Assembly: GCA_016192455.1 (NCBI GenBank)
Contig: JACPUC010000017.1
Coordinates: 62,001 to 126,000, forward strand
Reading direction: 5' to 3'
Origin: Candidatus Tectimicrobiota bacterium
GTDB taxonomy: Bacteria; JACPUC01
DNA length: 64,000 nt
A model generated the notes under the pieces. That model was not told the origin of the DNA, made no database searches, and worked only from the letters and a program-made list of their open reading frames with translations. This document shows, one piece after another, positions 1 to 64,000 of the stretch. The position numbers and the translations under genes were made by a program. How positions within the stretch are numbered: position 1 is the stretch's first letter; each line of letters opens with the position of its first letter.

Positions 1-313
1 TCAGGTAGTGCGCCGCCACTGCCCGCGCGAGGTCGAGGAGGCCGGCGTCGAGCACCGGCTGCGGCTCCAGGAGGCGGCGGATCGGCTTCACGTCCGCCAC
101 CTCGGTGCTCTCCACAAGTTCCACCACGTAGCCCGTCTCGCGGCGGCGGCCGAAAGGCACCTCGACGAGGCTCCCCGGCGCCACGCACCCCCGCAGCGCG
201 GCGGGAATCGCGTAGGTGTAGAGCTGGTGCAGCGGCGCCGGCACCGCCACGTCGGCGTAGGGAGGCTCATGAGTCGGGGAGGGGGGGGAGGCTGCCTGGC
301 GGGCCACGGCCAT
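1..313 (-). CDS. priA: Primosomal protein N' (PriA), N-terminal part, cut by window edge
   Basis: PriA is the 3'-5' DNA helicase that restarts stalled replication forks by loading the primosome. Only about the first 104 codons lie here and the frame runs off the window at position 1. The visible segment matches the N-terminal 3'-end DNA-binding domain: after a short Pro/Ser-rich start it reads YADVAVPAPLHQLYTYAIP, then a VPFGRRRETGYVVEL block typical of the family. The ATG at 313 has AGGAG directly against it with no spacer, so the GTG at 307 (six bases from the AGGAG) is an equally good start. It is divergent from pheA. The helicase motifs are outside the window. Confidence 0.85.
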   Translation of the reverse strand, partial: MAVARQAASPPSPTHEPPYADVAVPAPLHQLYTYAIPAALRGCVAPGSLVEVPFGRRRETGYVVELVESTEVADVKPIRRLLEPQPVLDAGLLDLARAVAAHYL

Positions 314-514
314 CTCCTGGCGGAGCGTCGCTTCCCGGCGATGCCTGCAACGGGATGCCTGAGGGAGCGGCGGGGGACGACGCCGATTCCGTCCGCGCCT
401 CACGCCCCCCATCGCAGCCACGGCCGGGAATGCCGTTGCCGCCGCGCCGCGGCTGGCGTATGATCAGTCAGCAGGAGCTGAGCGCGCAGGCAGGGGCCGC
501 CCGGAGTTCCAGGC

Positions 515-1585
515 ATGGACGACGCTGAGAAGCAGCTTCGGGACCTTGACGAGAAGCTGGGGGCGCTGCTCAACGAACGGGTGCTCCGGCAGGTGCAGCG
601 CGCCTCGCCGATCGAGGCGCTGGGGCGCGACCTCGAAGCGGGACGCGCCGCCGCCGAGGCCGCGGGCACGGGGTGGTTCCCGAGCGCCTCCCTGCGGCTC
701 CTCTACCAGCACCTCCACGGCGCCGTGCTCGAGCGCCTGAAGGGACTCGTCGTCGCCTACCTCGGCCCGCCCGCCAGCTACACCCACGCCGCGGCGCTGC
801 AGCACTTCGGCTTCGCCGCGCAGTTTGTCCCCCTCACGACCATCGCCGACATCTTCCGCGAGGTCGAGGCGGGGCGCGCCGGTTCCGGCGTGGTGCCGGT
901 TGAGAATACCACGGAAGGGGCGGTCCAACATACCCTCGATACGTTCATCGAGAGCACGCTCGGCATCGGCGCCGAGATCGCCCTGCGCATCTCGCACCAC
1001 CTCCTGTCGCAGTGCGAGCGGCTGGAGGAGGTCGAGCAGCTCTACTCCCACCCGCAGGCGCTGGCCCAGTGCCAGCGCTGGCTCGCCGCCCATGTGCCCG
1101 GCCTGCCCCAAAACCCAACCAGCAGCACCGCCGCCGCCGCCGAACTCTGCCAGAGGGAGCCGCGGGCGGCGGCCATCGCCAGCGGCGAGGCGGCAGCCCT
1201 CTACGGCCTGCGCATCCTGGCGTCGCAGATCGAGGACTTCAGCCAGAACTACACGCGCTTCCTGGTGCTGAGCAGCACCGCTCCGCCTCCCACGGGGCGC
1301 GACAAGACCTCGCTCGTCTGCGGCATTCCCGACCAACCCGGGGCGCTCTACCACACCCTGGAGCTGCTGGCCAGCGAGAATATCAACATGCAGAAGATTG
1401 AGTCGCGCCCGAGCAGGGCGCGGCCGTGGGAGTATGTCTTCTTCATCGACCTCGAGGGGCATCGTGAGGAAGCGCACGTGTGCCAGGCACTCACCACAAT
1501 GCGCGAACGCTGCAGCTTCCTGAAGGTGCTGGGGTCCTACCCCCAGGCTATCAATGTCGAGCGGAAAGGGACCGGCACGAGATGA
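515..1585 (+). CDS. pheA: Prephenate dehydratase with degenerate chorismate mutase-like N-terminus (P-protein)
   Basis: Converts prephenate to phenylpyruvate in phenylalanine synthesis. Residues about 80-265 are the dehydratase domain, with GPPASYTHAA near 84, ENTTEG at 130-135 and the TRF motif at 247-249. Residues about 265-345 are the ACT regulatory domain, with PGALY (275-279) and ESRPS (296-300), the usual phenylalanine-binding motifs. The first 80 residues sit where AroQ chorismate mutase normally lies, but only the LRDLDEKLGALLNER part resembles it. The conserved Arg/Lys positions that follow are not visible, so mutase activity is doubtful. The stop overlaps the hisC start (ATGA), indicating translational coupling. 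Confidence 0.93.
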   Translation: MDDAEKQLRDLDEKLGALLNERVLRQVQRASPIEALGRDLEAGRAAAEAAGTGWFPSASLRLLYQHLHGAVLERLKGLVVAYLGPPASYTHAAALQHFGFAAQFVPLTTIADIFREVEAGRAGSGVVPVENTTEGAVQHTLDTFIESTLGIGAEIALRISHHLLSQCERLEEVEQLYSHPQALAQCQRWLAAHVPGLPQNPTSSTAAAAELCQREPRAAAIASGEAAALYGLRILASQIEDFSQNYTRFLVLSSTAPPPTGRDKTSLVCGIPDQPGALYHTLELLASENINMQKIESRPSRARPWEYVFFIDLEGHREEAHVCQALTTMRERCSFLKVLGSYPQAINVERKGTGTR

Positions 1586-2685
1586 CGATCGACGTTCCAG
1601 AGCACATCGCCACCCTCATCCCGTACAGCCCCGGCAAGCCAGTCGAGGAGCTGGAGCGCGAGCTGGGCATCACCAACGTCGTCAAGCTCGCCTCGAACGA
1701 GAACCCCTTCGGTCCTTCGCCGAAAGCCATGGAAGCGGTGCGCCGGGCGGTCTCGCAGGTGCACCGCTACCCGGACGGAGGGAGCTACCACCTCCACCAA
1801 GCCCTGGCTGAGCGCCATGGCTTGGCGCCCGAGCACTTCCTCATCGGCAACGGCTCGAACGAGGTCATCGTCGATATCATCAACACCTACATGCGGGCCG
1901 ACAGGCGCCCGGCCGACCGCGGGGTGACGGGGGAGTATGCCTTCCTCGTCTTCCGCCTGGCCGTGCAGTCGCGCGGCTGCACGCCGGTGATGGTTCCCTT
2001 CCGCGACTATCGCCATGATCCGAAGGCGCTCCTCGCGGCGGTGGATGAGCAGACGCGCTTCGTCTACGTCGACAACCCCAACAACCCCTGCGGCACGTTC
2101 CTGCGGGCGGAGGAGCTGGACGCCCTCATCGCGGCGCTGCCGGAGCATTGCTGGCTGCTCCTCGACGAGGCCTACTTCGAGTACGTGGATGATCCGCGTT
2201 ACCCCGACGGGGTGCGGTACGTCCGCGATGGACGGCGCGTCATCGTGCTGCGCACCTTCTCCAAGGTCTTCGGCCTGGCCGGCCTGCGGGTCGGCTACGC
2301 GATTGCCGACCCGGAGCTCCTCAGCTACGTGAACCGCGTGCGCGATCCCTTCAACGTCAACATGTTAGCGCAGATAGGCGCGTGCGCCGCCTGCACCGAC
2401 ACGGAGCATTTGGAACGCTGCCGACTGGGAACCGCCGCCGGCAAGGCGTGGCTGGCGAGCCGCCTCGGCGAGCTCGGTGTTGACTTCCTCCCCACAGTGA
2501 CCAATTTTTATCTCATACGCGTGGGACACGGTGGAGCGGTCTACGAAGCGCTCCTGCGGGAGGGTGTCATTGTGCGCCCGATGGGAGGGTTCGGGCTGCC
2601 GGAGCACATTCGGGTCACCATCGGCACGCAGGAGGAGAACGCGCGATTCATGGGGGCGCTGCGGCGCGTCCTGAAACGAGCCTGA
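1582..2685 (+). CDS. hisC: Histidinol-phosphate/aromatic aminotransferase (HisC family)
   Basis: PLP-dependent class I/II aminotransferase of 367 residues. Family members transaminate histidinol phosphate and often also phenylpyruvate and hydroxyphenylpyruvate. The position between pheA and tyrA suggests the aromatic role here. Visible motifs are LASNENPFGPSP (36-47), NPNNPCGTF (165-173), DEAYFEY (195-201) and RTFSKVFGLAGLRVGY, with the Schiff-base lysine at about 228. The ATG at 1582 overlaps the pheA stop by four bases and has GGAAAGGG upstream. An in-frame upstream extension lies inside pheA and is not needed. Histidinol phosphate cannot be excluded as substrate. Confidence 0.92.
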   Translation: MTIDVPEHIATLIPYSPGKPVEELERELGITNVVKLASNENPFGPSPKAMEAVRRAVSQVHRYPDGGSYHLHQALAERHGLAPEHFLIGNGSNEVIVDIINTYMRADRRPADRGVTGEYAFLVFRLAVQSRGCTPVMVPFRDYRHDPKALLAAVDEQTRFVYVDNPNNPCGTFLRAEELDALIAALPEHCWLLLDEAYFEYVDDPRYPDGVRYVRDGRRVIVLRTFSKVFGLAGLRVGYAIADPELLSYVNRVRDPFNVNMLAQIGACAACTDTEHLERCRLGTAAGKAWLASRLGELGVDFLPTVTNFYLIRVGHGGAVYEALLREGVIVRPMGGFGLPEHIRVTIGTQEENARFMGALRRVLKRA

Positions 2686-3093
2686 GAGCCAACGCGCAGC
2701 AGCCCACCCCGCGGGTCTGCCGCATGGTTGCGCGGCGCGTCCCGGATGGTCTGCTGAGCAGGGGCGCTCAAGGTCGAGAACCTGCTGGATCGGGGGAGCT
2801 TTCCGGAACAAAGCGCACCTTCCCCGGTGGAGTTTTTCTTTCGCTGTCGGTTGCCTTGCGGGGGTTCATCCCCGGCACGACGCATTGAGAGTGGAAACGC
2901 CCTGCCCGGTGCGATGGATGCAGAGGTGCGCGGAGAGGAGCTGTGTCGATCTTGATGCCGCGGCACACTTCGCGCAGACTCTCGGCGTGAGCGCACCGCA
3001 CGTGAGCTACGTGGATCGCTCGCGCCCGCGGGAGCGCCGGGTGCATGGCTGTTTCCGAAACCCTCGCGTTGTCATTCCCCAAGAGATCACTGC
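2686..3093. other. Intergenic region hisC-tyrA, no gene found
   Basis: About 400 bases separate hisC from tyrA although both belong to the same pathway. I see no convincing open frame, intrinsic terminator or promoter in it. Small frames on both strands lack ribosome sites and recognisable sequence. The gap is unusual inside an otherwise tightly packed aromatic operon. Confidence 0.5.
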
Positions 3094-3960
3094 GTGACCT
3101 TCCTCATCGACACACTGGCCATTCTCGGCTTCGGCCTCATTGGCGGCTCGGTGGCGGCGGCCTGCAAGGCCCGCGGCGTGGCGCGCCGCGTCATTGCCGT
3201 GGCGCGCTCGCCGCAAACCCTGCGCAGCGCCTACCTGCGCGGCTTCGCCGACGTGACGACGACGAAACCGACGGAGGCGGTCCAGGAAGCCGACATGGTG
3301 ATGCTGGCGACGCCGATCGGCGCCATGGTCGGCCTCGTCGAACGGGTCGCGCCGTACGCCGCGCGCGGCACCATCTTCACCGATGTTGGCAGCGTGAAGG
3401 CATCCCTCATCGAGGCCGTCGAGGAGGTGCTGCCGGGAACGCTCCCCTTTGTCGGCGCGCATCCCCTGGCCGGCAAGGAGAAGTCGGGCGTGGATGCGGC
3501 AAGCGCCGACCTCTTCGAGGGGCGCAAATGTATCGTCACCCCCGGCAGCCTGTCGACGGCGAGCGCCGTCGAACGCGTGGTTGACCTCTGGGAGTCCCTC
3601 GGCGCCGAGGTCGTCTTCTTCTCCCCCGCCGAGCATGATCGCATGGTCGCCGCCATCAGCCATCTGCCCCAGGTGCTGGCAAGCACCCTGGTGCACGCCG
3701 CGGCGTCCACCCGCACGAGCACCGGCCCCGCCCTGGCCTACGCCGCCTCCGGGTTCCGCGACGTGAGCCGCATCGCTGCGAGTGATGCGGAGATGTGGCG
3801 GGACATCTGCCTAGCCAACCGCGAAGCGATCAAAGAGGCGCTGGCGACCTTCGAGACGAAGCTCGCCGAGCTGACCCAGGCCCTGGACGCCGATGACGAG
3901 CGCGGCGTCACCGAGTTCTTCCGTCTCGCCCGCGAGCAACGGGCCCTCTACTTTCCGTAG
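3094..3960 (+). CDS. tyrA: Prephenate dehydrogenase (TyrA)
   Basis: Oxidises prephenate to 4-hydroxyphenylpyruvate in tyrosine synthesis. The protein has 288 residues. It has an N-terminal Rossmann fold with GFGLIGGS (12-19), ATPIGAM (72-78) and DVGSVKA (97-103). The substrate motif GAHPLAGKEKSGV has the catalytic-position His at about 123. The C-terminal helical domain contains HDRMVAAISHLPQ and SGFRDVSRIAASD. There is no ACT domain and no AroA fusion. The start is GTG with only a weak purine-rich stretch upstream. A transcript from pheA-hisC may reach it, but the 400-base gap leaves that open. Confidence 0.93.
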   Translation: MTFLIDTLAILGFGLIGGSVAAACKARGVARRVIAVARSPQTLRSAYLRGFADVTTTKPTEAVQEADMVMLATPIGAMVGLVERVAPYAARGTIFTDVGSVKASLIEAVEEVLPGTLPFVGAHPLAGKEKSGVDAASADLFEGRKCIVTPGSLSTASAVERVVDLWESLGAEVVFFSPAEHDRMVAAISHLPQVLASTLVHAAASTRTSTGPALAYAASGFRDVSRIAASDAEMWRDICLANREAIKEALATFETKLAELTQALDADDERGVTEFFRLAREQRALYFP

Positions 3961-4120
3961 CCGGCGACGCCCAGGCTCGGGCGAGGAGGGGGGCAAGGCC
4001 GCGGAAGAGGGGAGATCACGCGGTGCCGCGGCACGCCCGCGGGCCGTGGGTCAGGCGTGCCGGCAGGCATGTCTGCCGCGGCGGCCGCCGCTCCGTAATG
4101 TGACCTGTGTCAACACATCC

Positions 4121-4150
4121 TTGACGAAAGTGCTTGCCGTGTGGTACACA
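4121..4150 (+). promoter_or_regulatory. Candidate sigma-70 promoter of rpsA
   Basis: TTGACG at 4121-4126, an 18-base spacer, then an extended -10 TGGTACACA at 4142-4150. It lies 133 bases before the rpsA ATG, leaving room for the structured leader at 4199-4232. Read by eye only. Confidence 0.5.
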
Positions 4151-4198
4151 GCACGTGTGAGTTTCATCCCCATGAGCAGGCCGTGAGGCAACGCCATA

Positions 4199-4232
4199 CG
4201 TTCAACGAGCCAGATCCTCCTGGCGTTGAACG
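4199..4232 (+). promoter_or_regulatory. Stem-loop in the rpsA 5' leader
   Basis: CGTTCAAC (4199-4206) pairs with GTTGAACG (4225-4232), and GCCAG (4209-4213) pairs with CTGGC (4220-4224). A two-base GA bulge and a six-base loop complete the hairpin. It sits between the candidate promoter and the AGGAGG at 4266-4271. In E. coli, S1 represses its own translation through a folded leader. The same type of control is an inference here. Confidence 0.55.
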
Positions 4233-4282
4233 AACCGCCTCGGCCGAGCGATGCGCGAAACCCAGAGGAGGTTGAGCCCAGC

Positions 4283-6364
4283 ATGAACGAGCATACTCGG
4301 AATCCTGAATCAGGCAGTCAGCCTGAAACGAACCAGCCGCCGACCGTCGACGTGGGGCCTGTTTCTACGGTGGGGAACGGTGGCGCGGAGCTCCAGCCAG
4401 CGTCTGCCGATTCCTCCCCGGGAACTGCTCGACCTCAGGATCCTGCTGGGCCCTCTCGCGGCGCGGGCGCCGCATCCAACCCGCACTCCTCCAATGCTCT
4501 GAGCCTGGACGCGGCCCCCGTCCTGCAACCGCAGACGCCCGGCCAGGCAGTCGCCACGGGCGCCGGCGGCAGTGAGCAGGCGGCAGGCGGCGAGACCATG
4601 GCGGACATTTATGAAGAGTCCATGAGGCACATCCGCGAGGGTGAGATCATCCGCGGCACCATCATGCAGATCGACAAGGACATGGTGCTGGTGGACATCG
4701 GCTTCAAATCAGAGGGTCTTATCCCAATTGAGGAGTTCCCCAACCATGGCCGCTACCTGAGCGTTGGCGAAGAGGTGGACGTTTACCTCGAAGCCACGGA
4801 AGACAGCGAAGGCCAGGTTGTCCTCTCGAAGGAGAAGGCCAACAAAATCAAGATTTGGGAGACCCTCACGACCGCCTTTGATCAGAACCAGGACGTTGAG
4901 GGCACCGTGGTGGCGCGCATCAAGGGCGGCCTGACGGTGGATGTTGGGCTGAAGGCGTTCCTCCCCGGTTCCCAGGTTGACCTTCGCCCCGTCCGCAACC
5001 TCGACAAGATGATCGGCGAAAAACTGCGCATGAAGATCATCAAGCTGAACCGCAAGCGCGGCAACATCGTGCTGTCGCGGCGGGTCCTGCTTGAGGAAGA
5101 GCGGCAGATCGCCAAGACGGAGACGTTGAAGAAGTTGACCCCCGGAGCCGTCATGGACGGCCAGGTGAAGAACCTCACCGATTACGGCGCCTTCGTGGAC
5201 CTGGGCGGCATCGATGGCTTGCTGCACATCACCGACATGTCCTGGGGGCGGGTGAGCCACCCCAGCGAGCTGGTGAACGTCGGCGACCGCCTCAAGGTCA
5301 TGGTCCTCAACTTCGATCCCAAGACCGAACGCGTCTCCCTCGGGCACAAGCAGCTCATGCCCGATCCATGGACGAATGTGGCGCAGAAGTTCCCCGAAGG
5401 GACGCGGCTGCGCGGCAAGGTCGTCAGCATCGCCAACTATGGGGCCTTCATCGAAATCGAGCCGGGTGTGGAAGGCCTGGTGCACATGTCGGAAATGTCC
5501 TGGACCAAGCGTGTGCGCCACCCCTCGAAGATCGTCAACATCGGCGATAACGTGGAGTGCCAGGTGCTGCGCGTGGAGCCGGAGAAGAAGCGCATCTCCC
5601 TCGGCATGAAGCAGGTGGAGCCGAACCCCTGGGATACGGTGGAGGTGAAGTACCCGGTCGGCAGCCTAGTTGAGGGGAAGGTGCGCAACCTCACCGATTT
5701 CGGCGCCTTCCTGGCCCTCGAGGAGGGCATCGACGGCCTCATCCACATCTCGGACATGTCCTGGACGCAGCGGGTCAAGCACCCCAGCGAGATTCTCAAG
5801 AAAGGCCAGCGGGTGCAAGCTCAGGTGCTCAGCGTGGACAAGGAGAGCGAGCGCCTCTCCCTGGGCCTGAAGCAGCTCGATCCCGATCCCTGGGACCAGG
5901 TAGCCTCGCACTACGTGGTGGGGCAGACCGTGGATGGCGAGGTGGCGAAGATCACCAAGTTCGGGGCCTTTGTGACGCTGCGCGACGGCATCGAGGGTCT
6001 CGTGCATGTCTCCGAGATGAGTCGCACCAAGGTGGCGAATCCCGAAGACGTCCTTGCCGTGGGAGACCGCGTCAAGGCGAAGATCATCAAGCTTGACGCC
6101 GAGAACAAGAAGATCGCCCTCAGCATTCGCGCCTACATGGAGGATGAGGAGATCGTCGATCTGAGCGAAGTCCTCTCGCGTCCCGAGGCGGAGCCCACGA
6201 TCGGTGACGTGCTCGACAAGGAGAACCGCGAGGCGCTGGCGGACCTGGCTCAACGGACGGCGGCCTCGGCGGAGCAGGCAGCACCGGCAAGCCCAGGCGG
6301 CGAAGAGACGGCTGCCGCCGAGGTCTCCGAAGAGTCCGAGGCCAAGCCGGAGGAAGAACGCTAG
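4283..6364 (+). CDS. rpsA: Small ribosomal subunit protein S1 with long N-terminal extension
   Basis: S1 binds mRNA on the 30S subunit and helps initiation. The protein has 693 residues with six S1 repeats, starting near residues 119, 203, 288, 371, 458 and 545. Repeats 3-6 carry the usual GAF-hydrophobic core and the (V/I)HPSE/K segment. The ATG at 4283 is preceded by AGGAGG at 4266-4271. A TTG further upstream (4226) lies inside the leader hairpin and is unlikely. This start gives a 105-residue Pro/Ser/Thr/Gln-rich head before ETMADIYEESMRHI, where S1 proteins usually begin. A second in-frame ATG at 4598 has only a weak ribosome site. The tail is acidic and Ala/Glu-rich. Confidence 0.94.
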   Translation: MNEHTRNPESGSQPETNQPPTVDVGPVSTVGNGGAELQPASADSSPGTARPQDPAGPSRGAGAASNPHSSNALSLDAAPVLQPQTPGQAVATGAGGSEQAAGGETMADIYEESMRHIREGEIIRGTIMQIDKDMVLVDIGFKSEGLIPIEEFPNHGRYLSVGEEVDVYLEATEDSEGQVVLSKEKANKIKIWETLTTAFDQNQDVEGTVVARIKGGLTVDVGLKAFLPGSQVDLRPVRNLDKMIGEKLRMKIIKLNRKRGNIVLSRRVLLEEERQIAKTETLKKLTPGAVMDGQVKNLTDYGAFVDLGGIDGLLHITDMSWGRVSHPSELVNVGDRLKVMVLNFDPKTERVSLGHKQLMPDPWTNVAQKFPEGTRLRGKVVSIANYGAFIEIEPGVEGLVHMSEMSWTKRVRHPSKIVNIGDNVECQVLRVEPEKKRISLGMKQVEPNPWDTVEVKYPVGSLVEGKVRNLTDFGAFLALEEGIDGLIHISDMSWTQRVKHPSEILKKGQRVQAQVLSVDKESERLSLGLKQLDPDPWDQVASHYVVGQTVDGEVAKITKFGAFVTLRDGIEGLVHVSEMSRTKVANPEDVLAVGDRVKAKIIKLDAENKKIALSIRAYMEDEEIVDLSEVLSRPEAEPTIGDVLDKENREALADLAQRTAASAEQAAPASPGGEETAAAEVSEESEAKPEEER

Positions 6365-6747
6365 CCCCGCCGGCCACGCGCCAGGCCCCTGATGAGAGAA
6401 ACTCTCGACTGCCAGGCGAACAGTTGAGACCCTAGACTTGGCGCCGTCAAAGCCGGGATGCAGCGAGCAGGACAAGAAACCGAGAGGCCCCAGGGGGGCC
6501 TCTCTGCCATCACGACGCGCGTCTGCGCTGGGACGCGGAGAGGAACACGGGAGACGAACGAGAGGAATCTTCAGGAGGAACGCTGGTAGGGGCAAGGCAG
6601 CCAGGAGGACAGAGTGCAGCCGGAAACGCAGAGGCCTCGCCGCTCGGCCACAGGGCACCGTAAGGAGCTGGCGCACCTCTCTCGACGCCTGGCCATGCAC
6701 CCCGCTGGGGGGAGAGAGGTCGGAGGCGCGCTCATGGGGGAAGCGGG
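6365..6747. other. Intergenic region rpsA - HU/IHF gene
   Basis: About 380 bases without a supported gene. It holds the terminator-like hairpin at 6482-6504 and a small GAGAG-AAA-CTCTC hairpin at 6394-6406. I could not settle on a promoter for the downstream HU/IHF gene. Confidence 0.5.
6482..6504 (+). terminator. Terminator-like hairpin after rpsA
   Basis: GAGAGGCCCC at 6482-6491 pairs perfectly with GGGGCCTCTC at 6495-6504 around a three-base loop. Only a weak pyrimidine stretch follows, with no T-run, so it may be an inefficient terminator or an mRNA end-protecting structure. Confidence 0.5.
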
Positions 6748-7023
6748 ATGACGAAGGCTGAATTGGTGGAACAGGTGGCACAGAACATCAACCTGACGAA
6801 GAAGCAGACCGAAACGATCATCAACACCCTCTTCAAGAGTATCACCGAGGCCTTGCGCGACGGCGACAAGGTGGAGCTGCGGGGCTTCGGCAGCTTCCGG
6901 ATTCGGCAGCGTGATCCCCGGGAGGGACGAAACCCCAAGACCGGTGAGACCGTTCAGATTCCCGCCAAGAAGGTCCCTTTCTTCAAGGCCGGCAAAGAGC
7001 TTCGCGAGATGGTCGATAGTTGA
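6748..7023 (+). CDS. HU/IHF family DNA-bending protein (IhfB-like by position)
   Basis: Small nucleoid protein of 91 residues that bends DNA as a dimer. The full family signature is present: MTKAELVEQVAQ at the start, VELRGFGSFRIRQR, then GRNPKTGE in the DNA-gripping beta arm, ending KAGKELREMV. Position after rpsA matches the rpsA-ihfB order of proteobacteria, which favours an IHF-beta role. Sequence alone does not separate IHF from HU here. GGGGGAA sits seven bases before the ATG. Confidence 0.9.
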   Translation: MTKAELVEQVAQNINLTKKQTETIINTLFKSITEALRDGDKVELRGFGSFRIRQRDPREGRNPKTGETVQIPAKKVPFFKAGKELREMVDS

Positions 7024-7134
7024 GGCGACGCTGCGGACGCAGCGGGCAGCGTCGCGGCGCCGCGCCCCGCGGACGCTGGAGATCATGCCCGGGAGCGGTA
7101 CGTGGGGCGCACGGGAAATGCAAGCCGCGCAGCT

Positions 7135-8082
7135 ATGACACCTCCAGTCCCGACGATCATCATCATCGGCGCCACCGCCACCGGCAAATCGGAGTTGGGA
7201 GTTCGCCTGGCGGAATCGCTGCGCACCGAGATCATCAACGCCGACTCCCGCCAAATTTACCGCCACCTTGACATCGGCACCGCGAAACCGAGCCCGGCGC
7301 AGCGGCGACGGGTGGTCCACCACCTCATCGACGTGGTGCCCCCGGACGGCATGTACGATGCCGCGCAGTTCGCGCGGCAGGCCCATCGCCTCTGCCAGGA
7401 GGCGCAGGCGCGCCGCACGCTGCCGCTTGTCGTCGGTGGCTGCGGCCTCTACCTCAACGCCCTGGTGAACGGCTTGGCGGACGCCCCGGAGGCATCCCCC
7501 GCGGCGCGCGCCCGCCTCCTTCAGCGCGCCGCCGCGGACGGGCTCGAGGTCCTCTATGACGAGCTGCGGCGCCGTGATCCCCTCTGCGCCGCCGCCGTGC
7601 ATCCTCACGACCGCGTGCGCATCATCCGCGCCCTCGAAGTGTACGAGCAGACGGGCGAGACGATGACCGCCCTCCGCCGCCGGCACGCTCACCAGCCGCC
7701 ACGTCTGCACCCCTGGTTCATCGGCGTGCGCTGCGCCCGCCCCGCCCTCCGCCGGCGCATTGCCGAGCGTGCCCACGACATGGTGCGCCGCGGACTCTTT
7801 GAGGAGGTCGAAGGGCTGGTGGCTCGGGGCTACGACGAACGCTGCCGCCCGCTTCAGGGGTTCAGCTACCAGCACCTCCTCGCCGCGGTGCGCGGCGGCC
7901 TCGACCGGCAGGAGGCCCTCCATCGCCTCATCCGCGACACCCAGCGCTACGCCAAACGTCAGGAAACCTGGTTCCGGCGCCTGTCGAACGTCCAGTGGTT
8001 TGACATCGATGCGTTCAATCCCGACCAGCTCCACGCCGCGGTGGTGGCTTTTCTGCGCCAAGCCGGGGTCTTTGAAGGGTAA
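7135..8082 (+). CDS. miaA: tRNA dimethylallyltransferase (MiaA)
   Basis: Adds the dimethylallyl group to N6 of A37 in tRNAs that read codons starting with U. The protein has 315 residues with P-loop GATATGKS (12-19), DSRQIYRHLDIGTAKP and GGCGLYLNALVNG. The central block RVRIIRALEVYEQTG and the C-terminal QRYAKRQETWFRR are also typical. The ATG at 7135 places the P-loop at the normal distance; a GTG at 7102 would add 11 residues. Twelve bases separate it from the downstream kinase gene, so the two are probably co-transcribed. Confidence 0.94.
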   Translation: MTPPVPTIIIIGATATGKSELGVRLAESLRTEIINADSRQIYRHLDIGTAKPSPAQRRRVVHHLIDVVPPDGMYDAAQFARQAHRLCQEAQARRTLPLVVGGCGLYLNALVNGLADAPEASPAARARLLQRAAADGLEVLYDELRRRDPLCAAAVHPHDRVRIIRALEVYEQTGETMTALRRRHAHQPPRLHPWFIGVRCARPALRRRIAERAHDMVRRGLFEEVEGLVARGYDERCRPLQGFSYQHLLAAVRGGLDRQEALHRLIRDTQRYAKRQETWFRRLSNVQWFDIDAFNPDQLHAAVVAFLRQAGVFEG

Positions 8083-8093
8083 GGAGGAGAGCC

Positions 8094-8660
8094 ATGGCGC
8101 AACGCCGAGCCGGGCAGCAGCGCATCGCTCCTTACGTGGTGCTCATCGGCTTCAAGGGCTGCGGCAAAACCACGGTTGGACGCCTCCTGGCGGAGCTGCT
8201 GGAACGGCCCTTCCAGGACCTCGACATCCTCCTCGAGGCGACGTACACCGAGCGCTACGGCAGCCAGCGCGGCTTTCGTGAAATCTTCCGCGAGCGGGGC
8301 GAGAACTTCTTCCGCGGCCTCGAGCGCCAGTGTCTTGCCACGGCCATGTCCGGCATCCCCAAGGTTCTGGCATTGGGCGGCGGCACCCCCATCAACTGCC
8401 GCGACGAGCTGGAAGCCGCCGAGCCGAGCGTTACGATCTGTCTCATCTACGTGCGCCCGCAGGTGCTCCTGCAACGCATTCTCGCCAACGGCCTGCCCGC
8501 CTTCTTCGACTCGGCAAACCCGGAGGCGTCCTTCCGCCGCCTCTACCGCCAGCGCCTGCCGCGCTACCGTGGCATCGCCCAGCACGTCGTCGACAACAGC
8601 GACTGCACGCCAAACGAGACGGCGCGCCAGCTCGCCAAGATGATCACGGCGCCCCGCTGA
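8094..8660 (+). CDS. aroK: Shikimate kinase family protein (AroK-like)
   Basis: Predicted to phosphorylate shikimate in the chorismate pathway, consistent with the aromatic genes upstream. The protein has 188 residues with Walker A GFKGCGKTT (19-27) and the DLD shikimate-site motif (PFQDLDILLE). It also has IFRERGENFFRGLE and the glycine motif ALGGGT. The lid segment reads ANGLPAFFDS where shikimate kinases normally carry an arginine-containing RPLL, so substrate or kinetics may differ. AGGAGGAG lies just before the ATG. Another small-metabolite kinase of the same fold is the alternative. Confidence 0.75.
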   Translation: MAQRRAGQQRIAPYVVLIGFKGCGKTTVGRLLAELLERPFQDLDILLEATYTERYGSQRGFREIFRERGENFFRGLERQCLATAMSGIPKVLALGGGTPINCRDELEAAEPSVTICLIYVRPQVLLQRILANGLPAFFDSANPEASFRRLYRQRLPRYRGIAQHVVDNSDCTPNETARQLAKMITAPR

Positions 8661-8820
8661 TCCCTGCCCCCCAGCCCACCTGCCGCACGCTGCGTGACAC
8701 CTCATCCCGCCCCGCTCGGCGGCTCGGCCCGTCGCTCGTGGCAACCCTTGCCCACGACCGACCTCCCACCCGAACGAGCGGCAGGCGGCTCCACCGTACC
8801 ACCCTCTTCACCTGCGCCGC

Positions 8821-10527
8821 TCACAATGGCTGGAGGCGCCCTCCTGACATAAAGGTTCCTATCCGATTGCCACGTGTGATTGGAAGTAAGAGATGCGAAG
8901 GATTCTCCGCGTTGTGATAGACCGTGACCCGTGATGAAAACGGCCGGACGATATGTCCCGCACCAATGAGATGCAGGGCATTCGCCGGCGGCTCATCGTC
9001 AGCGCATTTGATTTTTACGCCGATGTGGTGACCGCACGTGAAGAGCATGCCATAGGGGCGAACTTCAATATTGAATTCATAGATTTGATGGGGTGCGAGA
9101 GGTTCTCGCTGCGTATGAATGTGGTAGGGCTGCCAAGGCTTGGAGCGCTCGGGGTCCAGCCGTCGTTGCGAGCCGCGCAACCAACCTCGGGTGAGCAAAG
9201 TCTCCTTGCCTTCTGCATCAATGTCCCAGAGACTAAGGAACCAGAGAACTTCCGTATCATCCGTCGAAGCATACAGGTTCACCACAATGGGACCGCAGAT
9301 TTCCGTATTTTCGCGCAGCGGCGGTGTTCTGAACATCAGGCCGCCGCGACTATAGGGAGAATCCTCGAAGGTGGAACTCCCTTCATTGGGCCAAAACTCG
9401 TGCTCGCTCAGCAGACCGCCGGCATGCAGGAAGAAGGGGGTCCACTTCGTCTCGGGCAAGGGCCATTGCCTGGCAGATTTCCATTCCCCCGTTCCTTCGA
9501 TGAACAGGTGGACCGGCGCCTCGTCCATGATTTCGGTATCGACACCCTTTAACCAGTAGTCAAACCAGCGCAGGGACTCATAGTGGTACTGGTAGAGCGG
9601 TCGGTCAAGGTAGACAGGTGGGCCGATGGTCAATTTCTTGGGACCCTGCCAGGTCTCCCAGCTCCGAACATCTCCCGGCAGGTGCAGTCCATAGATCCCC
9701 CAACAGCTTCCGAAATAGGCTGGAACCTTGGATTGAGAATTCACCTCGATCGACAGGTGTCGATAGAACTCATTGTCGAGCTGATTGAGGACGAAGTTAG
9801 CAATGAATGCATTGCGGCCGGCGTCGGGATTTCTCAGCACCTCGACAAGTTCCGGGACGGCGGCGATTTCCTTATCATTCAGGGCCTCTTCAACCTTGCG
9901 GGCGTACTCTTCAGCACCCCATCGTTCTCGGAGGGTGTTTTCAATACGCGGCTTGTCGAACTTACCGACCCAATGCCGCAGAAATCGATAACTCATGATG
10001 CCGCCATGGAAATGCCGATCACGATAGACATCGGTAGAGCCAAACGGTGCGAAGATCGCCTTCAACGACGGCGGATTGAACGTGGCGACCAGTTTCGCAA
10101 CCACGGAGAAAAACGAAGCACCGAACATGCCAACGCTCCCATTGCACCACGGTTGACGCGCCAGCCATTCGATCAGTTCGCACACATCATCAAGCGACTC
10201 CCGGTTGACGTAGCCGAAGGTCCCACCCGACCTGCCCGTTCCTCGGATATTCGCCAGCACCTGCACGTAGCCACGCCGGACGTAGAAGTTCACGTCCCCG
10301 GCCTCGATATGCCCCCGTACCCCACTCATGGCGGTGGGCATTAACGAGGCAACTTGGTCGGCGTTCGAGTACGCATGCACGCCAAGAATCACCGGAAACC
10401 TGCCTTCCCCGCGGGGACGAAAAATGTCGGCGTCGATGCTGATACCGTCGCGCATGGGGATGGCGACGTTGCGATCAGCAACGATGTCGTACTGTCGAGG
10501 TGACACTCGCCAGGTAAGCGAGAACAT
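8821..10527 (-). CDS. CocE/NonD family alpha/beta hydrolase (X-Pro dipeptidyl-peptidase S15-like)
   Basis: 568-residue protein of the CocE/S15 group, whose members hydrolyse esters or N-terminal X-Pro dipeptides. The N-terminal catalytic domain has VAIPMRDGISIDADIFRP and ANIRGTGRSGG. The nucleophile motif is GMFGASFF, with Ser at about 138. LRWFDYWLKG precedes the C-terminal jelly-roll domain. The usual GPWxH catalytic-His region reads IGPPVYLDRP, so the His is not where expected. The start at 10527 has GGAGG four bases upstream; further in-frame codons upstream are low-complexity. Base composition is visibly lower in GC than both neighbours, suggesting later acquisition. It is convergent with aroK. 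Confidence 0.8.
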   Translation of the reverse strand: MFSLTWRVSPRQYDIVADRNVAIPMRDGISIDADIFRPRGEGRFPVILGVHAYSNADQVASLMPTAMSGVRGHIEAGDVNFYVRRGYVQVLANIRGTGRSGGTFGYVNRESLDDVCELIEWLARQPWCNGSVGMFGASFFSVVAKLVATFNPPSLKAIFAPFGSTDVYRDRHFHGGIMSYRFLRHWVGKFDKPRIENTLRERWGAEEYARKVEEALNDKEIAAVPELVEVLRNPDAGRNAFIANFVLNQLDNEFYRHLSIEVNSQSKVPAYFGSCWGIYGLHLPGDVRSWETWQGPKKLTIGPPVYLDRPLYQYHYESLRWFDYWLKGVDTEIMDEAPVHLFIEGTGEWKSARQWPLPETKWTPFFLHAGGLLSEHEFWPNEGSSTFEDSPYSRGGLMFRTPPLRENTEICGPIVVNLYASTDDTEVLWFLSLWDIDAEGKETLLTRGWLRGSQRRLDPERSKPWQPYHIHTQREPLAPHQIYEFNIEVRPYGMLFTCGHHIGVKIKCADDEPPANALHLIGAGHIVRPFSSRVTVYHNAENPSHLLLPITRGNRIGTFMSGGRLQPL

Positions 10528-10997
10528 TCCACCTCCCCATTTCTGTGAAGACGAGCCTTCCGGTCGAGACCAGCACGGCAGGCTTTGGGTTCGCTCGAGC
10601 GGCAACGGCGACTCTACCCCGAACCGCGGCGCCCCAGCAACACCGGCGGGGAGCAGCGCGGCGCGCGGGGGGGAGCGGCGGTTCGCCGGCCCTCTCCTGC
10701 TCAAGCGCGCCGAGGAACGTGGTGCGACTGCGCGTCGCCCTTAGGGATCGCGGGGCGGTGAAGGATCGGACCGTGGTCCCACCAGGTGCTTCGGGAGGCC
10801 GAACGGCGCGCCGCACCGCACCGGCCGCCAGGCAAGCGACAGAGGTCCGGCGGGCGGAGACGCCGCGGCTCTTCCCCAACTTGAACGAATGGCGCCGCCG
10901 CCGTCTCCACACCCCGCGGCTCACGACGCAGAAGGGCGAGCAGGCCTACCTCCGGCCGCGTCACGACTGCGGCATCTCGCGACCAAGGCCGGCAGGA
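10528..10997. other. Intergenic region, no gene found
   Basis: About 470 bases of very GC-rich sequence between two minus-strand genes. Open frames run through on several strands, as expected at this composition, but none shows a ribosome site plus recognisable protein. No terminator or promoter is convincing. Confidence 0.5.
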
Positions 10998-12101
10998 CTA
11001 CCCGCCACGAGCCTCGGCGACGCACCCCTCGGCCGAGCGTTCCGGCGGCAGCTCGCCAAGGTTGGTATAGCCGGCCGTATACATGCGCTCGGTCGTGAAG
11101 GCGCGGCCCAGACGGCCCTGCCGGTCCACACAGATGACCCCGCACTGGCCGCGTGCCTGCCTCGCCGCCTGCAGCGCGAGCGGCGCGGCGTTGGGCGCGG
11201 GGACGTGCTGCTGTTGGAGCTCGACGACGCGCAGCGCCAGCATGAGACGCATGATCGCCTCGCCGTGCCCCGTCGCCGAGGCGCCGCCGGCGGGGCTCGC
11301 ATAGGTGCCTGCCCCGATGATGGCGCTGTCGCCCACGCGCCCAGGCAGCTTCAGCATGGTGCCGCCGGTGGAGGTGCCCGCCGAGATGCACCCCTGCTGA
11401 TCGAGCGCCACCACACCCACGGTCCCTGCCTCGCCGCCAGCGGGCTGCCGCGGCGAGGTCTCGCTGCCGCCGCTCGGGCTGCCACCTGCGGCCGCGCCGA
11501 CCTGGCTCATCGCCGCCTCCGCCCGGGCTGGAGGGCAGCTCGACTCCTGCGCGGGCCCGGGTTCCAGGAGGTAACGGCGATGGAAAGCCCGCAGGCGCCG
11601 CCAGTGCTCCTCGTCGGGCGCGCCTTCAGCGGGTTCTCCCTCCAGGATCGTCTGGCGACGGCGTTCCCACGCCCGCCGGCGCTCCTCGGTTTCCAGGACT
11701 TGCGGCCCGAAGCCGACGGCCCGCGCGAAGAGCTCCGCGCCACGCCCACAGAGGAGCAGGTGGTCGGTCTCCTCCATGACGCGGCGCGCCACGCTGATCG
11801 GGTGGCGCACCCCCTGCAACGCGCCGACGGCGCCGGCATCGCCGCTGCTCACCATGATCGAGGCATCGGTCTCCACCTCGCCAAACCAGTTCAACACCGA
11901 CCCCACCCCGCAGTTGAAGACCGGGTTCTCCTCCATGAGCCGAACCGCGAGCTCGACGGCCTCGAGCGCCGATCTCCCGTGCCGCAGATGCTCCCACGCC
12001 AGGGCCGCGGCGGCGCGCACCCCTTGGCGCTGCGCCTCCTCCTGGGTGGGATCGCGCCGCCCGGCGCCGCCATGGACAATGACCGCTGGTGCGTAGTTCA
12101 T
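10998..12101 (-). CDS. Isoaspartyl peptidase / L-asparaginase (Ntn hydrolase, type 2 or 3)
   Basis: Predicted autoprocessing Ntn hydrolase removing N-terminal isoaspartyl residues from damaged peptides and/or hydrolysing asparagine. The precursor has 367 residues. The N-terminal part shows VIVHGGAG (8-14) and VFNCGVGSVLN; the cleavage site is GTVGVVALD with the nucleophile Thr at about 227. STGGTMLKLPGRVGDSAIIG and ATGHGEAIMR follow. The linker before the cleavage site (about 140-225) is long and Ala/Gly/Ser-rich. It lies 30 bases after the histidine phosphatase gene on the same strand and is probably in one operon with it. Confidence 0.88.
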   Translation of the reverse strand: MNYAPAVIVHGGAGRRDPTQEEAQRQGVRAAAALAWEHLRHGRSALEAVELAVRLMEENPVFNCGVGSVLNWFGEVETDASIMVSSGDAGAVGALQGVRHPISVARRVMEETDHLLLCGRGAELFARAVGFGPQVLETEERRRAWERRRQTILEGEPAEGAPDEEHWRRLRAFHRRYLLEPGPAQESSCPPARAEAAMSQVGAAAGGSPSGGSETSPRQPAGGEAGTVGVVALDQQGCISAGTSTGGTMLKLPGRVGDSAIIGAGTYASPAGGASATGHGEAIMRLMLALRVVELQQQHVPAPNAAPLALQAARQARGQCGVICVDRQGRLGRAFTTERMYTAGYTNLGELPPERSAEGCVAEARGG

Positions 12102-12131
12102 GCCGCGCGCCCTTCCTTCCTCAGCGTGAGC

Positions 12132-12743
12132 TTACGGTTGCGCTGCGACCGCTGCGGGGAGAGCATTGACGCGCACCACCCTCACGCCATCCTCCCCCCA
12201 GGAGAAGGTGCTGATCGTACCATTATCAATGATGAGACGCGGCAGGAACTTCAGGGTGATGCCGAGGTAGTGGCAGAGGAGGCACTTGATGACCTCCGCA
12301 TGGGAGACCACCGCGAGGCGCTGCTCAGGGTGGGCGGCGCGCAGCCGTTCGAGCGCTGCGACGGCCCTCTCCTGCACCTGCGCAATGGTGCCGCCCCCCG
12401 GCAGCGTGATGGAGGTTGGGTCTGCCCGCCAGTCCTGGTACAGCCGCAGGAGCCGCAGCTCGTCCCAGCTCTTCCCCTCCCACTCCCCAAAGGGGAGCTC
12501 GGTAAAGCCGGGCACCGGAACAGGCGCCAGCCCATGCGGCGCGGCAAGAATCTCCGCGGTTTCCATGGCGCGGCGCAGAGGGCTGCTGTAGACCGCGGCG
12601 AGGGGGCGGCGGGCAAGGGCCTCCGCCAGTGCCCGCGCCTGCTGCACGCCGGTGTCGCTCAAGGCAATGGGCAGGCTTCCCATGACCCGCCGCTGCCGGT
12701 TCCACTCCGTTTCGCCATGTCGCAGCAGGTAGATTCGGCCCAT
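12132..12743 (-). CDS. Histidine phosphatase family protein (phosphoglycerate-mutase-like)
   Basis: 203-residue branch-1 histidine phosphatase. The phospho-accepting motif LLRHGETEWN lies at 6-15, the second-arginine motif SSPLRRAMETA follows, then FGEWEGKSWDEL and the second catalytic His in VVSHAEVIK. Relatives include GpmB, alpha-ribazole phosphatase and broad phosphatases; the substrate cannot be read from the sequence. GAGGCAAGGTC precedes the ATG. It is first of a likely two-gene unit with the isoaspartyl peptidase. Confidence 0.87.
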   Translation of the reverse strand: MGRIYLLRHGETEWNRQRRVMGSLPIALSDTGVQQARALAEALARRPLAAVYSSPLRRAMETAEILAAPHGLAPVPVPGFTELPFGEWEGKSWDELRLLRLYQDWRADPTSITLPGGGTIAQVQERAVAALERLRAAHPEQRLAVVSHAEVIKCLLCHYLGITLKFLPRLIIDNGTISTFSWGEDGVRVVRVNALPAAVAAQP

Positions 12744-13173
12744 GACCTTGCCTCGGAAGCCTCAGGGGGCGGCGCGGCGCCCATGCGCAGCGCCAGCCGG
12801 CGGCAGCGCGCCTCCCACCAGCCAATCTGCCACCTTTGCCGCAGCAGGCGCAAGAGCGCCGTGCCCCGCGCAGTTGCGCGGCGCTCGCGGCAGCGCGCCA
12901 GGCGCCGCGATGCGCAGGCATGTGGGAGGCCGCCGCCGCGCCTGCGCCACGGTCCTGCCTGGGGGATAGGTACGCCGGCGCCGCCATGCCCGTGACGCCT
13001 ACGCCCCATGCCGCCGGCGCGCGGCGCGCCTCTTACCTTGCCACCCTTTACGCCCGCCGCCACGGTGATTATATTGGTTTTGCGCTGAAGAACTCGCAGA
13101 AGGGGTGGAGCTGCTCGCTTGCCGCGATCATTGCCTGGGACCCTCCAGCCGAGAAGAAGCGGGAACGGTTCGC
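12744..13173. other. Divergent intergenic region
   Basis: About 430 bases between the minus-strand phosphatase gene and the plus-strand Lon-N-domain gene. It is very GC-rich except near 13048-13080, where a promoter-like sequence faces the Lon-N-domain gene. No gene is supported. Confidence 0.5.
13048..13075 (+). promoter_or_regulatory. Candidate promoter of the Lon-N-domain gene
   Basis: TTTACG at 13048-13053, a 16-base spacer and TATATT at 13070-13075 (five of six consensus positions). It stands out as AT-rich in a GC-rich region about 100 bases before the gene start. Confidence 0.45.
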
Positions 13174-13833
13174 ATGGATCAGCCACGAAGCCCCGATGAC
13201 GACTTCGAGATCAACGATGAGTCGCAGCCCCCCACGGAGCTGGCGATGTTTCCGCTGCCGAACGTCGTCCTCTTCCCGAACATGCTCCTGCCGCTGCACA
13301 TCTTCGAGCAGCGCTACCGTCTCATGCTCAACGACTGCTTGGTGGGGAATCGGTTGCTCGGCATGGTGCTGATGAAGAAGGGCTGGGAGGAGGCGAGCGG
13401 CGATCCGGAACCCTACGACGTGGGCTGCATGGGGCGGGTTGCGAAGGTGGTGAAGCTCGTCAACGGCAACATGAACATCCTGCTCAACGGTCTGCTGCGC
13501 GTGCGGGTGAACGGTTACGTGCGGCTGAAGCCGTACCGCATCGCTTCGATCACGCCGCTCTACGACGACGCCGTCGACGATCCCGAGGCCGATGCCCTTG
13601 CCCAGGAGTGCAAGGCGAACTTCCTGCGCCTCGTGTCGATGCGCCACAGCGAGGCGCGGGAGTTCCAGCAGCTCAAGCTCCTCGACAGCCCCCTCGACAT
13701 CGCCAACTTCCTGGGCGCCCACGTGCAAGCCGACTACCACGTGAAGCAGATGATCCTGGAGTGCGACAGCGGACGCGAGCGGCTGCAGACGATCGCCCAC
13801 ATCCTGAAAAGTTACCTCGGCATGCTGAACTGA
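13174..13833 (+). CDS. Lon substrate-binding (LON N-terminal domain) protein
   Basis: 219-residue stand-alone version of the N-terminal domain of Lon protease, with no ATPase or protease part. The family hallmark AMFPLPNVVLFPNMLLPLHI lies near residues 24-43, followed by FEQRYRLMLNDCL. GNMNILLNGLLRVRV and a helical C-terminal half ending DIANFLGAHVQ...KQMILE complete the fold. Such proteins are widespread and of unproven function; a role in recognising unfolded proteins is inferred from the Lon domain. The ATG at 13174 is chosen because upstream codons show no family sequence. Confidence 0.88.
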   Translation: MDQPRSPDDDFEINDESQPPTELAMFPLPNVVLFPNMLLPLHIFEQRYRLMLNDCLVGNRLLGMVLMKKGWEEASGDPEPYDVGCMGRVAKVVKLVNGNMNILLNGLLRVRVNGYVRLKPYRIASITPLYDDAVDDPEADALAQECKANFLRLVSMRHSEAREFQQLKLLDSPLDIANFLGAHVQADYHVKQMILECDSGRERLQTIAHILKSYLGMLN

Positions 13834-13961
13834 GGGAGCGCCGCGGCAGTCCCCGGCGGACTCCTCCTCGCTGATGGCGGCATCGAGAACGGCGGTTCCA
13901 CTGGAATGAAGCTCCCCCTGGTCTCGCCCGCGCGTGCCGCGCCCACACGACGGCAGCACCC

Positions 13962-14561
13962 ATGAGCACCTCACACCACCATCGGCACTTCGCGGACTCC
14001 CCGTCGAAGAGCGGGAAGGTTGCGGACCACCAGCACAGCGTTGGCCTGCGCTTCACCTATTGTCCCCTCTGCGCCGCACCCCTGGAGCCGCACCGGCACG
14101 AGGGGGAGCGCCCGCCGCGGCCCCGCTGCGCACGCTGCGGCTACGTGCACTACCTCGACCCCAAGGTGGCGGCCTGCACCATCCCGGCGGTTGACGGGAA
14201 GGTGGTCCTGCTGCGGCGGGCGATCAACCCCGAGAAGGGGAAGTGGGTGTTTCCCGGCGGCTTCGTTGATCGTGGCGAGAAGGTGGAGCACGCTGCGGTG
14301 CGGGAGACGCGGGAGGAGCTGGGCATCGAAGTGGAGATCGAGCGCCTGTTGAACGTGTACTCCTACGAGAACTTCGACGTCATCATCATCGTCTACCTCG
14401 CCCGCATGCTGCGTGGGGAGCTGCGACCTGGAGCGGAAGCGGCGGAGGCGCGCCTCTTCAGCCCGGAGGAGATTCCCTGGGACGCCCTGGCCTTCCGCAG
14501 CACCCGGGAGGCGCTTGAAGAGTGGGTGGCCCTGCGGAGCGCCGGCGATGCGCGGGGCTGA
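13962..14561 (+). CDS. Nudix hydrolase with N-terminal zinc ribbon
   Basis: 199-residue pyrophosphohydrolase. A zinc ribbon (Cys34, Cys37, Cys56, Cys59) precedes the Nudix fold. The Nudix box is complete at about 100-122: G-x5-E106-x7-R114-E115-x-x-E118-E119-x-G121. The zinc-ribbon architecture resembles NudC-like and ADP-ribose/NADH-acting members, but the short length and missing NADH-specific motif keep the substrate open. The N-terminus is His/Ser-rich. The gene is followed within about 35 bases by a transposase remnant. Confidence 0.88.
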   Translation: MSTSHHHRHFADSPSKSGKVADHQHSVGLRFTYCPLCAAPLEPHRHEGERPPRPRCARCGYVHYLDPKVAACTIPAVDGKVVLLRRAINPEKGKWVFPGGFVDRGEKVEHAAVRETREELGIEVEIERLLNVYSYENFDVIIIVYLARMLRGELRPGAEAAEARLFSPEEIPWDALAFRSTREALEEWVALRSAGDARG

Positions 14562-14596
14562 GCCGCCTGCCGCGGCGCGCAGCCGCCGATGATGTG

Positions 14597-14785
14597 ATCA
14601 ACCAAGACAACGCGTCATTTCAACGTTCGGCGAAGGAAGAGGAGGTCAATCTCTCCGACGAGGAGAACGAGGCGCGCGCCGCGCGGCGGATCGGCTGCTT
14701 CCGCAACGAGGCCAACCCGCACAAGCGCCTCCACTCCTCCCTGGGCTACCTCGCCCCCGCTGAGTTCGAGGCCCGGTGGAGGATC
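14597..14785 (+). pseudogene. IS3-family transposase (orfB) C-terminal remnant
   Basis: The translated segment contains KEEEVNLSDEENEAR and NPHKRLHSSLGYLAPAEFEA. These match the C-terminal end of IS3-type DDE transposases (normally NxxRpHSsLgYltPaeFe). The DDE catalytic core is missing, no inverted repeats are visible, and internal residues have drifted. The frame is open from inside the Nudix gene but has no start of its own. It marks the left edge of an AT-richer insert. Confidence 0.7.
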
Positions 14786-14891
14786 ACCCACACCCCGACG
14801 GGCCCGGACGAGGAGCCTGCCCAGAATGAGCTGATCTGGGTATCGAAGAAATCGGCGTCCGTACGGCTGTCTACATTTCGGGGGAATTTTC

Positions 14892-16325
14892 TTACCGTCG
14901 CAACTCAGCAATTCCAAGCTCTTCCCACATCCAGCTAAAGTCATAGGGCTGTTGCTTACTACCCTTCGTCCTGCGAGCCTCGTGGTTTTCGAGATTCTTC
15001 AGCCAAACGACTACCTTCTTTTTCCCTGCCGCGCTGCGGACAAGCTGACGGGGTGTCTTCTTGTCAAGGGCCGGAACTTTTTCCTCTAACAGATTTCGGT
15101 AGTGATCGTCCAGGAATTCTTTCAAAATAGGAGCCACAATTTCACGATCTATTTCCTCAGCCTCTGGAAATTCGTCATCGTCGTTGTCTTGCGCATCCCA
15201 TTCTTCGAGAGCTTGCTCTACCGATTGCACAGATGTTAATGGAGTTCCAACAAATCCTGCAAGCAGTTTCAACAACAATGCCTTGCCTCGCTCCGCCCGC
15301 TCCTTGGAATCAACGCTCAGAATGACGTGCTTCTCATGCAAGTCTACAGAGCCAAGCAAGGTGCGGTTATCGTCACGGAACGTCAAGAAAGATAATCCTC
15401 CTCGAGCCTTGCTTCGTGGAGGTTTTCCGCCATCACCTTCTGCCAGCCACGTCCAGCTCCTTTCATCAGATTCACGCTCCAACTCCGGCGCGGCATCAAG
15501 CAGGTGCTCCACCTCCGAAAGCGCAATCTCCAAAAGAGGAAACGTCACCACCGAAAGGACAATCTTCTCGCCGTCAAAATTGGTAAGCTCAGGCAGAGGC
15601 CGCTGAAGACTGTCAAGGCAATACATCAACCACACCCTACTAAAGCCTGTCGCGAAGCCAGCGAGAACTACCGTTGATACCTCCTGCCGTTGATCCTCCT
15701 CCAGAGCACGGCGCCGAGCAAGTTTTTTGTGCGTCTGCTGCATCTGCTTATCAGTGTCCCTAAATATCCGCAGGAGAGATTCCGCGGCCTCAGAGGGAAG
15801 CAGGAACGTAGCTCCCGTAAGATAATTCCGGCCCATCAGAGTGACAACACGAGCTGCCAGCTTATCCCATTGAACCATGGCTTGAGAGCCGAGGCGCTCT
15901 TCCGCGCGTACTACTTCCCCGCCACGGATAAGATCACGCAAAACCACATAGCTGCCCGGCTCAACCTGAACTACTTCATACAGACTTACGAACGAGTTGC
16001 GCAATGCCTGCAAATACTGCCTTGCCACAACGGGTTCTAATCTGCCGCGCTTCTTCAGGTAGTCATCAATAACATTGCGATTATCGGGAGGGAAACAACG
16101 GGAGACAAGGTCTTCCAATGCAAAGTCGAGTAGTAAGATATTGGCCTGTTCACCAAGCTTTCGAGCCAGCTCGTCAGGAGTTATCTCAAAATCAGCGCAC
16201 ACAGGAGCTACATGCTCTTCAAATACCAGTTCTTTTTCTGCTCTCCATTCTTCACGGTTCGCCCACCTCATGATATTGATGATGGCTTTATTTATTGCTG
16301 ACTTTGAGCTTTTTTTCTTTGTCAT
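14892..16325 (-). CDS. Uncharacterised protein resembling SEC-C/MbcA-associated proteins
   Basis: 477-residue soluble protein with no catalytic motif I recognise. A middle region (SLYEVVQVEPGSYVVLRDLI, then ERLGSQAMVQWDKLAARVV) and a C-terminal region (KVPALDKKTPRQLVRSAAGK, then VVVWLKNLE) recall unnamed bacterial proteins often annotated with SEC-C or pRiA4b-ORF3 features. No CxC...HC zinc site is present. Lys/Glu-rich stretches and lower GC set it apart from its neighbours. It lies between an IS3 and an IS630 remnant, suggesting transfer. Ribosome sites are weak; ATG at 16343 is an alternative start, and the frame is open to 16463. Confidence 0.6.
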   Translation of the reverse strand: MTKKKSSKSAINKAIINIMRWANREEWRAEKELVFEEHVAPVCADFEITPDELARKLGEQANILLLDFALEDLVSRCFPPDNRNVIDDYLKKRGRLEPVVARQYLQALRNSFVSLYEVVQVEPGSYVVLRDLIRGGEVVRAEERLGSQAMVQWDKLAARVVTLMGRNYLTGATFLLPSEAAESLLRIFRDTDKQMQQTHKKLARRRALEEDQRQEVSTVVLAGFATGFSRVWLMYCLDSLQRPLPELTNFDGEKIVLSVVTFPLLEIALSEVEHLLDAAPELERESDERSWTWLAEGDGGKPPRSKARGGLSFLTFRDDNRTLLGSVDLHEKHVILSVDSKERAERGKALLLKLLAGFVGTPLTSVQSVEQALEEWDAQDNDDDEFPEAEEIDREIVAPILKEFLDDHYRNLLEEKVPALDKKTPRQLVRSAAGKKKVVVWLKNLENHEARRTKGSKQQPYDFSWMWEELGIAELRR

Positions 16326-16567
16326 TTCTGCGCACCCAGACATTGGATTGAATTTTAATGTAGATGTTCCTTTGAGCTTCGTGGATTGCCAGGCCTTTCT
16401 CGCTGATGCCCTCTGAAGTCCACTGCAGCATTCAGCGTCATGCTGCCACCCGAGGCGAGACAAGGCAAGCCCATTCTGTCATGCCTTAAGAGAAGGCGCG
16501 CGGCATCAAAATGGTCATCGTCAAGCGCATGAGGCAGCTTGATGCGTCGAGTACTTCGTTGCTTAAT

Positions 16568-16774
16568 TCATCTACGCTTGGTGACGCTGACGTGGCGGAC
16601 GACGGCGTTGCGCCACTCGTAGGGAGCCGCCTCGGGACTGGAGACGGCGAGGAACGTTTCGATGACGGCGCGCCGCTCAGCCGCCGAGGTGAAGCCGGCG
16701 CCGCGTGGGGCGCGACGCGTCAGGATGTTGAACCAGCACTCGATCTGGTTCAGCCAGTTGGCCTGGGTCGGCAC
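16568..16774 (-). pseudogene. IS630-family transposase C-terminal remnant
   Basis: The reading frame gives PTQANWLNQIECWFNILTRR, then GAGFTSAAERRAVIETFL and PYEWR. This is the typical IS630 C-terminal half, where NWLNQIE carries the last acidic DDE residue. The N-terminal two thirds are absent and no terminal repeats are visible. It closes the right side of the AT-richer island starting at the IS3 remnant. Confidence 0.75.
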
Positions 16775-16853
16775 GGCGATCGCCCCGCCGCGCAGCCCTG
16801 CCCCTTCTGCCGCACCCTGCCAGTCACTTCCTCCCTGCCACCAGCCCCTCTCC

Positions 16854-17561
16854 TCACCCGCCAAGGTAGGCGGCCTTCACCTTTGGGTCTTCGACCAGGC
16901 GCGCGGCCTCGTCGGCAAGGGTGATGACGCCGTTCTCCAGCACGTAGCCGCGGTGCGCCAGGCGCAGGGCCATGAAGGCGTTCTGCTCGACGAGCAGGAT
17001 CGTCACCCCCTGGCGGTTGATCTCGCCGATGGTGGCGAAGAGCTGCTGCACCAGCATCGGCGCCAGGCCGAGCGAGGGCTCGTCCAGCAGCAGGAGCTTC
17101 GGACGGGCCATGAGGGAGCGGCCGATGGCGAGCATCTGTTGCTCGCCGCCGCTGAGCGACCAGGCCAACTGCCGGCGGCGCTCCCGCAGCGCCGGGAAGA
17201 GATGATAGACCTTCTCCAGCTCCGCCTGGTAAGGCTCGCCGCGACGCCGCCAGGAGGCGGTGGCCACCTCCAGGTTCTCCTCCACGGTCAGGCCGGGGAA
17301 GACGCGCCGCCCTTCCGGGGCCTGGGCGATGCCGCGCCGCACGATCTCATCCGCCGGGCAGCGCTGAATCTCTTCTCCCAGGTAGGCGATGCTTCCCCGC
17401 CGCGCTCGGAGCAGGCCGGAGACGGTTTTCAGGATGGTGGACTTGCCCGCCCCGTTGGCGCCGATGAGGGTGACGATCTCCCCCTCCCGCACCTCGAAGG
17501 AGACCCCTTTCAGGGCCTCGATGTGGCCGTAGAACACATGCAGCGCTTCACACTGCAACAT
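16854..17561 (-). CDS. livF: Branched-chain amino acid ABC transporter ATP-binding protein LivF
   Basis: One of two cytoplasmic ATPases of a HAAT-type importer. The protein has 235 residues with Walker A GANGAGKST, signature LSGGEQQMLAIGR, Walker B LLLLDEPSLGL and an H-loop position in LLVEQNAF that is Gln rather than His, as is usual for LivF. It is the last gene of the minus-strand operon and overlaps livG by 14 bases, so translation is probably coupled. The true substrate may be an amino acid, amide or aromatic acid. Confidence 0.92.
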   Translation of the reverse strand: MLQCEALHVFYGHIEALKGVSFEVREGEIVTLIGANGAGKSTILKTVSGLLRARRGSIAYLGEEIQRCPADEIVRRGIAQAPEGRRVFPGLTVEENLEVATASWRRRGEPYQAELEKVYHLFPALRERRRQLAWSLSGGEQQMLAIGRSLMARPKLLLLDEPSLGLAPMLVQQLFATIGEINRQGVTILLVEQNAFMALRLAHRGYVLENGVITLADEAARLVEDPKVKAAYLGG

Positions 17562-18327
17562 CGGCGCTTCCTAGGTAGGCTTCGATGACCTCGGGCGAGT
17601 TCTGGACCTCCGCCGGGGTGCCGTCGGCGATCTTCTTGCCGAAATCGAGCACCATGACGCGGTCGGCGAGGGACATCACGAAGCGCATGTTGTGCTCGAT
17701 GAGGAGGATGCTGATCTGCCGCTGGCGGATGACCCTGATGCGCTCCTGGAGCTGGTCGGCCTCTTCCGGGTTGAGACCCGCCGCCGGCTCATCGAGCATG
17801 AGGATCTTCGGTTCCGTCGCCAGGGCGCGCGCCAGCTCGAGCAGGCGCTGCTGGCCATACGGCAGGCTGTCGGCGCGCAGCAACTCCTTCCCCGCCAGCC
17901 CCACCAGGTGCAGGGCCTCCCTCGCCTTGGCGCGCGCCTGCCGTTCCTCGCGGCGGGCCGCCGGCGTTCTGAAGATGGAGGGAAAGAACCCGACGGTGCC
18001 GCGACAGTAGTGTCCCACCAGCACGTTGTTCAGCACCGTCTGAGTGGCGAAGAGGCGGATGTTCTGGAAGGTGCGTGAAATGCCAAGCCTGGCGATGAGG
18101 TACGGTCGCAGGCCGATGAGGGTGCGCCCGCCCAGCGTGATCGCGCCGCTCGTTGGGGTGTAGATGCCGCTGATCATGTTCAGGAAGGTGGTCTTGCCGG
18201 CGCCATTCGGCCCGATGATGGCCAGGATGGTGCCAGGGGCCAGCGCCATGTCCACCTGGTCGAGGGCGACCAGCCCGCCAAAGCGCATCGTCAGTTGCTT
18301 CGCCTCCAGCATCGCCTCGCTGCTCAC
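17548..18327 (-). CDS. livG: Branched-chain amino acid ABC transporter ATP-binding protein LivG
   Basis: Second ATPase of the importer, 259 residues. Walker A GPNGAGKTT, LivG-typical ISRTFQNIRLF, signature region LPYGQQRLLELARAL, Walker B ILMLDEPAAGLNP and H-loop LLIEHNMRF are all visible. The signature starts PYG instead of LSGG, which is common in LivG. It starts at GTG; an ATG five codons in (18312) is an alternative. It overlaps livF by 14 bases. Confidence 0.92.
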   Translation of the reverse strand: MSSEAMLEAKQLTMRFGGLVALDQVDMALAPGTILAIIGPNGAGKTTFLNMISGIYTPTSGAITLGGRTLIGLRPYLIARLGISRTFQNIRLFATQTVLNNVLVGHYCRGTVGFFPSIFRTPAARREERQARAKAREALHLVGLAGKELLRADSLPYGQQRLLELARALATEPKILMLDEPAAGLNPEEADQLQERIRVIRQRQISILLIEHNMRFVMSLADRVMVLDFGKKIADGTPAEVQNSPEVIEAYLGSADVAV

Positions 18328-18451
18328 GATCGGCTTCCCGTCCTTGCGCCCCGTTGATCGCCGCGTCGTCCTGCGGGGTGGCGGCCGCCCTGGCCGCTTC
18401 GCGGCGGTGCGGCGCGCGCTTCCCTTCTGCCGTGCGCCGGCGGTCCCTGCC

Positions 18452-19498
18452 TCAGGGCGATTTGTCTCTGGCGCCTACCGACACGGGCGGGTTGGTGGTC
18501 GACCCGCTCGCCGCTGCTTGTCGGGGAGCGGCGGGGGCCGCGAACGCCCGGCCCAGTCTCCCCCTCAGCCAGGCGCCGGCACGCTCAAAAAGCCCCACCA
18601 GACCATACGGCATGCGCAAGATGAAGATGATGAGGAGCACGCCGTACACCACCATGTAGTACGACTTCAGGAATCGCAGCCACTCCGGAAGGAAGGTCAG
18701 GATGAAGGCGCCGAGGAGCGGCCCTCCAAGGGTGCCGAGGCCGCCCACTACGAGCATGACGAGGAGCTGGATGGAGGCTTCGAGGGAGAAGTTATCCGGG
18801 CTGATGTAGGTCGACCAGTGGGCGTAGAGGCTGCCGGCGATGCCGCCGTACACCGCACTGATGACAAACGCCAGCACCTTCATGTTGGCGACGTTGACCC
18901 CCATGGCCTCGGCGGCGATGTTGCCCTCGCGGACCGCCAGGAAGGCGCGCCCGAACTTCGAGTCGCGGATGAGGACGGTGATGCCGGTGAGGATGATGAG
19001 CATCCCCCAGGCGAGGTAGAAGAACATCTCATCCGAAGCGAAGACGAGGGGCCCGAGCCGCGGCGGAGGGATGTCCCGGAGACCTTGCGAACCGTTCGTC
19101 ACCGGTTCCCAGTTGAGGAGCACGAAGTAGACGACCTGGCCGAAGGCCAGGCTTGCCATCGCCAGGTAGTGCCCTTTCAGCTTCAGGGTGGGGTAGCCGA
19201 CCACCCAGGCGACGATGGCCGCGGCGATGGCGCCGCAGAACATCCCCACCAGGAAGGGAACGCCCCAGCCCATGACGAGGAGCGATGAGGCGTAGGCGCC
19301 GACCCCCCAGAAGGCAGCATGGCCCAGGTTCACTTGTCCGGCGTAGCCCATCACGATGTTCAGCCCCAGCACCAGGATCATGTAGATGCCGGCCAGGTTC
19401 GTCAGGTGCAGGGCATAATCGCTGGGCATGAGGAACGGCGCGGCGATGAAGAGGACAAGGCCGACGAGCGTTCCCATGAGGGTGACGCCGATTTTCAC
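18452..19498 (-). CDS. livM: Branched-chain amino acid ABC transporter permease LivM
   Basis: 348-residue inner-membrane permease with about nine hydrophobic segments. LivM hallmarks are GLNIVMGYAGQVNLGHAAFW near the N-terminus and the coupling-helix region FGRAFLAVREGNIAAEAMGV. A Gly-rich VVGGLGTLGGPLLGA follows near the C-terminus. The last 35 residues are a polar Ala/Pro/Ser tail. Start is GTG with GAGGGA upstream. The 124-base gap to livG is the largest in the operon after the hairpin region. Confidence 0.92.
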   Translation of the reverse strand: MKIGVTLMGTLVGLVLFIAAPFLMPSDYALHLTNLAGIYMILVLGLNIVMGYAGQVNLGHAAFWGVGAYASSLLVMGWGVPFLVGMFCGAIAAAIVAWVVGYPTLKLKGHYLAMASLAFGQVVYFVLLNWEPVTNGSQGLRDIPPPRLGPLVFASDEMFFYLAWGMLIILTGITVLIRDSKFGRAFLAVREGNIAAEAMGVNVANMKVLAFVISAVYGGIAGSLYAHWSTYISPDNFSLEASIQLLVMLVVGGLGTLGGPLLGAFILTFLPEWLRFLKSYYMVVYGVLLIIFILRMPYGLVGLFERAGAWLRGRLGRAFAAPAAPRQAAASGSTTNPPVSVGARDKSP

Positions 19499-19548
19499 GG
19501 TGCTGCATCCCTCGGCAGGCGCCTGGAGCTTCTCAGCCGCCAGGAGCG

Positions 19549-20421
19549 TCAGACCTTTTCCTGGATTTTTTCACCAAAGAACCCTTGCGGGCGGACGAAG
19601 AGGACGACGAGCATGATGAGCACCGCAAAGGCATCCTTGTACGCAGAGGAGATGTAGGCGGCGCCGAACACCTCCAGGAGCCCGAGGAAGAGCCCTCCGG
19701 TGATCGCTCCGGCCATGCTCCCGAAGCCGCCGACGATGCTGGCGACGAACGCCTTCACGCCGACGTGGAACCCCATGTTGGTGGAGACGAAGAGGACCGG
19801 CGCCAGGATGAGGCCGGCGATGGCGGCCAGGAAGGAGCTCATGACGAAGGTGATGATCATCATACGCTCGACCTTGATGCCCATCAGCCGCGCCGCTTCC
19901 TGGTCCTGGGCCGTGGCCTGCAGCTTGCGGCCCAGGAAGGTCTTCTCGAAAAAGAGGTACTGCGCCACCAAGAGGGCGACGGTAATGCCGATGATGAAAA
20001 GGTGTTGCGGCAGGATGACGGCATCCCCCACCTCGATCGGCACGTCGCTTACCAGGGTTCCGAAGAAGAACTCTTCGGGTCCCCAGGCCCAGTCCTGGAT
20101 CGCCAAGTTGCGCAGGATGATGCCGACCGCGATGGTGCTGATGATGACGGTGAGGAAGGGCTTGTCGCGCAGCGGGTAGTAAGCGACGCGCTCGAAGACG
20201 TAACCGAACACGAGCATCAGAAGCATCGACAGGAAGTAGGCGAGCCACAGGGGCCAGCCGAGCATGGTGGCGAAGGTGACGCCGAAGAAGGCGCCGAGCA
20301 TCACCATGTCGCCCTGGGCAAAGTTGATCGCGCCGACGGCCACATAGATGAGGAGGAACCCCAGCGCCACCAGCGCGTAAATACTTCCCATGGCCAAGCC
20401 GCTGATCACGAGCTGCAGCAC
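19549..20421 (-). CDS. livH: Branched-chain amino acid ABC transporter permease LivH
   Basis: 290-residue permease partner of LivM. The N-terminus VLQLVISGLAMGSIYALVAL, then AINFAQGDMVMLGAF, and the coupling loop GRKLQATAQDQEAARLMGI are typical LivH features. GSMAGAITGGLFLG and RPQGFFGEKIQEKV end the protein. The GTG at 20421 is preferred because GGAGAGAG lies six bases before it and it gives the usual length. Upstream codons encode a non-hydrophobic stretch. Confidence 0.9.
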   Translation of the reverse strand: MLQLVISGLAMGSIYALVALGFLLIYVAVGAINFAQGDMVMLGAFFGVTFATMLGWPLWLAYFLSMLLMLVFGYVFERVAYYPLRDKPFLTVIISTIAVGIILRNLAIQDWAWGPEEFFFGTLVSDVPIEVGDAVILPQHLFIIGITVALLVAQYLFFEKTFLGRKLQATAQDQEAARLMGIKVERMMIITFVMSSFLAAIAGLILAPVLFVSTNMGFHVGVKAFVASIVGGFGSMAGAITGGLFLGLLEVFGAAYISSAYKDAFAVLIMLVVLFVRPQGFFGEKIQEKV

Positions 20422-20508
20422 GCCGCTCTCTCCCCAACCGTCCCCCACGCCACGCTGGATGCTCCGGAGCGCTCCCGGCCCCTGGTCCTCCGCGAGCGTG
20501 CGCAAGGC

Positions 20509-20547
20509 TCAGGATGGGGTGCGGCAAGCCGCCGCACCCCATCCTGA
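20509..20547 (-). terminator. 17-bp perfect hairpin between livK and livH
   Basis: TCAGGATGGGGTGCGGC at 20509-20525 pairs perfectly with 20531-20547 around a five-base loop. No T-run follows on the minus strand. Lying between the binding-protein gene and the first permease gene, it could partly terminate transcription or protect the 3' end of the binding-protein mRNA. Either would allow more binding protein than membrane parts. Confidence 0.6.
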
Positions 20548-20629
20548 CCAACGTTTCTCCAGCCCGGGACCTCGAGGGGGTCGCCTCCTCCCCCAGGGTT
20601 TGCAGGGCAGCCGAGGCGCTCCCTCCGCC

Positions 20630-21772
20630 TTACTGCGGGGTGGCGTCGATCAACTCGATGATCTGCTGCTCCTTGTCCTTCACGCGCACGATGGCGCCGA
20701 AATGCGACAGGTTCCCATCCTTATCAGAGGTGTGGCGGCCGGCGATGCCTTGGAAGTTCTTCGTGGCCAGCAAGGCGTCACGAATGCCGGCGCGGCTGAC
20801 GCCGCCGCGGCTAATCGCGTCAATGACCATGAGCCCGCCATCGTAGCCAATGGCGGCGTACTCGTCCGCCGGCTTGCCCCAGCGCTTCTCGAAGCGCTTC
20901 ACCCAATCCTGCACCTTGGGGTCCTTGCTCTGGCCCGGCACCGCCTTCACGACGATGTAGATATCTTCGACGGCGCCCTTCGCCAGCAGCTTCATGGTGG
21001 GGGGAATGATCGGGTGGGAGATGCGCGGCATCTTCAGGCCAAGCTCATAGGCCTGCTTGAGGATGATGGCGATGCCGCCCTGGTCGCTCGCCACCAGCAA
21101 CACCTCGGCATCGGAGTTCTTGATCTTGCGGAGCTGCGCGGTGACGTCCTTGTCGCCGAGGGTGTGCGACTCGTCAACGACGACCTTGGCGCCGATCTTC
21201 TCCGCCGTCTCGCGGGCGATCTTCGCGGAGCCGGTGCCATACTCGTCATTGCCGTGCATGAGGGCCAGCTTCTTGAAGCCGAGCTTCTCCACCGCAAAGC
21301 GCGCCTGCGCCGTGGATGAGACGGCGTCGGTGGGAATCATGTCGAACATCCACTCGCTCTGCGCCGCCAGCTTGGCATTCGTGCCCGACACGATGGTGGG
21401 GATGCCCGCCTTGGTCACGTAGGACTCGATGGCGTAGGACTGGGTGGAGAGTGGCATGCCGAGAATCACGTCCGGCTCCAGGCTGATGGCCTTCTGGGCC
21501 GCATTCTGGGCGCTTGGGTTGCTGCCGCCGGCGTCAACCACGGTGAACTCGATCTTATACTTGCTGATGCCCCCCTTGGCATTCACTTCCTCGAAGGCGA
21601 GCTGCGCGCCACGTTGGACCGAGAGCCCGAGGGTGGCGAACTTGTCGGTGATCGGCGCCAGGATCACGACCTTCGGCGAGCGGGTCACTTCCGCGGCGCG
21701 CGCCACGGCCGGAACAATGGTGATGAGCAGCGCCAGAACGAGCAACGCAACGAAGAGCGTACGCCGTTTCAT
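20630..21772 (-). CDS. Branched-chain amino acid ABC transporter periplasmic binding protein (LivK/HAAT type)
   Basis: 380-residue exported receptor of the importer. The ATG at 21772 has AAGGAG seven bases before it and starts a clear Sec signal, MKRRTLFVALLVLALLITIV followed by PAVARA, with cleavage near residue 26. The mature part begins with VVILAPITDKFATLGLSVQR and shows AFEEVNAKGGI, VVDAGGSNPSAQNAAQKAI and GYDGGLMVIDAI, as in periplasmic binding fold type I. It is first in the operon. Ligand class cannot be read; such receptors also bind amides and aromatic acids. Confidence 0.9.
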   Translation of the reverse strand: MKRRTLFVALLVLALLITIVPAVARAAEVTRSPKVVILAPITDKFATLGLSVQRGAQLAFEEVNAKGGISKYKIEFTVVDAGGSNPSAQNAAQKAISLEPDVILGMPLSTQSYAIESYVTKAGIPTIVSGTNAKLAAQSEWMFDMIPTDAVSSTAQARFAVEKLGFKKLALMHGNDEYGTGSAKIARETAEKIGAKVVVDESHTLGDKDVTAQLRKIKNSDAEVLLVASDQGGIAIILKQAYELGLKMPRISHPIIPPTMKLLAKGAVEDIYIVVKAVPGQSKDPKVQDWVKRFEKRWGKPADEYAAIGYDGGLMVIDAISRGGVSRAGIRDALLATKNFQGIAGRHTSDKDGNLSHFGAIVRVKDKEQQIIELIDATPQ

Positions 21773-21921
21773 CTCCTGTCTCCTTCTTGACCAAGCGGCA
21801 GGATGCTTCACCTCAACCGGGATGCAGGACGTTTGCTCGGCTTCACCTCCTTCGCAGCAGGTGCGTCCGACGGCGCGGACATGAGAAGTCGACAGCGGTG
21901 TGTTCCCCTGTCGGTACGAGC

Positions 21922-21950
21922 ATTCCACCAAGACCGCGCCTGCTTGTCAA
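21922..21950 (-). promoter_or_regulatory. Candidate promoter of the first liv operon
   Basis: On the minus strand TTGACA (21950-21945), a 17-base spacer and TGGAAT (21927-21922) lie about 150 bases before the binding-protein start. The -35 is a perfect match and the -10 matches four of six positions. Confidence 0.5.
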
Positions 21951-22069
21951 GGCGCCGCGGCGGCCGCCCAGCTTTGGCGCGCCTCCTGCCCGCCCCGCGC
22001 ATCTACCATGGCGCCCGCCGACCCTCCCTGGGCGCCAGAGCTGTGGGAAGAGCGGCGGATCGCTTCGGG

Positions 22070-23593
22070 CTAGGTCAGGTACGGCGCCACCTTCGCCTTG
22101 ATCTTCTCCATGGCCTCCTTCGGAGGCCGCGCCGGCACCTGGTGCAGCTTCGTGAAGCGCTCGGGCAGCTTGAAGGTGGCGTCGATGCCGAGTTGCTCGC
22201 TCGTCACCGTATTGCCTTGCGGCGTCGCCAGCGCCGAGGGATCGAAGTAGAGCACCTGCCCCTTGTCGTTGAAGATCGTATCGCTCTTCGGCTGCACCCG
22301 AGTATTGAGCGCCCAGATGACCTCGTCGAGGCTGTACGGGTCGATATCCGGGCCGACCACGACGACGTACTTCGCCACCGCTCCATACCGCCCCGGCGAG
22401 CCCCACACCGCATGGATGATCTGGTGCCCGAACCAGGCATACGGCTTCTCATGGGCGTCAACATTGAGCTGCACCACGTAGAACATGCCGCGCCCGCCGA
22501 AGGAGGGGTAGGCAACAACGTCTTGCACCTGCGGGAAACCCGACCGCAGGTAGCTCAGCACCTCGCTCTCGATGGTGATGAGCTGCAGGAAGCCGTGATC
22601 GTAGGGGGGCATGAAGCTGCGGGAGGGATGCCAGATGGGATCGCGCCGGCGGGTGATGCAGTTGATCTTCGTCACCGGCAGCAGTTGGTACTCATTGTAG
22701 TAACCCAGGAAGTTCCCATGCTTGTAGTCGGCAAGCTCTTGATCCGGCAGCACCTCTCCTTCGAGCACCCACTCGGACGTCGCCGGCACGTAGAGGTCCA
22801 CCGTCTCGCAGCGCACGATCTCCGTGGGGCCGCCGCGCAGCGCCCCCACCATGGCGTACTTGTCCCAGGCGTGGCTGCCGCGGGGGCAGCGCGGGCCGCC
22901 GCCGATGATGAAGAGTTGCGGCTCGATGCAGGAGGCGATGGCGATCTCCAGCGGTTTGCCGCGCTTGACGGCGTTGGCGTAGTTCTCCGCCACGTGGATG
23001 CCCGTGGGGGGCTTCCAGAAGATGTAGGAGATGAGGCAGCGGCGGCGCAGCTCCTCGCTGTACGGCGTGCCGTCGTGCTGCAGATCGAGGAACGAGTGCA
23101 ACAGGGCGCTGGCGTTCAAGGTGCCGGTGTCGGGGTCGCGCGTTACGGAGACGTTGTCGGAGATCATCGCCGACCACTCTTCGCCGAACCAGACCTTCGG
23201 CACTTGGGTTTGCAGGTCGATGTCGTCGCCCCGGATGATCACCTCCTTGCAGGGCGCTTTGCCGGGATCCACGATGACCGGCTCGGGCCAGCTCTCCGGC
23301 GGCGTCTTCACCGCCGCGGCCAGCTTCTCCTTGGCCTCGCCCCAGTTCTCCACCTCCAGCGCCAGGCACATGCGCTTGCGGCTGCCGATGTTGCCGATGT
23401 AAACCGGCACGCCAGGGGTGTTGTACCCCTCCAGGTTCGTCAGCTTCACCGCCGGCACGTTGTTGATCGAGAGGTAGCGGCTCAGCGCCATCAACTCGTT
23501 GTCGTTCCGCGTGACGCGAATGGGGACGTCCAAGGTGCGAAGCTCGCCCTGCTCTTCCAGATGCCGAAGAAATGCGCGCTGGTCCTGAAACAT
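22070..23593 (-). CDS. UbiD family decarboxylase homologue, catalytic residues apparently lost
   Basis: 507-residue member of the prenylated-FMN (de)carboxylase family. The N-terminal MFQDQRAFLRHLEEQGEL and the VSVTRDPDTGTLNAS region show membership. So do EWVLEGEVLP and a C-terminal half with DIDPYSLDEVIWALNTR. By eye alignment the Arg of the N-x4-R motif is replaced (NASALLH). The EGPFGE motif holding both catalytic Glu reads HGNFLG. Metal-site Asn and Glu positions seem kept. It may be a non-catalytic subunit or a new activity. The ATG at 23593 follows GGGAGGGACACC. It stands as a single minus-strand gene with no UbiX beside it. Confidence 0.82.
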   Translation of the reverse strand: MFQDQRAFLRHLEEQGELRTLDVPIRVTRNDNELMALSRYLSINNVPAVKLTNLEGYNTPGVPVYIGNIGSRKRMCLALEVENWGEAKEKLAAAVKTPPESWPEPVIVDPGKAPCKEVIIRGDDIDLQTQVPKVWFGEEWSAMISDNVSVTRDPDTGTLNASALLHSFLDLQHDGTPYSEELRRRCLISYIFWKPPTGIHVAENYANAVKRGKPLEIAIASCIEPQLFIIGGGPRCPRGSHAWDKYAMVGALRGGPTEIVRCETVDLYVPATSEWVLEGEVLPDQELADYKHGNFLGYYNEYQLLPVTKINCITRRRDPIWHPSRSFMPPYDHGFLQLITIESEVLSYLRSGFPQVQDVVAYPSFGGRGMFYVVQLNVDAHEKPYAWFGHQIIHAVWGSPGRYGAVAKYVVVVGPDIDPYSLDEVIWALNTRVQPKSDTIFNDKGQVLYFDPSALATPQGNTVTSEQLGIDATFKLPERFTKLHQVPARPPKEAMEKIKAKVAPYLT

Positions 23594-23628
23594 GGTGTCC
23601 CTCCCGGAAAGCCCTGCCTTCCTCAATC

Positions 23629-23652
23629 GTATTGGGAATAGTATTGGAAATG
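23629..23652. repeat. Tandem 12-base direct repeat upstream of the ubiD-like gene
   Basis: GTATTGGGAATA (23629-23640) is followed directly by GTATTGGAAATG (23641-23652), ten of twelve bases identical. It lies 36 bases before the ubiD-like start and just downstream of a minus-strand TTGACA. This placement would suit a repressor or activator site. Confidence 0.45.
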
Positions 23653-23866
23653 TGCCCTGCGCTGCGTTCTGTCAACGATAAAACCACTTCGTCGCTCCCA
23701 CGATGGCTGCGGCCGGCATCGCCTGAAGCTGGCTGGCGCAAGGGGCGAGATCGCCGCGCCGCCAGCCCCCTGTTTCAGCCTCTTGGGGCGACAGTCTGGG
23801 GCGCCAGTTCGAGGCAGGGCGCAGGGGGCTGGCGCCCGTGGGCGGCAGCAAGCGAGCGCCGAGGCT

Positions 23867-23894
23867 TTGCGATTCCGCGGATTCGTGGTATACA
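23867..23894 (+). promoter_or_regulatory. Candidate extended -10 promoter of the phosphatase gene
   Basis: TTGCGA at 23867-23872, a 16-base spacer and an extended -10 TGGTATACA at 23886-23894. It lies about 60 bases before the phosphatase GTG. The same TGGTA(T/C)ACA element occurs before rpsA and in the pcm/adenosine-kinase gap. Confidence 0.5.
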
Positions 23895-23907
23895 CGGGCT
23901 GACTCGA

Positions 23908-23924
23908 TCTCCCGATCGGGGAGA
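23908..23924. promoter_or_regulatory. Inverted repeat, possible operator
   Basis: TCTCCC-GATCG-GGGAGA lies just downstream of the expected transcription start of the phosphatase promoter, a position suited to a repressor. It could also be the first hairpin of the leader. Confidence 0.35.
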
Positions 23925-23955
23925 ATGATGCAGTGCTCTGGAGCTGAATGATCCC

Positions 23956-24426
23956 GTGTATCGCGTTCTCTTCGTCTGCACCGCGAATATGTGTCGCAGC
24001 CCCATGGCTGAGGGCATCCTGAAGCACCTCCTCGCTACGGCGTACGCCAGGACAAGCCTGGCGAAGATGGAGGTGAACTCGGCCGGCATGCAGGCAGAGC
24101 CGGAGAACGAGCCCCTGCGCGAGAGCGTCGAAGCCGCTGCGAAGTTCGGGGTGGATATCTCCCAGCATCGCTCGCAGCCGCTCACCAAGGAGCTCCTTGA
24201 TGCCGCCGACTACGTCCTGGTGATGGAAGCGTCACATCTGCGCTCACTGCGCTTTATGAGCCCGACTGCAAGCATGAAGACGGCGCTCCTGAAATCGTTC
24301 ATCGAGAAGAATCCCAAGAAGCAGGACATCAGCGATCCGGTGGGGCGCCCCCTGCGCTACCATGTGGAATGCTTCGAAGAGCTCATGCGGGCCATCCGGG
24401 GTTTCTTGAAGTACATCCACCACTAA
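23956..24426 (+). CDS. Low-molecular-weight protein tyrosine/arginine phosphatase
   Basis: 156-residue phosphatase of the LMW-PTP fold. The catalytic P-loop VCTANMCRSPMAEG lies at residues 8-21, with the nucleophile Cys8 and Arg14 of C-x5-R. The general-acid region is DISDPVGRPLRYH near residue 117. The residue after the nucleophile is Thr; in this family that feature is associated with arginine-phosphatase or arsenate-reductase-like members as well as tyrosine phosphatases. Start is GTG, with GGAG 12 bases upstream. No exopolysaccharide kinase lies nearby, so the target is unknown. Confidence 0.85.
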   Translation: MYRVLFVCTANMCRSPMAEGILKHLLATAYARTSLAKMEVNSAGMQAEPENEPLRESVEAAAKFGVDISQHRSQPLTKELLDAADYVLVMEASHLRSLRFMSPTASMKTALLKSFIEKNPKKQDISDPVGRPLRYHVECFEELMRAIRGFLKYIHH

Positions 24427-24689
24427 GGGCTGCCGTGCCGTGGAACGCTGCCGCGCACGCGCGCCGGCTGGCGCAGCCGTGGCGCGAAGAGCTGCCGAGG
24501 CCGCGCGGTGCGCCCTTCGGGAGAGGGGAAGGAAGCGCTCCGGCCGGGCGGCACAGGGCTCCGCCACACGCTTCCGAGAGGCCGCGCGGCGGGAACAGCG
24601 CAGAGATCCCGATGCAAGGCGACTCGTCCGCAGCCGTGGTCTCGCCTGGGTCTCACCCATTGGGCACGAGGTGAAGGAGAGGGTGGCCC

Positions 24690-26384
24690 ATGAACTCCGA
24701 TCTGGCAATCGCCCAAGCGTGCGAGCTGCGACCCATCCGCGAGATTGCCGAGCGTCTCAACCTTACGGAAGAGGAGATCGATCCCTACGGCAAGTACTTC
24801 GCGAAAATCTCCCTCGACGTCCTCGGTCGCTCTCCCGCCAACCCGGCGAGCAAGTACATCGTCGTCACCTGCATCACGCCAACCCCTTTGGGTGAAGGGA
24901 AAACCGTCAACACCATCGGGCTGGCGCTCGGGCTGAACCAGATCGGCAAGCTCGCCATCGCCACGCTGCGGCAGCCGAGCCTGGGGCCCGTGTTCGGCAT
25001 CAAGGGAGGGGCGGCGGGCGGTGGCTACGCCCAGGTGGTTCCCATGGAGCAGATCAACCTCCACCTCACCGGGGACAACCATGCGGTCGCCGTGGCGCAC
25101 AACCTCCTGGCGGCGTTTCTCGACAACTCCCTCTACCAGCAGAACCCCCTCGGCATCGACCTGCACCGCATCACCTGGAAGCGCGTCGTGGACGTCAGCG
25201 ACCGCGCCCTGCGCAGCATCATCGTTGGGCTGGGCGGCCGCATCGACGGCGTGCCCCGCGAGAGCGGCTTTGACATTGCCGTGGCCTCGGAGGTGATGGC
25301 GATCCTGGCCTTGACATCCGGCCTGAAGGACCTGCGCCAGCGCCTCGGCCGCGTCGTCGTCGCGGAGACGCGGGGGCGCCAGCCGATCACCGCGGAGGAC
25401 CTGCGCTGCGCCGGGGCCATGACCGTCCTCTTGAAAGAGGCCCTGAAACCCAACCTGCTGCAGACGCTCGAGCACACCCCCTGCCTCATGCATGCCGGCC
25501 CATTCGGCAATATCGCCCATGGGAACAACTCGATCCTCGCCGACGAGGTGGCCTTGCGGCTCGGCGACTACGTCGTCACGGAGTCCGGCTTCGGCGCCGA
25601 TCTGGGCTTCGAGAAGTTCGTCAACATCAAGTGCCGCACCAGCGGCCGCAGGCCCGACGCGGCCCTCCTCATCTGCACCGTGCGCGCCCTGAAGATGCAC
25701 AGCGGCCGCTTCCGCATCGTGCCGGGGAAACCTCTCGACCCCGCCCTGACGCGGGAAGACCTCGACAGCCTCGCCGCCGGGGCCGACAACCTCGCGAAGC
25801 AGATCGAGAATGTGCGCCTGATGGGTGTGCCGGTGGTCGTCGCCATCAACCACTTCGCCGGCGACACGCCGCGCGAGATTGACCTCGTGAAACGCCTCGC
25901 CATCGACGGGGGGGCCTTCGACGCCGTCGTCAGCGAGGTGCACGCCCAGGGGGGCCGCGGCGGCATCGCCATGGCGGAGGCCATCGCCAAGGCCGCCGAC
26001 CAGCCGTCGGAGTTCCGCTTCCTCTACCCGGACGACCTGCCGATCAAGGAGAAAGTGCTGCGCATCGCCACCAAGGTGTACGGCGCCGAGACGGTGAAGT
26101 TCCTGCCGGAGGCCGAGGAGCAGATCGCCCACTTCACGGAACTGGGTTACGGCACCCTGCCGATCTGCATGGCCAAGACGCACCTCTCCCTCTCCCATGA
26201 TCCAGCGCTGAAGGGGCGGCCGAAGGGGTTCGCGCTGCCGGTTCGCGAGGTCAGGGCCTCGGTGGGCGCGGGGTTCCTTTACCCCCTCATTGGGGAGATG
26301 CGCACCATGCCCGGCCTTCCCGCGCAGCCCGGCGGCATGCACGTGGACATCGACGCCGAGGGGCGCACGGTGGGGCTCTTCTGA
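24690..26384 (+). CDS. fhs: Formate--tetrahydrofolate ligase
   Basis: ATP-dependent ligation of formate to tetrahydrofolate, giving 10-formyl-THF. The protein has 564 residues. P-loop TPTPLGEGKT, then RQPSLGPVFGIKGGAAGGGY, HLTGDNHAV, HAGPFGNIAHGNNSI and TESGFGADLGFEKF are all family signatures. The C-terminus LYPLIGEMRTMPGLP is intact. AAGGAGAGGG precedes the ATG. With folD next, it supplies a C1 route from formate to methylene-THF. That can serve purine/serine synthesis or the methyl branch of the Wood-Ljungdahl pathway; no other Wood-Ljungdahl gene is in the window. Confidence 0.96.
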   Translation: MNSDLAIAQACELRPIREIAERLNLTEEEIDPYGKYFAKISLDVLGRSPANPASKYIVVTCITPTPLGEGKTVNTIGLALGLNQIGKLAIATLRQPSLGPVFGIKGGAAGGGYAQVVPMEQINLHLTGDNHAVAVAHNLLAAFLDNSLYQQNPLGIDLHRITWKRVVDVSDRALRSIIVGLGGRIDGVPRESGFDIAVASEVMAILALTSGLKDLRQRLGRVVVAETRGRQPITAEDLRCAGAMTVLLKEALKPNLLQTLEHTPCLMHAGPFGNIAHGNNSILADEVALRLGDYVVTESGFGADLGFEKFVNIKCRTSGRRPDAALLICTVRALKMHSGRFRIVPGKPLDPALTREDLDSLAAGADNLAKQIENVRLMGVPVVVAINHFAGDTPREIDLVKRLAIDGGAFDAVVSEVHAQGGRGGIAMAEAIAKAADQPSEFRFLYPDDLPIKEKVLRIATKVYGAETVKFLPEAEEQIAHFTELGYGTLPICMAKTHLSLSHDPALKGRPKGFALPVREVRASVGAGFLYPLIGEMRTMPGLPAQPGGMHVDIDAEGRTVGLF

Positions 26385-26526
26385 TCCCTCTTCGCCAGGC
26401 AGCAGGGCGCTCCTGATCGGCGCCGCCTCCCCCGGCCGGTGCCGTCTCCCGGGGGGACGCCGCACTCCTCCGCGCCCCCAGCCGCGTCTCTCCCCTCTCC
26501 ACGGGAGCACCCAGCGAGGCCCGAGC

Positions 26527-27417
26527 ATGGCAGCCACGATCATTGACGGCACGCGCCACGCCCGCACCGTGCGCCAGGAGGTTGCGGCAGAGGCGGCGCG
26601 CCTGCGCGCCGAGCACGGGGTGGTGCCCGGCCTGGCCGTCGTGCTCGTGGGTGACGATCCCGCCTCCAAGGTCTACGTGCGCATGAAGCGCGACGCCTGC
26701 GAGGAGGCGGGGCTGCGCTCCTTCGACCACCACCTGCCGGGGGAGACGACCGAAGCGGAGATCCTAGACCGCATCGCGCACCTCAATCGCGACCCAGCCG
26801 TCCACGGCATCCTTGTGCAGCTCCCCCTGCCGCCGCGGATCAACGAGCCGCGCACGCTCGGCGCCGTGGCAGCGGAGAAGGACGTCGACGGCTTCCATCC
26901 CCTCAACGTCGGGCTGCTGCTCCTCGGCACGCCGCGCTTCGTCCCTTGCACCCCCCTCGGCGTCCAGCACCTGCTCATGCAGAGCGGCTTCGACCCGGCC
27001 GGGCAGCACGTCGTCATCGTTGGGCGCAGCACGGTGGTCGGCAAGCCGCTCATGGCCATCCTCTGCCAGAAAGCCCCCGGCGGCAATGCCACGGTAACCC
27101 TCTGTCATTCCCAAACGCCGGACCTGGCGCGCTTCACCCGCCAGGCCGACATCCTCATCGCCGCCATGGGTTGCCCCCGCTCGATCACGGCGCCGATGGT
27201 GCGCGAGGGGGCGGTGGTCATCGACGTGGGGGTGAGCCGCGTCGCCGACAGCTCCTCCCCGAAGGGGAGCCGCCTCGTCGGGGATGTGGACTTCGACGGC
27301 GTGGCCCAGAAGGCCCGCGCCATCACCCCGGTGCCGGGGGGCGTTGGCCCGATGACGATTGCCATGCTCCTCAAGAACACCTTGTTGGCGGCGAGGTATC
27401 GACATAATCTGCCTTAG
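26527..27417 (+). CDS. folD: Bifunctional methylenetetrahydrofolate dehydrogenase/cyclohydrolase (FolD)
   Basis: Interconverts 10-formyl-THF and 5,10-methylene-THF with NAD(P). The protein has 296 residues. The catalytic motif is VGDDPASKVYVRMKRDAC, with the active-site Tyr and Lys. HGILVQLPLP, KDVDGFHPLN, PCTPLGVQHLL and VIVGRSTVVGKPL cover the nucleotide site, and ITPVPGGVGPMTIAML ends the domain. The ATG at 26527 gives the standard N-terminus. In-frame codons upstream are non-conserved. It is 142 bases after fhs and acts in the same pathway. Confidence 0.96.
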   Translation: MAATIIDGTRHARTVRQEVAAEAARLRAEHGVVPGLAVVLVGDDPASKVYVRMKRDACEEAGLRSFDHHLPGETTEAEILDRIAHLNRDPAVHGILVQLPLPPRINEPRTLGAVAAEKDVDGFHPLNVGLLLLGTPRFVPCTPLGVQHLLMQSGFDPAGQHVVIVGRSTVVGKPLMAILCQKAPGGNATVTLCHSQTPDLARFTRQADILIAAMGCPRSITAPMVREGAVVIDVGVSRVADSSSPKGSRLVGDVDFDGVAQKARAITPVPGGVGPMTIAMLLKNTLLAARYRHNLP

Positions 27418-27523
27418 ACGGGCGGACGTTGGACGAAAGCCTGCCGCGTCGCTCCGGCCTCGCCTACCCTTTCCGCTGCTGCTCGGTGGGGCCGCCCCGC
27501 TTCAAGGACCTCGGAGGGGAACC

Positions 27524-27742
27524 ATGACATCCGCCATGTTCGAGCTGCTTCGCCGGTTGACGGATCGAGAGGTCACGCTGGTCATGGACACCGGCCAGGA
27601 AGTGGCAGGACTGATCATCAGCGTTGAGGACGAGATCATCGAAATCCGCTGCCCCGAGCACCAGCATTTCCTCAATCCCGATCACGTCGTGGAGTTCTAC
27701 TACTTTCACGCCAGCGCGGGGAATGGGGCTTCCGCCAACTGA
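27524..27742 (+). CDS. Small protein, possibly Sm-like fold
   Basis: 72-residue protein with a strong ribosome site (GGAGGGGAACC) before ATG 27524. The sequence starts MTSAMFELLRRLTDREVTLV, then DTGQEVAGLIISVEDEIIEI and NPDHVVEFYYF. A short helix followed by alternating strands with a D-x-G turn is reminiscent of Sm/LSm barrels. That resemblance is only by eye. It follows folD by 106 bases and may be co-transcribed. I do not recognise a named family. Confidence 0.6.
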   Translation: MTSAMFELLRRLTDREVTLVMDTGQEVAGLIISVEDEIIEIRCPEHQHFLNPDHVVEFYYFHASAGNGASAN

Positions 27743-28095
27743 GGTCGGCCGCGGCCTCTCCCGCCATCCCCGCCGCTCCGGTTGTCATTCGCCCTCACCT
27801 CCGAGGGCAGGCTGCACCGCGGTGTCAAGTTCAGAGCCCGCCTCGCCGTCCGCTGCTCATGGCGCGCCTCGGCGCGTCGTTTCGCACCTCGGGGTCCGAT
27901 CAAGCGCGCGAGTCCCTGGAAGGACTCGCCCTCTTCGAGCCTCGCATCGCGCGCTCCCCTCGACCATCTTCGGGCATGCCTGCGGCGGACGCTGAGCAGG
28001 GGCGTGGCGGAGAAGGGATGCTCTGACCGCCCCCCGGCGAGCGCGCGGCGGCGGCGCCGGGGTCGCGGCACGGCGGGCCCCAAGCGTTCCCCGGC
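27743..28095. other. Convergent intergenic region, nothing recognised
   Basis: About 350 bases between the plus-strand small protein gene and the minus-strand EamA gene. Open frames cross it but carry no ribosome site or recognisable product. No clean intrinsic terminator is visible for either gene. Confidence 0.5.
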
Positions 28096-28980
28096 TCAGG
28101 GGCGCGAGGCGAGGCGGCGGCGGGTGACGAGAAGCACCCCAAGGATCACCAGCACGGCTCCGGCGATCTGCGGCGCGCCGATCCTCTCGTTGAGGAGGAG
28201 CCAGCCGAACAGCATGGCGAAGATGGGGATCATGTTCTGGAAGATCGCCGTCCTGGAGGCGCCGATCTGCTGCAGGGCGTAGTTGGAGATGAGGAAGGGA
28301 ACGCCGAGCCCCAGGATGCTCAGGTAGAGGATCAAGCCCCAGGCGAGGAGGGTGCTGGAGGCCAGCGCCTGGAGTGGCGCGGCAAAGCTTGCGGCGATGC
28401 TCAGCATCAGCGAGCCCACGGCGGTGGCGTAACAGGTCGCCCGCCAGGGGTCGAAGCGGCGCAGCACGTGGCGGCTATGCACGAGGTACGCCGACCAGCT
28501 CACGGCGGCGGCGAAGATCAGCAGATCGCCGCGGTTGAAGCGCAGCGACTGCAAGGTCTCCAGCGAGCCGTTGGTGAGGACCACGAGGACGCCAAGGAGC
28601 GACAGGAGGATACCGCTCGCCGCCCGCCAGGTCACCCTCTCGCCTAGAAAGAGCACGGACGCGATCGCCACGATGGCCGGCGTGGAGGTGTAGATGATGC
28701 TGGCATTCGTCGCCGTGGTGGTGCGCATGCCCAGGAACATCGCCAGGGAGACGAAGGCCATGCCGGTGAAGCCGAGGATGGTGAAGTCGCGCACGTCGGC
28801 GGCTCGAAGGGGTCTGGGGCGTGTCGGCAGAAAACGTTGGAACGCAGCCAGCGCCAGGAAGGAGATGAGGCAGCGCAAGGCGGCGAGAACCACCGGCGGC
28901 ATGAGCGGAGCGGCGACGCGGAAGGCGATGAGGTTGCCGCCGTAGAGCATGGTGGCGAGAAGGAGGAGGGCGTAGACCAT
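28096..28980 (-). CDS. EamA/DMT-family transporter
   Basis: 294-residue membrane protein with about ten hydrophobic segments arranged as two EamA repeats. Repeat 1 includes LRCLISFLALAAFQRF and GFTGMAFVSLAMFLGMRTTT. Repeat 2 ends with GVPFLISNYALQQIGASRTA, then PIFAMLFGWLLLNERIGAPQ and IAGAVLVILGVLL. The family exports or imports amino acids, nucleosides and other small metabolites; the substrate is not deducible. It starts at ATG 28980. The TPR gene lies upstream on the same strand after a 114-base gap. Confidence 0.88.
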   Translation of the reverse strand: MVYALLLLATMLYGGNLIAFRVAAPLMPPVVLAALRCLISFLALAAFQRFLPTRPRPLRAADVRDFTILGFTGMAFVSLAMFLGMRTTTATNASIIYTSTPAIVAIASVLFLGERVTWRAASGILLSLLGVLVVLTNGSLETLQSLRFNRGDLLIFAAAVSWSAYLVHSRHVLRRFDPWRATCYATAVGSLMLSIAASFAAPLQALASSTLLAWGLILYLSILGLGVPFLISNYALQQIGASRTAIFQNMIPIFAMLFGWLLLNERIGAPQIAGAVLVILGVLLVTRRRLASRP

Positions 28981-29094
28981 GGCGCCGCTCAGCCCAGGGG
29001 GAGGGGGGACGCAGCAGGCGGAGAACCGAGGCGGTCGCGGTAGGCCGAGGCACCCTGCTCCGCGCGGCCGTCGCCGCGCGGGCTGCGCCAGCGG

Positions 29095-29427
29095 TCAGGC
29101 ATTCGCCAGAGCGGTCACGCGCTCCTGGAACGTTTGCAAGAGGTGGAGTGAGGAGCGCGCGCGGCTCGCCACCGTCATGCCTTCCTCGTAGATTTGCCGC
29201 GCTCCGAAGGTGTGACCTTCGGCGGCGTAGGCATCGCCCAGGGCCAGGTAGGCTTCGGCATAGTCGGGCTCAACCGTGATCGCCGCCGTGAAGAGGTAGA
29301 TGGCATCCATGTACTGCCGCGATTTGCAGTAAAGCTGCCCGAGCTCATAGTAGAGGGTCCCGTCGGCAGGGTAGGCGGAGCTGAGTCTCTTCAGCTCCTC
29401 GACTCGTTCCACGTCCATCTGGCTCAT
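29095..29427 (-). CDS. Small TPR-repeat protein
   Basis: 110 residues made of about two and a half tetratricopeptide repeats, as in GTLYYELGQLYCKSRQYMDA and AEAYLALGDAYAAEGHTFGA. No signal peptide or enzyme domain is present, so it is probably a cytoplasmic protein-interaction module. GGTGGGAA precedes the ATG. Partner and function are unknown. Confidence 0.75.
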   Translation of the reverse strand: MSQMDVERVEELKRLSSAYPADGTLYYELGQLYCKSRQYMDAIYLFTAAITVEPDYAEAYLALGDAYAAEGHTFGARQIYEEGMTVASRARSSLHLLQTFQERVTALANA

Positions 29428-29798
29428 TTCCCACCACCCTGCTCCGAACAGGCAGGGCCGTGCTCTTCATGGCGCCAAGCGCGCCGCGATCCGCGCCCGG
29501 CGCTGCGCTTGCGCAGCCCAGCGGCGCATCGCGGGCCTCGCCGCAGCGCCCAAGAATACGCAGGCGACCACGGAATTGCAATGGCCTCGACCGGTGAGAG
29601 GCACGGCTACGAAACGACCGGGCCGCCGCGCCTTGACTTGCCCATCTCCCCTGACTAGATTGACGCACGTTGCCGCGCCGGCTTTGGGCGCCAGGCCAAG
29701 CCAGCCGCGGTCCGACGTTGGGGTAGCCTGCCGCACCCCGGCGCACCCTTGCCCCCAGCGCGCGGCGCCGGGCCCTTGCCACCCCCCGCAGAGGAACC
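29428..29798. other. Divergent intergenic region
   Basis: About 370 bases between the TPR gene (minus) and the adenine-deaminase-like gene (plus). A promoter candidate facing the deaminase-like gene lies at 29633-29661, leaving a leader of about 130 bases. I looked for a purine-riboswitch core in that leader and saw none. Confidence 0.5.
29633..29661 (+). promoter_or_regulatory. Candidate promoter of the adenine-deaminase-like gene
   Basis: TTGACT at 29633-29638, a 17-base spacer and TAGATT at 29656-29661. The -35 matches five and the -10 four of six consensus positions. Confidence 0.5.
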
Positions 29799-31667
29799 AT
29801 GATGCCCCCCCGGCCGACCGCCTCCGCCCATCCGGTCTTCACGCGTCATCTCCCCATGGAGACGGTTGCCCACCTGGTGGCGGTCTCCCAGGGACGTGCC
29901 GCGGCCGACGCGTACCTGCGCGGCGGGCGTATCGTCAACGTCTTCTCCGGCGAGGTGCTGGAGATGAACGTTGCCCTGGCGGAGGGCCTGGTTGCCTACG
30001 TCGGCACGAGCGAGGCGATGGTGGGCGACGAGACCGAGATCATCAACGCGCACGGCTTCCACCTCGTGCCGGGCTACGTCAACGCCCACTCCCACCCCTG
30101 GATGGGGCATAACCCCCTGGAGTTCGCCCGCGCCGTCCTGCCGCACGGCACCACCACGACCGTGTCGGACACCCTCATGCTGGTGATGTTCCTGCGCGAC
30201 CACGATACCGCCGCGGTCGTCGAGATCATGGAGCAGATGGCGCGCCTGCCGATGAAGTACTTCTGGGTTGCACGCGCCGCGCCGCAGTCCCGCCTCGAGG
30301 ACGAGGGCGCCTTCTTCTCGACGGAGCGCGTCAGCCAGTTGCTGGAGCTTGACTGCGTCGTCGGCGTGGCGGAGCTCACCCGCTGGAAGCGCATCACGGA
30401 GGGGGACCCGGCGCTTCTCGAGGCGATCAGCGAGGCGCTGCGCCGCGGCAAGGCGGTTGACGGGCACACCGCCGGCGCCTCGTACGAGCGGCTGAACGGC
30501 ATCGCCGCCGCCGGCGTCAACTCCTGCCACGAGCCGATCACCGCCGAGGAGGCCCTGCACCGCCTGCGCTTGGGGCTGTGGACGATGCTGCGCCACAGTT
30601 GCCTGCGGCCGGACCTGCCGGAGCTGAGCCGCGTTCTCACCGAGCACCATGCCGACACCTCGCGCCTCATCCTCACATCCGACGGCCCCGACCCGGTCTA
30701 CGTCGCTGACGAAGGGGACATCGACCACGTCATCCGCACCGCCATCACCTGCGGCATCGAGCCGGTGACGGCCTACAAAATGGCCACGATCAATCCCGCC
30801 ACCCTTTACGGCCTGGACACCCGGCTCGGCGCCATTGCCCCCGGGCGCTACGCGGACCTCCTCTTCCTCGAGGACCTGCGCAACCCGACGCCGGTGCGCG
30901 TCATGCTGAACGGCCGCATTGCGGTGCAGGACGGCGGCACGTGCGTCGAGACGCCGGGACCCTCCTGGCGGGCGGCGGCGGCGTGGCGCGACGCGGCGCG
31001 ACGCTGGCGGCCGACGGCGGCCCTCTTCAACCTGGCGGATGCCGCTGTCGCGCATCCAGCCGGCTCGCACGAGGGAACCGCGGCAACCGCGACGGTGCGG
31101 CTGCCGGTCCTGCACCTCGTCAGCGCGGCGATCACCCGACTCCTCGACATGGAGGTGCGGCTGGCCGACGGCGACATCGACCGGCGGGCGCATCCAGATC
31201 TCCTCGCTATTGGGCTCGTCGAGCGCAGCGGGAACTGGATCACCAAGAGCGCCATCAAGGGGTTCGCCGACCAGCTCGGTGGCATGGCCTGCAGCCTGGG
31301 ATGCGCCACCCACCCCGTGGTGATCGGCTCGTCAGCCGCCGACATGGCGCTGGCGCTCGAGCGGCTCCTGGCCTTCTCGGGAGGGCTCGTTCTCGTCGAA
31401 GAGGGCGAGGTGCTCTTCGCGTCGCCCCTGGAGCTCTTCGGGGTGATGACCGATCGCCCGTTCGCCACCGTCGCGGAGGAGTTCCGCCGTTTTCGGGACC
31501 TCATGCAGGCGCGCGGCTACCGTTATCAAAGCCTCTTCTATACCATGCAGTTTATCGCCTGCGATTTTCTCCCCGAGGTGCGGGTCACTTCGGCAGGGGT
31601 CATCAGCGTGCGCACCGGCCAGGTCTTGAAGCCGGTGCAGCGCCTGGCGGCGCACGCCGCGTCGTGA
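29799..31667 (+). CDS. Adenine deaminase-like amidohydrolase
   Basis: 622-residue amidohydrolase with both adenine-deaminase domains. The metal motif is PGYVNAHSHPWMGHNPLEFA, followed by RAVLPHGTTTTVSD, DGHTAGASYERLNGI, LILTSDGPDPVYV and MATINPATLYGLD. The C-terminal domain has IAIGLVER-like LLAIGLVERSGNW and DMALALERLLAFSGG. The usual DPHEIANV stretch after GTTT reads DTLMLVMF and SHDSHN-like residues near the C-terminus are changed, so two customary His positions are missing. Substrate may therefore not be adenine. ATG 29799 follows AGAGGAACC. It runs toward the AOR gene on the same strand. Confidence 0.75.
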   Translation: MMPPRPTASAHPVFTRHLPMETVAHLVAVSQGRAAADAYLRGGRIVNVFSGEVLEMNVALAEGLVAYVGTSEAMVGDETEIINAHGFHLVPGYVNAHSHPWMGHNPLEFARAVLPHGTTTTVSDTLMLVMFLRDHDTAAVVEIMEQMARLPMKYFWVARAAPQSRLEDEGAFFSTERVSQLLELDCVVGVAELTRWKRITEGDPALLEAISEALRRGKAVDGHTAGASYERLNGIAAAGVNSCHEPITAEEALHRLRLGLWTMLRHSCLRPDLPELSRVLTEHHADTSRLILTSDGPDPVYVADEGDIDHVIRTAITCGIEPVTAYKMATINPATLYGLDTRLGAIAPGRYADLLFLEDLRNPTPVRVMLNGRIAVQDGGTCVETPGPSWRAAAAWRDAARRWRPTAALFNLADAAVAHPAGSHEGTAATATVRLPVLHLVSAAITRLLDMEVRLADGDIDRRAHPDLLAIGLVERSGNWITKSAIKGFADQLGGMACSLGCATHPVVIGSSAADMALALERLLAFSGGLVLVEEGEVLFASPLELFGVMTDRPFATVAEEFRRFRDLMQARGYRYQSLFYTMQFIACDFLPEVRVTSAGVISVRTGQVLKPVQRLAAHAAS

Positions 31668-31824
31668 GACGGGCGACGGACGGCGGCGGGGCGGATGCCT
31701 CGGAAGGAGGGTAACTTCAGGATGGAAGTTGCGCTTCCAGATCAAGTACCATGATCTCGACGCGGTTGTGAACGCGCCCGCCTGATGCCCGCTCCTACAG
31801 GGCGGGAAGGGAGGAGCCGCTACC

Positions 31825-33684
31825 ATGGCGCTGGAGTTCGGCACGCGCGGCAAGCTTCTGTTCGTGAACCTAAGCGACGGCTCGACCTCGGTCCGCCCCA
31901 TCGAGGCCGACGATGTCTGGATGTACTACGGCGGTCGGGGCCTGGGGGCCAAGCTCCTCTTCGATCTCGCTCCCAAGGGGGGAACCTACGCCAGCCCCGA
32001 CAACCCCTTCATGCTCCTCTCCGGCCCCCTCACCGGCACCATCTTCCCCACCGCCAACCGCACCTTCGCGTGCTCGCTGTCGCCGCTGACCGACGCTTAC
32101 GGCGGCGCCCTCGGCGGCGGCTCCTTCATGCCGGAGCTGAAGTTCGCCGGCTATGACGGCCTCGTCGTCCTCGGCAAGGCGGAGCACCCGGTCTACCTCG
32201 ACATCCGCAACGAGGCGGTGACGATCCGCGATGCCCGCCACTTGTGGGGGAAACAGACGACGGAGACGCGCGAGACCATCCGCGCGGAGCTCGGCGACGA
32301 CGAGATCAAGACCTGCACCATCGGTCCCGCAGGCGAGCACGACGTGCGCTACGCCTGCCTGATTCTCGACGGGCGCGCCGCCGGCCGCGCCGGCCTCGGC
32401 ACCTCGATGGGCGCCAAAAACCTGAAGGCCGTCGCCGTGCGCGGCAGCGCGGGGGTGGCCCTGGCGAAGCCTGCCGACTTCTTCCGCCTCATGCTGAACT
32501 TCAACACCACCATCGCCAACAGCCCCACGCGCACCCATTTCGGCAAGTGGGGCACGGCCCACGGCATCGACAACCAGAACCAGTTCGGCATCCTGCCGAC
32601 GCGCAACTTCATCGACTCGCAGTTCGTCGGACACAAGGAGTTCGCCACCAAGTACTTCCACACCGAGCACTTTTACCGCGATTTCGGCTGCTTCAGTTGC
32701 CCGGTGGCGTGCACGAACATCGCCCGCGTCAAGGAGGGGAAGTACAAGGGGACGCAGGCCGAAGGACCGGAGTACGAGACCTTCTACTCCCTTGGCGCCA
32801 ACTGCGGCAACGCCGACATGGCCTCGATCGTGTACGGCGACCGCCTCTGCGACGAGCTGGGGCTGGACTCGATGTCGGCCGGCAGCAGCATCGGCTTCGC
32901 CATGGAGTGCTTCGAGCGCGGCCTGCTCAGCCGCGGCGATGTGGATGGCTTCGACCTGCGCTTCGGCAACAGCGACGCCCTCATCGAGCTGCTGCCGAAG
33001 ATCGCCCGGCGCGAGGGCTTCGGGGACCTCCTCGCCGAGGGGGTGCGGCGCATGGCGCGCACGATCGGCCGCGGCAGCGAGGACTTCGCCATGGAGGTGA
33101 AGGGGATGGAGCTGGGCGGCTACGATCCGCGCGCCCTGAAGGCCGAAGGTCTCTCCATGGCCACCTCCGAGCGCGGCGGCTGCCACCACTTCGGCGGGTA
33201 CACCATCTACCTGGAGACCTCCGGGTCGATCAGCAACCTGGCGGTGGAGGGGAAGGGTCAGTTGCTGCAGCAGGTGCGTCGCGGCCGCGTCCTCTGCGAT
33301 TCCACCACCATGTGCTCCTTCCTTGGGGGCACCATCGCCATGCAGCCGAACAACCTCGCCGAAGCCCTGCGCTACGCCACCGGCCTCGACTTCAGCACCG
33401 AGCAGTTGCACCTCATCGCCGACCGCGTCATCGCCCTGGAGCGCTGCATCAACGCACGCTACGGCCTCGGCCGCAAGGACGACACCCTGCCGAAGCGCAT
33501 CCTGACCGAGACGGTGCGCAGTGGGCCGTGGAAGGGGAACACACTGTCGCAGGAGCAGCTCGACAACCTCCTCGACCAGTTCTACACCATCAACGGCTTC
33601 GACCTGACCACCGGCCACCCCACGGCGGAGCGCCTGACCGCGCTGGGCCTCGACGCCGCCCGCGCCGAGCTCTACGCCGCCTGA
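31825..33684 (+). CDS. Aldehyde ferredoxin oxidoreductase (tungsten/molybdenum, AOR family)
   Basis: Oxidises aldehydes to carboxylates, or reduces the acids, with ferredoxin, using a bis-pyranopterin W/Mo cofactor and one [4Fe-4S] cluster. The protein has 619 residues. Domain 1 has GGRGLGAKLLFD and RAAGRAGLGTSMGAKNLKAV. The cluster cysteines are at about 289, 292 and 296 (CFSCPVAC) and 497 (TTMCSF). That spacing agrees closely with archaeal AOR. AEGPEYETFYSLGANCG is also typical. GAGGAG lies before the ATG. A strong intrinsic terminator follows. The oxygen-sensitive cofactor suggests anaerobic or microaerobic use. Confidence 0.93.
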   Translation: MALEFGTRGKLLFVNLSDGSTSVRPIEADDVWMYYGGRGLGAKLLFDLAPKGGTYASPDNPFMLLSGPLTGTIFPTANRTFACSLSPLTDAYGGALGGGSFMPELKFAGYDGLVVLGKAEHPVYLDIRNEAVTIRDARHLWGKQTTETRETIRAELGDDEIKTCTIGPAGEHDVRYACLILDGRAAGRAGLGTSMGAKNLKAVAVRGSAGVALAKPADFFRLMLNFNTTIANSPTRTHFGKWGTAHGIDNQNQFGILPTRNFIDSQFVGHKEFATKYFHTEHFYRDFGCFSCPVACTNIARVKEGKYKGTQAEGPEYETFYSLGANCGNADMASIVYGDRLCDELGLDSMSAGSSIGFAMECFERGLLSRGDVDGFDLRFGNSDALIELLPKIARREGFGDLLAEGVRRMARTIGRGSEDFAMEVKGMELGGYDPRALKAEGLSMATSERGGCHHFGGYTIYLETSGSISNLAVEGKGQLLQQVRRGRVLCDSTTMCSFLGGTIAMQPNNLAEALRYATGLDFSTEQLHLIADRVIALERCINARYGLGRKDDTLPKRILTETVRSGPWKGNTLSQEQLDNLLDQFYTINGFDLTTGHPTAERLTALGLDAARAELYAA

Positions 33685-33720
33685 GCCGTACCGTCACAGT
33701 CCCAAGGGCGCGCCAAGGAT

Positions 33721-33761
33721 AAAGAACCCGGAGCTGCTGGTGCAGCTCCGGGTTCTTTTTT
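33721..33761 (+). terminator. Strong intrinsic terminator of the AOR gene
   Basis: A 17-bp perfect stem (33721-33737 with 33742-33758) and a TGGT loop run straight into a T-run ending at 33761. It separates the AOR gene from the convergent ThDP gene. Confidence 0.92.
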
Positions 33762-33847
33762 CCGTCTCCACATTATCCGCGAACCCGTTTCCCGCTCCAC
33801 GCGGCGCCGCGGCGACACGCTGCCCGGCGCACGCGACGCATGCAACG

Positions 33848-35767
33848 CTACCCAAGATGCACATCGACCACCGCAGAGCGGCCGCGCTTCACCTCGCCCA
33901 GCGCCTGCTTCAGGACCGCCCGCAGCTCGCCCGGCTGGGTCACCGTGCGGCCCCAGGCGCCGCACGACTCGGCGATCCTGGCGAAGTCGGGCGTCGGCGA
34001 AATCTCGGTGCAGATGAACTTGCCGGTCTTCACCGAGTAACCGTTCTTGTAGTAGTTCTTGATCGGGCCCGACACCGCCCCGAAGCCGTGATTGTTGTAG
34101 ATGATGGTGAGGTACGGAATCTTGTAGTTCACCGACGTCCAGAGCGCCGAGAGCGGCACCCCGTTGAGGTAGTTGCCCTCGCCGGTCAGCGAGATGACGG
34201 TCTTTTGCGGCGCCGCGAGCTTGGCGCCCATGCAGGCTCCCATGCCCCAGCCGAGGCAGGAGCCGCCGGTCTGGAAGTAGCTGCCGGGATACTTGATCTG
34301 CATCTGCCGGATCTGCGCCCCGGCGTTGGTGACCGTCTCCGCGACGACGATGGTGTCCTTCGAGTACAGCTCGTTCACACAGGCGCTGAGGAAGGTGGCC
34401 GTGATGGCGGACTTCTTCTCATCCGCCTGGGCATCGGCCACGGCGGCGGCGCGCTGGGCGTCGTGCTCGCGCTTCACCAGGCGGCGCCGCGCCTCGAGGC
34501 GTGACTGGTCCTTCGCCTTGAGGAGCCCGCGCACGGCGGCCGTGAGCTGCGGGATGGCCTTCGCCGAGTCGGCATGCAGGTGGACATCCGCCGGGAAGCT
34601 CCAGAGGGGCACGTCGTCCTTCAGCGGATCGATGTCGATGTAGATCACCTTCGCCGTCGGCGCCGGTTGCGCGATCTGCGGAATCCACGGCACGTCGCTG
34701 TCGATGACCAGCACCACGTCGGCGTTGCGCAGCCCCCTCAGCGGCTCGTAGGCCGGCGCCGGGTAGTCGAGGGCGCCGACGCTGGGGTTCCCCTGCAAGA
34801 AGGGCATGGGGTTGTAACCCACGAAGAGGTCGTGATCGGCTGGGAAGTTCAGGCGCGTGGTATCCGGCGTGCCGAGCACGGGGATGGCGAGAAGTTCGGC
34901 GAGCTCGACGAGCTTCTGCACGGTTGAGGGAGTGCGCCCGCTGTACGACGTGATGATGACCGGGCGCGCGGCTTTCGCCAGGAGCTTCGCCGCCTCCTTA
35001 ATGCCCTCGGCGTCCGCCGCCGGCGTGCTCGCGGCCCCGTAGCGTTGGGCCGGCAGCAGCCGCACCGGACCGCCGTTGTTCATCAGCACCTCGCGCGGCA
35101 GCGTCAGGTAAACCGGCCCGGACGGCGGCATGGTCGCCATGCGGAAGGCGCGGTGCACCACGTCGCCCATCTGCGCGATGCACTTTACCTCGTACTCGTA
35201 CTTCACGTAGTCGTGGACGATGCCGGCCTGGTTGTACTGCTCCTGCACCCAGTGGATGTAGAAGGACTTGCCGCCGTTCAGCTCGCCGCGGAAGGTGTAC
35301 GGCGCCCGCCCGGCGCAGAGGACGACGCCGGCGCGACCGCGCTGCGCGTTATGGAGCTGCCCGCCGACGTGCTGCGTGCCGACGTCGACGTGCACCATCA
35401 CCACCTGCGGCCGCCCGGAGATCATGAAGTGGCCGTGCGCCGCGCTCATGGCGGTGATCTCGTGCAGGAACATCACCGGCTCAGGGGTCCGCCGGCCCAG
35501 CGCCTGGTACTTGCTGATGGCCTCCTGCACCGGAAACGTGTCCGAGCCGGGCATGATCATGAAATAGTCGACGCCGTTGGAGTTCATCAGCTCGACGAAG
35601 GCTTCCGCGCCGTCGTTCACCTTGATGAGCTCCTCTTGCCGCACCTGGGCGCTCTGCCGCGTTTCCTCCTTGCGCGCGGCGCGGCGGCCGATCATGCCGT
35701 CGCTCTCCGCTGTCGCGGCGGTCTTGCGCGGCTTGCTCTTCATGCTCGTCCCGGCACGTCCTGCCAT
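33848..35767 (-). CDS. Thiamine-diphosphate-dependent enzyme (acetolactate synthase/benzoylformate decarboxylase superfamily)
   Basis: 639-residue ThDP enzyme with three domains. The PYR domain has MPGSDTFPVQEAI and LHEITAMSAAHGH, with the activating Glu. The middle domain has ARPVIITSYSGRT, and the PP domain carries GEGNYLNG ... IIYNNHG, the cofactor motif with GEG in place of GDG. An N-terminal Lys/Arg-rich stretch of about 45 residues is extra. AAGGAG precedes the ATG. The reaction (decarboxylation, carboligation or oxalyl-CoA-like chemistry) is unclear. Placement between AOR and a UbiD gene suggests 2-oxo-acid or aldehyde metabolism, which is an inference. Confidence 0.85.
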   Translation of the reverse strand: MAGRAGTSMKSKPRKTAATAESDGMIGRRAARKEETRQSAQVRQEELIKVNDGAEAFVELMNSNGVDYFMIMPGSDTFPVQEAISKYQALGRRTPEPVMFLHEITAMSAAHGHFMISGRPQVVMVHVDVGTQHVGGQLHNAQRGRAGVVLCAGRAPYTFRGELNGGKSFYIHWVQEQYNQAGIVHDYVKYEYEVKCIAQMGDVVHRAFRMATMPPSGPVYLTLPREVLMNNGGPVRLLPAQRYGAASTPAADAEGIKEAAKLLAKAARPVIITSYSGRTPSTVQKLVELAELLAIPVLGTPDTTRLNFPADHDLFVGYNPMPFLQGNPSVGALDYPAPAYEPLRGLRNADVVLVIDSDVPWIPQIAQPAPTAKVIYIDIDPLKDDVPLWSFPADVHLHADSAKAIPQLTAAVRGLLKAKDQSRLEARRRLVKREHDAQRAAAVADAQADEKKSAITATFLSACVNELYSKDTIVVAETVTNAGAQIRQMQIKYPGSYFQTGGSCLGWGMGACMGAKLAAPQKTVISLTGEGNYLNGVPLSALWTSVNYKIPYLTIIYNNHGFGAVSGPIKNYYKNGYSVKTGKFICTEISPTPDFARIAESCGAWGRTVTQPGELRAVLKQALGEVKRGRSAVVDVHLG

Positions 35768-35962
35768 AACGCTCTCCTTGCTGAGCTTGCAACCGTTCCT
35801 GGAGAATTCCCGCGGGTGCTACTCTAACGCGCTTGGCGCGGAGAGGCAAGGCAGTTGCCGCCGGCGGGAGGGTGTGGTAGGAGACCCTCAGCGGGAACCG
35901 TGAGGCCGAGGGGAAGCGGGGCTTCGGTGGCGCTGCCGGGGGGCGGCGCGGGAGGAGCTGCC

Positions 35963-37306
35963 ATGTTCGAGTCACTCGGCGCGTTTGTTGATCACCTGCG
36001 CGCCCAGGGCAAGCTCGTTGACATCGACGAGGAGCTGTCACCCGACTACGAAGTGGCCGCCGCCGTGCGCCTCATCGACCAGCGCCTCGGCAAGGCGGTG
36101 CTCTGCCGCAAGGTGCGCGGCTGCGGCATGCCGGTGGTGGCGAATATCCTGGCGCGGCGCGACCTCCTGCGGCTCGCCTTCGCCTCTCCGAACGACCCCA
36201 CCGAGGAGTACCTGCGGCGCATCGGCGGCTCCCTGCCGCCCGAGGTGGTGCGCGCGGCCCCCGTGCACGAGGTGGTCCACGACGGCGACTTCGACGTCGC
36301 CAAGCTCTTGCCGCTTTTGCTGCACCATGAGAAGGACGCGGCGCGCTACATCTCCAGCGGCGTCACCGTGTCGCGCGACCCGCAGACCGGCCTGCGCGGC
36401 ATGGGCATCTACCGCATCCAGGTGTGCGGCCCGCGCGAGCTGACGATCTCCATCGGCTCGCCGCCGGTCAGCGACTTCCTGGCGAAGGCGAACGCGACCG
36501 GCAAACCGCTCCCCGTCGCCATCGCCATCGGCTTGGAGCCGCTGAGCTACTTCGCCTCGGTGGTACCGGTCGCTGCGGGAGTCGACAAGTTCGACGCCGC
36601 CGGGACCTTACGCGGCGCGCCGGTGCCGCTCGTCGCGGCACGGACACAGCCCGTGGAGGTGTATGCCGAGGCCGAGATCGTCCTCGAGGGGGAGATGCTG
36701 CCGAACACGCAGCGCGAGGATGGACCAGTGGGGGAATCGACGGGCTACTACCACGCCGGCAGAAGCTGGGCGGCGCGCCTGACGGCGGTGACGCACCGGG
36801 CGCACCCCTTCTACTACGCCCTCGTGCCGTTCGCGGCGGAGAACACGCTGCTCATGGGGGTGACGCGCGAGGCTGACCTCCTCGCCGCGCTGCGCCGCAA
36901 GTTCCCCAGCGTGCGGCGCGTCTCCCTCACGCAGGGGAGCGTGGCGATGCTCGCCATCATCCAGGCTGCGCCGGCGAGCAAGGAGGAGGCGACGGCGATG
37001 GTGCGCGCCGCCCTCGAGGGATCAATGCAGGTGAAGACCGCCATCCTCGTCGATGCGGACGTGGACCCCCACGACCTCAACGACGTGCAGTGGGCGCTCA
37101 GCACGCGCTTCCAGGCCGACCGCGACCTCCTGGTGCTGCGCGACCTGCCGGGGTCGCCGATCGATCCCACCGCCACGAACCGGCGCACCGCCAAGCTCGG
37201 CCTCGACGCCACCCGGCCCGCGGATCAGGCTGAGGCCTTCATGCGCATCGCCCTGGATCCCGCGGCGCGGCGGCGCGTGGAGGAGATTCTGGCGCGGCTG
37301 ACCTGA
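35963..37306 (+). CDS. UbiD family decarboxylase (second copy)
   Basis: 447-residue member of the prFMN-dependent decarboxylase family. SGVTVSRDPQTGLRGMGIYR keeps the catalytic Arg of the N/G-x4-R motif. AEIVLEGEMLP carries the metal Glu, and the catalytic loop reads EDGPVGESTGYY. There the first Glu of EGPFGE is Asp and the second is kept. DADVDPHDLNDVQWALSTR is the usual C-terminal segment. The ATG at 35963 follows GGGAGGAG. It is divergent from the ThDP gene across 195 bases and may share control with it. Substrate is probably an aromatic or unsaturated acid. Confidence 0.9.
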   Translation: MFESLGAFVDHLRAQGKLVDIDEELSPDYEVAAAVRLIDQRLGKAVLCRKVRGCGMPVVANILARRDLLRLAFASPNDPTEEYLRRIGGSLPPEVVRAAPVHEVVHDGDFDVAKLLPLLLHHEKDAARYISSGVTVSRDPQTGLRGMGIYRIQVCGPRELTISIGSPPVSDFLAKANATGKPLPVAIAIGLEPLSYFASVVPVAAGVDKFDAAGTLRGAPVPLVAARTQPVEVYAEAEIVLEGEMLPNTQREDGPVGESTGYYHAGRSWAARLTAVTHRAHPFYYALVPFAAENTLLMGVTREADLLAALRRKFPSVRRVSLTQGSVAMLAIIQAAPASKEEATAMVRAALEGSMQVKTAILVDADVDPHDLNDVQWALSTRFQADRDLLVLRDLPGSPIDPTATNRRTAKLGLDATRPADQAEAFMRIALDPAARRRVEEILARLT

Positions 37307-37398
37307 CGGGCGCGGCCCCCACCGCGCGTGAGGCGGATATCCGTGTGCCTCAGTGTCGATCTGTGGTTCGGCACGGTCTTGTACGCACGTCAGCCGGG

Positions 37399-37426
37399 GT
37401 AGGGGCGGTTCGCGCACCGCCCCTAC
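37399..37426. repeat. REP-like palindrome between convergent genes
   Basis: GTAGGGGCGGT (37399-37409) and ACCGCCCCTAC (37416-37426) form an 11-bp perfect stem around TCGCGC. It sits between the convergent ubiD and DUF1054 genes and may end transcription from both sides. The sequence looks like a dispersed intergenic palindrome; no second copy was noticed in this window. Confidence 0.6.
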
Positions 37427-37439
37427 GAACGGCGCCGCC

Positions 37440-38054
37440 TCAGGCGCGCGTCAGGCGATAGAGCGGCATGAGGCCGGCGAGGTGCTCCACGACGGCCTGG
37501 AAATCGAGCTTCAGGGCCTCCCTCTTCGCCCACCCCAGGCCAAGGTCGATGCCGCCGGTCTTCTTCGCCAGCGCCGCCGCGCACTCCTCCCAAAACTGCG
37601 CATCGGCGCCAAGCGGCTGCGGCAGGCCCTGGAGATCCCAGCCATCGTAGCGCCGCAGCGTCACCCCGCCGAGCTGACCATTCAGGCGCTTGGCCTGCTT
37701 GCGGAAGTTCGCCGCCATCCGCGCCCGCCCATCCGCCTCGGATTTCACCACGACGCGGGCATGCAGCCCCCCGCCGCTGATCGCCAGCGCCAAGTAGCCG
37801 TAGCGCTTGTAGCCGCGCGGCGACGGCCCCAACGCCACCCAGGTCTCGGCGGGGGGATTGACCGTGCGCCGCTGGTGCTTGGCGACGTGCGGGTGGAACT
37901 CCTCCCCCGTCGCCTCCCGCAGCGCCGGCGCCAGCTCCGCCCCCAGCTTCTCCAGCTTCGGCCGCACCAGCCCCTTCAGCGCCTCCATCCGCGCCTCAAA
38001 CCCCTCAATCTCAAACACCCGGAAATCCTCTGCGGAGAATCCCAGTCGGTTCAT
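37440..38054 (-). CDS. DUF1054 / UPF0637 family protein (YktB-like)
   Basis: 204-residue protein that matches the UPF0637 pattern known from Bacillus YktB: LGFSAEDFRVFEIEGFEARM at the N-terminus, then LTGEEFHPHVAKH-like ATGEEFHPHVAKHQRRTVNP and ETWVALGPSPRGYKRY. The biochemical role of the family is unknown. GGAGATAAAGG lies directly before the ATG. The family is mostly reported from Firmicutes, so its presence here may reflect transfer. It borders a lower-GC patch with decayed toxin-antitoxin genes. Confidence 0.85.
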   Translation of the reverse strand: MNRLGFSAEDFRVFEIEGFEARMEALKGLVRPKLEKLGAELAPALREATGEEFHPHVAKHQRRTVNPPAETWVALGPSPRGYKRYGYLALAISGGGLHARVVVKSEADGRARMAANFRKQAKRLNGQLGGVTLRRYDGWDLQGLPQPLGADAQFWEECAAALAKKTGGIDLGLGWAKREALKLDFQAVVEHLAGLMPLYRLTRA

Positions 38055-38276
38055 CCTTTATCTCCTCGTTCCATCCTTGTGGTTGTGGCGTCACCTTGCT
38101 TCGCCAGAGAGTGCACTCGCGTTGGATGGCGCAGCGCGTCGCGAGGGCGACCCCCCTCCCCACAGCGTCCACGAGAAGACTACCACCGAGAGCGCAAGGA
38201 AGGAAATGGGGAAGGGAAAACCCGCGTGGGGACGTTCTAGCCGGTGCTGGGAAATTGTCGTGGAGCTTATTCTTGA

Positions 38277-38931
38277 CTATGCGCGGAACCTCGTCCTAGC
38301 TTCATAAACAAGCTTCTCGAAATATTCGAGAGCCAGTTGACAGATATGGATAGGGGATCTTTCCGTTAAACTTTCCCCAAGGTGGGTCACGGGAGCATTC
38401 CTCAGCTCAACTCGTGTCTCGAATTGCCCCCCGCCTGTTATTGGAATTAGCCGTTCTCTAGGGGTACCTTTATTCCACGCACCAGAATGCTCCGTGCATC
38501 AAAACAAGGAATTTTGCCCCTGGTGGGCGGGATGGAAGGGCTTGCTCTGTTGAGAGGTGACCGATGCTGGTACCGAATTGGAGGCTGTGCTTCCCCTCAT
38601 GGATATCCTCGTTCCTGGCCTCGTGAATAAAGTGCAGGAGTTCGTCGGACCTCATCTCGCTCTGCTTGGGACGATACCAGTCATCAAAGCCTCGATGCTT
38701 TCCCGTGCCTTCTTTCTGCAGCGCATAGGTTATCGCTCGCAAGGCATTGATAGTGGAATTAAAACGCGACCTAAAACTGAGCGAATCCCGAGCTTCTCGA
38801 AGGTCTCCCAAGGCCCTACGTGCATCTTCAAGCTTATTTAGAGTGTTTATAAACACATCACCTCCCTTACCAGAGTAGTTGGGAGGCAAAATACGGCCCT
38901 CGGTCACTAACATATATGTCAATAACCCCAA
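38277..38931 (-). pseudogene. HEPN-like protein gene interrupted by a frameshift
   Basis: The frame from 38931 (TTG; ATG at 38913) stops at 38470. Sequence continuing in another frame to a TAG at 38277-38279 still reads like protein: NKGTPRERLIPITGGG, then LTERSPIHICQLALEYFEKL. The break is a +1 shift near 38485-38495. The first part contains EARNEDIHEG, an R-x4-H motif with Asn after Arg as in HEPN ribonuclease-type domains, inside a helical context (FRSRFNSTINALRAITYAL). It follows the 44-residue basic gene by 37 bases. Either a decayed gene or a sequencing error. Confidence 0.5.
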
Positions 38932-38968
38932 GAAGCCACGGCGACCAGCCGGGGATCACGCTTACACG

Positions 38969-39103
38969 TCACTTGCCTGCTTTTTTGGGCTTCCGGATAG
39001 TTTCAACCACTGTGGTCTTGGGACGTCCCTTCGCCTCCTTTACAGGGATCAACTTTCCGCTTTTCGCGTCGCGCCCAATTTTCACGGGTTTGCCCTTTGC
39101 CAT
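38969..39103 (-). CDS. Small basic protein (44 residues)
   Basis: Short gene with a good ribosome site (GGAGG and AAGGG before ATG 39103). The product starts MAKGKPVKIGRDAKSGKLIP and ends TTVVETIRKPKKAGK. The pattern RDAKSGKLIP...ARGRPKTTVVET recalls short proteins that precede larger toxin-like or HEPN-like genes in many genomes. I do not know a proven function. The downstream partner at 38277-38931 is frameshifted. Lys-rich with a possible nucleic-acid or partner-binding role. Confidence 0.6.
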   Translation of the reverse strand: MAKGKPVKIGRDAKSGKLIPVKEAKGRPKTTVVETIRKPKKAGK

Positions 39104-39424
39104 GTCCCTTATCCTCCATCTGGCTGAAGACTAAACCGCAAGCCGGTTGCGGCTCCACGCTCAACGCTACGGGCCGACGGCATAGTAAACAGGTAAGTGC
39201 GGGACCCCTCGTTCTTCCCAGATAGCCACACGCCATCTGCTCCGAGGAGGTGCTCGGTGTCCCCCCGCCCAAGATGCCGGGCTCCGTTCGTATATGAAGC
39301 ATGGGCACTCAATCGGTCCCTGTCAAGAGAAGACTACATGATTTAGTGGCACTCTAGGAACATCTACCCAACATGTAGCATTGTTTGGCGTTTCCGTAGA
39401 TCCTGAAGGAGAGGACACAGGGGA
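39104..39424. other. Intergenic, lower GC, no gene supported
   Basis: About 320 bases between the truncated hicA and the small basic gene. A 67-codon frame on the minus strand (39312-39109) has no ribosome site and no recognisable sequence. This may be residue of the deletion that removed the 3' part of hicA. Confidence 0.45.
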
Positions 39425-39511
39425 CTACTCAATGAAAGCAATAAATAGGCCAAATCCCACCTCTCGGAGGGCAGGGATCACTTCGCGAGGCTTGAGGGCG
39501 GAAAGCTTCAC
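39425..39511 (-). pseudogene. Truncated hicA toxin remnant
   Basis: Twelve bases after the hicB stop, a GTG opens a 28-codon frame reading VKLSALKPREVIPALREVGF, which matches the HicA N-terminus. It then runs into unrelated residues and a TAG at 39427-39425. HicA proteins are about 60-80 residues and need the following GSH motif with the catalytic His, which is absent. The toxin is therefore dead. Confidence 0.65.
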
Positions 39512-39523
39512 CAGAAGGCGGGG

Positions 39524-39772
39524 TTAGGCAACGGCAACCTCGATCACCTCCCGCAGCGGCTCGCGGATTTCTTCGATCGGGCCTGTCTCACCGTCCTTGG
39601 CTAGGCTCTCGAGGTAGCCATTGATGGCGTCGCGTGCCACTGATCGGGCTTCGTCGAGGGTCTCGCCCTGGGTGACGACACCGGGAAGCGCGGGGATGCG
39701 CACCACGTAGCCGCCCTCTTCAGCCGGCTCGAAAACCACGATGTAGCGGTAGATGCGCGTAGGAGTGCTCAT
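39524..39772 (-). CDS. hicB: HicB family antitoxin
   Basis: 82-residue protein with the HicB partial RNase-H-like fold: YIVVFEPAEEGGYVVRIPAL, then PGVVTQGETLDEARSVARDA and INGYLESL. There is no C-terminal DNA-binding helix-turn-helix, so it is the short form. HicB neutralises the mRNA interferase HicA; here only a fragment of hicA remains 12 bases downstream. The order hicB-hicA is the less common one but is known. Confidence 0.85.
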   Translation of the reverse strand: MSTPTRIYRYIVVFEPAEEGGYVVRIPALPGVVTQGETLDEARSVARDAINGYLESLAKDGETGPIEEIREPLREVIEVAVA

Positions 39773-39946
39773 CTGCTGAGCGGAAGCAGTGCTGCTCCCT
39801 CACCTCACCATATCAAGGAGGCGAGAGGTTGTCAACGGGAATCGGGCGCAGCCTGACACGGTGAAAAGGAGGAATGAACGGGTCGCAACAGAGGCTCAAC
39901 AAGCTCCCCTTCACGCCAGGATGGCGGGAAAATGCATCAGGAAGCC

Positions 39947-40642
39947 TCACTCCGCAATCCGTACGATATGCTCCTCTTCTTCTTCATCCCAGCCCTCGGC
40001 GCCGCGCAGGGGGACGAACATGCAGGGGACAATGTCGCGTTCCTTGAAATGACTCCCTTCACGCACCATGAGCCGCAGCTCCTGGGTGCACTCGCTGCCC
40101 ACCGGGATGACGAGGCGCCCGCCCTCGGCAAGCTGGTCGAGGAGCGGCTGCGGCACCCGCGGCGCGCCGGCGGTGACGCAGATGGCGTCGAACGGCGCCT
40201 GTTCGTCAAGCCCCCGGCTGCCGTCCCCCGCCAGCACCGTGGCGTTCGTGTACCCGAGGCGCTGGAGACGTTCGCGCGCCCTGCGCGCCAGGCGCTCGCG
40301 CAGCTCGATGGACCAGACCGATGCCGCCAGGTGCGCCAGGACCGCCGCCTGGTAGCCGCTCCCCGTGCCGATCTCGAGCACCCGGTCGGTCGGCTGCAGG
40401 TTGAGGGTCTGCGTCATCAACGCTACCATGTAGGGCTGGGAGATCGTCTGGCCCTCGCCGATGGGCAGGGGAGTATCGGCATAGGCGAAGAGGAGGTAGG
40501 CGCCGGGCACGAACTCATGGCGGGGCACCGCGCGCATCGCCTCCAGCACGCGCGGATCGCGCACTCCCCGCGCCTCGAGCTGCCGCCGCACCATGGACTC
40601 GCGCAGCAAGCGGAAGCAGGCATCCGTCAGCGAGCGAACCAC
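39947..40642 (-). CDS. pcm: Protein-L-isoaspartate O-methyltransferase
   Basis: Methylates isoaspartyl residues in damaged proteins as the first step of repair. The protein has 231 residues. MVRRQLEARGVRDPRVLEAM, then VPRHEFVPGAYLLFAYADTP, GEGQTISQPYMVALM and the SAM-binding VLEIGTGSGYQAAVLA are diagnostic. The GTG at 40642 is preferred because GGGAGGAGG lies six bases upstream. Codons further upstream are unrelated. The C-terminus is Glu-rich. An isoaspartyl peptidase is encoded elsewhere in the window, so two isoaspartate-handling enzymes are present. Confidence 0.93.
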   Translation of the reverse strand: MVRSLTDACFRLLRESMVRRQLEARGVRDPRVLEAMRAVPRHEFVPGAYLLFAYADTPLPIGEGQTISQPYMVALMTQTLNLQPTDRVLEIGTGSGYQAAVLAHLAASVWSIELRERLARRARERLQRLGYTNATVLAGDGSRGLDEQAPFDAICVTAGAPRVPQPLLDQLAEGGRLVIPVGSECTQELRLMVREGSHFKERDIVPCMFVPLRGAEGWDEEEEEHIVRIAE

Positions 40643-40720
40643 GCAACCCTCCTCCCCGCACGCCGTGTTCTGGGCAGCATTGCGCCCGCGCCTTTCAAGC
40701 TCGTTGCGGGCCCTGCCCTC

Positions 40721-40738
40721 TGGTATACAACATATACC
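40721..40738. promoter_or_regulatory. Inverted repeat with extended -10 in the pcm/adenosine-kinase gap
   Basis: GGTATA-CAACA-TATACC (40722-40738) is a perfect inverted repeat. It overlaps an extended -10 TGGTATACA (40721-40729) facing the kinase gene; no good -35 is visible. It could be an operator shared by the divergent genes. Confidence 0.4.
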
Positions 40739-40853
40739 TGAGCACATGGAACGCAATGTTCCCCGCCGCAAGCGCGGCACGGGAGGTGTCGCGGGTCCGC
40801 GCCGTCGCGGAGCCGAGGAATCGAGGCCGTTGGCGCCAATCGGGAGCCCGAGC

Positions 40854-41336
40854 ATGGAACTGAAGGTGGTGTCGATTGAGAAGCCAGGGGACGTGAATGT
40901 CATCATCGGTCAGTCGCACTTCATCAAGACGGTGGAGGACCTGCACGAGACCCTGGCTGGGGCGATGCCCGGCATACGCTTCGGGATCGCCTTCTGCGAG
41001 GCCTCGGGGCCGTGCCTCGTGCGCCGCAGCGGCAATGACGACGAGCTGGTGGAGCTGGCGCGCCAGGCGGCGCAGCGGATTGCCGCCGGCCACACCTTCA
41101 TGATCATGCTGCGGCACGCTTTCCCGGTGAACGTCCTGAACGCGGTGAAGATGGTGCCCGAGGTGTGCGGCATCTTCTGCGCCACGGCCAACCCCTTGCA
41201 GGTGATCGTGGCCGAGCATGAGGGGCGCCGGGGCATCCTCGGCGTTCTGGACGGCGAACAGCCCAAGGGCGTCGAGGGCGAGGCCGACGTGGCGGCACGC
41301 AAGCAGCTCCTGCGCACCTTCGGCTACAAGCTGTAA
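40854..41336 (+). CDS. Adenosine-specific kinase family protein (DUF355)
   Basis: 160-residue protein of the archaeal-type adenosine kinase family (Pyrobaculum PAE2307 fold), unrelated to PfkB kinases. The start MELKVVSIEKPGDVNVIIGQ, then SHFIKTVEDLHE, GIRFGIAFCEASGPCLVRRS and NPLQVIVAEHEGRRGILGVL are typical. The residues bind adenosine/AMP in the solved relative. GGGAG lies upstream of ATG 40854. The acyl-CoA synthetase gene follows after 20 bases; the AMP released by that enzyme may connect them, which is speculative. Confidence 0.88.
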   Translation: MELKVVSIEKPGDVNVIIGQSHFIKTVEDLHETLAGAMPGIRFGIAFCEASGPCLVRRSGNDDELVELARQAAQRIAAGHTFMIMLRHAFPVNVLNAVKMVPEVCGIFCATANPLQVIVAEHEGRRGILGVLDGEQPKGVEGEADVAARKQLLRTFGYKL

Positions 41337-41356
41337 CGAAAGCGGGAGTAAGCGAC

Positions 41357-42889
41357 GTGGCGGAGAAGGATCAGACGCTTCAGGCGGCGCTGCAGGCGGC
41401 CTGTCTGCGCCACGGGCAGCGCGAAGCCTTCCGGTTTCCGGAGCGCTCGCTGAGCTTTGCGGAGCTGGACGACGCCGCCGGGCGCTGCGCCGCCGGGCTC
41501 GCCGCGCTGGGCGCGCGGCCGCGGGAGCGCGTCGCCATCATGGCGCCGACCTGCCCGGAGCTGCTCGTGGCCCACCTGGGGGTGCAATGGCTGGGAGGCG
41601 TGCGGGTGCCGCTCAATCCTGGGTTGACGGGGGACGAGCTTGCGTTCCTGCTGCGGGACGCCGCACCGGCGGCGGCGATCGTGGGTGAGCCGCAGAGCGC
41701 TGCGCATGGAGCGCTCCTGCAAAGCCTCGGCATCCGTTGCGTCGTCATCGGCGCGGCGGCGCCGCCGGACCCATCGTTCGCCGAGCTGCTCTCCCGCGCC
41801 GCGCCGGCGCCCCCCGTGCACCAGGGCCGCGCCGACGAGCCCGCCCTGCTCTTCTACACCTCTGGCACCACGGGTCGACCGAAGGGGGCGCTCCTCTCCC
41901 ACCGCAACGTCCTGAGCGGCGTGGAGCGCCTCATCAACGCTTGGCGCTGGAGTGGAGATGACCGCTTCCTCCTCGCCCTGCCCCTCTTCCACGTCCACGG
42001 TCTGGGCGTCGGCGTCCATGGAGCGCTGCTCACCGGCTGCCTGACGATCGTGCGGCCGCGCTTCCGCGCCGCGGAGGACCTCGCCTGCCTGGCTCGGGAG
42101 CGCTGCACGCTGTTCATGGGCGTGCCGGCGATGTACTACGATCTGGTCCACCTCCCCGACGACCAGGCGCGCGACCTGGGCCGCATGCGGCTCTTCATCT
42201 CCGGCTCGGCGGCCCTGCCGATCACCACCTTCGCCGCCTTCGAGAAGCGCTACGGCCACCGCATCCTGGAGCGCTACGGCGCCACGGAGACGATGCTGAC
42301 GATCTCCAACCCGTACGACGGCGAGCGCCGCCCCGGCTCCATTGGGCTGCCGCTGCCGGGGGTTGAGGTGCGCGTCGTCGATGAGGCGTGGCGCGACGTG
42401 CCGAATGGGACGCCCGGAGAACTGCTCATCCGCAGTGAGAGCGTCTTCCTCGGCTACCATAACCTGCCGGAGGCGACGGCGGAGGCGGTGCGCGACGGCT
42501 GGTTTGCCTCGGGCGACATCGGGCTGCGCGAGCCGGACGGCTACCTGCGCATTCTCGACCGCAAAAAGAACCTGGTGATCTCCGGCGGCTTCAACATCTA
42601 CCCCGCGGAGGTCGAGAACGTGCTGCGCCGGCATGCCGGGGTGCGCGATGCTGCGGTCGTGGGTCTGCCGGACGAGCGGCTCGGCGAGGTGGTCGCGGCC
42701 CTCGTGGTGCCCTCCGAGAGCGCCGCCACGGCGGAGGAGCTGCTCACCTTCTGCGGCGCTCACCTGGCCCGCTACAAGCAGCCGCGCCGCCTGCACTTCG
42801 CCCCGGACCTGCCGCGCAACGCCATGGGGAAGGTGGATGCGCGGGCGGTGCGGAGGTTGCTGGCGGAGGAAGTTTCGCGGCAAGCCTGA
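41357..42889 (+). CDS. Acyl-CoA synthetase, malonyl-CoA synthetase-like (AMP-forming)
   Basis: 510-residue ANL-superfamily ligase that activates a carboxylic acid via an acyl-AMP. The P-loop is FYTSGTTGRPKGALLSH, then LPLFHVHGLGVG, LERYGATETM and DGWFASGDIG. The hinge ILDRKKNLVISGGFNIYPAE precedes the C-terminal catalytic Lys in PRNAMGKVDARAV. HVHGL and RYGMTE-like sequence favour the MatB/malonate group, but a fatty or aromatic acid is possible. GTG start with GGGAG upstream, directly behind the adenosine-kinase gene, so probably one transcript. Confidence 0.88.
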   Translation: MAEKDQTLQAALQAACLRHGQREAFRFPERSLSFAELDDAAGRCAAGLAALGARPRERVAIMAPTCPELLVAHLGVQWLGGVRVPLNPGLTGDELAFLLRDAAPAAAIVGEPQSAAHGALLQSLGIRCVVIGAAAPPDPSFAELLSRAAPAPPVHQGRADEPALLFYTSGTTGRPKGALLSHRNVLSGVERLINAWRWSGDDRFLLALPLFHVHGLGVGVHGALLTGCLTIVRPRFRAAEDLACLARERCTLFMGVPAMYYDLVHLPDDQARDLGRMRLFISGSAALPITTFAAFEKRYGHRILERYGATETMLTISNPYDGERRPGSIGLPLPGVEVRVVDEAWRDVPNGTPGELLIRSESVFLGYHNLPEATAEAVRDGWFASGDIGLREPDGYLRILDRKKNLVISGGFNIYPAEVENVLRRHAGVRDAAVVGLPDERLGEVVAALVVPSESAATAEELLTFCGAHLARYKQPRRLHFAPDLPRNAMGKVDARAVRRLLAEEVSRQA

Positions 42890-42941
42890 GGGGAAGGAAC
42901 TCACGCGCGGCTGCTTGGGGGGATGGCGGTGGCCGTGGGGA

Positions 42942-43658
42942 TCAGCCCGCCGCCAGCTCGAGGAAGCGGGAGAAGAAGCGGCGGCCATGCTGGCGCAGAG
43001 GCTCGGCGAAGCGCTCCGTCTCCTGGCGGATTGCCGCGGCCCGCGCCGCGCCGCCGATTTCCGCCACATCGCCCGCATTCACCGCCGCTTGCAGCCAGCT
43101 CTCGATCATGGCCGGCGTCACTTCAAAGTGGAACTGCAGACCATAGACGCGGCGGCCGAGCGCATACGCTTGGTTCGCGCAGAGGGCGGAGCGGGCCAGG
43201 TGGCGCGCCCCGGGGGGCAGATCGAAGGTGTCGCCGTGCCAGTGAAAGACCTGGAGGGGACTCGGCAAGCCGGCAAAGAGTGGGTCTGACACGGCCTCCG
43301 GCGTCAGCTCGATCGGGAACCAGCCGATCTCCTTCGCCGGACCCCGGCGCACGCGGGCTCCCGACGCCTTGGCGATGAGCTGCGCCCCGAGGCACATGCC
43401 GAGGGTCGGCACGCCGGCCTCCAGGGCGGCTTTCAGGAAAGCATCCTCCAGCGCCAGGAAGGGGTGCCTCTTCTCCTCGTAGACATTCATCGGGCCGCCC
43501 AGCACGACCACTCCCGCCGCAGCCGCCGGATCGGGAAGCGCGGCGTTCGCGTACGCATCGCAGTAGATGAACGATTCACCCCGCGCCTCGAAGGCCTCGG
43601 CGAAGATGCCGAGGTCCTCCACCTCGATGTTGCGCACGACGAGCCAGGAGCGCCGCAT
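42942..43658 (-). CDS. Class I glutamine amidotransferase-like protein
   Basis: 238-residue type 1 amidotransferase domain without a synthetase partner. The nucleophile Cys is in GVPTLGMCLGAQLIAKA, the catalytic His in VYGLQFHFEVTP, and the oxyanion strand in VVVLGGPMNVYEE. The FHFEVT form is typical of the GMP-synthase-like stand-alone group, some of which act on gamma-glutamyl compounds. The ATG at 43658 follows GGAGAGGG. It is convergent with the acyl-CoA synthetase gene, about 50 bases apart. Confidence 0.88.
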   Translation of the reverse strand: MRRSWLVVRNIEVEDLGIFAEAFEARGESFIYCDAYANAALPDPAAAAGVVVLGGPMNVYEEKRHPFLALEDAFLKAALEAGVPTLGMCLGAQLIAKASGARVRRGPAKEIGWFPIELTPEAVSDPLFAGLPSPLQVFHWHGDTFDLPPGARHLARSALCANQAYALGRRVYGLQFHFEVTPAMIESWLQAAVNAGDVAEIGGAARAAAIRQETERFAEPLRQHGRRFFSRFLELAAG

Positions 43659-43798
43659 CAATCCCTCTCCGCGCCGATAAAGCAGAACCGTTGCGCCTGG
43701 CGCCGGGCGCACCTACCTTGAATGATGACGGGAGGCGGCCCCATCTCCAGGCGCGCGCCACCCGACGGCTTCACCCCGCGTTGCCGGAGGAGGCGCCC

Positions 43799-44158
43799 AT
43801 GCGACGCACCGTTTGGTTTCTCCTCGTGGTCATCCTGCTCTTCGCCGCGGCGCCGGGGTGGGCGGAAACACCCGCCCGCGCCGCCCTGTTCGAGCTGCGG
43901 GATGGGCACGTCTACCTCGGCGCCGTGGTCAAGGCGGACCGCGCCACCATCACAGTCGAGACGGCGCAAGGCGAGCGCACCTTCCAGCTTGACGACGTGG
44001 CGCAGATCACCTTCGGCAAAACGGCGGCCGGCACAGCCCCGCAGGAACGCCCTCTCGACGAGGAGTTCGCCGACCTCATCCGCACCATCCTGCAAAAGGC
44101 CAAGCAGGCGATGAGAGAGCTGGACGTCTCGCGGCAGAAACCCGAGCCGTCCCGCTAG
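43799..44158 (+). CDS. Small exported protein, unknown function
   Basis: 119 residues with a signal peptide MRRTVWFLLVVILLFAAAPG ending in WA, cleaved before ETP. The mature part has FELRDGHVYLGAVVKADRAT followed by ITVETAQGERTFQLDDVAQI. This is a short beta-rich unit resembling SH3/Sm-type barrels found in exported proteins. A charged helical tail follows. CGGAGGAGG precedes the ATG. No partner gene lies beside it. Confidence 0.7.
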   Translation: MRRTVWFLLVVILLFAAAPGWAETPARAALFELRDGHVYLGAVVKADRATITVETAQGERTFQLDDVAQITFGKTAAGTAPQERPLDEEFADLIRTILQKAKQAMRELDVSRQKPEPSR

Positions 44159-44301
44159 GTGGTGACCCAAGCAGGCCGCGAAGAATTCGCCGCGTTGGCG
44201 GCGCCATGGGTGGGGGTATGGCATGGGGGATCACGCGCTCCCGCATCCCGCCTCTCGCCGCGAGCCGCCCGGAGGCGGGCGCGCATGGCCGCGCGGCGCC
44301 C

Positions 44302-45321
44302 TTAGCTCGACGGCAGCAAGCTCAGGTCCACCACCTTTTCCATCGGCACCGCGGACTTGATCAGCCCCACCTTCACCAGATAGTCCTGGAAGCGGGCGAT
44401 CGACGGCACGTCCGGCTTGCCGTTGGGGTCGAGGTAGAAGGCGTGGTCGGCTGACTTGGCGATGATGTCGGGCGGCGTCTTGATGAACTTGCCGAAGATG
44501 CCGATGATCTCCTTGTTGGCCAGGCCGCGCTCGTTGTAGTAGCGGATTCCCTTCACGTAGGCCCGCAGCCAGCGCTTGCCCACCTCGCGGCGCTCCGTAA
44601 GAGCCTTGTTGCTGAAGATGAAAAGGCCGGTCTGGCCCACCTCGAGGCCCGGCAGCTCGTGCACCTCGACCAGGCGGTAGGCAAGGCCACGCGTTACTGC
44701 GATGGTGGGCCAAGGCTCCGAGCCCGTCGAGGCATCGATGGTCTTGTTCTGCAAGGCGGGGATGATGTTGGGCGGCTGCATGGCCACGTGCTCGACGTCA
44801 TCGAAGCTCAGCCCACTCAGCTCGAGGGCGCGCCCGAGGTAGTAGGAAGCAACGTTCCCCTTGCCGAACTGCGCCACCTTCATCCCCTTGAGGTCCTTCA
44901 TCGACTTCACCTTGCCGCTGTCGAAGAGGTCCTTGCGGACGAGAATCGAGGAGTAGCCATACCCCTTCCGGCCCTGTCCCTTGTCGGCCACGGCCTTGAA
45001 TTTCTCGCCCTGGGCAATGGAGTTAAAGAGACCGGCGCTCGGCCCGCCCCCGGCGACATCGATATCCCCGGTCGCCAGCGGGGCCATCATTTTCGTTCCG
45101 GAGGCGAAGCGCACCAGCTCGTTCTTGATCCCCTCCTCCTCGAAGTACTTCTTTTCCATCGCCACGTACAACGCCGCGAAGGAGAGTACCGGGAGGTAGC
45201 CCGTCTTGACGAGCTCTTGCGCGGCAGAGACGGTACTCCCGCCAAGGAGCATGGCAACCGTCAGCACGACCACGGCGCCGCTTCGCAACAGCGTTCCGCA
45301 CCACCCCCACCTCTTTTCCAT
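44302..45321 (-). CDS. ABC transporter substrate-binding protein, NitT/TauT (SsuA) type
   Basis: 339-residue periplasmic binding protein. The signal peptide runs MEKRWGWCGTLLRSGAVVVL to SAAQ, then VKTGYLPVLSFAALYVAMEK and KKYFEEEGIKNELVRFASGT open the mature domain. GDIDVAGGGPSAGLFNSIAQ and DLKGMKVAQFGKG are typical of nitrate/sulfonate/taurine and pyrimidine-precursor receptors. ATG 45321 follows GGGAGGATC. It is the last gene of the minus-strand cluster with the AprA-like flavoprotein and ferredoxin. No permease or ATPase gene is adjacent. Confidence 0.87.
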   Translation of the reverse strand: MEKRWGWCGTLLRSGAVVVLTVAMLLGGSTVSAAQELVKTGYLPVLSFAALYVAMEKKYFEEEGIKNELVRFASGTKMMAPLATGDIDVAGGGPSAGLFNSIAQGEKFKAVADKGQGRKGYGYSSILVRKDLFDSGKVKSMKDLKGMKVAQFGKGNVASYYLGRALELSGLSFDDVEHVAMQPPNIIPALQNKTIDASTGSEPWPTIAVTRGLAYRLVEVHELPGLEVGQTGLFIFSNKALTERREVGKRWLRAYVKGIRYYNERGLANKEIIGIFGKFIKTPPDIIAKSADHAFYLDPNGKPDVPSIARFQDYLVKVGLIKSAVPMEKVVDLSLLPSS

Positions 45322-45488
45322 GATCCTCCCTCCCCTCAAAGGCCCTCCTCGGAGCCGGGGGGCCCGAACCTGTCGCCCCCGGTGGGACTCCCGTCCTGCG
45401 CACTGGAGATCGTGGCGCGGACACCGGCGTGGGCGCTCCAGCTCAGCGCCGCCGGTCCACGCAGCGTGTCCGCCGAACACGCCCCTCG

Positions 45489-45683
45489 TCAGCTCTGAAA
45501 CCAAAGCTTGACGCTCAACGCATGCGTGGGGCAGTCCTCCACGCAGGCGGCGCAGTGCCAGCACTCCTGGATGCGAAACAGCGGGTAGTTCTCCGCATCC
45601 ATGTAGATGATGTCCCCCGGGCAAATCTCCTCGCACAGGGTGCACTTCTTCAGGCATTTCTCTCTCTCCAGCAGAATAGCCAC
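45489..45683 (-). CDS. Two-cluster [4Fe-4S] ferredoxin (AprB-like)
   Basis: 64-residue ferredoxin with two C-x2-C-x(2-3)-C-x3-C-P units: KCLKKCTLCEEICPGDIIY and ECWHCAACVEDCPTHAL. The CWHCAACVEDCP form resembles the iron-sulfur subunit of adenylylsulfate reductase, but the AprB tail is absent. It starts at GTG with GAGGAG upstream. It follows the flavoprotein gene by 124 bases and is presumably its electron partner. Confidence 0.88.
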   Translation of the reverse strand: MAILLEREKCLKKCTLCEEICPGDIIYMDAENYPLFRIQECWHCAACVEDCPTHALSVKLWFQS

Positions 45684-45807
45684 AGGGTGCGCTCCTCATC
45701 TCCTGCACTGGTGCGTGGTCAACTCGACGTATCGACGCTCGTTGCGGCGTCACGTGGCCGACGCCGCCGGGCTTCCGCGCGCCTCCGCGGCGGCCGGCGT
45801 CTCGCCG

Positions 45808-47454
45808 TCACGGCAAGGGTCGCTGGTTCACCCGCAGAGAATCGCCGACCTTCTGGACGACAAGGTGTTTCAACCAGTTCCCGTCGTCGCGTTCGGTGTA
45901 ATCGGTGCGGCGGTGGTTGAGGAACATGCGCGATTCCTTGCGCTCTCTCGCCGCCAAGGTGATCGCCTCGGCCACTTCGGCCATGTTGATCGCTTCGTGC
46001 GCTTTCACCTTCTGCTGCACGGTGCGGGCGCCGACCTGGTCGTAGGCGTAGCGCTGGATGCCGCGGATGCGCTCCAGGGCATGGGTCAGGCCCACCTCGT
46101 TGCGATCGTAGCAGACGTAGCTCGACATGACGCGCTGCAGGTTGCGCTCGATCTGCACCGGCTCGACGCCCTCGGGGCGGCGCATCGGCAGCTCGAGGCG
46201 CTCCACCGCCGCCTGGATCGTCTTCTCCGAGGCGCGCGCCGGCCTCCGTAGTGATTTCGCGTAGTCGGCGGCCCGCTGCGCTCCCTCCCAGCCGAGGACC
46301 ATCGCGCCGGTGGCGGAGTAGAAGCCGCTGTAGGCCGTGGCGTCCCCCACCCCGAAGAGGCCGGGCAAGGTGAGGCTGAAATCGTGCCCCACGTCGATGC
46401 CGCCGGTCATCATGCCGCGAGTGTACGGCTCGGAGACCTCGATCTCCATCATGCTCTGCTCGAGATCGATGTCGCGCTCCTCGAAGTAGCGGAAGTAGGT
46501 CGGCTTCTCGTTGCGGAACCCGCGCAGGACGATCTCCACGTGCTCGCGGTCGAGGTCGCGGAAATCCAGGAAGACGGGGCCGCGCCCCTCCTTGATCTCG
46601 GTGTAGACGGCGTAGACGAGGAGCTGCCGCGGCGCTTTCTCCATGCGCTCGCCGGCATACTTGCCCATGAAGCGCTCGCCGTTCGCATTGATGAGCTTGG
46701 CGCCGACGCCGATGAAGGAGTTGATGCCCGGCGCGGTGAAGTCCTTCGGCACCAGGGTCCCCTGCACGAACTCCATGTGCTTCAGGCGCGCCCCCGCGCG
46801 CAGCGCCGCGGCGTAGCCGTCGCCGGTGTGGTAGGGGTTGCGCCAGCGGTTGAAGTTCTCGCCGCTGGGGGCCTGGTACATGCGCGTGCAGCCGCCCGAG
46901 GCGATCACCGTCGCCTTGGCCTGAGCGATCAGCGGTTCGCCGCTGCGCGTGTCGAACCCGGCCGCCCCGACGACCTCGCCGTTCTCCACCAGGAGATCGG
47001 TCATCATGACGCGGTTGAAGATGCGGGCGCCGCTCTTCTTCACCTGCCGGGCATGCCCTTTCTTGAGGTCGAGGCCGTTCCAGATGTAGAGGTTGCAGCT
47101 CCAGAACATCGACTGGTCCCACACCAGGTTGCCCTGATCGTCGCGCACCTGGATGCCCCACTCCTCGAGGCGCTCCATCATTGGGTAGGAGCCGTCGAGA
47201 ATGAGCTCCACGAAGGTCTCGTCCTGCAGGCCATGACAGGCCCGCTTCATGCCGTCGATCTCCGCCTGCTTGTCGTGCACGCCGGGGATGAGGCAGGCGA
47301 TGTCCTTCAGCCCCATGCAGGCCTCGCCGCTGTGGTGCACGAACTGCTTCTCGAGGACCGCCACGTCGAGGCCGTTCTGGCGGGCGCGCACCGCCGCCTG
47401 GCAGCCTGCCAGCCCGCCGCCGATGATCAGGACGTCCGTGTCGATGCGTTGCAT
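45808..47454 (-). CDS. AprA-like FAD-dependent oxidoreductase (fumarate reductase/adenylylsulfate reductase superfamily)
   Basis: 548-residue flavoprotein. The FAD motif is VLIIGGGLAGCQAAVRARQN (8-27), followed by VIASGGCTRMYQAPSGENFN, then GDGYAAALRAGARLKHMEFV. GMMTGGIDVGHDF, GLFGVGDATAYSGFYSATGA and the C-terminal helical domain (ALERIRGIQRYAYDQVGA) complete the AprA/FrdA layout. No fumarate-specific residue set could be confirmed. Paired with a small ferredoxin, an MFS carrier and a binding protein, it probably reduces or oxidises an imported anion or organic acid. AGGAG precedes the ATG, 23 bases after the MFS stop. Confidence 0.87.
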   Translation of the reverse strand: MQRIDTDVLIIGGGLAGCQAAVRARQNGLDVAVLEKQFVHHSGEACMGLKDIACLIPGVHDKQAEIDGMKRACHGLQDETFVELILDGSYPMMERLEEWGIQVRDDQGNLVWDQSMFWSCNLYIWNGLDLKKGHARQVKKSGARIFNRVMMTDLLVENGEVVGAAGFDTRSGEPLIAQAKATVIASGGCTRMYQAPSGENFNRWRNPYHTGDGYAAALRAGARLKHMEFVQGTLVPKDFTAPGINSFIGVGAKLINANGERFMGKYAGERMEKAPRQLLVYAVYTEIKEGRGPVFLDFRDLDREHVEIVLRGFRNEKPTYFRYFEERDIDLEQSMMEIEVSEPYTRGMMTGGIDVGHDFSLTLPGLFGVGDATAYSGFYSATGAMVLGWEGAQRAADYAKSLRRPARASEKTIQAAVERLELPMRRPEGVEPVQIERNLQRVMSSYVCYDRNEVGLTHALERIRGIQRYAYDQVGARTVQQKVKAHEAINMAEVAEAITLAARERKESRMFLNHRRTDYTERDDGNWLKHLVVQKVGDSLRVNQRPLP

Positions 47455-47477
47455 TGCGAGTCTCCTGCCTCGGCGCG

Positions 47478-48644
47478 CTAGGCTGGAACCAAGCTGACGC
47501 GCCGCACGATGAACAGCCCCGCTCCCATGCCGAGCGCGACGTAGAGCGCCAGCGCGTTGAAGAGGGCCGGCAGCCCGAAGAGATCAGCCACGCTGCCCAG
47601 CAGCGTATTGACGACGATGCCGCTGAGGACGGCGCTGGTGTTGAAGAGCCCCAGGGCGACGGCCTGCCGGTGCTGCGGGTGGGCCTCCATCAGGTAGGCG
47701 GCGATCACACCCACGTTGGCGGTGAGAAAGAAGCCGAAACAGATGCCGAAGACCAGCAGCGGCCACCCCGGCGGCACCACCGGCAGCAGCAGCAGGAGGA
47801 CGATGTTGCACGCGAAGATGAGGTAGGCGATGTGCAGGCGCTTCCAGCGGTCCGAGAGCCAGCCCAGGCCGGGATTGGCCACGAAGGCCACGAGGTTGAT
47901 GAGGGTGAAGAGGAAGGTCGTCTCTCCCAGCTCCAAGCCCTTCACCTCCCGCAGGTACACCGGCAGGAAGCTCGAGGCGACGAAGAAATTCGTGAACAGG
48001 AGGGCGTTGAGGAGACTCGCCGCCTGGAAGGATGGCCGGCGCAGGATTTCGAGCAGGCGCAGCGGCGGGCGGCGATCCCCAGGCGGACGGTCCTCCACCC
48101 CGCGGGTGGTGAACCAGAAGCCGATCCCCAGCGCCAGGGCGAGCAGGCCGTAGCTGGTGAACGCCACGCGCCACCCCGCCAACGCCGCCACCGCCCCCAC
48201 GAGGGCCGCGCCGTAAGCCCGGCCGGTGGCTGATCCCACAGTGTGGAGGCCGTAAGCGCGCCCGCGCTCGTTCGGCAGGAAGACCTCGCCGATGAGCGAG
48301 AAGCCGGAGGTGAAGTAGAGGCTGAAGGCGAAACCGGCGACGAAGCGGTAGAGGAGGAAGAGCGGCAGGGAGCCGGCCGCCCACGCCGAGGCGATGGCGG
48401 TGCCACCGAGGAGCAACCCCGAGGCGACGATGGCCACCCGCCGGCCGATGGCCGTCGCCACGTATCCCCCCGCGATGAGCGTCACGGCGTAGCCGGCATC
48501 GTAGGTGGCGAGGAGCGCCGCGGCTCCGCCATAGCTCAGGCCAAACTCGCCGCGGATTTCCGCCAGCACGATCGCCAGGGCGCTGCGGTTGGCGTGGCAG
48601 AGCGAGAACGCCGCACTGCATGCAAGCAGGACGCGCCATTTCAG
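47478..48644 (-). CDS. MFS transporter with apparent CTG start
   Basis: 388-residue major-facilitator carrier with about twelve hydrophobic segments. The motif A-like loop is GGYVATAIGRRVAIVASGL, and the second-half counterpart is NPGLGWLSDRWKRLH. A GTG at 48569 would delete the first helix. Reading from CTG 48644 restores KWRVLLACSAAFSLCHANRS, a normal MFS helix 1. AAGGAGG lies seven bases before that CTG. The CTG overlaps the gntR stop as CTGA, like the common ATGA coupling. No other in-frame ATG, GTG or TTG lies between. Substrate is likely that of the AprA-like enzyme downstream. Confidence 0.85.
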   Translation of the reverse strand: MKWRVLLACSAAFSLCHANRSALAIVLAEIRGEFGLSYGGAAALLATYDAGYAVTLIAGGYVATAIGRRVAIVASGLLLGGTAIASAWAAGSLPLFLLYRFVAGFAFSLYFTSGFSLIGEVFLPNERGRAYGLHTVGSATGRAYGAALVGAVAALAGWRVAFTSYGLLALALGIGFWFTTRGVEDRPPGDRRPPLRLLEILRRPSFQAASLLNALLFTNFFVASSFLPVYLREVKGLELGETTFLFTLINLVAFVANPGLGWLSDRWKRLHIAYLIFACNIVLLLLLPVVPPGWPLLVFGICFGFFLTANVGVIAAYLMEAHPQHRQAVALGLFNTSAVLSGIVVNTLLGSVADLFGLPALFNALALYVALGMGAGLFIVRRVSLVPA

Positions 48645-49576
48645 CGGTCACCCTCCTTCCCAGCGAGCCGCTGCCCCGATCGCCGCCCGCGCCCGGCTGG
48701 AGCCGCTGCGCCGCGCTGCGCCTGCGCTCCGCTCCCCGCCGGAGGCAGTTTCCTCTCGGTCGCCCGTCTCCCGCTGCCGCTCAGCTTTCTCGCGCCCCGC
48801 TGGGGCCCGGCACCGGCGCGGCGCGGCGGCGCCCCAGGAGCGACCCCCTCATCCTTGTCTGCCGGCTCCGTCGCGCTGCGCCGCCCCCACTCCCGCACGT
48901 CGAGGATGTGTTCGGCCATGATGGCGCGGGCGCGGTCTCCGTCGTGTTGCGCCAGGGCGTCATAGATGCGCTCGTGGTAGCGGATCGCCGCCGTCATGCT
49001 CTCCTCGTCGACGGGGACGTCGGCGAACGACGCGATGAGGCTGTGCTTGAAGGAGTGCATGATGATGCTGATGGCCGGGTTGTGGGCGGCATCCGCCACC
49101 AAGAGGTGGAAATCGAGGTGGGAGAACTTGGCGGCTCGCCGCGCCGCGAGATCGCGCCGGGCGAGATCGAGCGCCCCGGCCATCCGTTCGAGGTCCTCCG
49201 CCGTGGCGCGCTCGGCGGCAAGTCGCGCCACGTACGGCTCGAGCGCCACCCGCACCTCGGTATGGTCGTCAAGGCTGACGATCCCTAGGCGGATGGCCCG
49301 CGCCAGGGAGTCGCCGACGACGCGGTGGTCGGGGTGGTTGATGAAGCAGCCGCCCGCCGCCCCCTGCCGGATACTGATGAGGCCCAGGGCCTCGAGCGTG
49401 CGCAGGGCCTCGCGCACCGAGGAGCGGCTGCTGGCGAACTGGCGGGCCAGCTCGTACTCCGCGGGGAGGCGGTCGCCCGGAGCGAGGAGGCCACGGTAGA
49501 TCGCCCCCTCGATCTGCCCGACGATCTCCTGCGGCCGCCGGAAGGGCGCGTGCAGAGGCTGGAAGAGGTTGGCCAT
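48641..49576 (-). CDS. GntR family transcriptional regulator (FadR/FCD subfamily)
   Basis: 311-residue regulator. The winged helix at about 15-80 contains GQIEGAIYRGLLAPGDRLPA, then ELARQFASSRSSVREALRTL and LGLISIRQGAAGGCFI. The FCD effector domain follows at about 95-225, with metal-site residues suggested by FHLLVADAAHNPAI and IRYHERIYDAL. About 85 C-terminal residues are an extra Arg/Ala/Gly/Pro-rich, probably disordered tail. FCD regulators sense small acids. It heads the minus-strand cluster, and its stop overlaps the MFS start, so it very likely controls this operon. Confidence 0.9.
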   Translation of the reverse strand: MANLFQPLHAPFRRPQEIVGQIEGAIYRGLLAPGDRLPAEYELARQFASSRSSVREALRTLEALGLISIRQGAAGGCFINHPDHRVVGDSLARAIRLGIVSLDDHTEVRVALEPYVARLAAERATAEDLERMAGALDLARRDLAARRAAKFSHLDFHLLVADAAHNPAISIIMHSFKHSLIASFADVPVDEESMTAAIRYHERIYDALAQHDGDRARAIMAEHILDVREWGRRSATEPADKDEGVAPGAPPRRAGAGPQRGARKLSGSGRRATERKLPPAGSGAQAQRGAAAPAGRGRRSGQRLAGKEGDR

Positions 49577-49679
49577 GGGACGTCGTCCTGGCAGCCGCCG
49601 CGGCCTTGCCGGCAGCCACGGGCTGGCGGCGCGCCCTGCGAGGCCACGGCGCTCGCAGCGCCGGCGAGATCGGAGTAAG

Positions 49680-49695
49680 TGTCTTACGTCGGACA
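49680..49695. promoter_or_regulatory. Candidate GntR operator
   Basis: TGTC-TTACGTCG-GACA is an inverted repeat at 49680-49695. It overlaps the end of the -10 and the expected transcription start of the gntR promoter. FCD-type GntR sites often are short T-N-GT-N-AC-N-A palindromes, so autoregulation is plausible. Confidence 0.35.
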
Positions 49696-49722
49696 TTTAC
49701 CCGCAATACATCCCCCTGTCAA
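49694..49722 (-). promoter_or_regulatory. Candidate promoter of the gntR-MFS-flavoprotein cluster
   Basis: On the minus strand TTGACA (49722-49717), a 17-base spacer and TAAATG (49699-49694). The -35 is perfect and the -10 is weak. It lies about 118 bases before the gntR ATG. Confidence 0.45.
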
Positions 49723-49868
49723 GAGGGTCCCCGGACGCGCCGCAGCGGTCGGCAGCGCCCTACGCCGCAACGCCCGCCCACCACCGGGCGCGGCGGCGCA
49801 CCGTCTCGTGACGTATGCCCTCGCGCCGCCGCGGGGCAGAACGGAGCGCATGGAACGTCCGGGCACTC

Positions 49869-50903
49869 TTAGCGCGGCTTCGCGAACGAGGTATCCACGT
49901 AGTCGGCGGCGTTCAGCCGCGTCTTGGTGTAGCCCCATTCCTTGAGGAGATCGAAGTTGCGCTGCAGCACCTCCAGGCTCGGCAAGGCGTCGGGGTCGCG
50001 GTAGAGGTCCTGTTTCGAGAACGCCCAGCCCTTGTAGCGGCCCACGGGGGCCTTCGTGAAGCGCGCCGTGATCTCCAGCGCCTCGTCGCGGTTCTTGGGA
50101 TCGATGAACCACTTCCAGGCCTTCACCCAGTCGCTGAAGAACTGCCGCGCCAGCTCAGGGTTCTGCCGCAGCCACTCGGTGCGGGCCACCTTCATGATCA
50201 TCTCGTTCGTCCCCACGGCGTCGGCGGCGGTGAAGAGGGGCCGAATGCCGCCCGCCTGCCGCGCCTTGGCCCAGAACGGGATCAGGAAGACCGCCGCATC
50301 GACCTTGCGCTCGCGCAGCATGGCCTCGTTGTTGGGGAACTCCACCTCGATGATGCGGTAGTCGCGCTTGTCCTCCATGCCGTGCTTGCGCATGATGACG
50401 CGGATCGGAATATCGAGGCCGCCGCCGATGACATTCGTGGAGATGACCTTGCCCCGCAGGTCGGCAACCGAACGGACGGGGGAGTCCTCCAGCACCCCCC
50501 AGGTGATGGAGAAGTAGCCCGGCTGCCCGTCGCGGTTGAGCGCCGCCACAGCCTTCACTTCCAACCCCGCCCGTTCGATCCCGAAGGCGAGGCTGGTGTA
50601 AGAGAGGGTGCCGAGATCGATCCCCTTCCCCGCCAGCGCCTGGATCTGCGGCGAGGTACCCCGGAAGTGGCTGAATTCGATGGTGTACGTCTTGCCGTAG
50701 TAAGTGAGGAGCGCCGGTTTTTCGAACAGCAGGGGGGTGATGTCCGACGGCGGCGTGCCGTAGCCCACCCTGACCTTCAGCGGCTCGGCGGCGGGAGCGG
50801 GGCTGCTCACGAGCGCCAAGCAGAGCAGACTGAGCAGGCTCACCCCAGCGGCACGCAGGCGTCTTCGTCCACCAGTCAGCTTCTCGGGCCCACTCCTTTC
50901 CAT
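49869..50903 (-). CDS. ABC transporter substrate-binding protein, NitT/TauT-like (second)
   Basis: 344-residue periplasmic receptor. A signal peptide (RAAGVSLLSLLCLALVSS, cleaved after PAPAAE) leads to VRVGYGTPPSDITPLLFEKP, then AGKGIDLGTLSYTSLAFGIE and DLRGKVISTNVIGGGLDIPI. The fold is periplasmic type II. It differs clearly from the receptor at 44302-45321. ATG 50903 follows GGAGGAGG. It lies upstream of gntR on the same strand, with no transporter partner next to it. It may serve the cluster, or a distant permease. Confidence 0.82.
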   Translation of the reverse strand: MERSGPEKLTGGRRRLRAAGVSLLSLLCLALVSSPAPAAEPLKVRVGYGTPPSDITPLLFEKPALLTYYGKTYTIEFSHFRGTSPQIQALAGKGIDLGTLSYTSLAFGIERAGLEVKAVAALNRDGQPGYFSITWGVLEDSPVRSVADLRGKVISTNVIGGGLDIPIRVIMRKHGMEDKRDYRIIEVEFPNNEAMLRERKVDAAVFLIPFWAKARQAGGIRPLFTAADAVGTNEMIMKVARTEWLRQNPELARQFFSDWVKAWKWFIDPKNRDEALEITARFTKAPVGRYKGWAFSKQDLYRDPDALPSLEVLQRNFDLLKEWGYTKTRLNAADYVDTSFAKPR

Positions 50904-51383
50904 CGCAACCTCCTCCAGGTGAAAGAACCGACCGGCACGCGGCGGCGAGCGATGCCACCGCCAGCGTGGCGGCTGCCATAGCCTCGACTCATTTCCCAGT
51001 CCTACCTTGCCAGTGGTTGTGAACGACGGGGAAAGAACGGCTGCGCTTATTGTCAAATGTTTTCTGGTTTCTGGCAAGCCAGGAGTGCACCGGGGTACTG
51101 TACCGTGTTGTGTGTAGAAAGGTAGGCAGGCAAAAAGAGAGGGTGTACTCTCCCTGGCAGGCAGGCGAAACAGGCGCGGCCCTGCCCGGCTCAGGAGGAG
51201 CACCGCCGGTCAACGCGGTTGTTCTTTGGGGAAACGGTTCTGGGCCGCGCCATAGCAGGCCTCGCACGGCACGTTCCAGGACAGGCAGGACGATACGGCC
51301 CGCAGGGGAGACTGGGCGGCTCCGCTGGGGCCACGCCGCTTCGCCGAGCCGCCTCTTCCCTTGACCTGGGTCCCATCGATATT
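50904..51383. other. Intergenic region with small palindromes
   Basis: About 480 bases between the binding-protein gene and uspA. It holds CTGGC-AA-GCCAG (51072-51083) and GGTACTGTACC (51095-51105) plus a minus-strand TTGACA at 51057-51052 lacking a good -10. These could form the control region of the binding-protein gene. No gene is supported. Confidence 0.45.
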
Positions 51384-51821
51384 TTACGAGCTCTTCATGC
51401 GCACCGTCAGGACCGGGCAGGGCGCCAAGCGCACGACCTTCTCCGCCACGCTCCCCAGCAGGGCATGGGAGATGCCGGTGCGGCCATGGGTGCCGAGGAC
51501 GATGAGATCGACCCCGCGCGACTTCGCCTCTTCGAGAATCTCCGCATGCGGCACCCCGAAGCGATCCGAGACCGACGCCTCGATCCTCACGCCCTTCGTA
51601 TCAACCCCGGCGATCATCTGCCGGAGATCGTGCTCGAGAGTCTCCAGGAGCCGCGTGATCATGGTTCCGCTGTAGGCGACGTACGAGATCGATCGGCTGT
51701 CGACGATGTGCAGCACCTCGATGCTCGCGTTGAACTCCCGCGCGAGGTCAATGGCGAACGCGAGGGCCTCTTTCGATCCCTCCGAATAGTCGACCGGCAC
51801 CAGAATCTTCTCGAGTTTCAT
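51384..51821 (-). CDS. Universal stress protein (UspA family)
   Basis: 145-residue cytoplasmic UspA fold. MKLEKILVPVDYSEGSKEAL at the N-terminus, then VDLIVLGTHGRTGISHALLG and SVAEKVVRLAPCPVLTV supply the ATP-binding G-x2-G-x9-G-S pattern. It is therefore probably the nucleotide-binding type. GGGAG precedes the ATG. It stands alone on the minus strand. Function is generally stress-related and not specified by context. Confidence 0.92.
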   Translation of the reverse strand: MKLEKILVPVDYSEGSKEALAFAIDLAREFNASIEVLHIVDSRSISYVAYSGTMITRLLETLEHDLRQMIAGVDTKGVRIEASVSDRFGVPHAEILEEAKSRGVDLIVLGTHGRTGISHALLGSVAEKVVRLAPCPVLTVRMKSS

Positions 51822-52102
51822 GGACTAGCTCCCTGCCCCTGAGGACCGAGGGGATCGCGCGGACCCCCTCTCAACGCCGTACCAGATGCACCCCATCGAG
51901 GGCCCCGACAACGTCGATGCTCCCTGCAACGGCATCGGGGCGGCCACGTTCACCTCCTGCCTCGCGCCCGGCGCCCCATGCCCTCGGCAGACATCGGCCA
52001 CCCCTCCCTGCCCCAGCGCCATGGCCGAACGACTCGCTCCCCGGCGGACGGGGCAAGTGCCGGAGCAGCGCGCCGGAGCGGCACGCTCACCGCCGTGACG
52101 GG

Positions 52103-52267
52103 CTAGTTGCCGGACCCCGAGGTCACCCTCGCCGCCTTGCCGAAAAGTGGACGCTGCGAGGCGGGCGGCGTGGTCTTCTCTTCGAGGCGGACGAACTGTG
52201 CCGCCGCGTAGAGGAAGAAGATGGCGGCTAACATGTTGCTGATTATGAGGAGCCAGCGAGGCATCAT
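52103..52267 (-). CDS. Small single-pass membrane protein
   Basis: 54 residues beginning MMPRWLLIISNMLAAIFFLY, with one hydrophobic helix and a short polar tail. The double ATG at 52267/52264 leaves the exact start open, and the ribosome site is weak. It lies 168 bases downstream of the exported rhodanese gene on the same strand and could be a companion anchored in the membrane. No family recognised. Confidence 0.5.
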   Translation of the reverse strand: MMPRWLLIISNMLAAIFFLYAAAQFVRLEEKTTPPASQRPLFGKAARVTSGSGN

Positions 52268-52435
52268 CCGTACCCGAAGTTGTGGTTCCCCGCCCACGGC
52301 GCGGCCCGTCGCGACCCTCGCCCGCGCGAGCCATCGCCGCGCACCGGGCGCAACCTCCCGCCCACGGCGGCACTCCACCGCCACGTCTCCGACCCCTGCC
52401 CGCTCCACACGGGCGGCGGAGCCTCAGCACACACC

Positions 52436-53356
52436 TCAGCGCTCAATCGGCAGATCGTCGCGATTGCCCCACTCCGCCCACGAGCCGTCATAGCCACGCA
52501 CCGTCGGATACCCCAGATTGCGCAGAGTTACATACGTGTGGGCGGCGCGGTGCATGGTCTGGCAGTAGACCACCACCTCCTTGTCCTTGGTGATGCCCTT
52601 GGCCTCGTACATCGCCGCGAGATCGCGCGCCCCCTTCCAGCGCGGCCCCTGCGCGCCCCCCTCAAGGTTCTCCAACCACTCAATATGCTTCGCGCCGGGG
52701 ATATGGCCACCCCGTTTTGCACGCACCTGCGCGCCCGTGTACTCAGCGGCGCTGCGGGCATCGACGATCGCCACCTTCGGGTTGGTCAGCTTGCCGCGCA
52801 GCTCCTCCGCCGTGATGATGAGCTGGGGTTGCAACGCAACCTGGAAGGTTGCCGGCGTCACCGTGGGGAGAGTGGTCGTCACGGCTCCGCCGTCGCTCCG
52901 CCAAGCCTTCAGGCCGCCGTCGAGCAGCTTGACGTTCTGGTGCCCGGCGTACTCGAGCGTCCAGAAGAGGCGCGCCGCGTTCAGCCCGCTGTCGGCATCA
53001 TAGACGACGACGGGCGTCTGGCGGCTGACGCCCCGCTCGCCGACCGCCTTTGCGATCACCTCCGCAGACGCCGCCATGCCGGGCACGCCCTTGACGGTGG
53101 CGCGGACGGCATCCTGCGGCAAGCTCAGCGCCCCCGGCAGGTGGCCCGCCGCGTACTCCTCAGCGCTGCGCGCGTCGAGGATGCGCAGCGTCGGGTCGCT
53201 GAGCCGGGCGCGCAGCCACGTCACATCAACGATTACCTGCGCCTGACTGCTGGCTACCGGCGCGGCTGCCAGCCAGATGGCGAGAATCGCCAGGCCGGCC
53301 AGGATGATGAGCGCACCCTGCGTTCTCTTACCGTTGCACCAATGCCGACTGCTCAT
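52436..53356 (-). CDS. Exported sulfurtransferase with two rhodanese domains
   Basis: 306-residue thiosulfate/3-mercaptopyruvate sulfurtransferase-like protein. An N-terminal hydrophobic segment (ALIILAGLAILAIWLAAAPV) suggests export or anchoring. Domain 1 (about 40-170) has LRILDARSAEEYAAGHLPGA and no active Cys. Domain 2 (about 180-305) has VDARSAAEYTGA and the active loop VVVYCQTMHRAAHTY with the persulfide Cys. The CQTMHRA loop is a variant of the usual six-residue CRxGxR/T loop. AAGGAG lies before the ATG. The product probably handles sulfane sulfur in the periplasm. Confidence 0.9.
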   Translation of the reverse strand: MSSRHWCNGKRTQGALIILAGLAILAIWLAAAPVASSQAQVIVDVTWLRARLSDPTLRILDARSAEEYAAGHLPGALSLPQDAVRATVKGVPGMAASAEVIAKAVGERGVSRQTPVVVYDADSGLNAARLFWTLEYAGHQNVKLLDGGLKAWRSDGGAVTTTLPTVTPATFQVALQPQLIITAEELRGKLTNPKVAIVDARSAAEYTGAQVRAKRGGHIPGAKHIEWLENLEGGAQGPRWKGARDLAAMYEAKGITKDKEVVVYCQTMHRAAHTYVTLRNLGYPTVRGYDGSWAEWGNRDDLPIER

Positions 53357-54284
53357 TGCGCACGCTCCTTACTCATAGGGGGCCCCAAAGCCCCCGTCCG
53401 CTCTGATGCCGCGCCTGACCGCGCGGACCTCCACCGGTGCCCCACTGCTCAGGGGGCGGCCTTGATCCGTACCCCGCGAAAGCTTCCGCGGCTCGTCGCG
53501 CAGCAGCAGCGGCACGCCGCGCACGCTCCTCTCTGTGGCGCCACGACTGGGAAGATGCAAGCTTTCCGTCGTTGCGTTGGGTCCTCCCCTTTTCCTTGTC
53601 TTGGGATGAAAGACCCACCGTGAAGAAACCTTGACCTTTCGCCCGCGGCAGGCGTAGAGACTCCTCCGGAAACCTCATGGAGATTGGACCCCTCTGGCGA
53701 CCTTCTTCTTTTCCCTTGCGCCTCGATCCCGTCCGGGACATACTAGGTTGTTGCGACGCCAACCCCCAGCAACGATTGACGTTTCCCGAAGGAAGCAGCG
53801 GGGCTGTCGCAGCGGTTCACCTTCCCTCCTGACCCCGCCTATGGAAGACCTAGCTCGCGCGCCCCTGTCGGACCAAGACCGGGGCATGCTCGCGGTAAGC
53901 CCGTGCTCTGCCCGCCCAGGTTTCGGAGAGGCGGGCCTGCTGGTGAGTGAGAGCCGGAGTTCTGGCGTTTACGTTGATCCATCGGATGGGTGAGAGGCCG
54001 GGCTGGCTTCACTCGACCCCGGCCAGTGAAGGCAGCTCTGAAACCTGAGAAAGCGCGCGGCGTGGTTCGGAACCCTCCGCGCAGCGCGCCGCGGGGGGAG
54101 GATCGGTCCGGCCCAGACCAGGCGCGGTGCCGCCCCGGAATGCCGCACGTCAGAGGGCGCCGCGCCGGACGGTCAGGCCAACAACATCCTCCTTTGAACG
54201 ACGCTCTATCTTCTTAGACGACCGCCTGTTCCATGCCGGCGTCGGCGGTAGGCTCGAGATCTCTCCCCGTGCTTCGAGGTGTGC
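53357..54284. other. Long non-coding stretch, unexplained
   Basis: About 930 bases without a convincing gene between divergent neighbours. Two plus-strand open frames (53748-53993 and 53990-54217) overlap by four bases, but their residue make-up is arbitrary and ribosome sites are absent. The sequence around 53880-54120 is rich in GAGAGCC/GGCC blocks and looks structured, as in intron or RNA debris. I could not match it to RNase P, tmRNA, 6S RNA or a riboswitch. It may be a decayed element. Confidence 0.4.
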
Positions 54285-55673
54285 ATGCGACGTCTCTTCT
54301 ACCCCAAGAGCCTGGCAATTGCGGGACTCTCACCGTCGCCGAGCAATCTGGCCCAGAACATCCTCACCAATCTGCAGCGCTTCGGCTATCGAGGCAAGGT
54401 CTACGGCGTCGGCCGTCAGCGCGGATCGGTTCTCGGGGTGACCATCTACCCGTCGATCGCCGACCTCCCCGAGGTGGTGGACGTGGTGGTGGTGCTGACC
54501 CCGTCGCACCTGCTGCCGGGGCTGATCAGGGAGTGCGCCGCCAAGGGTATCCATCGCGGCGTCGTCCACTCGGCAGGGCTCACCGAGTATGGCGAGGGGC
54601 GCCGGGAGTTGGAGGAGGAGATTCTCGCCGCGGCGCGCCAGCACGACTTCTTCTTCGTCGGTCCCAACTGCCAGGGCGTCATCAACCTCCTCAACGGCTT
54701 CGCGGCCCCCTTCTCGCCCCTCGATGCCACCTACTTCCGCCAGGGGGACGTGGGCATCTTCTCGCAGAGCGGCACGGTGGGATTCTTCCTGGCTTACGCT
54801 CTCGCGGAAGCGCGCCTCGGCGCCAGCACGATGATCAGCGGCGGCAACAAGCTCACCTTGGATGAAGTGGACTACCTGCGCTACTTCATCGAGGACCCGG
54901 CCACCGCCACGATCTACTTCCACCTCGAGGGCTTCAAGCGGGCGCGCGAGTTCTTCGCGCTTGCCGCGCGCAGCCCAAAACCGATCCTCCTCTACAAATC
55001 GAACATCCACCCCTCGAGCAGCCGTGCCGCGGCCTCGCACACAGCGGCGATCTCCAGCGATGACCGCATGGTCAGCGCAGCGGCCCGGCAAGCCGGCGTC
55101 ATTCGCGTCACGCGGCCCTACGCGGAAGCGGTGAACGCGGTGCGGGCCTTGCGCCTGCCGCCGCTGCGCGGTCGGCGCCTCGGCCTCGTCTCCGGTTCCG
55201 GCGGCAACTGCATCATCCTGGCCGACCTGGCGCGGGACTACGGATTTGAGTTCCCCGCGCTCCCGGAGGAGATCCTGAAGACGGTCGCCGGATTCGGACG
55301 GGCCGGCGTCTTCAACCTTGGGAACCCCCTGGATGTCGGCGACGTTTTTCAGGGGCGCGAGCAATGGGAGGCGATTCGACTGGTTGCCGAGACCGCCTCG
55401 GTGGATGGGGTGGTGGCGGCGCTCTTCCACCTCCCGCTCATGGAGGAGAGCGCGACGTCGAAGTACCTCCAGCACCTCCGCAACGCCCAGGAGCTGTCGC
55501 AACGCTTGAATCGGCCCATCGCCATGGTGCACGCCGGGCATCCACGACACTACCCGGAGCTCCTGGATGCGGCGCCAGTGGAGCTCTTCCCGCATCTCGC
55601 CGACGCCATGGAGGGACTGGCGCACCAGCGCGCCTACTGGGCTTGGCGGGCGGTTCGGGATCGCGGCAGGTAG
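54285..55673 (+). CDS. CoA-binding protein of the ADP-forming acyl-CoA synthetase family (alpha subunit type)
   Basis: 462-residue protein with the CoA-binding Rossmann domain (PKSLAIAGLSPSPSNLAQNI, about 7-130) and a succinyl-CoA ligase-like flavodoxin domain. FVGPNCQGVINL and VGIFSQSGTVGFFLAYALAE are typical, and the phospho-His is in AAASHTAAIS at about 250. A third Rossmann-like domain (GRRLGLVSGSGGNCIILADL) follows. The ATP-grasp beta part is absent, so a separate subunit would be needed for ATP formation. ATG 54285 has GAGGT four bases upstream; GTG 54279 is possible. Confidence 0.82.
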   Translation: MRRLFYPKSLAIAGLSPSPSNLAQNILTNLQRFGYRGKVYGVGRQRGSVLGVTIYPSIADLPEVVDVVVVLTPSHLLPGLIRECAAKGIHRGVVHSAGLTEYGEGRRELEEEILAAARQHDFFFVGPNCQGVINLLNGFAAPFSPLDATYFRQGDVGIFSQSGTVGFFLAYALAEARLGASTMISGGNKLTLDEVDYLRYFIEDPATATIYFHLEGFKRAREFFALAARSPKPILLYKSNIHPSSSRAAASHTAAISSDDRMVSAAARQAGVIRVTRPYAEAVNAVRALRLPPLRGRRLGLVSGSGGNCIILADLARDYGFEFPALPEEILKTVAGFGRAGVFNLGNPLDVGDVFQGREQWEAIRLVAETASVDGVVAALFHLPLMEESATSKYLQHLRNAQELSQRLNRPIAMVHAGHPRHYPELLDAAPVELFPHLADAMEGLAHQRAYWAWRAVRDRGR

Positions 55674-55871
55674 GGGTGCGCGAAAGGGCGTGGTAGGTCG
55701 CCGGCCGATGAGCTGATCCACCCGCGCCCGACGCGACGCTCGCAAGTCGGCAGGCGCGGAGCCGAGCCGCGCGAAGAAGTGGCGCCCCCCGCCCGCCCAC
55801 CGGCGCTAGCGCCGGAGCACCGCGGGCGCCCCGGCAACGGCCCGCGGCCCACGTAGCGTGCGCAACCTGCA

Positions 55872-56696
55872 ATGCCCGAGCTCCCAGAGGTTGAAACGAT
55901 TCGCCGCAGCCTGCTGCCCCATCTGGTGGGACAGCAGTTCCGCGGGGTCACCGTGCGCCAGGCGTCACTGCGCGAGCCGGTCGATGCCGCCGCCCTTCAG
56001 AGGCTGGTGACGGGGCAGCGCATCATCGGCCTGAGCAGGCGCGCCAAGTACCTCTTGGTGCACCTGGCGTCGGGCCACCTCCTCGCCTTCCACCTGGGCA
56101 TGACGGGTCGCCTTCTCATTGCGTCCAGCAACCGAGCCATCGAGCCCCACGACCACCTTATCTTCCATCTCGAGCACGGGCGCGAACTGCGCTTCCACGA
56201 TGTGCGGCGCTTCGGACGTTGCTTCGTCATCGCCGCCGCGGAGTTGGCGAGCCACCCGCGCTTCCGGCGCCTCGGCATCGACCCCCTCGAGCCGGAATGC
56301 TCCGCCGACTACCTCCGCGCTCGTGCACGCAGCGTGCGCAAACCGGTGAAGAACCTCCTCATGGATGGAACGGTGCTCAGTGGCGTCGGGAACATCTACG
56401 CCAACGAAGCGCTCCACCTCGCCGCCATCAACCCGAGGACGCCCGCCGGCAGGCTGGGGCGCGCGCGCTGGGAACGTCTCCGCACTGCGCTCCGCCGGGT
56501 GCTCGAGGAGGCGCTGTGCCAGGGAGGGACGACGTTCTCCGACTTCGTCGACGGCGAGGGCCGGCGGGGCTACTTCGCCCTTGCGTTGCGGGTGTACGGC
56601 CGTCAGGGCCAGCCCTGCCCACGCTGCGGCAGGCCAATTCGGCGCTTCGTCCAGGCAGGCCGCAGCACCTTTTACTGCCCCTCCTGCCAGCACTGA
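55872..56696 (+). CDS. mutM: Formamidopyrimidine-DNA glycosylase (Fpg/MutM)
   Basis: Removes 8-oxoguanine and formamidopyrimidines and nicks the abasic site. The protein has 274 residues. The N-terminal MPELPEVET provides the Pro2 nucleophile and Glu3. Lys59 is in RRAKYLLVHL, and HLGMTGRLL and RFHDVRRFGR follow. The helix-two-turn-helix is LLMDGTVLSGVGNIYANEAL. The C-terminal zinc finger has cysteines in PCPRCGRPI and FYCPSCQ. All elements are intact. The ribosome site is poor. It is a single gene after the CoA-ligase gene. Confidence 0.96.
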   Translation: MPELPEVETIRRSLLPHLVGQQFRGVTVRQASLREPVDAAALQRLVTGQRIIGLSRRAKYLLVHLASGHLLAFHLGMTGRLLIASSNRAIEPHDHLIFHLEHGRELRFHDVRRFGRCFVIAAAELASHPRFRRLGIDPLEPECSADYLRARARSVRKPVKNLLMDGTVLSGVGNIYANEALHLAAINPRTPAGRLGRARWERLRTALRRVLEEALCQGGTTFSDFVDGEGRRGYFALALRVYGRQGQPCPRCGRPIRRFVQAGRSTFYCPSCQH

Positions 56697-57480
56697 GACG
56701 CAGGGCGACGTCGGCCGGCGCGAGGTGCGTCCGAAATTCCTTAGGCTGGCATGGGGCCCCGCCTCCCCGCCGCGCACGGGAGTGCGGCCGGCGATCGGCG
56801 CCTCCATCGCGTGTGGTAGGCGCCGCCCCCACCCCTGACTCCCAGCGAGAGGAAACGGCTGCGCCAGCGGAAGGGAATCGATGCCTCCCTCGAACGACCT
56901 CCGCGCCTTTGCCGCTCACCTTGCGTCAAATCCTTCCGGCTTTTGCAGCGGTTTCGTCTCCGACCTCATTCGCTGAACGCCTCCGCGGCTGAGCGTCGCT
57001 CAAGCGGCACGCTGAGCTGCGCCGCCGCGCGGCCTGCCGTTCCTTGACAGCCTCGCACACCCTTGCTATAGGAAGGTGCGGATCATCCATCGCTGCGGGC
57101 AGGTGGGTGGTCAAGGAAGAAGCGTGTCTCCCCGCATGCAACGTCTGTCTCGCTTGCGATTGTTCGCTCTCCGGCGGGGCTCCGTGTTCCTCGCGCAGGG
57201 GGCGCGAGGTGCCGGCGCCGATCTGGCGTAGGAAACACCCGCTACCACCGAAGCATCACCCAGACACCGATGTGGAAGAGAACGGCGTCGGTGGCGTCCC
57301 TTCATGTCGAGGTTCGACGAGTAGCAGACGCCGAGGCGCCGGGCAATTTCCATCATGCCAGGCGGCCGGGTGCCGAGCGTGAGAGCAGAGGTTTCCCGCG
57401 CACCGTCCTGGGGTGACAGCCAGTCAAGGGGTCGGTACTGCCATCTCGTCCGCCGTCCCGCCCTCTCAGGGGGGAACGGC
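56697..57480. other. Long non-coding stretch holding the promoter of the second liv operon
   Basis: About 780 bases from mutM to the binding-protein remnant. It includes the strong promoter at 57044-57072. The 400 bases after the promoter, where the 5' part of a binding-protein gene would be expected, do not translate into a recognisable binding protein in any frame. Other open frames are arbitrary. Confidence 0.5.
57044..57072 (+). promoter_or_regulatory. Strong candidate sigma-70 promoter upstream of the second liv operon
   Basis: TTGACA at 57044-57049, a 17-base spacer and an extended -10 TGCTATAGG ending at 57072. It is the best promoter match noticed in the window. It points at the degraded binding-protein gene and livH. 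Confidence 0.65.
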
Positions 57481-57744
57481 TACCAGGAATCGGCGATCCG
57501 CATGGCGGCCTCCCAGCGCCTGAAGACCGTGATCGAAGCCACCGGCAGCCTCGATCGCGAGAAGGTCCGCAAGACCGTGTGGGAGACCACGGTCCCCACC
57601 GTCAGGGGCGTGATCTCCATTGATGAGCGCGGCATGGGCAGCATGTCCCCAAGCCTCGTCCAGATCCATAACAGGCGCATGGTCTCCATCTACCCGCTGG
57701 AACTGGCGAAGAAGAACCACGTCTACCCAACCCCTTGGAAGTAG
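57481..57744 (+). pseudogene. 3' remnant of a branched-chain amino acid binding-protein gene
   Basis: The last 88 codons read like the C-terminal lobe of a LivK-type receptor: MAASQRLKTVIEATGSLDRE, KVRKTVWETTVPTVRGVISI, QIHNRRMVSIYPLELAKKN and a final YPTPWK. The first three quarters of the gene, including signal peptide and ligand lobe, are missing. It lies just upstream of livH, where the receptor gene should be. It is not a copy of the first operon's receptor, whose C-terminus differs. Confidence 0.65.
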
Positions 57745-57842
57745 CGGCACGCAGGAGGGCGCCCAGGGAGCCGGCCGCGCGCCCTCAGCACTGCCGGTGA
57801 GGGCAACGCCACGGGGTGGCGGCCAGGCTGGGTAAAGAGTTC

Positions 57843-58715
57843 ATGGCAACCGTCTCCCTGCAGTTGATCATCGGTGGCATCCTGCAAGGGGGTATCTACG
57901 CCCTGGCGGCCTTCGGGCTGTCGCTCATCTTTGGGGTGTCGAACATTCTCAACCTCGCCCATGGCGAATTCCTCATGCTCGGCGCCATGGTGAGCTTCCT
58001 CGTGTACACGGGAACAGAGCTGTCGCCCTTCGTCACCGCCCTGGGGCTGATCCCCCTGTTCTTCGCCGTCGGGTCGCTCTTCGAGCGCGGTCTCATCCGC
58101 CCGCTCTCGGGGCGACCCGATCACATGCGGCTGGTTGCCTCCATCCTGGTGACGCTGGGCGCCTCCATTGCCATCGAGGATTTCGCCTCCTTCGCCTTCG
58201 GGCCGAACGAGAAGGCACTGGCGTACACCCTGCCCTCCTTTCAAGTTGGGCCGATCATTGTCTCCACCATTCGTCTCGCTGGCTTGGCCTTCATTCTGGT
58301 GTTGACGCTGGCCCTGCACACCTTCCTGAAACGCACCTACCAGGGCCGCGCCATCGTGGCGACCACCCAGAGTCGCCGCGGCGCCATGCTCGTCGGGGTG
58401 AACATTCAGCGCGTCGCCAACCTCTCGTTCGGCATCGGCGCCATCCTGGCGGCGCTTGCCGGGGTGTTCTTCGTCATCATGTTTCCGGTGACGCCGTATG
58501 TCGGCTTGCCGTTGACATTGAAGTATCTCTGCATCATCGTGCTCGGCGGGCTTGGCAGCCTCTTTGGCACGCTTCTTGGCGGGCTGGTTCTGGGGCTGGT
58601 GGAGATCCTCGTCGCCTACTACAGCCCGCACTGGTCAGAAACCTCGGCGTTCATCATCCTGGTGCTCATCCTCCTCATCCGCCCCCAGGGGCTGTTTGGA
58701 CGCTTCTCAGGCTAG
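57843..58715 (+). CDS. livH: Branched-chain amino acid ABC transporter permease LivH (second operon)
   Basis: 290-residue permease. LQLIIGGILQGGIYALAAFG, then SNILNLAHGEFLMLGAMVSF, the coupling loop TYQGRAIVATTQSRRGAMLV and VLGGLGSLFGTLLGGLVLG are typical. AFIILVLILLIRPQGLFG ends it. ATG 57843 follows GGTAAAGAG. It opens the intact part of the plus-strand operon, 98 bases after the binding-protein remnant. Substrate is unknown; without its receptor the system depends on another binding protein. Confidence 0.92.
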   Translation: MATVSLQLIIGGILQGGIYALAAFGLSLIFGVSNILNLAHGEFLMLGAMVSFLVYTGTELSPFVTALGLIPLFFAVGSLFERGLIRPLSGRPDHMRLVASILVTLGASIAIEDFASFAFGPNEKALAYTLPSFQVGPIIVSTIRLAGLAFILVLTLALHTFLKRTYQGRAIVATTQSRRGAMLVGVNIQRVANLSFGIGAILAALAGVFFVIMFPVTPYVGLPLTLKYLCIIVLGGLGSLFGTLLGGLVLGLVEILVAYYSPHWSETSAFIILVLILLIRPQGLFGRFSG

Positions 58716-58799
58716 CGGCCGGCGGACCGTCGCAGCGTCGCCCGCCGCATCCCCAGAGGTATGACGCCCGCGGCTGGGGAACCAAGAGAGGGAGTGCCG

Positions 58800-59723
58800 A
58801 TGCGCACCACGCTGCTGCTGCTCTTGGTGGCGTTCTTAGCCTCGATCCCCTTCCTGGGGTCGAGCTACTTGCCGACCTTCTTCATCATCCTGTTCATGAA
58901 CCTCATCCTGGCATCGAGCTACGACATCGTCGGCGGCTACCTCGGCTACGTCAACCTCGGGCACGCCGTCTTCTTCGGCCTCGGCGCCTACACCTTCGGC
59001 ATCACCTGGAACGCGCAGGCGCCGCTCGGCGTGGCCTTCGTCTGCGCGGTGGCGGCGGCGGTGATCTTCGCGGCGCTGATGGCCTACCCCTTCTTCCGCC
59101 TGCACGGCGCTTACTTCTCCCTGGGCACCTTCGGGCTCATCCGCCTCTTCGAGCTCCTGGCCTTCAACTTCGGCAGCCTGACGGGAGGCTCGGGCGGCCT
59201 CAGCGTCCCTTCCAGCTACCGGCTCCTGCCGACCTTCTACACCACACTCATTCTGGCCCTCCTGACGCTCGCCATCGTTTACAAGATCGCCAAGTCGCGC
59301 CTGGGGCTGGCTTTCGTGAGCATCCGCGAGGACGAGAAGGTGGCGCGCGACTTCGGCGTCCCGGTGCTGCGCTACCAAACCCTCGCCCTCATGCTCAGCG
59401 CCAGCATTGCCGGTCTCATGGGGGCGGTCTACACCTGGTACATCATCTACATCAACCCGGAGGCGGTTTTCGGCACGGAGATGGCCCTGCTGCCGGTGGC
59501 CATGGCCATGCTCGGCGGCACCGGCGCCATCGCCGGCCCGGTGATCGGCGCCGTTTTCATCTCCATCGTCGAGGAGTTCCTGTGGACGAAACTCCCGTAC
59601 CTGCACTTGGCGGCATATGGGCTGGTCATTGCGGGGGTGGGGTTGTTCATGCCGGGCGGCATTGTGCGGGTGCCGTTCATCGAGGCTCGCTTGCGCTGGC
59701 TTGGACTGGTCGAAGATCTTTGA
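58800..59723 (+). CDS. livM: Branched-chain amino acid ABC transporter permease LivM (second operon)
   Basis: 307-residue permease with MRTTLLLLLVAFLASIPFLG, then SYDIVGGYLGYVNLGHAVFF, VSIREDEKVARDFGV in the coupling region and PVAMAMLGGTGAIAGPVIGA near the C-terminus. The polar tail seen in the first-operon LivM is absent. ATG 58800 follows GAGAGGGAG; an upstream in-frame ATG (58761) adds 13 polar residues and is less likely. Confidence 0.92.
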   Translation: MRTTLLLLLVAFLASIPFLGSSYLPTFFIILFMNLILASSYDIVGGYLGYVNLGHAVFFGLGAYTFGITWNAQAPLGVAFVCAVAAAVIFAALMAYPFFRLHGAYFSLGTFGLIRLFELLAFNFGSLTGGSGGLSVPSSYRLLPTFYTTLILALLTLAIVYKIAKSRLGLAFVSIREDEKVARDFGVPVLRYQTLALMLSASIAGLMGAVYTWYIIYINPEAVFGTEMALLPVAMAMLGGTGAIAGPVIGAVFISIVEEFLWTKLPYLHLAAYGLVIAGVGLFMPGGIVRVPFIEARLRWLGLVEDL

Positions 59724-59842
59724 AAGAGAGCAGCGGCTCTCTCCCGCGAGGTGCGTCGTCGCGGTGGGCGGGTCGTCAGGCCGCGGCGGGGTGACGCGGG
59801 CGCCTCGACTCTTCGTGACAGGCAGCTCTTGAGCAGGCAATC

Positions 59843-60598
59843 ATGCCAATCATCTTGGAAGCGTCCTCCATCTCGAAGAGTTTCCGTGGCCTGATGGCCA
59901 TTTCCGACGTGAGCGTGCGGCTCGAGGAGGGCCAGATCACGGGCCTCATTGGACCGAACGGGGCCGGCAAGACGACGCTCTTCAACATCATCACCGGCGG
60001 TATTGCACCCGACCGCGGCACGGTCACCTTCCTCGGCAAGGAGCTCGGCAAGCTCACCCCCGATCGCATCTGCCGCCTCGGCATCTCCCGCACCTACCAG
60101 CTCGTCCGCCCATTCCTCAGCCTGCCGGTCTACCGGAACGTGCTCATCGGAGTCTACTTCGGGCGAGATGGGTACATCAGCTCCGCGAAGGCGGAGCGCG
60201 AGGTGGATGAGCTGCTCGAGTTCGTCGGCTTGCGCGACAAGCGCGCGGCGCGCGCCAGCGAGCTCAACACCGTGGAGCGCAAGCACCTGGAGATCGCCCG
60301 CGCCCTGGCCACCCTGCCGCGCCTCCTGCTCCTCGATGAGGTGGTGGCCGGACTCAATCCCAGCGAGACGAGCGCGGTCATGGAGTCCATCCGCGAAATC
60401 CGGCGCCGGGGTGTGACGATCTTCCTCATCGAACACGTCATGAAAGTCGTCATGGGGCTCTCCGATCACCTCCTGGTCCTGCATCACGGCGAGCTCATCG
60501 CCGAGGGCAAACCGGAGAAGGTCGCCACTTCGCCAGCCGTGGTGGAGGCCTACCTGGGTCACCGGAGACCCGCCGGAGCCTACCATGCTGAGGGTTGA
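59843..60598 (+). CDS. livG: Branched-chain amino acid ABC transporter ATP-binding protein LivG (second operon)
   Basis: 251-residue ATPase with Walker A GPNGAGKTT, ISRTYQLVRPF, a signature reduced to ASELNTVERKHLEIARALA, Walker B LLLLDEVVAGLNP and H-loop FLIEHVMKV. The signature replaces LSGG by LNTVE, a known LivG variation. It overlaps livF by 14 bases, the same overlap as in the first operon. Confidence 0.92.
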   Translation: MPIILEASSISKSFRGLMAISDVSVRLEEGQITGLIGPNGAGKTTLFNIITGGIAPDRGTVTFLGKELGKLTPDRICRLGISRTYQLVRPFLSLPVYRNVLIGVYFGRDGYISSAKAEREVDELLEFVGLRDKRAARASELNTVERKHLEIARALATLPRLLLLDEVVAGLNPSETSAVMESIREIRRRGVTIFLIEHVMKVVMGLSDHLLVLHHGELIAEGKPEKVATSPAVVEAYLGHRRPAGAYHAEG

Positions 60599-61289
60599 GC
60601 AGCTCGCCGTCTCCTACGGCATCATTCCGGCGGTGCACGACGTCTCCCTGACGGTCAATGAGAAGGAGATCGTCTCGCTCATCGGCGCCAATGGAGCCGG
60701 TAAGACCACCACCCTGAACGCCATCTCCGGAGTTCTGCCGATTCGCAGCGGGCGGGTGTTCTTCGATGGGCAGGAGCTGACGGGGGCGGGCTCGCACCGG
60801 ATCGTGGAACGCGGCCTCATCCAGATTCCGGAGGAGCGTCATCTCTTCCCGGACATGAGTGTTGCCGAGAACCTGGAAATGGGGGCCTTCTCAGCCGAGG
60901 CGCGCCACCTGGCGCGGCGGACGCTTGCCTGGGTGCACGAGCTCTTCCCCCGCCTCCATGAGCGCCGCTCGCAGCTTGCCGGCACGCTAAGCGGCGGGGA
61001 GCAGCAGATGCTGGCGATCGGTCGCGGCCTCATGGCGCGGCCGAAGCTCCTCATGCTAGACGAGCCCTCCCTCGGCCTGGCACCACTCATCGTCGACGAC
61101 CTCTTCCGCATCATGGTGGAGATCAACCGCTCCGACGTAGCGATCCTCCTGGTCGAGCAGAATGCCGCCCAGGCCCTGGAGACCTCGCACCGCGCCTACG
61201 TCATGGAGAATGGCCGCATCACCCTGGCCGGCGAGGCCCAGGCCCTGCTCGAGGATGAGCAGGTGCGCGCCGCGTACCTGGGCATCTGA
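60585..61289 (+). CDS. livF: Branched-chain amino acid ABC transporter ATP-binding protein LivF (second operon)
   Basis: 234-residue ATPase. Walker A GANGAGKTT, IPEERHLFPDMSVAENLEMG, signature LSGGEQQMLAIGR, Walker B LLMLDEPSLGLAPL and LLVEQNAAQAL are present. It ends the plus-strand operon and is followed by a hairpin before the convergent M20 gene. Confidence 0.93.
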   Translation: MLRVEQLAVSYGIIPAVHDVSLTVNEKEIVSLIGANGAGKTTTLNAISGVLPIRSGRVFFDGQELTGAGSHRIVERGLIQIPEERHLFPDMSVAENLEMGAFSAEARHLARRTLAWVHELFPRLHERRSQLAGTLSGGEQQMLAIGRGLMARPKLLMLDEPSLGLAPLIVDDLFRIMVEINRSDVAILLVEQNAAQALETSHRAYVMENGRITLAGEAQALLEDEQVRAAYLGI

Positions 61290-61325
61290 GAGCATCTTCC
61301 CGCAAGCGCGCCCGAAAACAGATGG

Positions 61326-61344
61326 GGGGGATCATTGATCCCCC
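61326..61344. terminator. Hairpin between convergent livF and M20 peptidase genes
   Basis: GGGGGATC (61326-61333) pairs with GATCCCCC (61337-61344) around ATT. There is no T-run, so it is only a possible bidirectional terminator. Confidence 0.4.
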
Positions 61345-61385
61345 GCACCACCTCGTTCCTCCTTTTGCCCGCACCTGCCTCCCCC

Positions 61386-62696
61386 CTACCCGACCCCGCA
61401 CCAGCTCATGATGAAGGCCGCCGTGGCCTTGATGGTGCTGAGGTATTCTTCCATATCGAGCCACTCATCGGCGCCGTGGAAGTTGGCGCCGGTGGCGCCG
61501 AAGGAGATGGCGGGCGTCTTTGTGTAGTTGTTGAAGAAGCGGATGTCGCTCCCCGTGGGGATGCCGCTGACGATCGGCGCGCTGCCGGTGTAGCTCTCGA
61601 TGGCCCGCTTGCTCAAGGTGACGATGTCGTCAGTCTCCGGGACCTGGCTGGGCGTGAAGCGGATGTCGCCCCAGACGATGCGCGGCGGGTTGCGGCGCAG
61701 CCAGGGGTCGCCCTGGGCGACGCGCTCCACCGCGGCGCTGATCTCCTGCTTCACGTCCTCCTCGCGCTCGCCGGGGGGGTACTGCGCCGTGGCCGTCACC
61801 ACGCAGGCCTCGGGCGTGGCGAGGTAGTAGCCGCTGCCCTTGATGCGGGCGACGCTCGGGCAGATGCAGGTGGCGTTGCCGTAGAGGCGGTCGTAGATGT
61901 CGCAAGAGACGCGCTTGCGGCGCTCGACCCCAAGCTGGCGCAGGGCGAGGACGATCTCGGCGGCCCACTCGATGGCGTTGCCCTCCTCGCGATCCATGAC
62001 GTAGAAGAGGGGCGAGGTGGGGAAGCCGGGGACGTGCACGTCGAAGGTGAGGATGCCGAGGTTGGCGATGTTGAGCTGGCGCATGCCGGTGTCGATGGGG
62101 TGGCCGTAGAAGGCGCCGTCCCCCTGCACGCCGTCGAGGATGCAGGCCATGATGCCGGGCACGCCGCCGACCTCCTCCTCGATGGTGCTGGCGAAGGTGA
62201 GGTCGCCGCGCAGCGGGATGCGGGCGCCGCGCAGGGCCGTGAGGGCCATGAGGTTCTGCACCACGCCGGCCTTGTCGTCAGCCGCGCCGCGGCCGTACAG
62301 GCGCCCGTTCTCGATGCCGCCGGCGAAGGGGTCGTGCGTCCACTTCTCGGGCGCGAAGATGGGCACCGTGTCGATGTGCGCGAAGAGGACGAGGGAGCGC
62401 CCGCCGCCGCTGCCGGGGGCGTTGCCGACGATGTTCGGGCGCTCCTCGAGGGCCTGCATGTAAGGCATCTCGTAGCAGTTGTACTCGGGGTGGGCGCGCA
62501 GCGCCTCGCGGTTGCCGACGATGCGGCGCGTCGCCAGCCCCAGCTTCTGCAGCTCCGCCTCGATGAGGCGCTGCGCCTCCCCCTCGATGGTGGTGAAGCT
62601 CTTGATGGCGATGAGCCGGCGCAACAGCCCGAAGATGTCGTCGCGGTGGTCGTCGATGTAGGACTCGGTGCGCTTCCTGGCTTCGTTGATGTCCAT
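61386..62696 (-). CDS. M20 family metallopeptidase / deacylase (ArgE/DapE type)
   Basis: 436-residue zinc hydrolase. The ligands are His in LVLFAHIDTVP, the bridging Asp in GRGAADDKAGVV, the Glu pair in ASTIEEEVGGVPG and the C-terminal His in ANFHGADEWL. The dimerisation domain lies between about residues 190 and 310. Family members remove acyl groups or cut small peptides and N-acyl amino acids. It lies downstream of the ubiD and zinc-ribbon genes on the same strand with a 24-base gap, so it probably belongs to their operon and processes a related amide. Confidence 0.9.
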   Translation of the reverse strand: MDINEARKRTESYIDDHRDDIFGLLRRLIAIKSFTTIEGEAQRLIEAELQKLGLATRRIVGNREALRAHPEYNCYEMPYMQALEERPNIVGNAPGSGGGRSLVLFAHIDTVPIFAPEKWTHDPFAGGIENGRLYGRGAADDKAGVVQNLMALTALRGARIPLRGDLTFASTIEEEVGGVPGIMACILDGVQGDGAFYGHPIDTGMRQLNIANLGILTFDVHVPGFPTSPLFYVMDREEGNAIEWAAEIVLALRQLGVERRKRVSCDIYDRLYGNATCICPSVARIKGSGYYLATPEACVVTATAQYPPGEREEDVKQEISAAVERVAQGDPWLRRNPPRIVWGDIRFTPSQVPETDDIVTLSKRAIESYTGSAPIVSGIPTGSDIRFFNNYTKTPAISFGATGANFHGADEWLDMEEYLSTIKATAAFIMSWCGVG

Positions 62697-62720
62697 ACGG
62701 CCCTCCCCTGAACCACACCC

Positions 62721-62861
62721 CTAGGCGCTGCGCTGGCGGTACACCGAGAACTCATGCGCGCAGTAGGGACAGTGGCAGTAGGCATCGGGGACCTCGAAGA
62801 ACTCGGGGTCCACGTAGAAGGTCTCTTCGCAGCGTGGGCAGTTGACGTAGACGAGGTTCAT
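62721..62861 (-). CDS. Zinc-ribbon small protein linked to UbiD (46 residues)
   Basis: Tiny gene starting at ATG 62861 with GAGGAG upstream, 11 bases after the ubiD stop. The product begins MNLVYVNCPRCEETFYVDPE and has the cysteine pairs C8-x2-C11 and C31-x2-C34, plus Cys29, in CHCPYCAHEF. This is a plausible rubredoxin-like zinc ribbon. Several UbiD-type decarboxylases (for example VdcBCD) have a small zinc-ribbon partner, so it may be an accessory subunit. That role is inferred from position. Confidence 0.75.
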   Translation of the reverse strand: MNLVYVNCPRCEETFYVDPEFFEVPDAYCHCPYCAHEFSVYRQRSA

Positions 62862-62872
62862 GGCGGCGCTCC

Positions 62873-64000
62873 TCAGCCGTAACGCTCGTACGGGATGTTC
62901 GTCAGCCGGTCGCGCGGGATGAAGTTCTCCAGGTCGATCTTCTCCATGACATCCTGGGGCACCGAGAGCTTGCGCGCGAAGCGCCGCGGGTCCACCGGTT
63001 TGGTGCAGTCGAAGCCGGTCTTCGTGCCCAGTTCGCTGGGGCGGCTGGGATCAAGGGTGGGGGCCGGCAACCCCGGCAAGACGACGATGTCGCGGTCGCC
63101 CTGGAAGCGGGTGGCGAAGGCCTGCATCACCTGCTGCTCGTCGAAGATATCGACATCGGTGTCGAAGACCCAGGCGTGCTTCACCAGGTGGTGCGAGGTG
63201 AGGGCTTCGACGAGGGCGATCTTGCTGCTCCCCTCGACGAGCTTGTCGATCTGCAGGTAGAGGTGGAACTGGCCGCAGCCGGACATGGGAGCGTAGACGT
63301 TGGTGATCGTCGGCACGGCGCGGCGCACCTTCTCGTAGGCGGCCCCCTCGCGCGTCAGCGAGCCGAGGCAGTGCGAGTGCCCCACCATGAGGTCGTACCA
63401 GTGGGCGCCGGCGCGGTGCGTCACCGCTGTCACCTCGAGGTACGGGTTCCAGCGCTGCGGGCCGCTGTAGCGGGTGTACTCGCCGAAGGGGCCTTCGGGA
63501 CGGCGCTTGCCGGCCATCAGGTGGCCCTCGATGACGAACTCGGCGTCCGCCGGCACCAGGAAGTCGTCGCCCAGGGTCTCCGACGGCACCAGTCGCAGGG
63601 GTTGGCCCAGCATGCCGCCGGCGGCCGCGAAGTGGCTATCGGTGAGGGGGATGCGCGTCTCGCAACCGAGGATGACGAGAGGGTGGGCACCCACCCAGTA
63701 GGCCACCCGCAGGTCCTCCCGGCGGCGCTCGTGCAGGGCGAAGATGTGGCCGTTGTGGGTGCTCGCTTCGAGCAGGACGCGAATCTCCCGCGGGCCGTGG
63801 ATCCAGCCGCGGTGCAGGGCCGAGTTGTCGGTGCCGTACTCCGGGTGGTAGCAGGTGAGAAAGCCGCCGCTGATGTAGGGCCCCGGGTCCATGTCGTGGT
63901 GGACGAGGGCCGGCAGTTTCGTCAGGTCTATCTCGTCGCCGCGCGCCACGACCTCCTTCACCGGCGCCTGGGCGCGCTTCACGACCACCGGCTGCCGGCG
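62873..64000 (-). CDS. UbiD family decarboxylase (third copy), N-terminus beyond the window
   Basis: At least 375 codons of a prFMN-dependent decarboxylase; the frame is open to the window edge, so the start lies outside. The key elements are intact: GTDNSALHRGWIHG (Asn and catalytic Arg), ADAEFVIEGHL (metal Glu) and RRPEGPFGEYTRYSG with both catalytic Glu. DTDVDIFDEQQVMQAFATR is the usual C-terminal segment. Of the three UbiD homologues here, this is the one with the canonical motif. Downstream are the zinc-ribbon gene and the M20 gene. Confidence 0.92.
   Translation of the reverse strand, partial: RRQPVVVKRAQAPVKEVVARGDEIDLTKLPALVHHDMDPGPYISGGFLTCYHPEYGTDNSALHRGWIHGPREIRVLLEASTHNGHIFALHERRREDLRVAYWVGAHPLVILGCETRIPLTDSHFAAAGGMLGQPLRLVPSETLGDDFLVPADAEFVIEGHLMAGKRRPEGPFGEYTRYSGPQRWNPYLEVTAVTHRAGAHWYDLMVGHSHCLGSLTREGAAYEKVRRAVPTITNVYAPMSGCGQFHLYLQIDKLVEGSSKIALVEALTSHHLVKHAWVFDTDVDIFDEQQVMQAFATRFQGDRDIVVLPGLPAPTLDPSRPSELGTKTGFDCTKPVDPRRFARKLSVPQDVMEKIDLENFIPRDRLTNIPYERYG

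Follow-up and report, generated by a model that had tools for sequence, protein, structure and literature searches.

A paralogous pair of UbiD-family proteins without the canonical catalytic set in a bacterial genome with 59 UbiD genes

A full-length UbiD-family gene upstream of a Liv-type transporter

The window analysed here, a 64,000-nt stretch of a Candidatus Tectimicrobiota genome (C15:62001-126000 of the source genome, designated G000), carries on its minus strand a gene for a 507-amino-acid protein (22070-23593), with an ATG at 23593-23591, a ribosome-binding-like GGGAGG directly 5′ of it, and a stop at 22070. Pfam searches assigned the product a UbiD_N, a UbiD and a UbiD_C domain with 28.0, 112.3 and 74.3 bits, all above the corresponding gathering scores (24.3, 23.3 and 24.2 bits), confirming it to be a full-length UbiD-family protein with an intact three-domain architecture. 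The opposite strand contains an open frame of its own at 21803-23641; as the UbiD homology lies wholly in the minus frame, we took this to be the usual high-GC shadow. Scanning the surroundings of 22070-23593 for promoters and terminators returned nothing above chance.

None of the NCBIfam models matched the protein at or above its own cut-off. The model for VdcC (NF041204), among the best NCBIfam matches, reached 190.6 bits as compared to a cut-off of 650, and the models for the phenylphosphate carboxylase alpha (TIGR02723) and beta (TIGR02724) subunits gave 81.7 and 90.2 bits against equivalog cut-offs of 564.6 and 468.95, respectively. Among proteins of known structure, the best match was Escherichia coli UbiD (3-octaprenyl-4-hydroxybenzoate decarboxylase; PDB 2idb, 5m1c; 1.3e-37), with which the window protein has in common the three domains, the Asn ligand, the conserved Lys, and the VPA-x-x-E and LEG segments. 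Next came a 3-polyprenyl-4-hydroxybenzoate decarboxylase-type enzyme (PDB 6h6v, 6h6x; 2.8e-36), which we take to be HmfF, and a phenolic acid decarboxylase (PDB 7ae4) matched at 1.3e-25.

The next downstream gene on the same strand (20630-21772), which begins 297 bp past the UbiD stop, encodes a LivK-type periplasmic binding protein (Peripla_BP_6). It is followed by a branched-chain-amino-acid-type ABC transporter (16854-20505, minus strand) comprising two permeases and two ATPases in the order livH, livM, livG, livF. Downstream of this transporter lies a 523-amino-acid open frame without a Pfam match (14892-16463, minus strand). The window holds two further UbiD genes, one at 35963-37306 on the plus strand and the other at 62873-64000 on the minus strand, the latter encoding a 473-amino-acid protein and extending past the window end.

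Replaced catalytic residues and partly retained metal-ligand positions

Active-site residues were assigned in a MAFFT alignment of the 59 UbiD proteins of the source genome together with E. coli UbiD from strain MG1655, using Aspergillus niger Fdc1—a ferulic acid decarboxylase of the same family—for reference positions (R173, E277, E282, N168, H191, E233 and K391). The register was tested by six MAFFT settings and by a hidden Markov model built without the window protein and its similarly odd paralog (see below), and all agreed.

In place of the catalytic Arg (E. coli R180, Fdc1 R173), the window protein has Leu165 (codon 23099-23101; this and all following codons on the minus strand), bearing out the first-pass annotation, which had read the Arg of the N-x4-R motif as Leu. 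That annotation had also considered both catalytic Glu to be lost, with EGPFGE converted to HGNFLG. This register is three residues off: the flanking G-[EDN]-F-x-G-Y-Y fixes DYKHGN, three residues earlier, as the true counterpart of the motif. Consequently, the claim stands for the second Glu only. The acid-base Glu/Asp (E. coli D290, Fdc1 E282) is Asn294 (22712-22714), while the first catalytic Glu (E. coli E285, Fdc1 E277) is conservatively replaced by Asp289 (22727-22729), leaving an acidic residue at the Fdc1 277 position and none at the 282 position. Unlike the window protein, in which GPF of the motif reads YKH, the aligned chains of 6h6v/6h6x and 7ae4 retain EGPFGE. A further change in the pocket converts DGG-x-Y into EEW-S-A-M.

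The Mn/metal ligands of the prFMN phosphate in Fdc1 are N168, H191, E233 and K391 (PMC4947166). Three of these four positions are kept in the window protein, namely Asn160 (23114-23116; E. coli N175, Fdc1 N168), His200 (22994-22996; Fdc1 H191 in the HMM alignment), and Lys408 (22370-22372; E. coli K396 and probably Fdc1 K391). His200 belongs to a GIH that aligns with the family's G-x-H, for which the Fdc1 counterpart is Q190-H191. The metal-binding Glu (E. coli E241, Fdc1 E233) is replaced by Lys245 (22859-22861), such that the earlier view of the metal-binding positions as kept applies to Asn, His and Lys but not to Glu. We place Lys245 at the Fdc1 E233 position because phmmer paired query residue 246 with Fdc1 residue 234 and because the spacing is an equal 44 residues between E233 and E277 in Fdc1 and between E241 and E285 in E. 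coli UbiD. Across the seven Fdc1 reference positions, the window protein thus carries three non-conservative replacements (R173 to Leu, E282 to Asn, E233 to Lys) and a conservative one (E277 to Asp).

Between the strand bearing the Arg position and the metal-binding His, an insertion of ~17 residues (23006-23056, minus strand) includes the sequence SYIFW-x-P (residues 189-195). Among the genome's UbiDs it is confined to the window protein and its paralog, and it likewise adds ~17 residues before the His ligand relative to E. coli UbiD. An AlphaFold model of the protein from a four-row alignment reached a pLDDT of 48.9 and was discarded.

The substitutions stand out against the remaining 57 UbiD proteins of the source genome. 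Of these, 55 carry the catalytic Arg and two have a Lys in its place; the first position is Glu in 51/57, and the second is Glu or Asp in 55/57. Indeed, the two other copies in the window retain the set in full or nearly so, as had been noted before: R-E-E with the metal Glu changed to His in the protein at 62873-64000, and R-D-E with the Asn ligand changed to Gly and the metal Glu to Lys in that at 35963-37306. Out of 60 family-conserved columns (conserved at at least 75%), the window protein retains 43, as does its paralog, and all four functional columns fall among the 17 lost by the window protein (Fisher p = 0.005 in a post hoc test). Loss of the catalytic set in this protein is well supported by these alignments.

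A paralog with the same substitutions and an expanded UbiD family

The paralog is encoded on a different contig of the source genome (G000:C23:165433-166944), is 70% identical to the window protein, and has the same Leu/Asp/Asn/Lys set at the four positions; Lys291 and His292 of the rewritten motif, as well as Lys245, are invariant in the pair. With dN at ~0.23 and dS at ~0.9, i.e. near saturation, dN/dS amounts to ~0.25 to 0.27, which argues for purifying selection on the pair and against decay. Most active-site segments are 73-84% identical between the two proteins, compared with 61% for the His-loop insertion, and conservation is best in segments of the C-terminal oligomerisation domain (up to 89%, residues 384-420). 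In a quick UbiD tree, for which SH-aLRT is the sole support measure, the pair forms a clade with 100% support and a stem of 1.49 changes per column, nested among catalytic UbiDs; the 34-row set around it also contains E. coli UbiD (support 98).

Two members, their common substitutions, purifying selection and a fully supported clade inside the UbiD tree are the basis on which a distinct two-member UbiD subclass without the canonical catalytic set, both members from one genome, is supported at the sequence level. The new subclass proposed by the first-pass annotation is upheld in this form, even if the residue losses claimed for it were partly wrong. Given that a second copy in the genome bears exactly the same swaps, the product of 22070-23593 is probably a working protein with an altered role rather than that of a broken gene.

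With 59 UbiD (PF01977) genes in 4.46 Mb, the source genome lies far above any other sampled genome. UbiD occurred in 160 of 386 sampled genomes (the source genome included), mostly as a single copy, and the highest first-look counts elsewhere in this sample were 18 (G031) and 12 (G084 and G086). Such an expansion suggests a lifestyle based on aromatic or unsaturated acid metabolism. As opposed to its 59 UbiDs, the genome encodes just two flavoproteins of the PF02441 family, one the size of CoaBC (447-residue frame) and one the size of UbiX (225-residue frame); by its size, the latter is a candidate UbiX and could make prFMN.

Searches of the 386 genomes drawn from across the bacteria (at 1e-75), of 95 genomes of one UbiD-rich phylum (at 1e-65) and of a few smaller phyla turned up no ortholog of the pair. 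Plasmids contained no ortholog either (best match ~29% identity), nor did GTDB contigs searched by peptide patterns, where one distant archaeal match had 28% identity. Viral contigs yielded no ortholog and no usable UbiDs, with a motif match on two contigs. Within this thin sample of ~480 other genomes plus plasmids and viral contigs, in which the source genome is the sole member of its phylum, the pair was seen in the source genome alone, which does not imply restriction to that genome. Our search of open-access papers found neither UbiD proteins without the E-R-E set nor UbiD expansions.

Possible roles of the pair

Mutational data on Fdc1 set the expectation for the residues lost here. An acidic residue is required at both 277 and 282, with E277D staying active and E282Q being inactive; R173K has no activity, and R173A has very low activity and disturbed cofactor maturation, the cofactor stalling mostly as an inactive radical (PMC5818171). 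VdcC, a non-oxidative hydroxyarylic acid decarboxylase subunit C, retains E(D)-R-E (PMC8379154). Because the window protein combines loss of the Arg with the change of E282 to Asn, it is unlikely to act as an ordinary decarboxylase without a rebuilt pocket.

Our leading, if tentative, reading of the sequence data is that the pair may be UbiD-fold enzymes that bind a cofactor and perform altered chemistry, having lost the canonical decarboxylation machinery. They would have arisen by duplication inside the very large UbiD family and shed, from the equipment for ordinary prFMN-dependent decarboxylation, the acid-base Glu/Asp as well as the Arg to which the substrate's carboxylate binds and which aids maturation of the cofactor. 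Since three of the four metal ligands are retained, a flavin-type cofactor is presumably still bound by its phosphate via Asn160, His200 and Lys408, with Lys245 taking the place of the usual metal-binding Glu; Lys also occupies the metal-Glu position in four paralogs that retain R-E/D-E, and Lys245 therefore need not abolish cofactor binding. The substrate would be imported and is probably aromatic or unsaturated, and its conversion would require neither an Arg to bind a carboxylate nor proton relay by Glu. Candidate replacements in the rebuilt pocket are Asp289, Lys291, His292 and the aromatic SYIFW insertion. More guardedly still, we suggest a UbiD-derived enzyme subclass, evolved in a lineage whose UbiD complement has grown to ~59 genes, with a prFMN or flavin site in which Lys stands in for one metal ligand and with a reaction different from Arg/Glu-assisted (de)carboxylation.

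Genomic context leans, circumstantially, toward an enzyme of its own. The genome search for a partner subunit that the first-pass annotation had called for came out negative, with no match to the VdcD-type small subunit, with which VdcC works, anywhere in the source genome and no further UbiD gene within 12 kb of either the window copy or the C23 paralog. The two copies also differ in transporter context: the paralog is flanked on one side by an acyl-CoA ligase and an ABC ATPase and on the other by a pair of NMT1-type binding proteins; an amidohydrolase and a CMD-family protein are encoded close by. Different catabolic-looking contexts without a UbiD neighbour somewhat favour separate enzymes over subunits.

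Ranked next is a possible role as a pseudoenzyme, i.e. a UbiD homologue without catalysis of its own that serves another UbiD of the same cell as a structural or regulatory subunit, or that binds a ligand or cofactor; we give it somewhat less credence than altered chemistry. As single substitutions in Fdc1, R173A and E282Q nearly or fully abolish decarboxylation, and the same losses here, joined by that of the metal Glu, could simply mean no catalysis. Naphthalene and phenylphosphate carboxylases, with several UbiD-like subunits that may serve in this way, offer an analogy: in culture N47, a single cluster encodes four such subunits of the naphthalene carboxylase (PMC12016498). The 57 other UbiDs of the source genome are potential partners, and the high conservation of the oligomerisation-domain segments would suit a structural part. 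However, neither paralog adjoins a catalytic UbiD, in contrast to the clustered genes of the naphthalene carboxylase subunits; the search of the genome for a VdcD-type subunit gave no match, and identity in most active-site segments, the His-loop insertion excepted, equals or exceeds the overall value for the pair.

It is unlikely that the two proteins are decarboxylases in which Asp289, Lys291, His292 or Lys245 have assumed carboxylate binding and proton transfer. The activity of Fdc1 E277D makes Asp289 compatible with catalysis, the new ionisable residues Lys291, His292 and Lys245 are invariant in the pair, and the clade sits among decarboxylases in the tree. Yet Fdc1 needs acids at both 277 and 282 and tolerates not even Lys for R173, while here the Arg and one acid are gone together, and the structural model was too poor to place the new residues. 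A decaying gene or an assembly artefact is highly improbable, for despite the long stem separating the pair from other UbiDs and a draft genome that is 88% complete with 2.3% contamination, two intact frames on different contigs share the same substitutions at a low dN/dS, and the intact, conserved paralog largely refutes this account.

In the literature we examined, prFMN enzymes are solely (de)carboxylases with one Arg-Glu-Glu/Asp network. A conserved lineage that lacks both the Arg and the acid-base Glu would be one of two things: a naturally occurring prFMN enzyme of different chemistry, as we tentatively favour, or a naturally occurring pseudoenzyme partner. On both readings, the need for the Arg-Glu network becomes testable in a natural protein instead of a mutant.

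Other non-canonical UbiD proteins of the genome

In the four paralogs with Lys for the metal Glu and R-E/D-E retained (35963-37306 in the window, G000:C10:11168, C20:104791 and C23:7162), the Asn ligand is changed to Gly, Ala or Thr, suggesting from the paired replacements that these proteins may hold the cofactor phosphate via Lys instead of a metal. A second non-canonical pair, G000:C7:81276-81878 (minus strand) and G000:C27:63564-64163 (plus strand), forms another clade with 100% support; here, the Arg is replaced by Lys, the first Glu by Gln, the Asn ligand by Asp and the metal Glu by Asp, and the acid-base Glu is retained. A very divergent UbiD with R-H-A (G000:C9:109367-109951, plus strand) adjoins a canonical R-E-E copy at C9:111321, possibly as a two-subunit arrangement. 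Finally, the UbiD at G000:C7:125055-125639 (plus strand) reads R-E-N, its acid-base Glu being changed to Asn and the other checked positions being canonical.

Follow-up and report, generated by a model that had tools for sequence, protein, structure and literature searches.

An apparently uncharacterised flavoprotein–ferredoxin pair of AprAB-like architecture in a six-gene cluster with two NMT1-type receptors

The cluster at positions 44302-50903 of the window (the whole 64,000 nt stretch of Candidatus Tectimicrobiota DNA analysed here) raises the question of which reaction might be served by an AprA/FrdA-type flavoprotein encoded together with a small ferredoxin, a carrier, a regulator and two periplasmic receptors. 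The first-pass annotation had described six genes on one strand; inspection of the sequence and of its open reading frames placed all of them on the minus strand and within the span given, and each of the six had an above-cut-off Pfam match to the expected domains. The most upstream gene codes for SBP1, an NMT1_2/SsuA-like periplasmic receptor (49869..50903; NMT1_2, 1.4e-14). It is followed by a GntR-family regulator with an FCD ligand-binding domain and a long, low-complexity C-terminal tail (48641..49576; GntR, 3.3e-16; FCD, 2.4e-22), an MFS transporter (probably 47478..48644; MFS_1, 5e-44), a 548-aa FAD flavoprotein of the AprA/FrdA superfamily (45808..47454; FAD_binding_2, 1.2e-39; Succ_DH_flav_C, 1.6e-17), a 64-aa ferredoxin similar to the core of AprB, with eight cysteines for two [4Fe-4S] clusters (45489..45683; Fer4_9/Fer4_7), and finally SBP2, an NMT1/SsuA-like periplasmic receptor (44302..45321; NMT1_2, 7.7e-21). 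Both receptor genes gave NMT1/NMT1_2 matches in Pfam. The six-gene cluster contains no gene for an ABC permease or ATPase, and no sulfite exporter or other sulfur gene. Elsewhere in the window, a rhodanese gene was found at 52436-53356 and an aldehyde ferredoxin oxidoreductase gene at 31825-33684 on the plus strand (AFOR_C, 4.5e-121).

The start codons were read from the sequence. SBP1 starts at the ATG at 50903, preceded by GGAGGA, and SBP2 at the ATG at 45321, preceded by GGGAGG; gntR and the flavoprotein gene start at ATG codons (49576 and 47454, respectively) and the ferredoxin gene at a GTG (45683). The GTG listed for the MFS gene (48569; minimal ORF 47478-48569) truncates it. Its start is probably the CTG at 48644 (48642-48644, minus strand), which predicts a protein of 388 aa; this codon shares bases with the gntR stop codon (CTGA) and lies 7 nt beyond a ribosome binding site, GGAAGGAGG. 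The remaining gaps measure 292 bp (SBP1-gntR), 23 bp (MFS-flavoprotein), 124 bp (flavoprotein-ferredoxin) and 167 bp (ferredoxin-SBP2). Given the 292 bp between SBP1 and gntR, the six genes may not share one transcript, and SBP1 may form a transcription unit of its own. Promoter and terminator scans of the cluster gave nothing decisive.

The closest PDB entry to the flavoprotein was the alpha subunit of the PAPS reductase of Methanothermococcus thermolithotrophicus (MtPAPSR; 8a8o_A), both by sequence (6e-62) and in a fold search with an AlphaFold2 model (E 1.6e-30). The model was of middling confidence (mean pLDDT 69.5, pTM 0.73) and used an input alignment drawn from distant NadB-like loci. 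None of the cut-offs of the curated family models was reached: PRK08275 (NF006131) gave 310 bits against 587, PRK06854 263 against 557, TIGR01812 (SdhA/FrdA) 212 against 567, and the aprA model 111.6 against 641.75.

In its residues, the active site is a hybrid. Arg276 aligns without gaps with Arg286 of SdhA and with the corresponding Arg of NadB and FrdA, the catalytic Arg of these enzymes; the column is invariant in the NadB alignment. Trp204 falls at the alignment position of the FAD-site Trp in AprA and MtPAPSR. In contrast, the His common to AprA, MtPAPSR, the PRK08275 module, SDH, FRD and NadB is missing both from this protein and from its same-genome paralogue. Of the AprA positions Asn74, Arg265 and His398 (A. 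fulgidus numbering), Asn74 is replaced by Ala53 and Arg265 by Val235, and the shared His column holds no His; the automatic mapping onto the A. fulgidus protein was shifted beyond position ∼100 by dropped columns, so that Arg265 and Trp234 were located by visual inspection of the alignment. The dicarboxylate ligands of SdhA have likewise been lost: His242 corresponds to Thr233 and Thr254/Glu255 to a gap and Asn245, while His354 and Arg399 have no equivalent. The protein shares with SdhA, FrdA and NadB the fold and the catalytic Arg, but neither their ligand set nor their partner protein. This residue pattern would be most simply explained by C-C/C-N chemistry of the SDH type with another substrate.

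The ferredoxin carries two four-cysteine sets, C-x3-C-x2-C-x3-CP and C-x2-C-x2-C-x3-CP. Trp42 stands directly after the fifth cysteine (ECWHCAAC), as it does in AprB and PAPS reductase; in MtPAPSR a role in electron transfer has been proposed for Trp42 (PMC10322725). The protein matched the MtPAPSR beta subunit (8a8o_C, 4e-10) and AprB (1jnr_B, 8.5e-7). The aprB model gave only 34.0 bits against a cut-off of 135.65, and the protein stops where AprB goes on into its C-terminal tail. The flavoprotein thus has beside it an eight-cysteine, 2x[4Fe-4S] beta-subunit candidate with a possible electron-bridge Trp, as in AprAB and MtPAPSR, and since the AprB/PAPS-reductase Trp is retained, the label of an AprAB-like two-subunit oxidoreductase holds. 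This bears out the first-pass annotation, which had paired an AprA/FrdA-type flavoprotein with a compact 8Fe ferredoxin in place of AprB. The likeness to MtPAPSR (8A8O) extends to the FAD alpha subunit, the small eight-cysteine beta subunit and the aligned Trp204 and Trp42; however, the alpha subunits are only ∼29% identical in structural alignment, the Asn, Arg and His shared by MtPAPSR and AprA are absent, and the two proteins fall in separate clades. AprAB shares the superfamily fold and the partnering of a FAD subunit with a two-cluster ferredoxin, but differs in the AprB tail and in the catalytic positions.

Two trees (59 and 57 rows) paired the flavoprotein with a paralogue encoded in the same genome (P0002; 70% identity) with 100% support and on a long stem. 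In both, the pair was placed outside AprA/PAPSR, the PRK08275-type module and SDH/FRD/NadB. The trees were built quickly and have long branches, which leaves the order of the deep nodes uncertain. AU tests rejected a position within AprA (p=0.0004) and within SDH/FRD (p=6e-55), and weakly rejected a grouping with the PRK08275 module (p=0.02); a position as sister to AprA and PAPSR together was not rejected (p=0.198). A grouping with sequences of another phylum, G137, appeared in the AU-test tree without support (39%). Together with its paralogue, the flavoprotein forms a deep clade of its own. The phylogeny that the first-pass annotation proposed as a check placed the flavoprotein firmly neither with AprA nor with fumarate reductase, and the annotation's view that this is not the enzyme of sulfate reduction is upheld by the rejected AprA clade, by the low aprA score and by the genome, in which no AprA was found at a stringent threshold and no match to ATP-sulfurylase (PF01747) in an assembly that is 88% complete.

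Among 386 diverse genomes, just four others passed the 1e-70 threshold for the flavoprotein. Homologues scoring 300-324 bits, the highest-scoring foreign relatives, were present in seven of the 18 genomes of the G137 phylum; wherever the neighbours could be read, a ferredoxin adjoined the flavoprotein. This pair shares the SDH-type Arg, and its ferredoxin is 42–45% identical, with the CPGDII and CW motifs, but it is deeply separate and has other neighbours: creatininase, VOC, FrsA-like hydrolase or PF13433 receptor genes lie near some of the loci (L083-L086, L088, L089). A profile search of contigs returned nothing but NadB-like loci of Bacteroidota and their kin, because its two-sequence alignment used only two peptide patterns.

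A more distant and widespread module, carried by plasmids in Cyanobacteria, Actinomycetota and Pseudomonadota (L052-L059, L062), combines a flavoprotein, a ferredoxin, a HEAT protein and a NitT/TauT-type ABC transporter; in some cases the HEAT protein is fused to the flavoprotein (NCBIfam PRK13800), and DUF971 or Mrp often accompanies the module. It resembles the cluster in its nearby Trp-bearing 8Fe ferredoxin, its SBP receptor and, in some records, a GntR regulator. However, the flavoproteins are only ∼30% identical, the module keeps the His, and the window cluster lacks the HEAT, permease and ATPase genes. In one Nostoc record, other genes separate the flavoprotein from the ferredoxin. Literature searches on the module found nothing relevant and no paper describing it, most subscription papers being outside their reach.

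The locus of the paralogue (L029) encodes an SBP2-type receptor (40% identical, E=2e-75) and an SBP1-type receptor (31%, E=7e-52), together with UbiD, a TPP-enzyme C-terminal domain protein, HyuA, HyuB, a PF04199 cyclase, an amidohydrolase, and an apparent ABC ATPase with two permeases. No ferredoxin, GntR or MFS gene was found near the paralogue within the 20 kb read, so these three may not be obligate partners. Across the genome, which encodes 17 SBP1-type and 19 SBP2-type receptors, an SBP2-type receptor lay within 5 kb of three of the five loci of this flavoprotein/ferredoxin type (0.21 expected, P=0.0007) and an SBP1-type receptor within 5 kb of two (0.19 expected, P=0.013), both figures coming from a small sample. 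SBP1 and SBP2 were considered as a uniquely paired set, and this was rejected: the receptors of the paralogue locus come from the same two subfamilies, yet the genome encodes closer relatives of both SBP1 and SBP2. The neighbourhood is therefore conserved in part. Both types of receptor are found again at the paralogue locus, and the ferredoxin in relatives, while GntR and MFS are missing from the paralogue locus; the earlier idea of a dedicated carrier and regulator is thus supported only in part.

The directly established features—gene content, fold family, cysteine, tryptophan and active-site residues, separate phylogenetic position, and the recurrence of SBP1- and SBP2-type receptors at the paralogue locus—are best read, if tentatively and at somewhat less than even chance, as those of a ferredoxin-linked dehydrogenase or reductase of an imported organic acid, an apparently uncharacterised oxidoreductase of AprAB architecture. 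Its own deep branch and different active site suggest that it probably acts on an imported organic acid and, since the dicarboxylate clamp is replaced, on one different from the SDH substrates. The flavoprotein and the adjacent ferredoxin would form an AprAB/PAPSR-like complex, with FAD in the alpha subunit, a beta subunit holding two [4Fe-4S] clusters, and Trp42 on the cluster side as a putative electron bridge. Such pairing is supported by the small ferredoxin gene beside or close to the flavoprotein gene in the distant module, in the G137 phylum and at three other loci of the same genome. Arg276 may act as a proton shuttle in the dehydrogenation or reduction of a C-C (or C-N) bond, nearer to the SDH/aspartate oxidase type than to sulfite chemistry. 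The acid might be imported through the NMT1-type receptors, the MFS carrier or both, and the FCD regulator could sense it or its product. Complex formation, electron flow, redox direction, substrate class and the tie of receptors, carrier and regulator to this enzyme are all inferences.

It is also conceivable, but unlikely, that the enzyme handles an organosulfur compound (sulfonate or sulfite) like the distant HEAT/ABC module, making or breaking a C-S or S-O bond, with receptors that bind a sulfonate. Both receptors are nearest to SsuA-type profiles (TIGR01728, 131 and 105 bits), albeit below the 163.5 cut-off. The distant module, for which sulfur chemistry is plausible, often adjoins TauE/SafE sulfite exporters, YeiH or a putative sulfate exporter, and once lies near a 3-mercaptopropionate dioxygenase and a rhodanese-related protein; the rhodanese gene at 52436-53356 of the window could be read in the same sense. 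Against this, identity to that module is low and the grouping with it weakly rejected, Asn74, Arg265 and the shared His of AprA/PAPSR are not conserved, and the cluster has no sulfur gene, nor the genome an ATP-sulfurylase match. The first-pass annotation had proposed an organic or sulfur-containing anion as substrate; for the branch in the window the sulfur half is weakened by the loss of the AprA/PAPSR positions and the retention of the SDH-type Arg. Just as improbable is that the functional unit comprises only the flavoprotein and ferredoxin, with or without the receptors, GntR and MFS being an unrelated carrier operon. The paralogue locus without GntR and MFS and the different neighbours in the G137 phylum are consistent with this, but the overlap of the gntR stop with the proposed MFS start and the 23 bp MFS-flavoprotein gap, all on one strand, are typical of an operon. 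A diverged APS/PAPS or fumarate reductase of anabolic redox metabolism, to which the best PDB match and the unrejected sister position to AprA plus PAPSR might point, is strongly contradicted and highly improbable, given AprA, SDH and FRD model scores far under cut-off, both clades rejected, catalytic and ligand residues lost and no ATP-sulfurylase match.

A more specific form of the organic-acid reading draws on the genome, whose repertoire of UbiD proteins and NMT1-type receptors is exceptional: the pair would found a new AprAB-like class of ferredoxin-linked flavoenzymes, with carboxylated aromatic or N-heterocyclic acids as substrates of an SDH-type C-C/C-N reaction, working beside UbiD decarboxylases and cyclic-amide hydrolases. 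We regard it as possible, though doubtful. Should the organic-acid reading hold, the AprAB/PAPSR architecture, so far characterised for APS/PAPS reduction, would extend to other chemistry, and genes named 'fumarate reductase/succinate dehydrogenase flavoprotein' may be misnamed where a small ferredoxin and a NitT/TauT receptor are encoded alongside. The cluster is also an entry point to the metabolism of its lineage.

The 4.46 Mb genome has 59 matches to the UbiD family of prenylated-FMN decarboxylases, a number far above the usual; three are inside the window, among them those at 35855-37306 (plus strand) and 62873-63988 (minus strand). It also encodes 72 NMT1_2-type substrate-binding proteins. 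Eight of the 19 SBP2-type receptors have a UbiD gene within 5 kb (2.4 expected, P=0.001). Three of the five flavoprotein loci are within 10 kb of a UbiD gene (1.2 expected, P=0.086), which is suggestive and is not taken as proof. On other contigs, three loci (L030, L031 and L033) each encode a deep AprA-like flavoprotein followed by a small eight-cysteine ferredoxin that lacks the Trp; L030 additionally contains UbiD, TPP-enzyme N and C proteins, and two receptors.
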